Positions 1-35,054 of a stretch of DNA of 35,054 nucleotides are shown piece after piece. Position 1 is the first letter of the stretch, and every line of letters begins with the position of its first letter. The translations under genes and the position numbers were made by a program. The stretch is from Patescibacteria group bacterium (lineage in GTDB: Bacteria; Patescibacteriota; Gracilibacteria; UM-FILTER-43-11), in the NCBI GenBank assembly GCA_018825145.1, contig JAHJFD010000057.1:1-35054 (forward strand), read 5' to 3'. Below the pieces are notes generated by a model. It made no database searches. It had not been told where the DNA came from and worked only from the letters and a program-made list of their open reading frames with translations.

Positions 1-1
1 T

Positions 2-127
2 CTTAAAGACATAAAGGACCAGTCAGGAAACGTGATTACTCCGAACCCGAAAGAGATCACAGTGGTACAACGAATAGTAACCGCTCCCGCTCCTGCTGAA
101 GAGCCCGCAGAGCCCGCGAGAGAATAA
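2..127 (+). CDS. C-terminal end of an unknown protein (truncated by window edge)
   Basis: An open frame enters from the left edge and ends at TAA 125-127. The visible 41 residues finish in a low-complexity Ala/Pro/Glu tail (APAPAEEPAEPA). Such tails are common as linkers or at the end of surface or exported proteins, but the rest of the protein lies outside the window, so no function can be given. It is convergent with the acetyl-CoA synthetase gene, with one base between the stop codons. Confidence 0.55.
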   Translation, partial: LKDIKDQSGNVITPNPKEITVVQRIVTAPAPAEEPAEPARE

Positions 128-128
128 C

Positions 129-2036
129 TTAATCAGCCAGCGCCGAAGTGTCACCGGCGTCCTGCCCAAGCTCCCAGGCCTTTAAAACCCGCCTCATTAT
201 CTTTCCGCTACGGGTCTTCGGAAGTTTATCCACAAACTCGATTTCATCGGTCACCGCGACGGGGCCGACTTCCTTTCTGAGATGCAATTTTAACTGTTCA
301 ACAAGTTGCTCTGAACCTGTATACCCCTGTTTGAGGATCACAAACGCCTTAGCCGTTTCCCCTTTTATGGGGTGCGGCTTACCGATCACGCCAGCCTCGG
401 AAACGGCCGGATGGGATACCAGCCCGCTTTCAATTTCGGCACTGCCGATACGATGGCCGGCAATGGAAAGGACGTCATCCGACCTGCCCTGAATCCAGAA
501 ATAACCGTCTTTATCAATGTGGGCCAGATCACCCGTTTCATAGTAACCGGGGAATTTTTCCCAGTAGGTAGAAAGGTATCTTTTTTCATTACGGAAAACT
601 GTTCTGAGCATGGCAGGCCAGGGATTTTTGATAACCAGATAACCGCCCTTGCCCGGCGGTACTTCACTTCCGTTGTCATCGAGCACCGCCGCCTGAACTC
701 CCGGAAACGGAAGGGTGGCACTGCCTGCTTTCAGCGGCATGGCAGGAACCGGAGTAATCATGATCATACCGGTTTCCGTTTGCCACCAGGTGTCCACAAT
801 GGGGCACCTCTTTTTACCAATCACATTGTAATACCAGCGCCAGGCTTCGGGATTGATCGGTTCACCGACCGACCCCAGTAAACGCAAAGAAGACAGATCG
901 TGTTTTTTGGGCCACTTGTCGCCAAATTTAATAAGCGTGCGGATAAGCGTGGGCGCCGTATACAGAATATTGACTTTGTGTTTCTTCACAACCTTCCAGA
1001 TTTTATCCGGCTGAGGATAAATGGGCACCCCCTCAAACATCAGCGTTGTGATACCGGCCATAAGAGGCGCGTACACGATATAACTGTGACCGGTTACCCA
1101 CCCCGGATCCGCCGTGCACCAGTAGATGTCATCGGGCCGGATATCAAAAATCCATTCAAAGGTACGATTGATACCTACCATATATCCCCCATGGACATGA
1201 ACAATGCCTTTCGGCTTAGCGGTAGTGCCGGAGGTATAAAGAATAAAAAGCGGATGCTCGGCCTCAACAGGAACCGTTTCGCACCTATCCGGCTGACTTT
1301 CGACAAGGGCGTCCCAATAGGTATCGCGGTTCATTTTCATGGACACAGGCATATTGCCCCGCCGGTGTATGACCATATGCTGAATGGAAGGGGACCCCTG
1401 CACCGCTTCATCACAAACTTTTTTCATATCAATCACCTTTCCGCCCCGGAATCCGACATCAGAAGTGATCAGAACCTTGGCCGCCTGGTCATCGATTCGT
1501 TCCCGAAGCGCCCTGGCCGAGTAACCGGCATAAACCACACTGTGAACCGCTCCGATTTTGGCGCAGGCCAGCATGGCGATCGCGATTTCCGGAGTATTCT
1601 GCATATAGATAGCCACCCGGTCGCCTTTTCTTACTTTAAGATTCTTAAGACCGTTTGCCATTCTGCAGACTTCCCGGTTCAGCTCGGCATAGCTTAATTT
1701 GCGCCTGTCACCGGCATCATTTTCCCAGATGATTGCTGTCTTTTTTTCAACGGGAGTACCCATGTGCCGGTCAAGAGCGTTGTGTACGATATTACATTCC
1801 GCCCCGGTAAACCATTTGAAAAACGGCGCCTGGCTTGCATCGAGTACCGTGTTCCATCGCTTAAACCAACCGAGTTCCTCGGCCGCTTTTGCCCAGTACC
1901 CCTCCGGATCTTTTGCCGCTTTTACAGCCACAGCCTTGTACTGTTTTACGCGGGCATGCTTAAGCGTTTTTGCGGATGGTTTATAAAGCTTTTTTTCATT
2001 CAGCAGAACTTCGGTCCTGCCAAGATTCTTGTCCAT
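129..2036 (-). CDS. acs: Acetyl-CoA synthetase (AMP-forming)
   Basis: Activates acetate with ATP and CoA to acetyl-CoA, AMP and PPi through an acetyl-adenylate. At 635 residues it has the usual Acs length. Visible signatures: an N-terminal ACS domain (about 1-75), the phosphate-binding loop YTSGTTAKPKGI (267-278), WWQTETG (417-423), the TGD (501-503) and GRSDD (517-521) hinge motifs, GHRIGSAEIES (527-537), and PKTRSGKIMRR (606-616) with catalytic Lys612. That lysine is the one acetylated to switch off Acs in other bacteria. Acetate is the best substrate guess; propionate cannot be excluded from sequence. It is a single gene, divergent from the lipoprotein gene at 2098. AMP-forming Acs is not typical of the minimal metabolism attributed to most Patescibacteria. 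Confidence 0.95.
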   Translation of the reverse strand: MDKNLGRTEVLLNEKKLYKPSAKTLKHARVKQYKAVAVKAAKDPEGYWAKAAEELGWFKRWNTVLDASQAPFFKWFTGAECNIVHNALDRHMGTPVEKKTAIIWENDAGDRRKLSYAELNREVCRMANGLKNLKVRKGDRVAIYMQNTPEIAIAMLACAKIGAVHSVVYAGYSARALRERIDDQAAKVLITSDVGFRGGKVIDMKKVCDEAVQGSPSIQHMVIHRRGNMPVSMKMNRDTYWDALVESQPDRCETVPVEAEHPLFILYTSGTTAKPKGIVHVHGGYMVGINRTFEWIFDIRPDDIYWCTADPGWVTGHSYIVYAPLMAGITTLMFEGVPIYPQPDKIWKVVKKHKVNILYTAPTLIRTLIKFGDKWPKKHDLSSLRLLGSVGEPINPEAWRWYYNVIGKKRCPIVDTWWQTETGMIMITPVPAMPLKAGSATLPFPGVQAAVLDDNGSEVPPGKGGYLVIKNPWPAMLRTVFRNEKRYLSTYWEKFPGYYETGDLAHIDKDGYFWIQGRSDDVLSIAGHRIGSAEIESGLVSHPAVSEAGVIGKPHPIKGETAKAFVILKQGYTGSEQLVEQLKLHLRKEVGPVAVTDEIEFVDKLPKTRSGKIMRRVLKAWELGQDAGDTSALAD

Positions 2037-2064
2037 AATATGTTTATTTTATTTTTTCTATTTT

Positions 2065-2092
2065 AGCATATAATATAAGAGTAAGTATGCAA
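2065..2092 (-). promoter_or_regulatory. Candidate acs promoter
   Basis: On the minus strand TTGCAT (2087-2092) and TATGCT (2065-2070) are separated by 16 nt, giving a transcript start roughly 20 nt upstream of the acs ATG at 2036. A plus-strand TATAAT (2069-2074) overlaps it and could serve the divergent gene at 2098, but no good -35 accompanies that one. Assigned by eye from the sigma70 consensus. Confidence 0.4.
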
Positions 2093-2097
2093 GTCTT

Positions 2098-2400
2098 ATG
2101 AAAAATAATGCCAAAATTTTTATCCTGATCGCTCTTATCAGCCTGATTCTCACCGGCTGTACCTTTGCGGGTGACAGTTCGGCGCTGACCAGCGGAACCC
2201 CAGGCTTTCTTATGGGCATCTGGCACGGTATTGTGGCTCCCTACACACTGATTGTCCGGTTCTTTCTGGAAATTAAAATGTACGCCGTCCCCAACAGCGG
2301 TTTTACATACGATCTCGGATTTCTGCTGGGAATCATCGGAGCCATTCCACTGGGCTGGCTGGCAACCATAATCTCAATTGCCTTCTTTCTTTTAGCCTGA
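2098..2400 (+). CDS. Small predicted lipoprotein / membrane protein, unknown function
   Basis: 100 residues. The N-terminus is a lysine-containing stretch, a hydrophobic core and a lipobox ending LTGC, so Cys21 would be the lipidated residue of the mature protein. Two further hydrophobic stretches follow (about 38-56 and 74-99), so it may be membrane-embedded as well as lipidated. The central pattern (HGIVAPYTLI, then VPNSGFTYDLGFLLG) resembles a small conserved family of uncharacterised bacterial membrane proteins that I recall but cannot name. The TGA stop at 2398-2400 is followed nine bases later, in the same frame, by the ATG of the PEBP gene, so the two are probably co-transcribed. Confidence 0.7.
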   Translation: MKNNAKIFILIALISLILTGCTFAGDSSALTSGTPGFLMGIWHGIVAPYTLIVRFFLEIKMYAVPNSGFTYDLGFLLGIIGAIPLGWLATIISIAFFLLA

Positions 2401-2409
2401 GAACACAAT

Positions 2410-2853
2410 ATGAAAATAACAAGCCCCGCTTTTGAACACGGACAAACGATACCCTCAAAATTTACCTGTGACGCCGATAATATCAGCCCTGAGCTGTCCT
2501 TTTCGGACGTGCCGGTAAATGCCAAATCACTTGTGCTTATAAGTAATGATCCGGACGCAGCAAAATCCGGGGGATGGACCCACTGGGTTATCATCAATAT
2601 GACGCCCGACACAGCCGGGATTGGTGAAAACAGCAAACCGAATTCAGGCCTGGAAACGACCACCGACTTTGGAAAACCGGGTTACGGCGCCCCATGCCCG
2701 CCAAGCGGCAGTCACCGGTATTACTTCTACCTTTACGCACTGGATACCACGCTTGATCTGCCTGTAACGGTCACCAAAGATGATGTGGAAACGGCCATGG
2801 AGGGTCATATCATTGAAAAAGCCGAACTGATGGGGAACTACGAAAGAAGATAG
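2410..2853 (+). CDS. YbhB/YbcL family Raf-kinase-inhibitor-like (PEBP) protein
   Basis: 147 residues, the normal size for bacterial phosphatidylethanolamine-binding-protein homologues. The ligand-pocket motifs are all present: NDPDA (46-50), GWTHWVI (55-61), and GYGAPCPPSGSHRY (91-104), where the acidic, His and Arg residues line the anion-binding site. Cellular function in bacteria is poorly defined; E. coli YbhB and YbcL are the named relatives. No signal peptide, so it is likely cytoplasmic. It probably shares a transcript with the upstream lipoprotein gene (9-nt gap) and is convergent with the oxidoreductase beta gene 20 nt away. Confidence 0.93.
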   Translation: MKITSPAFEHGQTIPSKFTCDADNISPELSFSDVPVNAKSLVLISNDPDAAKSGGWTHWVIINMTPDTAGIGENSKPNSGLETTTDFGKPGYGAPCPPSGSHRYYFYLYALDTTLDLPVTVTKDDVETAMEGHIIEKAELMGNYERR

Positions 2854-2873
2854 CAGCCCCACCCCATTCACAA

Positions 2874-3740
2874 TCAAAAAGAATACTCCTCAAAAAGCGG
2901 AGTAACATCAATTTTACTGATGTCGTGATGCACCAGTGCGCCCTTTTTGAACTGGGGTAATTCGTCTTCGTAAAGAGGGCGCTCATCCTGATAGAAAATA
3001 CCGATGGGGTATTTTTCCGGCGGCTCAACAGCCCGTTTCATGGCCGCTTCCGGATTCGTTTTATCGTGCCCGGCCGCCTGCAGGTCGTAAGTCAGATCCT
3101 GATAATATTTATAGCCGGCGTCCTTGGCATAGGTGACACAAGGCTGAAGGACATCAACCAGCGCGAAACCTTTATGGTTATGCGCATCTTTGATCAGATT
3201 AACCAGATGCGGAAGGTTCCCGGCATAGCCGCGCCCCACAAATGAACAATGGTTAGCCAGCGCCAGAGCAATGGGATTGATAGGAGGATCAGGGTTACCG
3301 AAAGGCGTGGAAGGTCCTTTGCAGCCTTTCGCTGAGGTAGGTGAAATCTGCCCTTTTGTAAGCCCGTACACTGTGTTGTTTCCGACAATATACACCATAT
3401 TCGGATTGCGGCGCATGGCGTGGATAAAGTGCCCCATGCCGATTCCATAAGCGTCGCCATCCCCTGCCTCAGCAAAAACCGACAACTCGTGATTGGCCAG
3501 ATGAGCCCCCGTGGCAACAGGCACCGCCCGCCCATGCAGGGTAATCAGGCCGTAGGTACTGAACCAGTTCGGCATATTGGCCCCGCAGCCGATGCCGGAA
3601 ACCAGCAGGACCTTGTCAGGGTCTAAATCCAGCTGGGCCATGGCCTGTTTCATGGCCATCTCGATGCCAAAATCCCCGCATCCGGGACACCAGTTGGGCT
3701 TACCCTCCGTTGATGTGTAGTCTTTTGGGCTTCGGGGCAT
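2874..3740 (-). CDS. korB: 2-oxoacid:ferredoxin oxidoreductase, beta subunit
   Basis: Carries thiamine diphosphate and an iron-sulfur cluster for CoA-dependent oxidative decarboxylation of a 2-oxoacid, passing electrons to ferredoxin. 288 residues. Cys18 and Cys21 (NWCPGCGD), Cys52 (GIGCG) and Cys201 (QPCVTY) match the four cluster ligands of this family. AGDGDAYGIG (92-101) with NN at 121-122 and YGLTKGQISPTS (125-136) form the ThDP/Mg site. The substrate could be 2-oxoglutarate, as in KorAB enzymes of similar layout, or pyruvate; sequence alone does not settle this. Lies 20 nt downstream of the alpha subunit in a two-gene operon, with an A/T-rich leader and no Shine-Dalgarno sequence. Confidence 0.92.
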   Translation of the reverse strand: MPRSPKDYTSTEGKPNWCPGCGDFGIEMAMKQAMAQLDLDPDKVLLVSGIGCGANMPNWFSTYGLITLHGRAVPVATGAHLANHELSVFAEAGDGDAYGIGMGHFIHAMRRNPNMVYIVGNNTVYGLTKGQISPTSAKGCKGPSTPFGNPDPPINPIALALANHCSFVGRGYAGNLPHLVNLIKDAHNHKGFALVDVLQPCVTYAKDAGYKYYQDLTYDLQAAGHDKTNPEAAMKRAVEPPEKYPIGIFYQDERPLYEDELPQFKKGALVHHDISKIDVTPLFEEYSF

Positions 3741-3760
3741 AAATAAATTACAAATTTAAA

Positions 3761-5554
3761 TTACTTCACAAGATTTTTCACACGCGCATAAATAAAATCA
3801 GGAGTAAATGGCCGGCCGGAGTAATCAAGAATCTTGCTCTGAATATCGATACCTGCTTTTTCAGCAATCACGCCGCCCAGCATGGCCGTGTAATTCCCCT
3901 CCACCAGCACCGGCCGTTTACAGTGTTCCAGGATTTCCCGCACACCCGGCTGCAGAGGGAGCATGTATTTGACGTGAAGCATATTGACCCCAATGCCATC
4001 GCGGGTCAGCATGTTAATGGCCTCGGAAGCCGGCATATAAGTTCCTCCCCAGCACACAATAGTGTAATCCGCTTTTGGATCGCCTTCCAGTTCAGCGTGA
4101 GGCAGGTTTTTTTCGATCGTTTCCATCTTTTTCATCCGCCGTTCGTACATGGCGTTCACATGATGGACCTCTTCCGTTGAATAACCGGATTCCAGGTGCT
4201 CGTAGCTGTTGGCCAGATGCGCGCCGCCTTTCTGCCCGGGAATACTGCGGGGGCAAATACCGTCTTCGGTAAAACTGTAACGCTTATATCCCGCCTTGAT
4301 TTCCGATTCCTTCAGAAGCTTGCCACGATCAATGGTCAGATGACCCGTTTCTAAAAAAGGCAAAGTAGCATGCCCTTCAGAAAGGTACTTTTCAGAAATA
4401 ATGAACACCGGGCACTGGTAACGCTCTGCCAGATTGAAGGCCTCATGGGCCATATAAAAGGCTTCTTCGTGATGACCGGGGGCCATGACGATTCGGGGGA
4501 ACTCTCCCTGAGAGGCATGCATCACCTGTCTTAAATCCCCCTGCCCGCTCCGCGTGGGAAGACCCGAAGAAGGCCCGGGGCGCTGAACTTCAATACAGAC
4601 CACTGGCGCTTCAATCATTCCAGCCATACCCACCGCTTCGGTCATCAAAGCAAACCCACCGCCGGACGTGGCAACCAGACTACGCACCCCCGCATACCCC
4701 GCCCCAACAGCCATATTCATGGCCGACAACTCATCTTCGACATGATTGACTGAAATATCGTATTTCTGAGCATACTTTGCCGACGTATGAAGTACCGAGG
4801 AACTGGGAGTCATGGGGTATTCAGCAACAAACTTCAGACCCGCCTTAATAGCGCCGAAGACCATGACCTCATTTCCATCGGCAAAGAACTTCTTCACCGG
4901 ATTCTTGACGTTCCGAATCTGGTAATTGAACTGCCGGCTAAAATGTTCACGAACATAATTATAGCCCGCCTGCGCCGCATCGATGTTCTTATTCACAATA
5001 TCATCCCCCTTTCGGGCAAAAGTTTTTACAATCAGATCTAAAAGCGGCTGAATTTCGTAATCAAGAAGCGCCATACAAGCCCCAATGCCCACAATATTCC
5101 TGGCCAGTTTTAACCCCACCTTTTCCTGAGCAATTTCAGACATGGGAACAGGGAAATAATTGATATCATCTCGGCTCAAAGCCTTTTTCATCAGTTTCGC
5201 ATCGTATTTAAGAGCCCCGCCGGGAACCAACTCACTCTGCCTGGAGTCTGCCGAAACAAGACTTGGGTCATAAATAACGCCCCCTCCCGGCACGATGTCT
5301 TCATAATAGCGCGGCACTGTTTCGTCATCGATGGACAGCACAAGGTCATAGCGATTGGTATGAGACTTTACCGGCTGTTCAGCCACACGGATCTGGTTGA
5401 TATTATTGTACCCCTTGATCACGCTGTAAAACTCCTGCGTGGAATGGAGCCACAGGCCCGCGTGCATGCAGATTTTGGCAAACATGTTCCCGGGAACCTC
5501 GATTCCCTCACCCGCCTTGCCCCCGATCATGAAGTTGAGCTCGTTTATTTTCAT
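3761..5554 (-). CDS. korA: 2-oxoacid:ferredoxin oxidoreductase, fused gamma-alpha subunit
   Basis: 597 residues combining two parts. The gamma domain (about 1-190) opens with GGKAGEGIE (11-19). The alpha (pyrimidine-binding) domain begins near 225, with EYPMTPSS (245-252) and [17 protein letters not shown] (325-341). A C-terminal transketolase-like domain follows. This gamma-alpha fusion plus a separate beta gene is the two-subunit arrangement of KorAB-type enzymes; no delta ferredoxin subunit is encoded nearby, so an external ferredoxin must accept the electrons. First gene of the korA-korB pair. The ATG sits only 9 nt from a TAATAT -10-like box (5564-5569, minus strand), so its transcript may be nearly leaderless; that is a weak inference. 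Confidence 0.92.
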
Positions 5555-5580
5555 ACTGCATGCATATTACACGCGGAACA

Positions 5581-5609
5581 TTGATTTTTCCATCATTTTT
5601 GAGTAGAAT
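5581..5609 (+). promoter_or_regulatory. Candidate dnaJ-ctpA promoter
   Basis: TTGATT (5581-5586) and TAGAAT (5604-5609) are separated by exactly 17 nt, placing the transcript start about 15 nt before the dnaJ ATG at 5632. No CIRCE-type inverted repeat, the HrcA heat-shock operator, is visible in the gap. Confidence 0.55.
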
Positions 5610-5631
5610 TAACCAGCTATTTGCATCACTT

Positions 5632-6729
5632 ATGGACTACTATAAGATTCTCGGCATCGAAAAAAACGCGTCTGATTCAGAGATTAAAAAGGCTTACCGC
5701 AAGCTGGCCCAGCAATACCACCCGGATACCGGCAAAGGAGACGAAAAGAAATTCAAAGAGGTAACTGAAGCTTACGAGGTACTGGGGGACAAGCAGAAAA
5801 GAGCCCAATACGATCAGTTTGGGTCCGCGGGTCCGGGCTTTGGAGCTGGCGATTTCGGTGGATTTGACTTCAAAAACGTTAATTTTGATTTTGGCGGCAA
5901 TTTTGGAGATATTTTTGATACCTTTTTCGGAGGCGGTCAGCGAACCGCACGTAAAAAGGGGCCCGGCAAAGGAGGCGATATCGAGATGGTTTTACAGATC
6001 AGCTTTGAAGAGGCAATTTTTGGAGTAAGTAAAGAAATCGAAGTTTCCGCTTTTACGAATTGTGAACACTGTAAAGGTATTGGCGCGGAACCGGGCACCC
6101 AGCTGAAATCCTGCGAAAACTGTTCAGGAACGGGGCAACAGGTCCGGCTTCAAAGGACCCCCTTCGGCCAGATACAGACAGCCTCGACCTGCCAAAATTG
6201 CGAAGGGGCCGGCCGTATTCCGGAAAAAAAATGCAAAAACTGCAAAGGAGAGGGCAGACTACTGAAAACCCAGCGTATCAAGGCCAGGATCCCTGCCGGT
6301 ATACATGATCAAGCGGTTATCCGGCTTACCGGAAAAGGGGAGGCTGGCTTTCAGGGGGGGTCTTCAGGCGACCTCTTTCTGCATATCAGTGTCGCACCCA
6401 ACAAAGAATTTGAGCGAATCAAAGACGACATCTACACAACTAAACATATTCATGTGCTTCAGGCGATATTGGGCGACGAAATTACAATCAAAACAGTACA
6501 CGGCGACACCAAACTGATAATTCCGGCCGGCACGGAAAGCGGAAGTTCGCTTAAACTAAAAGGCTACGGTGTACCCGGAATCGGAAGCTCATCCAAAGGG
6601 GATCACATTGTAAAAATCAGGATCGACATCCCAAAAAAACTATCCGGCAAAGAAAAAAAGCTCTATGATGAGCTAGTCAAAGAATCCATGCTGGACATCA
6701 AACCCCAGAGTAAAGGATTCTTTAGTTAA
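5632..6729 (+). CDS. dnaJ: Chaperone DnaJ (type I Hsp40)
   Basis: Co-chaperone that stimulates DnaK ATPase and delivers unfolded clients. The open frame extends upstream to 5560, but the conserved start MDYYKILGI is at 5632, giving 365 residues and a candidate promoter just upstream. Domains: J domain 1-65 with HPD at 30-32; Gly/Phe-rich region about 64-105; zinc-finger region with four CxxCxGxG repeats (Cys pairs 144/147, 161/164, 187/190, 201/204); then the client-binding C-terminal domains. All zinc ligands are present. It is not beside dnaK or grpE here; it is followed 12 nt later by a CtpA-type protease, which suggests an envelope or protein-quality-control unit. Confidence 0.95.
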
Positions 6730-6741
6730 ACTGAAAGTTAT

Positions 6742-7980
6742 ATGAAAAAGCCCTATTCAGCCAAAGAATCATCGTCATCCGCACCCAAATTTATCGGCCT
6801 TTTTCTATTGCTGACTTTTGTATTTATGCTGGGATGGAATGCAGGGGTGAATCACAACCAGATTCAGCAGGGACTGGCCCCCAAAACAACGGTTACTTCC
6901 CCCCTGGGCCAGACCGAAACGATCAACATGCAGCTTTTCTGGGATGCCTGGAATATTCTGAGCAGTAACTTTGTCGACCCTCATGCCCTGGTAACCGAGA
7001 ACATGATATTCGGAGCCATTAAAGGGATGGTCGCCTCCGTGAATGACCCCTACACAAACTTTATGACTCCAAAAGAAAACAGGGAGTTTCAGGAGAGTAT
7101 GCAGGGCCACCTTGAAGGAATCGGAGCGGAACTGACGCTAAGAAACGGCATGCTCACAGTTATTTCCCCTCTAAAAAACTCACCCGCCCAAAAGGCGGGC
7201 CTTCAGCCGGAAGATATTATTTATGAAGTCGACGGCAATTCCACCGAAGACATGACCCTGGAGCAGGCGGTTATGAAGATCAGGGGTGAGAAAGGAAGCG
7301 TGGTAACGCTGACCGTGCTCCGAAAGAATTACAGCGAACCCATCAAACTCCGGATTGTAAGGGACACAATCAATATCAACAGCATCGACTGGAAAATGAA
7401 GGGGGACATCGCCATCATCGAAATCAACCAGTTTGGCGATAATACCAAGCAGGAATTCAGCAAAGCCATAAGTGAGATACTGCTCAAAAGGCCAAAAGGG
7501 GTCGTGCTCGATTTGAGGTATAACGGAGGAGGCTATTTGGACGGAGCCATAGATATCACCTCAGAGTTCCTGGAAAAAGAAAAAGTGGTAACCATCAAAA
7601 AAAGAAACCCGGCAGAAGACGAAGTGATTTACGTGAATGGGCAGGCCAGAATGGCAAACATACCACTGGCTATCCTGATAAATAAAGGCAGCGCTTCCGC
7701 TTCGGAAATTGTAGCGGGCGCCATTCAGGATAATAACCGCGGAATCATCATCGGCGAAAACAGTTTCGGCAAAGGCACGGTTCAGAGCGTCGAAAATCTG
7801 ATTGGCGGTTCAAGCTTAAGGGTTACCATCGCCAAATGGTTCACCCCAAACGACCAGAACATCAATGAAAACGGTATTACACCTGATATTGTGGTCGAAA
7901 GAACGATAGAAGACATTGAAGCCGACAGAGATCCTCAGCTGGAAAAAGCCATAGAGTATCTGGAATCACTGGATTCCTGA
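6742..7980 (+). CDS. C-terminal processing peptidase, S41 family (CtpA/Prc-like)
   Basis: 412 residues. An N-terminal membrane anchor (about 17-33) places the protease outside the membrane. A PDZ domain (about 120-195) recognises substrate C-termini, followed by the S41 catalytic core. The catalytic pair is Ser319 in GSASASE (316-322) and Lys344 in FGKGTVQ (342-348), 25 residues apart as in E. coli Prc and plant D1-processing protease. Known relatives trim or degrade envelope proteins from their C-termini. Its last 15 bases overlap the 3' end of the convergent DUF192 gene. Ends in TGA at the expected family length, supporting TGA as a stop codon here. Confidence 0.94.
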   Translation: MKKPYSAKESSSSAPKFIGLFLLLTFVFMLGWNAGVNHNQIQQGLAPKTTVTSPLGQTETINMQLFWDAWNILSSNFVDPHALVTENMIFGAIKGMVASVNDPYTNFMTPKENREFQESMQGHLEGIGAELTLRNGMLTVISPLKNSPAQKAGLQPEDIIYEVDGNSTEDMTLEQAVMKIRGEKGSVVTLTVLRKNYSEPIKLRIVRDTININSIDWKMKGDIAIIEINQFGDNTKQEFSKAISEILLKRPKGVVLDLRYNGGGYLDGAIDITSEFLEKEKVVTIKKRNPAEDEVIYVNGQARMANIPLAILINKGSASASEIVAGAIQDNNRGIIIGENSFGKGTVQSVENLIGGSSLRVTIAKWFTPNDQNINENGITPDIVVERTIEDIEADRDPQLEKAIEYLESLDS

Positions 7981-8436
7981 TGGCAGTATGATCTTATCAG
8001 CCGGATTAACCCCAAACCTAGCGGTAAACCCGGCGGGCAATTCCAGTACGTAAGCTGAAGGCACCGCTGATCCATAAAGATTGCATTGCCTGTCGTATTT
8101 GGCAAAGCAAGGCTGCACGTTTTCTTCGATATAATTAATTTTCAAATCCTTTCCGATAAAAACGATATCGAGCGGAATCAGCATGCCTTTCATCCAGATA
8201 ATCGGATTCGGTTTCTCTTCCTCGTCATAGACAAAAAGCATTCCCGTGCCATCGGGGAGTTCTTCCCTTCCCATCAGGCCAAGCTGTTTTTCTTCAATCG
8301 CCCTGGCCACTTCAACCATGAGTTTGTGCGTCACCTGACCAGTTACAATTTTTAAAAAACGGCCGTCCGTCCGGAAGCCTGCCAGATAGATCACTAAAAT
8401 AAGAAAACCAATAATTATAAAAAAACGACGAATCAT
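7966..8436 (-). CDS. Membrane-anchored DUF192 family protein
   Basis: 156 residues: an N-terminal hydrophobic anchor (about 5-20), then a DUF192 domain (about 35-155) with the characteristic KQLGLMGREELPDGTGMLFVY and IWMKGMLIPLDIVFI stretches (starting near 50 and 79). DUF192 proteins are small, usually exported beta-rich proteins of unknown biochemical role. Its ATG is one base after the end of the methyltransferase frame, so both are probably translated from one mRNA. The 3' end overlaps ctpA on the other strand by 15 bp. Confidence 0.88.
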   Translation of the reverse strand: MIRRFFIIIGFLILVIYLAGFRTDGRFLKIVTGQVTHKLMVEVARAIEEKQLGLMGREELPDGTGMLFVYDEEEKPNPIIWMKGMLIPLDIVFIGKDLKINYIEENVQPCFAKYDRQCNLYGSAVPSAYVLELPAGFTARFGVNPADKIILPSGIQ

Positions 8437-8437
8437 T

Positions 8438-9004
8438 TTAGTGCTTAATCACCATAAGAATACCATCATTCTGGTCAATGGGAATCAGTAATTGTTCAAC
8501 GCCCTCCGCCGACTGAATAAAGTCATAAAAGGACTTTGTTTTATGGGGAAAGGCCATCATGTCATCAAAAACCACGACCGCCCCACTATGCAGACGACTC
8601 TCGATGGCCTTTCAGAAGTCCAGATAAGAAGCTTTTTCACCATCCACAAAAACAAAGTCGAACAGCAGTTTCCTGTCCATTTTTGGGATCAGCCTGAGCG
8701 CGTCATCCAGATAAAACTCAACCGTATCCGAAAACCCCGCTATAGCCACATTATCTTTTGCCTGAGCCAGTGACGGCCTACTGAAATCAATAGTATGCAC
8801 CCGGGCGCCTACAGCCTTAGCCGCCTCGGCCATCCAGAGGGTGGAATAACCGTTGGCACATCCGATTTCGAGAATCATTTTAGAATTTTTTATACGAATG
8901 AGCATGTTCAGGAATCGCCCTACTTCTTCGGTAACGTTCGGAATGTTATTTTTAACGCCATAAGCCCGAAGTTCTTTCAGAAATTTTATTAAATCTTTTT
9001 TCAT
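8438..9004 (-). pseudogene. Class I SAM-dependent O-methyltransferase frame interrupted by an in-frame TGA
   Basis: The frame opens at ATG 9002-9004 and shows the SAM-binding motif EIGCANGYST (46-55), the acidic D73 after the second strand, and FVDGEK (119-124). It reaches TGA at 8612-8614 (codon 131). Read through that codon, the same frame continues for 57 more residues with typical family sequence (KAIESRLHSGAVVVFDD, later LIPIDQNDGILMVIK) to TAA 8438-8440, giving 188 residues, a normal length. It ends one base before the DUF192 ATG. In relatives the interrupted position is, to my recollection, usually Trp (YLDxWK), so TGG to TGA is the simplest history. Without the second half the Rossmann fold would lack its final strands. 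Alternatives are sequencing error or recoding. Substrate unknown. Confidence 0.85.
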
Positions 9005-9206
9005 CGTGGGATTATTTTACACCATTGACGCTTTTGCCTTGAATTTATTGAGGGTGAAGGTGAGCTGAAACCGAAGTTTGCTTCAATAAATCCACGTTTT
9101 TTCGTGAAAAGCGACGTATAAATTGCGTTGAAGTGGCCGCTTTTGATATTAATATTGATGAAGATAATAAGGTGATCAGCATTTTCTAACATATCGCGGC
9201 AACAGG
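9005..9206. other. 202-nt spacer with inverted repeats, no convincing gene
   Basis: Lies between the methyltransferase start and the permease stop. It holds a 9-bp perfect inverted repeat (9043-9051 with 9083-9091) and one arm of an 18-bp inverted repeat whose partner is inside the permease gene. A 63-codon minus-strand frame (9001-9192) overlaps the methyltransferase start as ATGA, but its Ser/Pro/Lys-rich product resembles nothing I recognise and it has no ribosome-binding site. A TAAAAT -10-like box lies about 12 nt before the methyltransferase ATG without a good -35. Confidence 0.5.
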
Positions 9207-9296
9207 TTACTTTGGCAACAGGTTAAACAGGTAACCAATTGTGATCATTCCAAGTACGACAACCCCAAAGAAGGTACCCAAAAGCGGCCACTTCAA
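9128..9296. repeat. 18-bp perfect inverted repeat, arms 134 bp apart
   Basis: 9128-9145 (TTGAAGTGGCCGCTTTTG) is the exact reverse complement of 9279-9296. The right arm lies within the permease coding sequence (residues encoding LKWPLL), the left arm in the adjacent spacer. Homology stops sharply on both sides. It could be the scar of a small inverted duplication. Confidence 0.8.
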
Positions 9297-10124
9297 TACC
9301 TTTTTCAATATCAGAGCTTCCGGCAATGACAACCCGACAATAGCCATCATAAAAGCCAGGGCAGTTCCAAGCGGAATCCCTTTTTCAACAAGAGATTGGA
9401 TAATAGGAATTACACCGCTGGCATTGGCATACACCGGGACACCTAAAATAACAGCAATCGGCACGCCGAATATACCCGCCCCATCGAAGTATTTTTCAAA
9501 AAATTCTTCCGGAACATAACCGTGTATCAGCGCCCCTAAAGCCACTCCAAGAAGCACGTACAGAGCAACTTTACGGGTAATGGCAAAAGCTTCACTCGAA
9601 ACTAAAAGCATTTCTTTTTTAAAAGACATTTTTTGCTTTTCGGCTTTTTTAATTTTGTCTGATTTGATCTTCCAGACAAACTCTTCGACATACTTTTCCA
9701 TTTTCAGCCTTCCCAAAATAACCCCCCCAAGTACTCCAATCAGAATTCCTGCCAGAATGTATAAAGCCGTCACTTTCCATCCAAAGATACCAATAAGCAA
9801 GGCAATGGCCACTTCATTAACCAATGGAGAAGTAATAAGAAAGGCAAAAGTGACACCCAACGGGATACCAACTTCGAGGAATCCAATAAACAGTGGGATG
9901 GAAGAGCATGAACAAAAGGGTGTAATGGCACCAAAAATCGTAGCCAGTAAATAATCCAGTACGTAAAAATTATGTTTCGCTAAAAAATCCCGGACTTTTT
10001 CAATCGGAAGATAAAAACGTAACAGGCTCATCAAATGCGTCAGAATAATGAGCAGGATAAAAATCTTTATTGAATCATAAATAAAGAATTCCGCCGCCGG
10101 TCCAAGATTATGAATAAAATTCAT
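9207..10124 (-). CDS. Permease, DUF318/ArsP_1 (YraQ-like) family
   Basis: Polytopic membrane protein, 305 residues from the chosen start, with about eight hydrophobic segments and a central charged loop. The family signature CSCSSIPLFIG (71-81) is present in the first half, and the second half repeats the pattern with GVPVYANASGVIPI. Related proteins include ArsP, which exports organoarsenicals, and permeases of unknown substrate that sit beside small CxxC redox proteins, exactly as here. The frame is open to 10157, but ATG 10122-10124 is preferred: it follows the redox-protein stop as TGA-T-ATG, whereas the longer start would overlap that gene by 32 bp. Substrate unknown. Confidence 0.88.
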   Translation of the reverse strand: MNFIHNLGPAAEFFIYDSIKIFILLIILTHLMSLLRFYLPIEKVRDFLAKHNFYVLDYLLATIFGAITPFCSCSSIPLFIGFLEVGIPLGVTFAFLITSPLVNEVAIALLIGIFGWKVTALYILAGILIGVLGGVILGRLKMEKYVEEFVWKIKSDKIKKAEKQKMSFKKEMLLVSSEAFAITRKVALYVLLGVALGALIHGYVPEEFFEKYFDGAGIFGVPIAVILGVPVYANASGVIPIIQSLVEKGIPLGTALAFMMAIVGLSLPEALILKKVLKWPLLGTFFGVVVLGMITIGYLFNLLPK

Positions 10125-10125
10125 A

Positions 10126-10371
10126 TCAGAGTGAATTAAGAGCATCATGAATCTCATTTTCCTTTGGTATTCTGCCCGCAGTAACTACCTGCCCGTTCAC
10201 GGCAAAAACAGGTGTGCTCATTACACCCAACTCCGCGATCCGGGTAATGTCGGTAACGTATTCCACCTCAATGGATGGATCAAACTTTGAGGCCACGCCC
10301 TTAACTAATTCATACAAACTTTTGCATTTGGCACAGCCCAAGCCCAAAACCTGTACTTTGATATCAGTCAT
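10126..10371 (-). CDS. Small redox-active disulfide (thioredoxin-like) protein
   Basis: 81 residues with a compact thioredoxin fold: beta strand, GLGCAKCKSL with the redox pair Cys13/Cys16, and cis-proline Pro54 in MSTPVFAVNG. Matches the small redox-active disulfide protein 2 family. The frame is open to 10449, but start ATG at 10371 gives the normal family length, begins seven bases after the nrdR stop, and avoids overlapping nrdR. It probably works with the downstream permease, a pairing common in bacteria and archaea; whether it delivers electrons, a metal or a metalloid to the permease is not known. Confidence 0.88.
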   Translation of the reverse strand: MTDIKVQVLGLGCAKCKSLYELVKGVASKFDPSIEVEYVTDITRIAELGVMSTPVFAVNGQVVTAGRIPKENEIHDALNSL

Positions 10372-10378
10372 AAACTCA

Positions 10379-10825
10379 CTATGAAAGCAATTTGTTAAGC
10401 TCCTCCTTAAACTCATCCACGTCTTTGAAGCTTCGGTACACGCTGGCAAAACGTATGTAGGCGATGTGATCCAGTTTTTTCAGGGCTTCCATAACGTCGT
10501 TGCCGATTGTCTGGCTGGCCACAGTCTCTTTGTTAGAAGCCCACTTGTCCTCCAGGTCATTGATCATTTCGTCAATCTGGGCTTTGGTGACCGGCCGTTT
10601 TCCGCAGGCAATCCAGATACCCTGTTCAAGTTTGTTCCTGTTGTAGATCTCGTAAGTGCCGTCTTTCTTTTTGACCATTAAATTTCCCATAGCCGCGCGT
10701 TCAAAAGTGGTGAATCGGCTCTCGCATTTCTCACATTCGCGCCGTCGGCGGATAACCCGGCCGTTTTCAGTCACACGGGAATCCACCACTTTGGTTTCCG
10801 CCGCTTTGCATTTAGGACAATTCAT
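10379..10825 (-). CDS. nrdR: Transcriptional repressor NrdR
   Basis: Represses ribonucleotide reductase genes in response to ATP/dATP. 148 residues: an N-terminal zinc ribbon with Cys3/Cys6 and Cys31/Cys34 (CPKC and CEKC), followed by the basic RRRRE stretch, and an ATP-cone domain (about 49-139) that senses the nucleotide. Length and spacing are canonical. It lies two bases downstream of the dGTPase gene, which links two levels of dNTP control in one operon. No nrd genes and no obvious NrdR box are visible within the window. Leader without Shine-Dalgarno sequence. Confidence 0.96.
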   Translation of the reverse strand: MNCPKCKAAETKVVDSRVTENGRVIRRRRECEKCESRFTTFERAAMGNLMVKKKDGTYEIYNRNKLEQGIWIACGKRPVTKAQIDEMINDLEDKWASNKETVASQTIGNDVMEALKKLDHIAYIRFASVYRSFKDVDEFKEELNKLLS

Positions 10826-10827
10826 AT

Positions 10828-11952
10828 TTATTTCACTAATTTGTTATACAAATCCATGGCAAAACTATCAGTCATGCCGGCCACATAGTCTTTTATCACC
10901 ACATATCTTTCTTCATTTTCAAGCTGAGCCTGATATTTTTCCGGAAGTTTCTCAGGATTCTCATAAAGAGTACGAAAAAGACCAGTGATGACATTCTTTC
11001 CCTCTTCGTTATACTTCATCACCTCTCTTGCGTTGTAAAAATGGTTAAAAAGATAATCTTTGAGCTGTACAGCCATGTGATTAACCTCATCCGAAAACAA
11101 AGCGACCTGACCGTCATGCGCGTAAATATCTGCAACCGTCCGGATACCGAGTTTTTTTAGCTTCCGATTTGTATTGCCAGCCAAATCGTTAACCAAAAGG
11201 GCCATGATACTGGTGACTATTTGATGCTGACGTATTTTAGAATCGCCTGAAAGCCGTTTTTCGGCGGTGGCGCGTTTGCATATTTCCAGTTTCATAAGAA
11301 CCTTATCGCTCAAAATACCTGAACGGAGACCGTCGTCGATATCATGGCTTTGGTAGGCGATTTCATCGGCAATATTCACTATCTGCGCCTCCAAAGACGG
11401 CATTAAATGATCAAAAGCGGCAGGTCGGTCATAACGAGTACGGTGTTTAAGTAAGCCGTCCAGCACTTCAAAGCTTAAGTTAAGCCCCTTATACTTATCG
11501 CTTTTACGTTCCAGTTCGTGCACCACCCTAAAACTCTGTTCATTGTGCTCAAAATGGGTCCCAAAAGTTTCCATCACTTCATTCAGAGCTTCCTGTCCGG
11601 CATGACCAAAAGGGGTGTGACCCAGGTCATGGGCCAGTCCAATGGCCTCAGCCAGATCCTGATTTAAATTGAGCATACGAGCGACATCCCGTCCAAACTG
11701 AGCGACTTCCATGCTATGGGTAAGGCGCGACCTGTAATGATCCCCGTATCCGGCAATAAAAACCTGGGTTTTTCCGTTGAGCCGGCGAAAGGCCTTGCAA
11801 TGAATAATCCGATCCCGATCACGCTGAAAACAAGTGCGATAGGGATCTTCTTTTTCTGAATACGACCTGCCCTTGCTTTCGGCACTTCTGACCGAGTAGG
11901 GGGCCAAAAGCTCCAGTTCCTGACCCTCCAGATCCTCTCTTTTTATGATCAT
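10828..11952 (-). CDS. dgt: Deoxyguanosinetriphosphate triphosphohydrolase-like HD protein
   Basis: Hydrolyses dNTPs, typically dGTP, to deoxynucleoside and triphosphate. 374 residues, the size of the short Dgt subfamily. The metal-binding HD residues are visible: His79 in RLTHS, His108-Asp109 in LAHDLGHTPFGH, and Asp196 in NIADEIAY. The N-terminal CKAFRRLNGKTQVF stretch is also typical. The first gene of the dgt-nrdR-redox protein-permease cluster, with a 2-nt gap to nrdR. Dgt enzymes lower dNTP pools while NrdR limits their synthesis, so the pairing is functionally coherent. Confidence 0.93.
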   Translation of the reverse strand: MIIKREDLEGQELELLAPYSVRSAESKGRSYSEKEDPYRTCFQRDRDRIIHCKAFRRLNGKTQVFIAGYGDHYRSRLTHSMEVAQFGRDVARMLNLNQDLAEAIGLAHDLGHTPFGHAGQEALNEVMETFGTHFEHNEQSFRVVHELERKSDKYKGLNLSFEVLDGLLKHRTRYDRPAAFDHLMPSLEAQIVNIADEIAYQSHDIDDGLRSGILSDKVLMKLEICKRATAEKRLSGDSKIRQHQIVTSIMALLVNDLAGNTNRKLKKLGIRTVADIYAHDGQVALFSDEVNHMAVQLKDYLFNHFYNAREVMKYNEEGKNVITGLFRTLYENPEKLPEKYQAQLENEERYVVIKDYVAGMTDSFAMDLYNKLVK

Positions 11953-11972
11953 AATTACTAGAAAAAATAGCT

Positions 11973-12001
11973 ATTCTAAGGTACCATAAGCACGCTTTCA
12001 C
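11973..12001 (-). promoter_or_regulatory. Candidate promoter for the dgt-nrdR cluster
   Basis: Minus strand GTGAAA (11996-12001, 4 of 6 consensus bases) and TAGAAT (11973-11978, 5 of 6) are separated by 17 nt, giving a leader of roughly 14 nt before the dgt ATG. The -35 match is weak. Confidence 0.35.
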
Positions 12002-12022
12002 ATCAATTCAGCAAAAGGAAAC

Positions 12023-12610
12023 ATGAGTATGCATAAACTGGAATTTCGTCGACAGCTCCTTCATATATTTTATGGTTTTGCTTTGCTTTTTTTGTATCAC
12101 CACAATATTATCGACAATAAAATCCTTCTGGGAATGATTATTGGCGGCATTATTACCTCACTGATGGTAAAAAAAGAAAAGCTATCGCTTGTCAGAAGAC
12201 TCCTCAGTTTATTTGAAAGGGATCATCACCTCGAAAAGTTTCCCGGAAGGGGCGTTTTATTCTTCACCATTGGATCTTACTTAACCCTGGTGCTTTTTGA
12301 AAGAAATATCGCCTACGCGGGCATATTGATTTTAAGCGTGGGAGATGCTGTTTCCAACATCGTTGGCCGGCATTATGGGAAGATCAATACCAAGCTCAAT
12401 CCCAACAAGAACATTGAGGGAAATCTGGCGGGCATTCTGATTTCGATTCCTTTCGCATACTATTTTTTACCAAACATTTACGCGGTGATAGCGGCTTGTT
12501 CTGTGGGTATGTTTCTGGAAATTCCCGCCATTCGCATTTTTGGTTTTGAAATTGACGACAACCTGCTTATTCCTATAGGCGCGGCGTTTACCCTAACTCT
12601 TTTTACTTAA
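12023..12610 (+). CDS. Dolichol kinase / phosphatidate cytidylyltransferase-like membrane protein
   Basis: 195 residues, nearly all hydrophobic segments. It opens with the family-typical KLEFRRQLLHI and carries FPGRG (73-77), SVGDAVSNIVGRHYGK (105-120) and NPNKNIEG (126-133), the signatures of the SEC59/DGK1/VTE5 group of CTP-dependent lipid kinases. Relatives phosphorylate dolichol, diacylglycerol or phytol using CTP. The bacterial substrate is unknown; a polyprenol or diacylglycerol is most likely. One of two genes here with a Shine-Dalgarno-like leader (AAAAGGA, 3-9 nt before the ATG). A second ATG lies two codons in. Stops directly against the yraN start. Confidence 0.82.
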   Translation: MSMHKLEFRRQLLHIFYGFALLFLYHHNIIDNKILLGMIIGGIITSLMVKKEKLSLVRRLLSLFERDHHLEKFPGRGVLFFTIGSYLTLVLFERNIAYAGILILSVGDAVSNIVGRHYGKINTKLNPNKNIEGNLAGILISIPFAYYFLPNIYAVIAACSVGMFLEIPAIRIFGFEIDDNLLIPIGAAFTLTLFT

Positions 12611-12967
12611 GTGCACAACAAGAACCTGGGCCAGCAGGGGGAGCAAATGATTGAGAGCTATTTGTCGGAAAAAGGATACGAGATACTGGAGCGCAATTAC
12701 CGGAAGAAAACAGGGGAAATCGATCTGATTGCCAGGAGCCCCAAAAAAGATGAGATTGTTTTTATTGAAGTTAAAACCAGAAAAACAGGTACCTATGGCA
12801 GACCTGAGGAGGCTGTGGACTTAAGAAAGCTCAGAAAAATCGAAAAAACCGCCCTTTTCTGGCTGAACGAAAACAGGAGAGCGGACATGCTGTGGAGAAT
12901 TGATATTCTGGCTCTTGAACTGCTTAAAGAACCCAAAATAACCCATCTCGAAAATGTCAGTCTCTAA
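12611..12967 (+). CDS. UPF0102 (YraN) family endonuclease-like protein
   Basis: 118 residues, canonical length. The nuclease-like motif GEIDLIARS (36-44) followed by EIVFIEVKTRKTGTYG (48-63) matches the Holliday-junction-resolvase/restriction-endonuclease fold, with Asp and the E-x-K pair as likely metal-binding residues. Biochemical role is unproven in the family. The start is GTG, immediately after the previous stop codon; no Shine-Dalgarno sequence, so translational coupling is likely. The last 14 bases overlap the next gene. Confidence 0.92.
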   Translation: MHNKNLGQQGEQMIESYLSEKGYEILERNYRKKTGEIDLIARSPKKDEIVFIEVKTRKTGTYGRPEEAVDLRKLRKIEKTALFWLNENRRADMLWRIDILALELLKEPKITHLENVSL

Positions 12968-14204
12968 AAAAACATGGAAGAAATGCTGTCGTTTAAGTCT
13001 TATTTTTGCACTACTGGCACTTGTAGGCATAATATGGATCATCTTTTGTTCCACCCCCGAATTCAGTGAGCAAAAAAGAATCTGGATGGAAAAGGCTATA
13101 CGGGAAGTACAGGCGGTGGACACAATTGAACTCTATACAAAGCCGGCTTTTTTGTCCGCCAGTGAACTTAGCGAAGAAATCAAAAAGGTTCTGTTTGAAG
13201 AAAAAAAGGTGGAGCATGACAGCCTACGGGGAATATATATCACCGCCGAAACGGCCGCCTCCAAAAACTTCCCCACTATTATCGATGCCTTGATCGCATC
13301 AGGCGGAAATGCCGTCGTGATGGATATTGAATTGAGCGGCGGACAGCTAGCTTTTATTCCCGAAAGCGCCTATTTAACCAGTATCAATCCGGGTAGTACC
13401 AAACTGGATAAGCTCAAATCCCTAATTAAAGAACTCCATCGGAAAGATATTTATGTGATCGCCAGACAAGTGGTCTTTAACGACCCTTATGCCGGTACCA
13501 GAAAACCAGAATGGAGAATTAAGTACAAAGGCGGTGGCTTGTTTGACGCTCGCTGGCTCGACCCCTCAAACCCGGAAGTTCAGAACTATAACCTGATCAT
13601 CACACGCGAGGTAGCCAGACTGGGTTTTGACGAAATTCAGTATGACTACATTCGCTTCCCGGATGGATATCATTATTATGAAGATTACCACTACGACGAA
13701 ACGACAATGGAACGTTGGGAAGTAATCAACAACTTCCTTAAAGAGGCAAAAAAGGTAACCGACGAATTCGGTATTAAGCTGGGAGTGGATGTATTCGGAG
13801 CAACCATTTATGGCAAGGTCGACTGGGATCTGGTCGGACAATATATTCCCGAAATCGCCAAAACAGTGGACGTGATCTACCCGATGACCTACCCTTCGCA
13901 CATCAGCCCCGGCTACAACGGCTTTAAGAACCCTTACGGAGATCCCTACACTTTTATTTATGACGCGATTTCCAAATTCAGAACCGCCGCAGACGGCAAC
14001 GCCGAAATCCGCACCTGGGTTCAGGGCTTCCCGCTAAGAATTCCGAACTTCGGCCCCTGGTTTGTGGAGGAGCAAGTCCGCGGAACCTACGATGCCGGCG
14101 CCAATGACTTCATAATATGGAGTCCGGGGAATAATTACGGAAACAGCTGGAGCAGCCTGAATATGTTACCACCAGAACCGGTTACTGAACCTGTAAACCT
14201 CTGA
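12954..14204 (+). CDS. Putative glycoside hydrolase, DUF4015 family, membrane-anchored
   Basis: 416 residues. An N-terminal hydrophobic anchor (about 12-32) is followed by a TIM-barrel-like domain beginning at LRGIYITAETAA (91-102). Family-type stretches follow: VVMDIELSGG (121-130), FDEIQYDYIRFPDG (225-238), GVDVFGATIYG (277-287) and DVIYPMTYPSH (306-316). The acidic residues in DEIQYDYIRFP are the likely active-site carboxylates, by analogy with GH13-like barrels. It would act on the outer face of the membrane on an unknown glycan. Overlaps yraN by 14 bp and ends one base from the convergent transporter gene. Confidence 0.86.
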   Translation: MSVSKKTWKKCCRLSLIFALLALVGIIWIIFCSTPEFSEQKRIWMEKAIREVQAVDTIELYTKPAFLSASELSEEIKKVLFEEKKVEHDSLRGIYITAETAASKNFPTIIDALIASGGNAVVMDIELSGGQLAFIPESAYLTSINPGSTKLDKLKSLIKELHRKDIYVIARQVVFNDPYAGTRKPEWRIKYKGGGLFDARWLDPSNPEVQNYNLIITREVARLGFDEIQYDYIRFPDGYHYYEDYHYDETTMERWEVINNFLKEAKKVTDEFGIKLGVDVFGATIYGKVDWDLVGQYIPEIAKTVDVIYPMTYPSHISPGYNGFKNPYGDPYTFIYDAISKFRTAADGNAEIRTWVQGFPLRIPNFGPWFVEEQVRGTYDAGANDFIIWSPGNNYGNSWSSLNMLPPEPVTEPVNL

Positions 14205-14205
14205 G

Positions 14206-15375
14206 CTAACGAGCTCCCTTCACATAAAAAATCAGCAATAAAGCTGACACAGCCGACAAAACTGCCGCGTATATAAAGGGGGCCTGCACATTGATAGAAT
14301 GCCACAAAACGCCGCCGATAAAGTTTGCCGGAAGCACAGTAATACCGACAATAGCGTGATAAGTTCCTAAAGCGAGTCCGCGCTTATTCGTGGCCGTAAG
14401 ATCCGAAACGTAAGCCCTGGACACCCCATCGGTCACCGCCATAAACAGGCCGTACAAAGCAAAGAGCCCCCAAATAGTAAGAGTGTTGGCCACAAAACCA
14501 AAGCCCAGTGAAGTGAGTCCGAAAAGCAGAATACCCGCCACAAGAATCATCTTTCTTCCAATCCGATCCGACAGCCGGCCAATTGGAATCGATAAGGCCG
14601 CGTAAACAATATTATAGACCAGATAGACGAGGGGAATAAGATAAACAGCCAGACCGATGTCATTAGCTCTTAAAATAAAGAAAGCATAACTGAAATTAGC
14701 CAGATTGAAAAAGGCAATGGCCCAAAGGAATCGCTTGAGAGCCGGATCGCAGGCACTGAAATTAAAACTGAGCTTCCCGCTTTCCGTTTTCTTAGGAGCA
14801 TCCTTCACTCCAAAGACCAGCACACTGACCGCAATCACGCCCGGAATAGCCGAGAGCAAAAAGATGATCTTAAACGCGTCACCCAGATACCTCTGCAGAA
14901 TAAGAAAAGAAACTAAGGTTCCCACCACCGCTCCGGCTGTATCCATGGCACGGTGCAGGCCAAACTTGGCACCCATCTTTTTCTGAGGAACCGAGGCGGC
15001 GATCAGGGAGTCACGGGGAGCTGTTCTTATACCCTTGCCGACTCTGTCGGCAATCCTAATGACTAAGACCTGCCACCAATGGGTTGTGAGGGCAAGCAGG
15101 GGCTTTGTAACAGCAGAAAAAGAGTAGCCCATCACAATGAGGGGCTTCTTTTTACCGAACTTATCCGAAATCCAGCCCGAAACAAGCTTTAAAATGGTCG
15201 CGGCGCTTTCCGCCACCCCCTCAATCAATCCGATCACCGCCATGTTAGCCCCCAGTACCGAGGTCAGAAAAATGGGCAGTACAGGAAAAATCATTTCCGA
15301 ACTCAGATCAGTAAAAAAGCTGGTCAAGCCAAGCATAAAAACATTCTTCTGCAATTTACGTTCCTCATTTTGCAT
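14206..15375 (-). CDS. Major facilitator superfamily transporter
   Basis: About twelve hydrophobic segments. MFS loop motifs are clear: SDKFGKKKPLIVMG after the second segment and GRLSDRIGRKMILVAG in the second half, plus RVGKGIRTAPRDSLIA, typical of a drug-efflux-like subgroup. Substrate unknown. The frame is open back to ATG 15480, directly adjacent to and in frame with the preceding gene's TGA. ATG 15375 (389 residues) is preferred because family homology starts at MQNEERKLQKNVFML; the extra 35 residues look unlike an MFS N-terminus. A TACAAT box lies close upstream of 15375, so a near-leaderless transcript is possible. Confidence 0.85.
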   Translation of the reverse strand: MQNEERKLQKNVFMLGLTSFFTDLSSEMIFPVLPIFLTSVLGANMAVIGLIEGVAESAATILKLVSGWISDKFGKKKPLIVMGYSFSAVTKPLLALTTHWWQVLVIRIADRVGKGIRTAPRDSLIAASVPQKKMGAKFGLHRAMDTAGAVVGTLVSFLILQRYLGDAFKIIFLLSAIPGVIAVSVLVFGVKDAPKKTESGKLSFNFSACDPALKRFLWAIAFFNLANFSYAFFILRANDIGLAVYLIPLVYLVYNIVYAALSIPIGRLSDRIGRKMILVAGILLFGLTSLGFGFVANTLTIWGLFALYGLFMAVTDGVSRAYVSDLTATNKRGLALGTYHAIVGITVLPANFIGGVLWHSINVQAPFIYAAVLSAVSALLLIFYVKGAR

Positions 15376-15480
15376 GCCCAGATTGTAGCACAGAGTACTT
15401 GTAACCAGAAAAAAGACCAGTGGCTCCATGCACTCACGCGCAAACGAAACCATTGGTCTTTTAAAAAAGGACTCCCCCAT

Positions 15481-16077
15481 TCACGGAAGGCCATTCTCCC
15501 AATCGCCGGGAAAAAGGAAGGAGTGCCGGATAACGCCGGCAGTTCGTGAGCTTGACCAGGCCTTCAGGGAATAGCCTGCCTCCTTCACCTGAGCCCCGGC
15601 CCTCATAGCGTCCTTCGCCTTCACTTCGTACTTCGGATCGAAGGGGCTGAAGCAGTAGAAGTCCGGCCTGAGCTTCTCAAGAAGCGTGGCGCATGAGCCG
15701 TCGAACAGCATCACAAAGTCCACCACCTCCAACGACGCGACCACCAGGAGTCGCTCAGTCTCATCGAACATCGGGTGATCGGAGCCCTTGGCTCCGCCAA
15801 CATTCTTGTTGGAGTCGACCCCCACAAAAAGCAGGCCAACCTCCTTCTTACAGCCCCCAAAAAAGAGGACATGGCCGATGTGCAGGATGTCGAAACAGCC
15901 CGACGCGAAGGCGACAGTTTGCCCCTGACCCCTGACCTCGGCTATCTTTTGCACCGCCTCCTCAACGGTAAGCTCTTTCGGGCTTTTTCTTCTGGGTGCC
16001 AGCTCTGCGAGAACGTTACCCAGACCCACCTGGCGCACCAGGTGACACGCTTGCTCCAATTCATTTCTCTCTGTCAT
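15481..16077 (-). CDS. RfaE/TagD-like nucleotidyltransferase
   Basis: 198 residues. The nucleotidyltransferase core shows ASGCFDILHIGHVLFF (58-73) with the HIGH motif at 66-69, then VGVDSNKNV (85-93) and a diverged SSSRTAG (175-181) in place of the usual STT(K/R)I. This is the fold of the cytidylyl/adenylyltransferases that activate glycerol-, ethanolamine- or heptose-phosphates; HldE's C-terminal domain is a close analogue. The exact substrate cannot be assigned. The N-terminal 40 residues are an extra helical region. It has a Shine-Dalgarno-like AGAGG before the ATG and prefers GAG/AAG and C/G-ending codons, unlike the A/T-rich ribosomal genes beside it, which suggests transfer. Confidence 0.82.
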   Translation of the reverse strand: MTERNELEQACHLVRQVGLGNVLAELAPRRKSPKELTVEEAVQKIAEVRGQGQTVAFASGCFDILHIGHVLFFGGCKKEVGLLFVGVDSNKNVGGAKGSDHPMFDETERLLVVASLEVVDFVMLFDGSCATLLEKLRPDFYCFSPFDPKYEVKAKDAMRAGAQVKEAGYSLKAWSSSRTAGVIRHSFLFPGDWENGLP

Positions 16078-16131
16078 TTTTCTGCCTCTTTCTTATTCCT
16101 AAAAACTGTACCGGGAGAATCCTATCCCATC

Positions 16132-16160
16132 CAGCATCAGACTTTATTTTGTCAATGCTG
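16132..16160 (-). other. Imperfect hairpin between rpsI and the nucleotidyltransferase gene
   Basis: CAGCAT (16132-16137) pairs with ATGCTG (16155-16160); an inner GAC/GTC pairs across an A/T loop. There is no T-run on the minus strand after it, so it is not a standard intrinsic terminator, but it is the only structured element in the 132-nt gap at the end of the ribosomal operon. A smaller CCTGC/GCAGG hairpin lies nearer rpsI. Confidence 0.3.
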
Positions 16161-16209
16161 AATAGAGAATGACCCAGTACAATGCCCTGCATTTGAAAGA
16201 GCAGGTAAT

Positions 16210-16653
16210 TTAACGCTTAGCCCATTGCGGCGCTCTGCGTGCTCTTTTAAGACCTGGTTTCTTCCTTTCTTTTGTTCTTGAGTCTCGGGTAAGGAAGCCG
16301 GCTTTCTTGAGCTGAGAACGAAGCTCCGGATCATATTCGAGCAAAGCCTTGGAAATCCCATGACGAACGGCATCCGCCTGGGAGCTGACACCACCTCCCT
16401 CCACAAAAGCAGTAATATCAAATAACTTCAGGGCATTGGCAATTTTGAGCGGAGCCTTCACACTTACAATAAGCTCTCCGAAAAAATATTCGTTGATTGG
16501 CTTGTCATTTACAATAATTTCCCCTTTGCCATTTTCATACAAACGAATTCGGGCCACGGAAGTCTTGCGTTTTCCATTGGCATAAAAGTAATGCCCGTCC
16601 CGTTTCACCAGTTCCTTTTCGTCGGAAGATTTCACAGTCTTGTCTTCAGCCAT
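16210..16653 (-). CDS. rpsI: Small ribosomal subunit protein uS9
   Basis: 147 residues. The conserved core starts at YFYANGKRKTSVARI (about 22-36) after an acidic/lysine-rich N-terminal extension of roughly 20 residues, and ends with the Arg/Lys-rich tail KKPGLKRARRAPQWAKR whose last residues reach the P-site tRNA. Last gene of the ribosomal operon, eight bases after rplM, the usual L13-S9 pair. Confidence 0.97.
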   Translation of the reverse strand: MAEDKTVKSSDEKELVKRDGHYFYANGKRKTSVARIRLYENGKGEIIVNDKPINEYFFGELIVSVKAPLKIANALKLFDITAFVEGGGVSSQADAVRHGISKALLEYDPELRSQLKKAGFLTRDSRTKERKKPGLKRARRAPQWAKR

Positions 16654-16661
16654 GAGTGAGA

Positions 16662-17099
16662 TTATATGTTAAGAGTAATAGGATTCTGGCCGGCATGAGG
16701 ATGCTCGGCACCGGCGTAAACGTACAGTTTGGCCATCACAAATTTCTTCAGTCTGTTGCTTGGAACCATGCCCGCCACAGCCTCAGTCAAAATTCTTTTT
16801 GGATTTTTCTCTTTCACCGTAGCAAATGGCTTGCGACGCAAGTGCCCAAGGTAGCCCGTATGATGGATATATTCCTTTTGGGATTCCTTACTGCCGGTCA
16901 AACGGACCTTTTCGCAATTGATGATTACCACGTAATCACCCATGTCCAGATGATGAGTAAAATTAGCTTTATTCTTACCGCGCAGGATCACGGCAATTTC
17001 AGTAGCCAGACGTCCGACCACTTTATCGGCAGCATCCACCAGATACCATTTTCTGTCAGCTTTGGCCGGTGATTTAGGGGTAAATGTCTTTTGAGTCAT
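16662..17099 (-). CDS. rplM: Large ribosomal subunit protein uL13
   Basis: 145 residues, canonical. KWYLVDAADKVVGRLA (17-32) and the C-terminal VYAGAEHPHAGQNP are diagnostic. An early-assembling 50S protein. Joined here to the end of the alpha-operon segment (18 nt after rplQ), an arrangement also seen in Firmicutes. Its leader lacks a Shine-Dalgarno sequence and instead contains CTCCT about ten bases before the ATG. Confidence 0.97.
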   Translation of the reverse strand: MTQKTFTPKSPAKADRKWYLVDAADKVVGRLATEIAVILRGKNKANFTHHLDMGDYVVIINCEKVRLTGSKESQKEYIHHTGYLGHLRRKPFATVKEKNPKRILTEAVAGMVPSNRLKKFVMAKLYVYAGAEHPHAGQNPITLNI

Positions 17100-17117
17100 A
17101 ATATTAGGAGCTTTCGG

Positions 17118-17471
17118 TTATACCAATTCAATTTGAACCATTCGAGCCGCGTCACCGGCCCTGTATCCAAGAGGGGTAATTCTTAGAAAACCGGAATTTC
17201 TGTCTTTGTAACGATCAAGGATTTCACGGACTAGCTTTTTGGTGGCATTTTTATCTGACAAATAAGCATTCAGAGTGCGGGTAGCCAAAGGGACAGACTG
17301 ACCTTTTGCCTTGCTGATGAGTTTTTCAACTACCGGTTTTATAAATTTAGCCTTGCTTTGAGTGGTTTTTACCTTTTCGTAAAGGATAATACTGGTGGCC
17401 AGATTTCTGGCCATTGAATCCAGATGAGCCTCATCTCTGTTCAGCCTTTTTGATTTAACTCTGTGTCTCAT
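17118..17471 (-). CDS. rplQ: Large ribosomal subunit protein bL17
   Basis: 117 residues. MRHRVKSKRLNRDEAHLDSM is the diagnostic start of L17, and GYRAGDAARMVQIELV the diagnostic end. Lines the peptide exit tunnel opening. Follows rpoA by 46 nt, as in the alpha operon of most bacteria. Confidence 0.97.
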   Translation of the reverse strand: MRHRVKSKRLNRDEAHLDSMARNLATSIILYEKVKTTQSKAKFIKPVVEKLISKAKGQSVPLATRTLNAYLSDKNATKKLVREILDRYKDRNSGFLRITPLGYRAGDAARMVQIELV

Positions 17472-17517
17472 AATAGCTTGAAGTAGTAGTAAGTCCGGCG
17501 AATAGTTTTAATTATAT

Positions 17518-18516
17518 TTAAGATAATTCAGTGTCACCTCCATCGTCCTGAATGCTCAGGCCACGTGTTGCCAGCGCATCGGCAACTTCGGTCATGGCCT
17601 TCTTGCCAAACCCCCGGAAGTTAGCAAGTTTGCTCGGCGTGCATTTGACAAGTTGTTCAATGGATCCGATACCTCCGTTAATGAGCGCATTCAGCGTACG
17701 CGGAGAAAAATTCAGAATTTCAATTGGCGTGTAAGTTTCTTTTTTAGACTCCTCCTCTTGTTCCTCCACTTCCTTTTCCTTTACCGTACTAATATCGGAG
17801 CGGAAATCAGGCTCCACATCATCTCCGCTGACCAAAAAGAGATCAAAATAAGATTTAAGCACACTGGAGGCAAACCTCAGAGCGTCTTCAGGAGTGATCG
17901 AACCATTGGTTTCCAGTTCAATCATAAGGTTGTCCAGGTTGGTCATCTTCCCAACACGGGCGCTTGTGACGTCGTACCGGACTTTGATTACCGGAGAATA
18001 AATAGCATCGATCTGAATCAGGCCGATGTCTTTCTTGTCTTTCTTGCGAAGCGAAGCGGGAACATACCCAACACCTTTTTCTACCACCATTTCAATATTC
18101 AGCTTCACACCTTTTTTAGTGATATGAGTGATAATCTGGTTAGGATTCAGAATATCAATATCACTCGAATGCTCGATATTCTTGGCGGTCACAGGACCTT
18201 CCTTGCTGACAGAGAGTTTAATGGTCTCAGGATTCTTTGAATGTTTTTTAATCCGGACAAGTTTAAAATTGAGAAGAATATCAAGAACGCTATCCTGCAC
18301 GCCGGAAATAGTAGAATATTCATGAGATACTCCTTCAATTTTTACCCCGGTAATAGCCGCACCTGGCAAAGATGAAAGAAGTACCCGACGAAACGCATTG
18401 CCCAACGTCATTCCATACCCGGATGGAAGGGGGCTAATGCTGAAAACTGCGCGATTCTTATCACTGGATTCGGTTCTTATCTTTGGCAAACCGATCTCTT
18501 CTTGGATAATATGCAT
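17518..18516 (-). CDS. rpoA: DNA-directed RNA polymerase subunit alpha
   Basis: 332 residues. The N-terminal dimerisation/assembly domain (about 1-230) contains PLPSGYGMTLGNAFRRVLLSS (28-48). An acidic linker follows (about 245-260, rich in Glu/Lys). The C-terminal DNA- and activator-binding domain carries the helix-hairpin-helix LANFRGFGKKAMTEV near 300. Both domains are complete, so UP-element and activator contacts should be possible. Placed between rpsD and rplQ in the conserved alpha-operon order. A/T-rich leader, no Shine-Dalgarno sequence. Confidence 0.98.
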   Translation of the reverse strand: MHIIQEEIGLPKIRTESSDKNRAVFSISPLPSGYGMTLGNAFRRVLLSSLPGAAITGVKIEGVSHEYSTISGVQDSVLDILLNFKLVRIKKHSKNPETIKLSVSKEGPVTAKNIEHSSDIDILNPNQIITHITKKGVKLNIEMVVEKGVGYVPASLRKKDKKDIGLIQIDAIYSPVIKVRYDVTSARVGKMTNLDNLMIELETNGSITPEDALRFASSVLKSYFDLFLVSGDDVEPDFRSDISTVKEKEVEEQEEESKKETYTPIEILNFSPRTLNALINGGIGSIEQLVKCTPSKLANFRGFGKKAMTEVADALATRGLSIQDDGGDTELS

Positions 18517-18534
18517 AGCATTATGATTAAAAAA

Positions 18535-19140
18535 TTAGCGGGAGTAGAACTCCACAATGAGCTGGCTATCAATGCTCTTTTCTAAATCGTCTTGCTCAGG
18601 AAGCGCCAGTACTTCCAGAGACAGTTTGTCCAAATCAACCTTAAGCCATTTCGGAGAATAGTCTTTAAGTTTATCCAAGCCTGCGTAAAGTGGGGATTTC
18701 TTGAATTTCTCCACCATCTCAATTTTGTCCCCGGGGCGGACAAGAATCGATGGAATATCCACACGACGCCCATTAAGTTTAAAATGACCATGAGTCACCA
18801 TCTGACGGGCTTGAGGTCGGGTGACAGCCAATTGCGAAACGTAGATGATATTATCAAGCCTTCGTTCAAAAAGGCGCAAAAAGTTCTGACCGGTGTCGCC
18901 AGGCTGAGAAATAGCTTTCTTCATATAACCGGCTGTCTGCTTCTCTGAAACGCCAAACAAATAACGGGCTTTTTGCTTTTCTTCAAGCTGACGACCATAT
19001 TCACTCTTTTTGGAAAACTTTCCGCCATGAACGCCAGGCTTACTTTGTCTGTTCCTGAGAATCTTGGTGTATTTCTCGGTACCAAAGAGGTTAACCCCCA
19101 ATCGTCGACATAATTTTGCTTTAGGTCCGGTATATCTCAC
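18535..19140 (-). CDS. rpsD: Small ribosomal subunit protein uS4
   Basis: 201 residues, starting at a GTG codon (19138-19140). Begins RYTGPKAKLCRRLGVNLFG; the S4 RNA-binding domain (about 93-155) contains RRLDNIIYVSQLAVTRPQAR. The N-terminal region lacks the four-Cys zinc site of C+ S4 proteins, so it is the zinc-free form. In many bacteria S4 represses the alpha operon; no S4-type leader pseudoknot is evident here. A TGATTAA triplicate lies three bases before the start codon. Confidence 0.97.
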   Translation of the reverse strand: MRYTGPKAKLCRRLGVNLFGTEKYTKILRNRQSKPGVHGGKFSKKSEYGRQLEEKQKARYLFGVSEKQTAGYMKKAISQPGDTGQNFLRLFERRLDNIIYVSQLAVTRPQARQMVTHGHFKLNGRRVDIPSILVRPGDKIEMVEKFKKSPLYAGLDKLKDYSPKWLKVDLDKLSLEVLALPEQDDLEKSIDSQLIVEFYSR

Positions 19141-19143
19141 TGC

Positions 19144-19164
19144 TGATTAATGATTAATGATTAA
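19144..19164 (-). repeat. Heptad array before rpsD
   Basis: Three perfect tandem copies of TGATTAA (plus-strand reading), ending three bases from the rpsD start codon and filling the rpsK-rpsD spacer. Confidence 0.75.
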
Positions 19165-19175
19165 TAATTACTGTC

Positions 19176-19568
19176 TTACACACGTCGGCCTTTCTTTCTT
19201 CGACAACCGTTGTGAGGTTTGGGGGTGGTGTCGAAAATGGCCAATAGCTCAAGGCCGGCTGCCTGAAGCCCGCGAACAGCCTGCTCGCGCCCCGTCCCTA
19301 CCCCCTTGATAAATACTCTTACTTTGGTAACTCCATAAGGGGCAACCTTTTCTATCAATTTCTCCGCGGTTACGGTAGCCGCGTAAGGTGTTGATTTGCG
19401 TGACCCCTTGAACCCACTGGCACCGGAGCTGGATTGAGCCAGAACATTACCTTCCGGATCCGTCAGGGACATAAGCGTGTTGTTATATGAAGCTGTCACA
19501 TAAACATTAGCCTCAGGGATGCTCTTCCTGACCTTTTTTGAACTCTTTTTCACGACTTCATCAGCCAT
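19176..19568 (-). CDS. rpsK: Small ribosomal subunit protein uS11
   Basis: 130 residues. Core motifs VYVTASYNNTLMSLTDPEGN and SSSGASGFKGSRKSTPYAA, ending TPKPHNGCRRKKGRRV, the expected C-terminus of S11. A 30S platform protein next to S18 and S21. The N-terminal basic extension of about 15 residues is normal. Follows rpsM by 25 nt. Confidence 0.97.
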   Translation of the reverse strand: MADEVVKKSSKKVRKSIPEANVYVTASYNNTLMSLTDPEGNVLAQSSSGASGFKGSRKSTPYAATVTAEKLIEKVAPYGVTKVRVFIKGVGTGREQAVRGLQAAGLELLAIFDTTPKPHNGCRRKKGRRV

Positions 19569-19593
19569 AATAATGATTGTAAATTAACCTAAA

Positions 19594-19974
19594 TTACTTC
19601 TTTTCTACTTTGGTTTTACCACTGCCCATGGTTTTTCTTTTTCCGCGTTTTGTACGGGCATTGGTTTTGGTACGCTGTCCCCGGACAGGCAGATGCCTGC
19701 GATGACGAAAACCACGATAGGTGCCGATCTCTTGTAATCGCTTGATATTGTCACCCACTTGTCTGCGAAGGTCCCCTTCCGTGGCTAATTTTCCGATAGC
19801 TTCACGAATTTTCTGCTCCTGTTCAGGCTTAAGATCCTCGACCTTAGTGTCCAGGTTAATTTTAAGTTCCGCTAAAATTTTTCTGCTTGCGCTCCTTCCG
19901 ATTCCGTAAATATATGTAAGAGCAACTTCAATACGTTTTCCCTTTGGCAGATTAACTCCGGCTATTCTGGCCAT
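19594..19974 (-). CDS. rpsM: Small ribosomal subunit protein uS13
   Basis: 126 residues. [21 protein letters not shown] and the diagnostic [23 protein letters not shown] are present, followed by a short Lys-rich tail that contacts tRNA in the P site. A 30S head protein forming the B1 intersubunit bridges. Preceded by an A/T heptad array instead of a Shine-Dalgarno sequence. Confidence 0.97.
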
Positions 19975-19980
19975 AAAAAT

Positions 19981-20008
19981 AATTTAGAATTTCAAATTTA
20001 GAATTAAT
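19981..20008 (-). repeat. Heptad array before rpsM
   Basis: Four tandem 7-mers on the plus strand: AATTTAG, AATTTCA, AATTTAG, AATTAAT. The array ends six bases before the rpsM ATG. Confidence 0.75.
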
Positions 20009-20022
20009 TCCCCTGAGGAAAT

Positions 20023-20139
20023 TCATCCTTGTCTTTGTTTATGTTTTTTAGACCGGGGGCAGATTACCCGAACGACCCCTTTTCGCTTGATTACTCTGCA
20101 GTATTCGCATATTTTCTTGACGGATGTTCTGACTTTCAT
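20023..20139 (-). CDS. rpmJ: Large ribosomal subunit protein bL36
   Basis: 38 residues, short enough to be missed by length-filtered gene calls. Sequence starts [14 protein letters not shown] and ends KHKQRQG. Zinc ligands Cys11, Cys14, Cys27 and the downstream His are present, so this is the zinc-binding (C+) form. It ends in TGA exactly where L36 proteins normally end, which is good evidence that TGA is a true stop codon in this genome. Placed between infA and rpsM, as in Firmicutes. Confidence 0.95.
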
Positions 20140-20165
20140 AGGGTCGGAAATATTGATGGAAAAAA

Positions 20166-20411
20166 CTATTGATCTTTTTTAACGGTAGGCTGTCTGTAGA
20201 TGATGCGCCCTTTTGTAAGATCGTACGGAGTCATTTCAACAATCACGACATCTCCGGGCAGAATTCGGATGTAATTCATTCGGATCTTACCGGAAATGTG
20301 CGCGGTAATTGTATGGCCTTTGTAATTTTCACCGATCAGCTCAACCTTGAAATTCGCGTTAGAAAGGGCTTCAATCACCCTTCCTTCTACCTCGATGACT
20401 TCCTTGGCCAT
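20166..20411 (-). CDS. infA: Translation initiation factor IF-1
   Basis: 81 residues forming one S1/OB-fold domain; blocks the 30S A site during initiation. Recognisable by [19 protein letters not shown] and [20 protein letters not shown], with the C-terminal TKGRIIYR. A short Lys/Asp tail extends the usual 72 residues. A candidate promoter lies in the 112-nt gap upstream, so infA and the genes after it may be transcribed independently of the main operon promoter. Confidence 0.97.
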
Positions 20412-20445
20412 AAATAAAATGATTTACTTTATCACAAGCGGTAAG

Positions 20446-20474
20446 AGTTTACATAATCAGGACAGCGATATCAA
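20446..20474 (-). promoter_or_regulatory. Candidate internal promoter upstream of infA
   Basis: Minus strand TTGATA (20469-20474) and TAAACT (20446-20451) are separated by 17 nt, predicting a leader of about 28 nt before the infA ATG. It lies in the largest gap of the ribosomal operon, the natural place for an internal promoter. Confidence 0.5.
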
Positions 20475-20495
20475 GTAAATTTCAGGGAATTTATA

Positions 20496-20511
20496 TTTTG
20501 TATAGACAAAA
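20496..20511. other. A/T-rich perfect hairpin in the map-infA gap
   Basis: TTTTGT (20496-20501) and ACAAAA (20506-20511) form a 6-bp stem around a 4-nt loop, just upstream of the candidate infA promoter. A weak transcription pause or an operator are both possible; it is too A/T-rich to be a standard intrinsic terminator. Confidence 0.35.
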
Positions 20512-20523
20512 CAATATTATATT

Positions 20524-21279
20524 TTATTTTGCTAGAACTTCACAGCCATTTTCAGTTACCAGTACTGTTTCTTCAAAATGAGCGGAAAGGCTTCCGTCAG
20601 CGATACAAAGAGTCCATTGATCTTTGGCCTTCCTGATATCTCCAAACCCCATAGAGGAAATAGGCTCAATGGCCAGGGCCATACCAGGTTTCATGACAGG
20701 ACCAGTTCCCTTTTTTCCAGCGTTCAGAATTTCGGGTGCCTCATGAAGATCGTGACCTACCCCATGCCCTGTACACTCAATCACAGGCGTGTAGCCAAAA
20801 CGCTCCAGTGTGCTTTGGATGGTTTCTGAAATATCTCCGATCCGTCCGCCCGGACGTACCTGCTTCACTGCCTGTCGCAGAGCCTCCTTGGTTGTTTTGA
20901 CAAATTGTTTAACTTCGTAAGGCGCATCACCGACGATAAATGTTCTGCAGGCATCAGTATGAAGCCCTTTGTAACAAACGCCGCAATCAATCCCCACGAT
21001 ATCGCTATTCCGCAGAATTCGGTCAGAAGAGGGTATACCATGAACCGCTTCTTCATTTATGGAAGTGCAGATTGACCCCTGAAAACCACGATACCCCTTA
21101 AAACCGGGAGTACAGCCTTCATGACTGCAAATAAATTTTTCTGCAATCTCATCAAGCTCCTTTGTCGAAACGCCAATTCTGACTGATTTTGCCAGTAAAT
21201 CGAGTGTCTTTGTTAAAACCTCGCCGGCATGACGCATAAACTCTATCTCCTCTGGGGTTTTAATTATGATTTTGCTCAA
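20524..21279 (-). CDS. map: Methionine aminopeptidase, type I
   Basis: Removes the initiator Met from nascent proteins. 251 residues from a TTG start at 21277-21279 (TTG-AGC-AAA, before IIIKTPEEIEFM). The frame is open to 21354, but that start would overlap adk by 29 bp and add 25 residues absent from the family. The dinuclear-metal and catalytic residues are all visible in this numbering: His80 (AVHGIPS), Asp98, Asp109, His172 (TGHGVGH), Glu205 (AIEP) and Glu236 (HFEETV). Sits between adk and infA as in Firmicutes-type operons. Confidence 0.93.
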   Translation of the reverse strand: MSKIIIKTPEEIEFMRHAGEVLTKTLDLLAKSVRIGVSTKELDEIAEKFICSHEGCTPGFKGYRGFQGSICTSINEEAVHGIPSSDRILRNSDIVGIDCGVCYKGLHTDACRTFIVGDAPYEVKQFVKTTKEALRQAVKQVRPGGRIGDISETIQSTLERFGYTPVIECTGHGVGHDLHEAPEILNAGKKGTGPVMKPGMALAIEPISSMGFGDIRKAKDQWTLCIADGSLSAHFEETVLVTENGCEVLAK

Positions 21280-21325
21280 TGCGTAAAAATTTAGCCCCAA
21301 AGTATAACGACAATGGGAACCCTTC

Positions 21326-21967
21326 CTAAGAAAAAAGATAACCTGCCTTATCAATCATTTCTTCCGTTACATCCGGAATGGCCTGTTCACCATCCACCTC
21401 AATCAAACGGTCTCTCTTATAAAAATCCTCAATCACCGGCTTAGTTTCTACCGCAAAATTATGAAGCCGCTGGTTGATACTGTCCAGGTTACTGTCATCA
21501 CTTCTGGTGATCAGATCTCCGCGACACTCACTGCATGAGTCACCTTTATAAAAAGCCGGGTAAATCTCTTTACAATTCACACACATTCGTCTTTTAGTAA
21601 GTCTTTCAATCGCTTCACGTTCAGAGATCTTAATATCGAGAGCAAATGCGTCCCGTTCGTGAGAACTGAGTAAAGCCAGGAGTTTTTCGGACTGAATCAT
21701 GGTTCTGGGAATTCCGTCAAAAAGCACATTCTGCCCCTTCGCCTCACCTTCCAGAAACTTTTCCACAACCTCCAAAATGATATCGTCACTTACCAGATTG
21801 CCGCTTTCCACCGTATCTTTGATTTTGTTGCCCAGCTCACTCCCCGAAGCAATCATAGAGCGTAACGCGTTCCCCATATCAAAAACTTTCAGCCCGTACC
21901 GTTCCGCCAAAATCTTGCCTTGAGTTCCCTTTCCGGACCCCTGCATTCCAAACAATATGATGTCCAT
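21326..21967 (-). CDS. adk: Adenylate kinase
   Basis: Interconverts ATP + AMP and 2 ADP. 213 residues. The P-loop is GMQGSGKGT (7-15), the AMP-binding region contains DGIPRT (84-89; the usual Phe is Ile here), and the LID domain carries a Cys4 zinc site (Cys129/132 and Cys145/148), followed by TRSDD. The zinc-LID form is common in Gram-positive bacteria. Four bases after secY. Confidence 0.96.
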   Translation of the reverse strand: MDIILFGMQGSGKGTQGKILAERYGLKVFDMGNALRSMIASGSELGNKIKDTVESGNLVSDDIILEVVEKFLEGEAKGQNVLFDGIPRTMIQSEKLLALLSSHERDAFALDIKISEREAIERLTKRRMCVNCKEIYPAFYKGDSCSECRGDLITRSDDSNLDSINQRLHNFAVETKPVIEDFYKRDRLIEVDGEQAIPDVTEEMIDKAGYLFS

Positions 21968-21971
21968 ACGC

Positions 21972-23279
21972 TTAGTAGAGTTTGTCGTAATCGTGCATTA
22001 CGAGCTGTGCATCGATCTGACGGATAATTTCAAGGACAACCCCGACCACGATAATCAACCCCGAGCCTGATATGATAAGATCGCTGGAAGAAAGAGTCGT
22101 GTACTTCGTAAACAAGATAGGAATAACCGCCACAATCGCGAGAAAAGTTCCACCGAAAAGATTAAGGTGGCTGGACACTTTAGCCAGAAAGTCAGCCGTT
22201 TGAGAACCGGGACGAATACCTGGAATAAACCCGCCCCGCTTTTGAATATTTTCGGCAACCTGCTCTGGATTAAAAGTGACACTAACATAAAAATACGAAA
22301 AGGCGATGATCAGGAGGAAGTAAACAAACATATAAAAGTAAGTCGGATTGGTCGCGTTGAAGTACTTCAGAATAAAATCAGCAACCCCCTGCAATCTGGG
22401 TGAAGTCGACGCCTGGAAAAACTGAGCCACCACTGATGGGAAGGTCATCATGGATATCGCGAAGATAATCGGAATCATGCCTGCCTGATTTACACGAATG
22501 GGTAAACCTGCTTTTTCGCTTTTACCGCCTGTGGCACGCGTGGCGTATGTAATAGGAATATTGCGCTGCCCCTCGGTAATGAGCACCACAAACATAAGCA
22601 TAAGAATGGTGAGTACCATGAAAACCAGAAAGTAGCTCAACTTGGTGGTATCACCACCCTGAGCGATGCCAAGCATCCGGCCGACAACCGTAGGCATACC
22701 CGAAATAATACTGGCAAAAATCAAAATACTGATTCCATTTCCGATTCCGCTTTCGGTAATCAGTTCACCCAGCCACATAAGAAAAAGTGTACCGGCTGTA
22801 ACAATGATCATGATAGGAATGACTATAGCAGGATCCGTAACACTGGAAATAAGCGGCGCCCCAGACCCCTGAGAACTCTGGTTCAAAAGAATTATCATGC
22901 CGTAAGACTGGAGCAAAGCAAAAGGAATCGTGAGTATACGAGTGTAATGATTGATTTTTCGCCGCCCTTCCATTCCTTCTTTGGATAGCGCTTCCAGTTT
23001 AGGAATAACCACAGTCATCAACTGCATTATAATTGAAGCATTAATGTAGGGTGAAAGTCCCATGAGTACAATCGAAAAATTTTCCATGGAACCACCTGTC
23101 AAAGCTGAAAAGACACCGAGTAGATCGTTCTGCTGAAAGATATTACTCAGAGCATCAAAATTAACCCCCGGTACCGTAATATGAGCTGCCAATCTGAAAA
23201 CAATCAAGATAAACAGAGTGAAGAGAATCTTTTTTCTTAAAGTCCTGGATTGCCAGATTTGATGTAGATACTTAAACAA
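21972..23279 (-). CDS. secY: Protein translocase subunit SecY
   Basis: 435 residues with ten predicted membrane segments; forms the protein-conducting channel with SecE/SecG. The signature GLSPYINASIIMQLM lies in the second segment region, and GIGNGIS in the fourth. The start codon is TTG (23277-23279); the MFKYLHQIWQSRTLRKKI opening fits the normal SecY N-terminus, so a longer start is unlikely. Located between rplO and adk, the conserved position. Confidence 0.97.
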   Translation of the reverse strand: MFKYLHQIWQSRTLRKKILFTLFILIVFRLAAHITVPGVNFDALSNIFQQNDLLGVFSALTGGSMENFSIVLMGLSPYINASIIMQLMTVVIPKLEALSKEGMEGRRKINHYTRILTIPFALLQSYGMIILLNQSSQGSGAPLISSVTDPAIVIPIMIIVTAGTLFLMWLGELITESGIGNGISILIFASIISGMPTVVGRMLGIAQGGDTTKLSYFLVFMVLTILMLMFVVLITEGQRNIPITYATRATGGKSEKAGLPIRVNQAGMIPIIFAISMMTFPSVVAQFFQASTSPRLQGVADFILKYFNATNPTYFYMFVYFLLIIAFSYFYVSVTFNPEQVAENIQKRGGFIPGIRPGSQTADFLAKVSSHLNLFGGTFLAIVAVIPILFTKYTTLSSSDLIISGSGLIIVVGVVLEIIRQIDAQLVMHDYDKLY

Positions 23280-23293
23280 ATTGAAAATGTTAT

Positions 23294-23731
23294 TTAAAGA
23301 ATTTTACCACCGGCGGCAACTATTTTGGCTTTTGCCGTCTTGGAAGCTTTTTGTACTTTAAGCACAATTTTACTGGTGAGTTTTCCGTTTCCAAGTGCCT
23401 TTACGGGAACATCTTTCCTGGAAACAAGCCCCTTCGCTAGAAGAGTTTGAATATTAACCTCTTCCCCATCCTTAAAATCATTTAGATTGCCCACATTAAC
23501 GATTTGAAAATCGATTCTGACAGGGTTTTTGAAGCCGCGAAGTTTGGGCAGCCTGTTGATTAAGGGGGTCTGGCCACCTTCAAAACCAGGCCGGACATTA
23601 CCGCTTTTTCTTTGACCTTGCCCTTTACAGCCACGCCCGGAAAAAGTACCGTGTCCGGAAGCGTTGCCGCGTCCAAGCCGCTTCCTTCTTTTGACGGAAC
23701 CCGCCTTTGGTTTCATTTCATTTAACTTCAT
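23294..23731 (-). CDS. rplO: Large ribosomal subunit protein uL15
   Basis: 145 residues. The N-terminal glycine/basic region (SVKRRKRLGRGNASGHGTFS) and GQRKSGNVRPGFEGGQTPL are diagnostic. It follows rpsE by only two bases, leaving no room for rpmD (L30), which occupies this position in most other bacteria. Confidence 0.97.
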   Translation of the reverse strand: MKLNEMKPKAGSVKRRKRLGRGNASGHGTFSGRGCKGQGQRKSGNVRPGFEGGQTPLINRLPKLRGFKNPVRIDFQIVNVGNLNDFKDGEEVNIQTLLAKGLVSRKDVPVKALGNGKLTSKIVLKVQKASKTAKAKIVAAGGKIL

Positions 23732-23733
23732 AG

Positions 23734-24339
23734 TCAGTTCTTCTTAGTAGTCTTACTGGTTTTTTCCTTTGGCGGAGTTTTCTTTTCGTCTTGTTGGTTT
23801 TCTGCTTTTTCCCCGATTACTTCTTTCTTGCTTTCTTCAGGCTTTTTTACCTGAGATCCTTTGACGGGCCGCAGTTTTTTAAGCGCTCTGATCGAAGCCT
23901 GAGCGGTAACAAGCGAATTTCTTGAGCCGATATTTTTACTGAGAACATTTTTTACACCGGCTAAATGCAGTACCTTTCGAAGACTGCCACCGGCAATCAC
24001 ACCGGTACCCGGAGAAGCAGGCATAATCAGCATCTCGGCCGCCTTGTATTTTACCCGAACAGCATGAGGAATGGTATCGTCTTTAGTAATTGGCACTTTA
24101 ATAAGGCTGGCCTTAGCCTTAGAAACGGCTTTGTGTATACCTGTGACCACTTCGGAAGCCTTACCGACGCCCACGCCAACACGACCCTTTTTATCGCCGA
24201 TAGCCACCGTTACACGAAAACGCAAACGACGCCCCCCTTTGACCACGCGGGTTACACGATCTATCTGAAGCACTTCCTCTTCAAATTCTTTCTGTTCTTT
24301 GACATACGCCTCTGCTTTTCTTGAGTTCTTTTTAGCCAT
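23734..24339 (-). CDS. rpsE: Small ribosomal subunit protein uS5
   Basis: 201 residues. The double-stranded-RNA-binding-like domain contains VKGGRRLRFRVTVAIGDKKG, and the second domain GTGVIAGGSLRKVLHLAGV. The final 45 or so residues form a Lys/Glu/Thr-rich disordered extension, unlike the short tail of E. coli S5. Ends with TGA. An A/T heptad array lies upstream of its ATG. Confidence 0.97.
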   Translation of the reverse strand: MAKKNSRKAEAYVKEQKEFEEEVLQIDRVTRVVKGGRRLRFRVTVAIGDKKGRVGVGVGKASEVVTGIHKAVSKAKASLIKVPITKDDTIPHAVRVKYKAAEMLIMPASPGTGVIAGGSLRKVLHLAGVKNVLSKNIGSRNSLVTAQASIRALKKLRPVKGSQVKKPEESKKEVIGEKAENQQDEKKTPPKEKTSKTTKKN

Positions 24340-24350
24340 AATTTATTAGT

Positions 24351-24378
24351 AAATCAAAAATCTAAAATTTAAAATTTT
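24351..24378 (-). repeat. Heptad array before rpsE
   Basis: Four tandem 7-mers on the plus strand: AAATCAA, AAATCTA, AAATTTA, AAATTTT. The array begins 11 bases from the rpsE ATG and runs into the stop codon and last codons of rplR. Confidence 0.7.
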
Positions 24379-24713
24379 AAACCTCCTTCACGGGCCGCTT
24401 CCGCCAAAGCCTTTACACGTCCGTGATAAAGGTAACCTGAACGATCGAAAACACAAGTTTCAATCTTTTTAGCTTTGGCTTTTTTGGCAATTTCAGCGCC
24501 AACTTTTTTGGCGGCTTCAATGCCATTGCCATTTTTTGATTTCAGATTCGAAGCGGAGGCAAGTACTATTCCTGTGGTATCATCAATCAACTGAGCGTAA
24601 ATGCTCTGAATACTACGATAAACCGACAATCTGGGGCGAACGGCCGTACCGGAAACCTTGGTTCGAATTCTTGCCTGTCTTCTTTTCCGCAGCTGTAAAT
24701 TTGATAATTTCAT
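24369..24713 (-). CDS. rplR: Large ribosomal subunit protein uL18
   Basis: 114 residues. [20 protein letters not shown] and [26 protein letters not shown] are the diagnostic stretches. A 5S rRNA-binding protein. Located between rplF and rpsE as expected. Short Lys/Arg-rich N-terminus. Confidence 0.97.
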
Positions 24714-24740
24714 TCTAAGAAAAATTAGCCATATGGATTA

Positions 24741-25295
24741 TTATTTGGCGCCGCCAGCGGCAGATTTACCGGCCTTTCGCGCGACATACTCATCGACATA
24801 ACGAATACCTTTGCCTTTGTAAGGTTCCGGCGGTCTGAAGCTTCTGGCATTTGCTGCAAACTGACCAACAAGCTGTTTATCGATTCCGGAAATGATCAGG
24901 ATATTCTTTGACTCCTTATCCATTTCCGCCGTAATCCCCTCGGGCACATTAAGCTCAATCGGATGCGAAAAACCAAGATTTAAAGTTAATTTTTTTCCCG
25001 ATACCTGAGCTCTGTAACCCACGCCAATAATTTCCAGTCGCTTCTCAAAACCGGAAGAAACCCCTTTAATCATATTGGCAATAAGGGCACGGGTAAGCCC
25101 ATGCAGGCCTCGCACACTTGGCTCATCTGAACTTCGTTTTACACGAATCCCATGGTCATCTTTGCTGACACTGATTGAAGGGCTGAAGCCCATTTCAAGT
25201 TCACCTTTTGGCCCCTTGACCTTAATGCGATCGCCATTAAGAGTTACCTCAACACCGGAAGGAATAACAATGATTTGCTTACCGATTCTAGACAT
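24741..25295 (-). CDS. rplF: Large ribosomal subunit protein uL6
   Basis: 184 residues with two repeated alpha/beta domains. The start MSRIGKQIIVIPSGVEV and the C-terminal PEPYKGKGIRYVDE (near 157) are canonical. It lies near the sarcin-ricin loop. The leader is an A/T-rich octad array rather than a Shine-Dalgarno sequence. Confidence 0.97.
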   Translation of the reverse strand: MSRIGKQIIVIPSGVEVTLNGDRIKVKGPKGELEMGFSPSISVSKDDHGIRVKRSSDEPSVRGLHGLTRALIANMIKGVSSGFEKRLEIIGVGYRAQVSGKKLTLNLGFSHPIELNVPEGITAEMDKESKNILIISGIDKQLVGQFAANARSFRPPEPYKGKGIRYVDEYVARKAGKSAAGGAK

Positions 25296-25301
25296 TATTT
25301 A

Positions 25302-25341
25302 TAAAAATTTAAAAATTCCAAAAATCAAAAAATTAAAAGAC
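25302..25341 (-). repeat. Octad array before rplF
   Basis: Five tandem 8-mers on the plus strand: TAAAAATT, TAAAAATT, CCAAAAAT, CAAAAAAT, TAAAAGAC. The first two are identical and later ones drift. It fills nearly the whole rpsH-rplF spacer. Confidence 0.65.
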
Positions 25342-25342
25342 T

Positions 25343-25726
25343 TTACCAGATTTCACATAATAACTCTCCTCCCAGACCGTTTTTGCGGGCTTCCAATGTC
25401 GTCATAATGCCACGGGAAGTGGAAATTACACCAATTCCATAACCATTAAGAACCGGCTTCAGGTCGCCTTTTTTGATGTAAATCCTTTGTCCGGGCTTAC
25501 TGACACGCTTAAGGTGCAATTCTGTATGAGCATTATTCATGCTGATTTCGATCTGATCAAAATTCCCCACCTTAATAATTTTGAAATCATCCACGTATTT
25601 ATTCTGCTTAAGGACTTCGAGTATGGCAACTTTTAGCTTGGAATAAGCTACCACTGTTTTGGAGTGTTTTGCCTTCACGGCATTCCGAATTCTTGTGAGC
25701 AGATCTGCAATCGGATCAGTGACCAT
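25343..25726 (-). CDS. rpsH: Small ribosomal subunit protein uS8
   Basis: 127 residues. MVTDPIADLLTRIRNAVKA and the C-terminal GIGVISTSRGIMT, ending GGELLCEIW, are diagnostic. A primary 16S rRNA-binding protein; in E. coli it also represses the spc operon. Preceded by an A/T heptad array. Confidence 0.97.
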   Translation of the reverse strand: MVTDPIADLLTRIRNAVKAKHSKTVVAYSKLKVAILEVLKQNKYVDDFKIIKVGNFDQIEISMNNAHTELHLKRVSKPGQRIYIKKGDLKPVLNGYGIGVISTSRGIMTTLEARKNGLGGELLCEIW

Positions 25727-25735
25727 ATCTAACTA

Positions 25736-25763
25736 ATTAAAAATTGAAAATTAAAAATTGAAC
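25736..25763 (-). repeat. Heptad array before rpsH
   Basis: Four tandem 7-mers on the plus strand alternating ATTAAAA, ATTGAAA, ATTAAAA, ATTGAAC, starting nine bases from the rpsH ATG. Confidence 0.75.
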
Positions 25764-25770
25764 ATTTCTT

Positions 25771-25995
25771 TTACCAGCTTGATTTCTTGATTCCCATTAT
25801 TTCTCCTTTAGAGGCCAGCTCGCGGAAACAGATGCGACAAATCTCAAAATACCGAATATACCCCCGTGACCGTCCGCAAAGTTTGCAGCGATTGTAGGTT
25901 CGCACCCACTTTGCCGGCTTCTTGCCATTAGCAAGACTATTCTTCATCTTCCTTTGTCGTCGGGCCGTTTTTACGATCAGTGCTGTTCGAGCCAT
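25771..25995 (-). CDS. rpsN: Small ribosomal subunit protein uS14, zinc (type Z) form
   Basis: 74 residues. [20 protein letters not shown] carries both CxxC pairs of the zinc-binding short S14; the protein ends GIKKSSW as expected. It is about 13 residues longer at the N-terminus than the usual 61-residue form, because of a Lys/Arg-rich extension. No zinc-free S14 paralogue is in the window. Confidence 0.95.
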
Positions 25996-26015
25996 CTGAA
26001 TAAATTAATTAAAAA

Positions 26016-26561
26016 TTATTGCTTCATTTTTTTAAATGGAAATCCTATCTGAGTAAGAATGGCGCGTCCTTCCTCATCGTTCTTGGCGGTTGTGGAAATC
26101 GTCACCTGAATACCATGCACATTCAGTACATCATCAGGACTGATTTCGGGAAAAACAAGGGCTTCCCTGAAACCGATAGAATAATTACCCTGTCCATCAA
26201 AAGACTTCGGATTGAGCCCACGAAAATCACGCACTCGGGGAATAACAATGTTCACCAAACGATAGATAAACTCGTACATTCTCTTTCCCCGAAGAGTAAC
26301 GGTAATACCTGTTGGCATCCCCTGTCTGAGCTTAAAGTTAGAAATAGCTATCTTGGCCTTGGTAACAACCGGTTTCTGCCCGGCGATCTTTGACACATTG
26401 GAAATCACATCAGAATAATCCTTCGTATTCTTGATCAAAGTGCCAATTCCAACATTCAGCTTCACCTTGGAAATCCTCGGGACCGCCATCCTGTTCTTGA
26501 TACCAAGCTCCTTCTGGAGCGCGGGAATAACCTCGGTGTTGAATGTATCGTAGTAAGTCAT
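26016..26561 (-). CDS. rplE: Large ribosomal subunit protein uL5
   Basis: 181 residues. KVKLNVGIG (31-39), the RQGMPTGITVTLRG stretch and RDFRGLNPKSFDGQGNYSIG are diagnostic. Binds 5S rRNA with L18 and contacts the P-site tRNA. Order rplN-rplX-rplE-rpsN is conserved. Confidence 0.97.
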   Translation of the reverse strand: MTYYDTFNTEVIPALQKELGIKNRMAVPRISKVKLNVGIGTLIKNTKDYSDVISNVSKIAGQKPVVTKAKIAISNFKLRQGMPTGITVTLRGKRMYEFIYRLVNIVIPRVRDFRGLNPKSFDGQGNYSIGFREALVFPEISPDDVLNVHGIQVTISTTAKNDEEGRAILTQIGFPFKKMKQ

Positions 26562-26592
26562 CAGTTAATGGTCAGAATTCAAATGTTATAAA

Positions 26593-26931
26593 TTATTTCT
26601 TTTTTTCGACTTTGGATTTTGCCTGCTCAACAGACTCGCTGCATTTCTTACAAATCCGGTATTTCTTTCCTTTGTCAGGCATTTTGTAGCCAACACGCGT
26701 CGTCTTATTGCAGCTTGGACAGATCAACTTAACATTCGAAACCGCAAGAGGTGCCTCATACTGGAGCCTTTGGCCGGCGTGTGTCGCAGTCTTTTTAATA
26801 TGACGGGTCCGGATATTGACTTTTTCCACAGTAACCTTGCCCTGTTTTTCCAGAACACGCATCACTACGCCGGTTTTACCCTTGTACTTACCGGCAGTCA
26901 CCAATACTTTATCTTTAACTTTAATCTTCAT
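26593..26931 (-). CDS. rplX: Large ribosomal subunit protein uL24
   Basis: 112 residues. A KOW motif near the N-terminus (VLVTAGKYKGKTGVVMRVL) starts 50S assembly. The C-terminal half carries CPSC and CKKC pairs that look like a zinc ribbon, a variant known in some other bacterial L24 proteins but absent from E. coli L24. A Lys-rich tail follows. Preceded by the cleanest heptad array in the window. Confidence 0.95.
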   Translation of the reverse strand: MKIKVKDKVLVTAGKYKGKTGVVMRVLEKQGKVTVEKVNIRTRHIKKTATHAGQRLQYEAPLAVSNVKLICPSCNKTTRVGYKMPDKGKKYRICKKCSESVEQAKSKVEKKK

Positions 26932-26936
26932 AACCC

Positions 26937-26964
26937 GTAATTTGTAATTTGTAATTCGTAATTA
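26937..26964 (-). repeat. Heptad array before rplX
   Basis: Four tandem 7-mers on the plus strand: GTAATTT, GTAATTT, GTAATTC, GTAATTA, followed by a drifted ATAATTA that runs into the rplN stop codon. Starts five bases from the rplX ATG. Confidence 0.8.
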
Positions 26965-26968
26965 ATAA

Positions 26969-27337
26969 TTATAGAACCTCAGGTGCCTGAGAAATAATCT
27001 TCTGATACCCACGGGCCCGAAGTTCACGGGCAACGGGGCCAAACACGCGGGTGCCTTTAGGCATGCCATCATTATTGACAATGACGACGGCATTATCGTC
27101 AAAGCGAATGTAAGAACCATCTTTCCGGCGAATGTTGTTCTTTGTGCGAACAACCACGGCGCGTTGAACGGTATGACTTTTGACCACTCCTTTGACAGCG
27201 GCGCTTTTTACGGCAACAACAATAAGATCACTGATCCCAGCGAATTTTCTTTTCGAGCCACCCAGTACTTTTATGCACATCACTTTCTTGGCACCAGTGT
27301 TGTCGGCAACATGCAGGAGTGTTTGTGGTTGGATCAT
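26969..27337 (-). CDS. rplN: Large ribosomal subunit protein uL14
   Basis: 122 residues, canonical length. [20 protein letters not shown] and [20 protein letters not shown] are diagnostic. It forms intersubunit bridges and, in other bacteria, binds the silencing factor RsfS. The first gene of the spc-type segment, 33 nt after rpsQ, with no sign of a separate promoter. Confidence 0.97.
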
Positions 27338-27370
27338 TTTAACTGATAATTATCTTTTGGATTAGGGGAT

Positions 27371-27601
27371 TTAGGAATTGGCAACTATTTTCCACCTTTT
27401 CAATTTACTCACAGGTTTTGTTTCCGTAATGGTAACCGTATCACCAATATTGAATTGAGTAGCATCTTCTACATGGGCATAAAACTTCTTTGAAACTCTG
27501 TACTTTTTCTTGTATTTAGGATGATTTTTATAAGAGTTGACTTTGACCACAAGGGTCTTGGCCATTTTATTACTGGTGATGGTTCCTGTTTTCGTCCGCA
27601 T
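27371..27601 (-). CDS. rpsQ: Small ribosomal subunit protein uS17
   Basis: 76 residues with an OB fold. GTITSNKMAKTLVVKV (6-21) and NIGDTVTITETKPVSKLKRW (51-70) are diagnostic. Primary 16S rRNA binder. Confidence 0.96.
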   Translation of the reverse strand: MRTKTGTITSNKMAKTLVVKVNSYKNHPKYKKKYRVSKKFYAHVEDATQFNIGDTVTITETKPVSKLKRWKIVANS

Positions 27602-27622
27602 AGAAAATTTTTAATTGTCTTA

Positions 27623-27847
27623 TTAATCGATTTTACCGGCTTTCTCAACCGCTTCCTCCAGGTCAAGCTCCATCAGGGCAGTCATAATGCGGGCAATGAA
27701 CTTCTTTTGCTTTGAGATGCCACTGGTATCTTTTTCGTGCTTTGTCTTAACCGTAATGTGCTTCTTCATTGCCAATTCGCGAGCTCCTTCAAGCTCTTGA
27801 AGTAATTCTTTTCTCGTCAATGATTTGAGTTCTTGGTTTGATAACAT
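27623..27847 (-). CDS. rpmC: Large ribosomal subunit protein uL29
   Basis: 74 residues, two helices. LKSLTRKELLQELEGARELA and the later KKFIARIMTAL give a typical L29 helical hairpin, with a short C-terminal extension. It sits near the tunnel exit and contacts trigger factor and SRP. Two bases after rplP. Confidence 0.93.
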   Translation of the reverse strand: MLSNQELKSLTRKELLQELEGARELAMKKHITVKTKHEKDTSGISKQKKFIARIMTALMELDLEEAVEKAGKID

Positions 27848-27849
27848 TC

Positions 27850-28266
27850 TTAATGATGTTTTAGAACAATCTTGGTTTTAATACCCAATTTTGAGTCAGC
27901 CAGCTTAAGGGCCTCACGAGCTAATGCCTCTGGTATTCCGTCCATTTCGAAGATGATTTTCCCAGGCTTTACACGTGCCACATAAAATTCTACCGACCCT
28001 TTACCAGAACCCATTGGCACCTCGGAAGCCTTTCGTGTAATAGGTGTGTGAGGAAAAACGCGAATCCAGATCTTACCGCCACGCTTGATGGCACGGGTCA
28101 TAGCACGACGGGCCGCTTCAATCTGTCTGGACGTCAACTCACCGGCCGTAACAGCTTTAAGCCCAATTGACCCAAAACTGACAGCGTTACCACCTTTAGA
28201 CAAACCTTTCAGGGCTGACCTGGACCGATGTAACTTCCTGTATTTTTGCTTCTTAGGTTGGAGCAT
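27850..28266 (-). CDS. rplP: Large ribosomal subunit protein uL16
   Basis: 138 residues. [37 protein letters not shown] and [19 protein letters not shown] are diagnostic. It organises the peptidyl-transferase region and the elbow of A-site tRNA. Confidence 0.97.
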
Positions 28267-28279
28267 CAGTTAAAATAAA

Positions 28280-28987
28280 TTATTTGGATTTTTCGCGCCC
28301 ACGGTGAGTGGTGTCTTCTTCATATTTTTCTTCCCTCTCAACTTTGCCGGTATCCTTAGACTTAAAGACCAGTCCGCGGTAAATCCATACTTTAACACCA
28401 ATAACACCGTAACTGGTATTGGCAGGCACTTGTGCGTAATCAATGTCAGCGCGCATGGTATGCAATGGAATATTGCCTTCCTTGTATGTCTCATTACGTG
28501 AAATTTCTACACCATTCAGGCGACCCGCAACCTGGATTTTCACCCCTTTGGCGCCCGCATCCATTGCTTTTTTTATTCCCATTTTCACGGCCCGGCGGTA
28601 TGCCACTCTTTTTTCAACCTGCTGAACCACTACCTCGGCAATCAGGACCGCAACCAGGTCAGGCTGAGCAACCTCATGAATATTAACCTCTATATTTTCA
28701 TTGAACTTGCGGGTTAGCATATCACGAAGATCTTCGATAGCCACACCTTGTCGCCCAATAATCAGGCCGGGCTTGGCGGCGCTGATATTGGCAACCACTT
28801 TTTTGGCAGAGCGTTCAATTTCAATCTTTACGACACCAGCACTTTTAAGTTTATCAGAAAGAAATTTTTTCAGTTCCAGATCGGCATGGAATTTTTTGGC
28901 ATAGTCCTTTCCTTCGGCAAACCATTTGGATGGCCAGGTGTTAATAATACCGATACGTAGTGATTTGGGATTAACTTTTTGACCCAT
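28280..28987 (-). CDS. rpsC: Small ribosomal subunit protein uS3
   Basis: 235 residues. The N-terminal MGQKVNPKSLRIGI opening and the KH-type RNA-binding segment with KPGLIIGRQG (69-78) are clear. The C-terminal domain contains KGVKIQVAGRLNGVEISR (153-170). A charged tail follows. Lines the mRNA entry tunnel. Preceded by an A/T heptad array. Confidence 0.97.
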   Translation of the reverse strand: MGQKVNPKSLRIGIINTWPSKWFAEGKDYAKKFHADLELKKFLSDKLKSAGVVKIEIERSAKKVVANISAAKPGLIIGRQGVAIEDLRDMLTRKFNENIEVNIHEVAQPDLVAVLIAEVVVQQVEKRVAYRRAVKMGIKKAMDAGAKGVKIQVAGRLNGVEISRNETYKEGNIPLHTMRADIDYAQVPANTSYGVIGVKVWIYRGLVFKSKDTGKVEREEKYEEDTTHRGREKSK

Positions 28988-28996
28988 AATTTTCTT

Positions 28997-29017
28997 AATT
29001 CAAAATTGAAAATTAAA
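28997..29017 (-). repeat. Heptad array before rpsC
   Basis: Three tandem 7-mers on the plus strand: AATTCAA, AATTGAA, AATTAAA, with a drifted fourth (AACTAAC) running into rplV. Starts nine bases from the rpsC ATG. Confidence 0.72.
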
Positions 29018-29019
29018 AA

Positions 29020-29505
29020 CTAACCTTTCTTGTTTGATTTTTTGCCGGTCTTTTTTACAGGCAGTTTTTTCTCGGTTTTTTTCTTAGTGACTGACTTTTT
29101 TGAAGTCTCCTTCTTTACTTCCTTCTTCTTTGGCGTTTCAACCTTTTCTTCTTTTACAGGAACCTTGGGCTTGCTTCCATCAGCTAAACCTACTTCAACC
29201 GTAATATGAGAAGTGCGTTTTCCTATTGGGTGAACACGTCCGCGGGAAATAGGAATGGAACGTTTGTAAGTCGGCCCTTTGGTTACAAGAATTTGCGTAA
29301 TAAAAAGATCATCAATCGACTGTTTGAAATTATTTTTTGCGTTTAAGGCAGCCGAATGAATAACTTTATACAGAATGTCAGCACCCTTTTTAGGCATAAA
29401 TTTGAGAATGGCTAATGCATCATTTACTTTTTTTCCACGCACAATCCCAGCCACAAGATTGGCTTTTTTGGGGGAAATCCGAATTTTTCTTAAGTGTGCT
29501 TTCAT
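29020..29505 (-). CDS. rplV: Large ribosomal subunit protein uL22, with long basic tail
   Basis: 161 residues. The conserved core (1-110) shows RISPKKANLVAGIVRGK (9-25) and the loop region YKRSIPISRGRVHPIGKRTSHI. The last 50 or so residues are a Lys-rich disordered extension, much longer than in E. coli L22 (110 aa). The start overlaps the rpsS stop by one base (TAATG), so translation is probably coupled. Confidence 0.96.
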   Translation of the reverse strand: MKAHLRKIRISPKKANLVAGIVRGKKVNDALAILKFMPKKGADILYKVIHSAALNAKNNFKQSIDDLFITQILVTKGPTYKRSIPISRGRVHPIGKRTSHITVEVGLADGSKPKVPVKEEKVETPKKKEVKKETSKKSVTKKKTEKKLPVKKTGKKSNKKG

Positions 29506-29783
29506 TATGAGGCTGTTTTAGCTAACTTGCCGCCATGGGATTTAAATTTGCGAGTGGGGGAAAATTCGCCAAGCTTATGACCAACCATATTTTCGGTAAC
29601 ATAAACAGAAATGTGAGTCTTGCCGTTGTGGACGCCAAATGTATGGCCAACGAATTCAGGAGCAATGGTGCAAGCTCGTGACCAGGTTTTGATAACCCTT
29701 TTTTGGCCTGAGGCTTCCATCATCTGAACCTTCTTCAGGAGTTTTGGATCCACGTAGATGCCTTTCTTTAAACTTCTGCTCAT
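29505..29783 (-). CDS. rpsS: Small ribosomal subunit protein uS19
   Basis: 92 residues, canonical. [37 protein letters not shown] and [15 protein letters not shown] are diagnostic. 30S head protein that pairs with S13. One-base overlap with rplV. Confidence 0.97.
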
Positions 29784-29801
29784 ACTGACTTATCGATTAA
29801 A

Positions 29802-30644
29802 TTATTTTTTCTTCTTTCGTCGTCCTTTAATAATAAGATGATCACTATACCTTTTTCGACGTCTTGTTTTAACGCCAAGTGCAGGGGCTCCCCAGGGAGT
29901 TTTTGGCATTTTGGGGCTGATAGCTGTATGACCTTCACCACCACCATGAGGATGATCTGTGGCATTCATAGATTTACCCAAGACCTGTGGCCGTCGGCCC
30001 ATCTTTCTCATTCGGCCGGCCTTACCAATAGTTACATTATTGTGATCAATATTGGAAACCTGTCCGATAGTTGCAAAACATTCTTTGGAAACGTAGCGAA
30101 TGGAACCGGATGGCAAAGTTACCTGCGCAAGCTCACCGTCCTGAGAAGACACCTGACCGGAGGAACCGGCAGATTTGACCATCTGAGCGCCTCTGCCAGG
30201 CTGAATTTCAACATCATGTATATTGAAACCGACAGGTATACTGCCGATTTTTACCCGATTGCCAGGCTTAATTTTAGCCTTATTACTGCAAATCACCCTC
30301 TCGCCAACCTTGAGTCCATCGGGGGCCAGAATATAGCGTCTTTCTCCATCTTCATAAATCAGAAGGGAAATAAAAGCGGTGCGATTTGGATCGTATTCAA
30401 TCTTTTCAACCTTGGCAGGCACATCAAGCTTATCAAACCTTTTGTTGTCAATCAGCCGATAGAGCCTTTTGACACCTCCGCCCCGGTGCCGGACAGTGAT
30501 TCTTCCCTGATTATTGCGACCGGAATGTTTGGAAATTGTCGTCATCAGGCCTTTTTGACGCTTTGCTTTCGAAAGACCGCTGTAATCAACCGTAGTCATG
30601 CCCCTTCGTCCCGCTGTTGTAGGCTTATATTTCTTGATTGCCAT
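29802..30644 (-). CDS. rplB: Large ribosomal subunit protein uL2
   Basis: 280 residues. SGRNNQGRITVRHRGGGVKR (42-61), the OB and SH3-like domains, and the C-terminal MNATDHPHGGGEGHTA stretch, whose conserved His lies near the peptidyl-transferase centre, are all present. Start overlaps the rplW stop by one base. Confidence 0.98.
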   Translation of the reverse strand: MAIKKYKPTTAGRRGMTTVDYSGLSKAKRQKGLMTTISKHSGRNNQGRITVRHRGGGVKRLYRLIDNKRFDKLDVPAKVEKIEYDPNRTAFISLLIYEDGERRYILAPDGLKVGERVICSNKAKIKPGNRVKIGSIPVGFNIHDVEIQPGRGAQMVKSAGSSGQVSSQDGELAQVTLPSGSIRYVSKECFATIGQVSNIDHNNVTIGKAGRMRKMGRRPQVLGKSMNATDHPHGGGEGHTAISPKMPKTPWGAPALGVKTRRRKRYSDHLIIKGRRKKKK

Positions 30645-30943
30645 TACTTCGCGATCTTTAATTTATTAAAATCAATATTTTGCTTGGCTTTGATGGTGAT
30701 GATTGCTTTTTTTGATGCCGGTCGTTTGGTTATTGCACGTCCGCGTCCAACCACTCGTTTTTTTTCACGAACTGGAATAATGTTTACAGATATAACATCA
30801 ACGCCATACGCCTTATTAACCGCTTTTGCGATTTCGACCTTAGTCGCGTTAGCCTTTACACGAACCGTGTACTTTGACTTCGCCTGAGCACTACTGCTCT
30901 TCTCAGTGACTACCGGTGCTATAAGGACATTGGTCAGTTGCAT
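30644..30943 (-). CDS. rplW: Large ribosomal subunit protein uL23
   Basis: 99 residues. NVLIAPVVTEKSSSAQAKSK, then VRVKANATKVEIAKAVNKAY and VDVISVNIIPVREKKR are diagnostic. A tunnel-exit protein and docking site for trigger factor and SRP. Two bases after rplD. Confidence 0.97.
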   Translation of the reverse strand: MQLTNVLIAPVVTEKSSSAQAKSKYTVRVKANATKVEIAKAVNKAYGVDVISVNIIPVREKKRVVGRGRAITKRPASKKAIITIKAKQNIDFNKLKIAK

Positions 30944-30945
30944 AA

Positions 30946-31572
30946 CTATTTAAGAAAAATTTCTTCAGCCTTCTTAAGGGCGGGTTTCATAAACATAATA
31001 TTGTCGTAAGTAAGAATGTCGTGGGGATTGAGATAATCCACAAGAATCGTTTTTACTTTAGGAAGATTATTGGCGGACTTTTCGAGTATTTCATTCTTTG
31101 CGTCAAGAACAATCAGAAGACTGCGTCCGGCAGGAAGTTTTTCAACCATCGCGGAAAAATCCCCGGTCTTAGGAGTATCTGCTTTGTAAGTATCAAGGGC
31201 AAAAATTCTATTGTCAGCCGCCTTCTGGGAAAGACAGGAAAAAAGGGCTGAACGCCGTGCCTTTTTAGGCATATCAAGTGAAAAATTGCGAACGTTTCGG
31301 GGGCCAAAAGCCACACCTCCGCCACGCCATACTGGATTGCGGGATGAACCGAATCTTGCACGACCGGTTCCTTTTTGCCTCCAGGGTTTCTTTCCGCCGC
31401 CACGCACTTCGGCACGAGTCTTCACATGAGCATTAGCCTGACGCCTATTGGCCAACTGGCGAATAACGGACAAACGAATCAGTTCATCGTTAACAACAAC
31501 CTTAAACATAGCGTCGGATGCTTCTGTTGTTCCTTTCTTCTCTCCTGATTGTACGTATAGATCGATCTTCAA
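30946..31572 (-). CDS. rplD: Large ribosomal subunit protein uL4
   Basis: 208 residues, with a TTG start at 31570-31572; an in-frame TGA lies two codons upstream, so no earlier start is possible. RAEVRGGGKKPWRQKGTGRA marks the tunnel loop, and FGPRNVRNFSLDMPKK the adjacent core. In E. coli L4 represses the S10 operon through its leader; the structured rplC leader here is a possible analogue. Confidence 0.96.
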   Translation of the reverse strand: MKIDLYVQSGEKKGTTEASDAMFKVVVNDELIRLSVIRQLANRRQANAHVKTRAEVRGGGKKPWRQKGTGRARFGSSRNPVWRGGGVAFGPRNVRNFSLDMPKKARRSALFSCLSQKAADNRIFALDTYKADTPKTGDFSAMVEKLPAGRSLLIVLDAKNEILEKSANNLPKVKTILVDYLNPHDILTYDNIMFMKPALKKAEEIFLK

Positions 31573-31579
31573 TTTTCAA

Positions 31580-32167
31580 TTAAAACTTAATATATACATA
31601 GGAATTGTTAGCCCCCGGAACTGCACCCTTGATGGCCAGAACATTTTTATCGGCAACGACTGAGATCAAAGGACGATTTTTAAGCGTGATCTGCTCATTA
31701 CCCATCTGACCTGGAAGCTTACGCCCCTTCCTTACACGACCTGGCTTGGCACAGGTCCCCACTGAACCGGGTTCGCGGTGGAACACGGATCCATGACTTT
31801 CGGGGCCGCCGGCAAAGTTATGCCGCTTCATCACTCCCTGATACCCCTTACCCCTCGAATTCCCCATTACCGTTACCGTTTCAACTTCCTTCAGAATTTC
31901 AACGGAAACCTTTTGCCCCTTCTTATAGTCATCTGCATTTTCGACACGAAATTCCTTTATAACTTTAAACTTTTTGTTCCTGGTCTCGCCTTGACGGGAC
32001 TTATACGCATCAAAGCCTAGGACTATCGCCGGATATCCGTCTGTCTTTTCCGTTTTGATCTGCACAACCTCGTTAGGTTCGCAGACAACGTAAGTGACTG
32101 GGATCACGCGACCATCGTCTTGAATGACTTGGCTCATTCCTAATTTTTTTCCGATAATTCCGGGCAT
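31580..32167 (-). CDS. rplC: Large ribosomal subunit protein uL3
   Basis: 195 residues. IIGKKLGMSQVIQDDGRVIP opens the protein, and KRHNFAGGPESHGSVFHREP with PGQMGNEQ (the Gln methylated in E. coli) mark the central extension. The first gene of the continuous ribosomal block here; rpsJ, which normally precedes it, is separated by a gene on the other strand. It therefore has its own promoter and a 72-nt leader. Confidence 0.97.
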   Translation of the reverse strand: MPGIIGKKLGMSQVIQDDGRVIPVTYVVCEPNEVVQIKTEKTDGYPAIVLGFDAYKSRQGETRNKKFKVIKEFRVENADDYKKGQKVSVEILKEVETVTVMGNSRGKGYQGVMKRHNFAGGPESHGSVFHREPGSVGTCAKPGRVRKGRKLPGQMGNEQITLKNRPLISVVADKNVLAIKGAVPGANNSYVYIKF

Positions 32168-32180
32168 TGTTTTTAGAGGT

Positions 32181-32213
32181 TAAGGAGGTTTTTGGGCCGA
32201 TGCGAATCGGACC
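32181..32213 (-). promoter_or_regulatory. Structured rplC leader with anti-Shine-Dalgarno-like tract
   Basis: In the minus-strand transcript a hairpin CCGAU-UCGC-AUCGG, extended by GG/CC across one mismatch, occupies 32194-32213. It is followed by ACCUCCUUA (32181-32189), identical to the usual 3' end of bacterial 16S rRNA, instead of a Shine-Dalgarno sequence. A 5' GAGGU segment can pair with the ACCUC, offering two alternative folds. Possible autoregulatory leader. Confidence 0.4.
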
Positions 32214-32245
32214 TCATCCCCGCTGCTAACATAAATTGCCCGTTC

Positions 32246-32273
32246 ATTTTACCGATGGCATGTCTAAAGTCAA
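32246..32273 (-). promoter_or_regulatory. Main ribosomal operon promoter upstream of rplC
   Basis: Minus strand TTGACT (32268-32273) and TAAAAT (32246-32251) are separated by 16 nt, each matching the sigma70 consensus at five of six positions. Predicted start near 32239, giving a leader of about 72 nt. Confidence 0.65.
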
Positions 32274-32296
32274 GGAAAAATTAGACATTCTTAGAC
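32260..32296. promoter_or_regulatory. Operator-like inverted repeat around the rplC -35 box
   Basis: ATGTCTAA (32260-32267) and TTAGACAT (32281-32288) are a perfect 8-bp inverted repeat flanking the -35 hexamer, and TTAGAC recurs at 32291-32296. Its position suits a repressor site for the rplC promoter, or an activator site for the divergent gene at 32362. Confidence 0.4.
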
Positions 32297-32332
32297 GAAT
32301 TGTCCAAAAAAGAAAATATCCGAAAAAAAGTT

Positions 32333-32338
32333 TATAAT
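32333..32338 (+). promoter_or_regulatory. Candidate -10 box for the CDP-alcohol phosphatidyltransferase gene
   Basis: A perfect TATAAT 23 nt before the ATG at 32362. No acceptable -35 hexamer is seen at 16-18 nt, so activator dependence or a weak promoter is likely. Confidence 0.4.
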
Positions 32339-32361
32339 TCATAATGAATAACTAAACGAAT

Positions 32362-33033
32362 ATGAATAAAATCGAAGAATTCCAGGGGCATCTGAAAGTC
32401 GGCATGTCCCATTTGCACAAATGGGAACAGCGCTTCGTAAAATGGGGAACTCCAAAGATCCCCCACTCCATTGAAACCTATCACCTGACCGCCATGACTA
32501 TTTTCTGGTGCATAGGAGTCCTCGTTTTCGGCTTTATGACTCAGTACAATATTCACTGGTTATGGGGTTCCTCGGCCATGATAATTCTGCAATACCTGAC
32601 GGATTTGTTTGACGGAGCCGTAGGCCGACATCGCGATACAGGCCTAGTAAGATGGGGCTATTATGCCGACCACTTTCTGGACTACATGTTCATTTGTTGC
32701 ATTTTGATAGGTTACACATTTTTTATACCGGACCGCTACGGCGTCATGTTCTTTTTGCTGATGGTCTATGGCGGTTTTATGGTCAACGCCTTTGTTAGCT
32801 TTGGCGCCCTGAACGAATTCCGCGTAAGCTATTTTGGCTTCGGCCCCACAGAAGGCCGAATAGGCTTCATTGCCGCCAACACCATGCTGGCTGTATTTGG
32901 AAAAACTTACCTGGCCCAATTTTTGCCACACATTCTGATCGTAGCCTCAATAGCACTGATTATTGTTGTTTATTACACACAAAAAAAGATCTGGGTTATC
33001 GATATGAAAGAGAAAACCAAGGGCAAAGACTAG
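32362..33033 (+). CDS. CDP-alcohol phosphatidyltransferase family membrane protein
   Basis: 223 residues, with about six hydrophobic segments. The CDP-alcohol motif is DLFDGAVGR (81-89) followed by G99, D103 and D107; all four metal-binding Asp (81, 84, 103, 107) are present, though the Arg-to-Gly spacing is one residue longer than in PgsA and Ala is replaced by Gly. Such enzymes transfer a phosphoalcohol from CDP-linked donors in phospholipid synthesis. The donor and acceptor here are unknown; the soluble N-terminal 40 residues are unusual for a simple PgsA. It lies on the opposite strand between rpsJ and rplC, and its TAG stop overlaps the rpsJ stop by three bases. Confidence 0.85.
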
Positions 33034-33362
33034 AGCATCTTAATTTCAATATCCACCCCGGCCGGCAAAGAAAGATTCGTCAGCGCCTCAATCGTGGCGG
33101 AAGTGGTTTCACGCAAATCAATCAATCGCTTATGGATTCTCATTTCAAACTGCTCACGAGCATCTTTTGAAATAAAAGTGGAACGATTGATCGTGAACTT
33201 CTTGATTTTAGTTGGCAATGGAATGGGCCCGGCAATAATAGCCCCCGTACGCTCAGCAGTCTGAATGATGGTATCAACAGCTTTGTCGATGATCGTATGA
33301 TCAAAAGCCTTGAGGGTAATACGGATGCGCTGGATATTTTCCTTCTTACTGTCCTTGGCCAT
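33030..33362 (-). CDS. rpsJ: Small ribosomal subunit protein uS10
   Basis: 110 residues. [18 protein letters not shown] (12-29), [17 protein letters not shown] (45-61) and the C-terminal [12 protein letters not shown] are diagnostic. Also known as NusE, the partner of NusB in antitermination. It follows tuf, separated by a 117-nt spacer with two hairpins, and is cut off from the rest of the S10 operon by the convergent phosphatidyltransferase gene. Confidence 0.97.
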
Positions 33363-33398
33363 GGGGTAGAAATACGTTAACGAATTGTGAGAGACTTA

Positions 33399-33412
33399 TC
33401 CGCCACGGCGGA
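33399..33412. other. GC-rich hairpin upstream of rpsJ
   Basis: TCCGC (33399-33403) pairs with GCGGA (33408-33412) around a 4-nt loop, in an otherwise A/T-rich stretch about 37 nt before the rpsJ ATG. Confidence 0.4.
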
Positions 33413-33438
33413 CATTGGTCTGAAAATAAACTTTGTAG

Positions 33439-33471
33439 TCCCGATAATCCGCAACGACGGTTTTATCGGGA
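33439..33471. other. 9-bp hairpin in the tuf-rpsJ spacer
   Basis: TCCCGATAA (33439-33447) is a perfect inverted match of TTATCGGGA (33463-33471), with a 15-nt loop that can itself form CCG/CGG. It lies nine bases after the tuf stop. No run of U follows on the minus strand, so it is a processing, attenuation or stability element rather than a textbook terminator. Confidence 0.5.
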
Positions 33472-33479
33472 TTGAAAAT

Positions 33480-34673
33480 CTATTTTTTGATAGCAGTTAC
33501 CACACCTGCACCTACTGTACGTCCTCCTTCACGAATAGCAAAGCGGGTTCCTTCATCCAGAGCAATAGGCTTACCAAGGCTGATATCAAGTTTAATATTG
33601 TCTCCGGGCATTACCATTTCGGTTCCGGCGGGAAGATGAACTTCTCCGGTTACATCCGTTGTACGAATGTAGAATTGAGGTTTGTAGCCCTTAAAGAATG
33701 GAGTGTGACGGCCACCTTCCTCTTTGGTAAGAACATAGATTTCAGCGGTGAACTCAGTATGAGGCGTAATGTAACCCGGTTTGGCAAGCACCTGACCGCG
33801 TTCGATTTCGTCACGTTCAACTCCGCGAAGGAGCAGGCCGACATTATCACCAGCCTCACCGCGGTCGAGAAGCTTTCGGAACATTTCAACGCCGGTAACG
33901 ACTACTTTGCGGGTATCGCGAAGTCCAACGATTTCTACCTCTTCATTGATGTTCACCACGCCCTGCTCAATACGACCCGTAGCAACTGTTCCACGGCCCT
34001 TGATAGAAAAGATATCTTCAACAGGCATCAAGAATGGTTTATCGAGAGCGCGTTTTGGCTGAGGGATATATTCATCAAGTTTATTGAGAAGATCAACAAT
34101 AGGTTCAGCATCAGGACCTGTTGGGTTTTCGAGAGCTTTGAGCGCGGAACCGCGAACAATAGGAATATCATCGCCGGGGAATTCGTATTTGGAGAGAAGC
34201 TCACGAACTTCCATCTCGACAAGATCAAGAAGCTCAGGGTCATCGACCATGTCGCACTTGTTCATGAATACGACAACATATGGTACGTTTACCTGACGAG
34301 CCAAAAGGATATGCTCGCGAGTCTGCGGCATGGGGCCGTCAGCGGCCGATACGACAAGAATAGCGCCATCCATCTGAGCGGCACCCGTGATCATGTTCTT
34401 TACATAGTCAGCATGCCCGGGGCAATCCACGTGAGCATAATGACGCTTACCAGTCTCGTACTCCTGGTGAGAAGTGGCGATGGTAATACCGCGTTCCCTT
34501 TCTTCCGGAGCATTGTCGATTTGATCGAATGCCACGAATTTATTGTTACCACCAAACTTGGCAGCTGCAACAGCAGTAATAGCAGCGGTAAGGGTGGTTT
34601 TGCCATGATCCACGTGACCGATGGTACCTACATTGATATGTGGCTTACTGCGGTCGAATTTTCCTTCAGCCAT
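33480..34673 (-). CDS. tuf: Elongation factor Tu
   Basis: 397 residues. GTPase motifs: GHVDHGKT (19-26), RGITI around residue 63 (switch I), DCPGH (83-87, with the catalytic His) and NKCD (138-141), then SALKALE. Domains 2 and 3 that bind aminoacyl-tRNA are complete, including the C-terminal [12 protein letters not shown]. It has a strong promoter and a short A/T-rich leader without a Shine-Dalgarno sequence. The usual upstream partners rpsL, rpsG and fusA are not next to it: a small membrane protein gene precedes it. Confidence 0.98.
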
Positions 34674-34707
34674 AATTATTTGAGTTTATTAAATATAAAG
34701 CAGGAGG

Positions 34708-34736
34708 ATTCTAGCAAATAGAATTTTTAGTGTCAA
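34708..34736 (-). promoter_or_regulatory. Strong tuf promoter
   Basis: A perfect TTGACA (34731-34736) and TAGAAT (34708-34713) with a 17-nt spacer, and a TGC just before the -10 (extended -10). The discriminator after the -10 is CCTCCTG, GC-rich as in stringently controlled promoters of other bacteria. Predicted leader is about 28 nt. Confidence 0.75.
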
Positions 34737-34767
34737 AACATTTTACATGGTCCGCCAACGCGATCTG

Positions 34768-35031
34768 CTAGTTCGCCTTTTTGTCGGAAGCATTCAGACA
34801 GCTCATGGAAATCAGATCAACACGCTGTTCCCCTGATGTTACCGGGATAGGATTACATGTCTGAGCCTGTTGTATAAGTTTATTTACTGCGTCACGCAGA
34901 CCTGTGTTGTAAGCCCGCTGAGCGACAAGAACTTTGAAATTATTGTATTCGTTGTATACAACATACAAACTGGCAAAGGCAATCCAGATGATGACGATAA
35001 CCTTTAAAATGGGAACTTTACTAGTATGCAT
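34768..35031 (-). CDS. Small membrane-anchored protein, unknown function
   Basis: 87 residues: one N-terminal membrane segment (about 8-25) followed by a helical region (VLVAQRAYNTGLRDAVNKLI) and a short C-terminal part with two Cys (TCNPIPV and MSCLN) that could form a disulfide outside the membrane. I do not recognise the family with confidence. It ends just upstream of the tuf promoter (32 nt between its stop and the tuf -35) and begins near the window edge after an A/T-rich leader, so any co-transcribed upstream gene is not visible. Confidence 0.65.
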   Translation of the reverse strand: MHTSKVPILKVIVIIWIAFASLYVVYNEYNNFKVLVAQRAYNTGLRDAVNKLIQQAQTCNPIPVTSGEQRVDLISMSCLNASDKKAN

Positions 35032-35054
35032 AAAATAAAATTAATAAATAAAAA

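Follow-up and report, generated by a model that had tools for sequence, protein, structure and literature searches.

A private in-frame UGA at an invariant tryptophan codon, probably a recent nonsense change, in the O-methyltransferase gene of a relative of Candidatus Peregrinibacteria

Single, SNP-like in-frame stops are widespread in bacterial genomes and short-lived (Belinky et al. 2021, PMC7918605). UGA is a leaky codon, read as tryptophan in E. coli and leaky also in B. subtilis (PMC7918605), and in E. coli a tRNA-Trp(CCA) with a 4-bp anticodon stem raises UGA readthrough (PMC13092985). Two candidate phyla, Absconditabacteria and Gracilibacteria, read UGA as glycine (PMC8629427; PMC8080830). 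Here we describe an O-methyltransferase frame interrupted by one UGA. The full read-through protein resembles the class I cation-dependent O-methyltransferases (PF01596; PDB 8c9v, TrmR 5zw3, COMT) in both sequence and fold; the difference is that the copy described here stops at residue 130. The interruption itself resembles the in-frame nonsense polymorphisms and recent pseudogenes of Belinky et al. (PMC7918605), in that one private and likely short-lived stop lies in a conserved gene whose downstream part is still coding-like, the species being represented here by one genome.

The window, that is, the whole stretch of 35,054 nucleotides that we analysed, is contig C1 of a 1.16-Mb draft genome of an uncultured organism (67 contigs, 93% complete), whose closest named relatives are Candidatus Peregrinibacteria. 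For genome-wide counts we surveyed stretches totalling 490 kb, about 42% of the draft. Read on the minus strand, 9004..8438 encodes 130 residues, is interrupted by a TGA stop, resumes for 57 residues and closes with TAA (Table 1). The TAA occupies 8440-8438 and the ATG of the DUF192 gene begins one base further, at 8436; the window contains no ambiguous bases. Retranslation returned the same coordinates as the first-pass annotation, which had described 130 codons, the TGA, 57 codons and a TAA one base before the next gene, and the SAM motif that it reported is among the codons before the TGA.

Table 1. Features of the interrupted O-methyltransferase locus, in window coordinates.
Feature	Coordinates	Strand	Remarks
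O-methyltransferase (COMT-like, PF01596) frame with one in-frame TGA	8438..9004	-	188 codons if read through
In-frame TGA, codon 131	8612..8614	-	TGG (Trp) in 11/11 family orthologues
130 codons 5' of the TGA	8615..9004	-	SAM-binding half (LEIGCANGYST) and first conserved acidic residue, D121
57 codons and TAA 3' of the TGA	8438..8611	-	Core strands 138-146, 169-175 and 181-187; D147/D148; undecayed
DUF192 gene	7966..8436	-	Adjoins the methyltransferase TAA, one base between

In a comparison of 18 genomes of the family, a full orthologue was present in 11 besides this genome, at 44-68% identity. Codon 131 is TGG in every one of the 11, both sister species included, and all of them are free of internal stops; in the family alignment the column of Trp131 is among the invariant ones. 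The first-pass annotation had asked whether tryptophan occupies this codon in homologues, as it does in all these orthologues, and whether close relatives might instead end at the same TGA, as none of them does (0/11). Because all 11 run through with TGG at this point, the open frame 3' of the TGA is not a product of chance, and its earlier description as family-like is borne out. Beyond the family, TGG occurs at codon 131 in 4 of 18 further class homologues, including the three nearest ones, and the remainder encode Phe, Leu, Tyr or Ser at this position. The stop is private to this genome, and the site is a sense codon in all relatives. The draft holds no second orthologue and no other intact copy; the sole other match to the methyltransferase is a distant 309-residue open frame.

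The downstream half shows no sign of relaxed constraint. Amino-acid identity to the sister species G002 is 74% over the 57 codons after the TGA versus 65% over the 130 before it, and the corresponding dN values (NG86) are 0.20 and 0.25. None of the 16 otherwise invariant columns within the 57 downstream codons is changed. The second half is thus as undecayed as the first-pass annotation had claimed, which argues that the change is recent. With dS saturated, the change can be called recent only by the measure of species divergence, unless it is not real at all.

We then compared the read-through product with the protein that ends at the UGA. The Pfam profile Methyltransf_3 (PF01596) matches the read-through frame at 87.3 bits (cut-off 22). 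The match covers residues 7-150 and runs across the TGA. Taken separately, the part before the stop (130 residues) scores 76 bits, and the part after it (57 residues) has no Pfam match. A fold model of the read-through product reached a pLDDT of 94.8, with the O-methyltransferase 8c9v as its best PDB match (E 3.6e-17, TM 0.89). With a profile score above the curated cut-off and a Rossmann fold, the read-through product belongs to PF01596. The UGA-terminated protein does not, its core sheet being incomplete and D147/D148 gone. In the model the truncation falls inside helix 124-135 and costs the protein three of the seven strands of its core. The invariant pair D147/D148, whose counterparts among COMT-type enzymes we take to be the metal-site residues Asp169/Asn170 of COMT, lies 3' of the stop. 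Lacking these strands and this pair, the 130-residue product would almost certainly be inactive, with loss of function predicted from the model. The order of methyltransferase and DUF192 gene is common to both sister species, so the stop may also cost translational coupling to DUF192.

UGA is a working stop in this genome, as the first-pass annotation had held. It ends ctpA (6742..7980) in the window and 68 of the 397 genes with a stop (~17%) in the 490-kb sample. RF2 is an unbroken frame with its SPF and GGQ motifs, and RF1 is present with its PVT motif. Codons aligned to tryptophan in sister proteins comprise 693 TGG and one TGA, the methyltransferase codon itself, and this TGA is the only clear in-frame stop in 279 genes and ~87,000 aligned codons. 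The first-pass annotation had pointed to a tRNA-Sec or a suppressor tRNA as a possible means of recoding. Neither turned up: 41 tRNAs score above the threshold, and a UCA anticodon is absent from those of them that were examined, while a search of the three genomes of the genus gave no tRNA-Sec at or above the gathering score.

These observations bear directly on a change of code. Absconditabacteria and Gracilibacteria belong to the same GTDB class as the host, and the likeness to their table 25 code extends to in-frame UGAs in the homologous methyltransferase: homologues in several other families of the class (L267, L271, L273, L274, L276-L279) carry 2-12 in-frame TGAs in this gene. In the homologues inspected, however, 30 of 46 TGAs align to glycines of our protein and none to a tryptophan, and the site of Trp131 is occupied by Leu or Phe codons. 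Those relatives have several UGAs per gene, mainly at glycine, whereas the host has a single one at tryptophan, retains RF2 and uses TGA as a stop; its UGA is therefore not the glycine of code 25. Code 4, in which UGA is tryptophan, sits no better with one TGA against 693 TGG at tryptophan positions, an intact RF2 and no UCA tRNA found, although no tRNA-Trp of any kind was recovered either. Reassignment to glycine or tryptophan, which the first-pass annotation had also dismissed, has next to no probability. Selenocysteine insertion could be read from a UGA within the frame and a stem directly 3' of it, and is just as improbable here, where none of the three genomes of the genus has a tRNA-Sec at the gathering score and the residue found in relatives is Trp rather than Cys.

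Pattern and structure scans recovered no recognisable tRNA-Trp gene in the draft or in the sister genome G001. Aragorn with introns allowed returned only implausible hits for tRNA-Trp, and an Rfam scan of 118 kb yielded no group I intron. G001 also has no recognisable Ile, Ala or Asn tRNAs, so the missing tRNA-Trp probably reflects incomplete assembly; interrupted tRNA genes are the less likely source of the gaps in the two genomes. Among the tRNAs that were found, one called as Phe(AAA) (L075:1500-1574; C66:30682-30755) has an apparent C-A mismatch topping its anticodon stem, and a normal Phe(GAA) tRNA is present as well. Two tRNA-like sequences with a palindromic CCCGCCTTGGCGGG-type insert lie at L085:60-196 (end of C13) and L080:818-891 (C33), one of them repeated in tandem where its contig ends.

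The sample contains a second TGA at a conserved tryptophan. A TM0106-family RecB-like nuclease gene (L094:220-1791, contig C59), an accessory gene missing from both sister species, has TGA at codon 482, where 4 of 4 class homologues have TGG, and its profile match (243.6 bits) continues past the TGA. The sample thus has TGA at about 2 of 1,374 tryptophan codons. In 58 genes whose stop is followed by an uncovered open stretch, inspection by eye revealed no clear case of a TAA or TAG break; the apparent stops at L174:12563, L094:16528, L094:16496, L042:2540 and similar sites proved to be alignments upstream of true starts or into flanks. TGG-to-TGA accounts for ~17% of the transition routes to nonsense and two of two would occur by chance in ~3% of cases, so the pair leans weakly toward UGA tolerance at tryptophan and against a nonsense reading. 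Because the methyltransferase case was preselected, the independent weight of the two is ~17%. Chance suffices to explain them, and we regard them as a faint hint of leaky UGA-as-tryptophan reading, not as evidence. A Peregrinibacteria lineage that reads UGA leakily as tryptophan, so that single UGAs persist at conserved tryptophans while UGA still works as a stop, is accordingly a long shot.

The reading that we favour, with a probability of about 0.62, is a private, recent single-base nonsense change from TGG to a UGA stop in a single-copy O-methyltransferase gene. One base change would have converted the invariant Trp codon 131 into an ordinary stop. This stop may have reached fixation in the population, or the consensus may have captured a polymorphism among strains. 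Translation would then end after 130 residues, and full-length enzyme would arise only in traces, through background misreading of UGA by tRNA-Trp. We infer a recent origin for the change and a genuine base at this position. A wrong base in the consensus of the metagenome assembly, with cells that carry TGG and an intact gene, is a possible but considerably less probable account. It would suit a draft that is split into 67 contigs and comes from an uncultured organism, a single changed base, downstream codons without any decay, and a gene intact in both sister species and across the family. It sits less easily with a window free of ambiguous bases, and with the lack of any other clear in-frame stop in the 279 sister-matched genes, from which we conclude that the draft is not error-ridden.

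Of the options named by the first-pass annotation (nonsense mutation, assembly error, readthrough), recent nonsense is thus preferred, and regulated readthrough has nothing positive in its favour. Tolerated or regulated readthrough, in which a near-cognate tRNA-Trp decodes UGA as tryptophan, lightly expressed genes tolerate this and full-length enzyme is made, strikes us as improbable. It can draw on the intact second half of the methyltransferase, on two independent genes with TGA at an invariant tryptophan in 490 kb, where neither TAA nor TAG clearly breaks a gene, on a stem directly after the TGA, on the leakiness of UGA in E. coli and B. subtilis (PMC7918605), and on the precedent of the 4-bp-stem tRNA-Trp(CCA) in E. 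coli (PMC13092985), the corresponding tRNA-Trp gene not having been found in the draft. The present case shares with that precedent a UGA at a tryptophan position and no UCA tRNA found; efficient decoding, however, has no support here. This stem, which begins right at the TGA's 3' side, is a perfect 9-bp one (AAGGCCATC/GATGGCCTT, 8520-8611, minus strand), of a kind found at 0.08% of positions. It is missing from the relatives, which have TGG there anyway, and from the RecB-like nuclease gene, and we therefore take it to be chance. No relative has TGA at codon 131, so nothing is conserved at the UGA, and orthologues share neither the UGA nor the downstream stem, contrary to what programmed readthrough would lead one to expect. 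Only about two tryptophan codons in the sample are affected, and RF2 is intact. The most likely ranking places the nonsense change or polymorphism ahead of the consensus base error, with tolerated UGA-as-tryptophan readthrough a distant third.

The result is an ordinary one and does not look like a change of the genetic code. As it stands its weight is small, such in-frame nonsense changes being common in bacterial genomes. The locus does provide a clean control: Peregrinibacteria of this family keep UGA as a stop together with RF2, although cousin families of the class read UGA as glycine. If the full-length protein were found, it would offer a rare view of a lineage that tolerates UGA as tryptophan.
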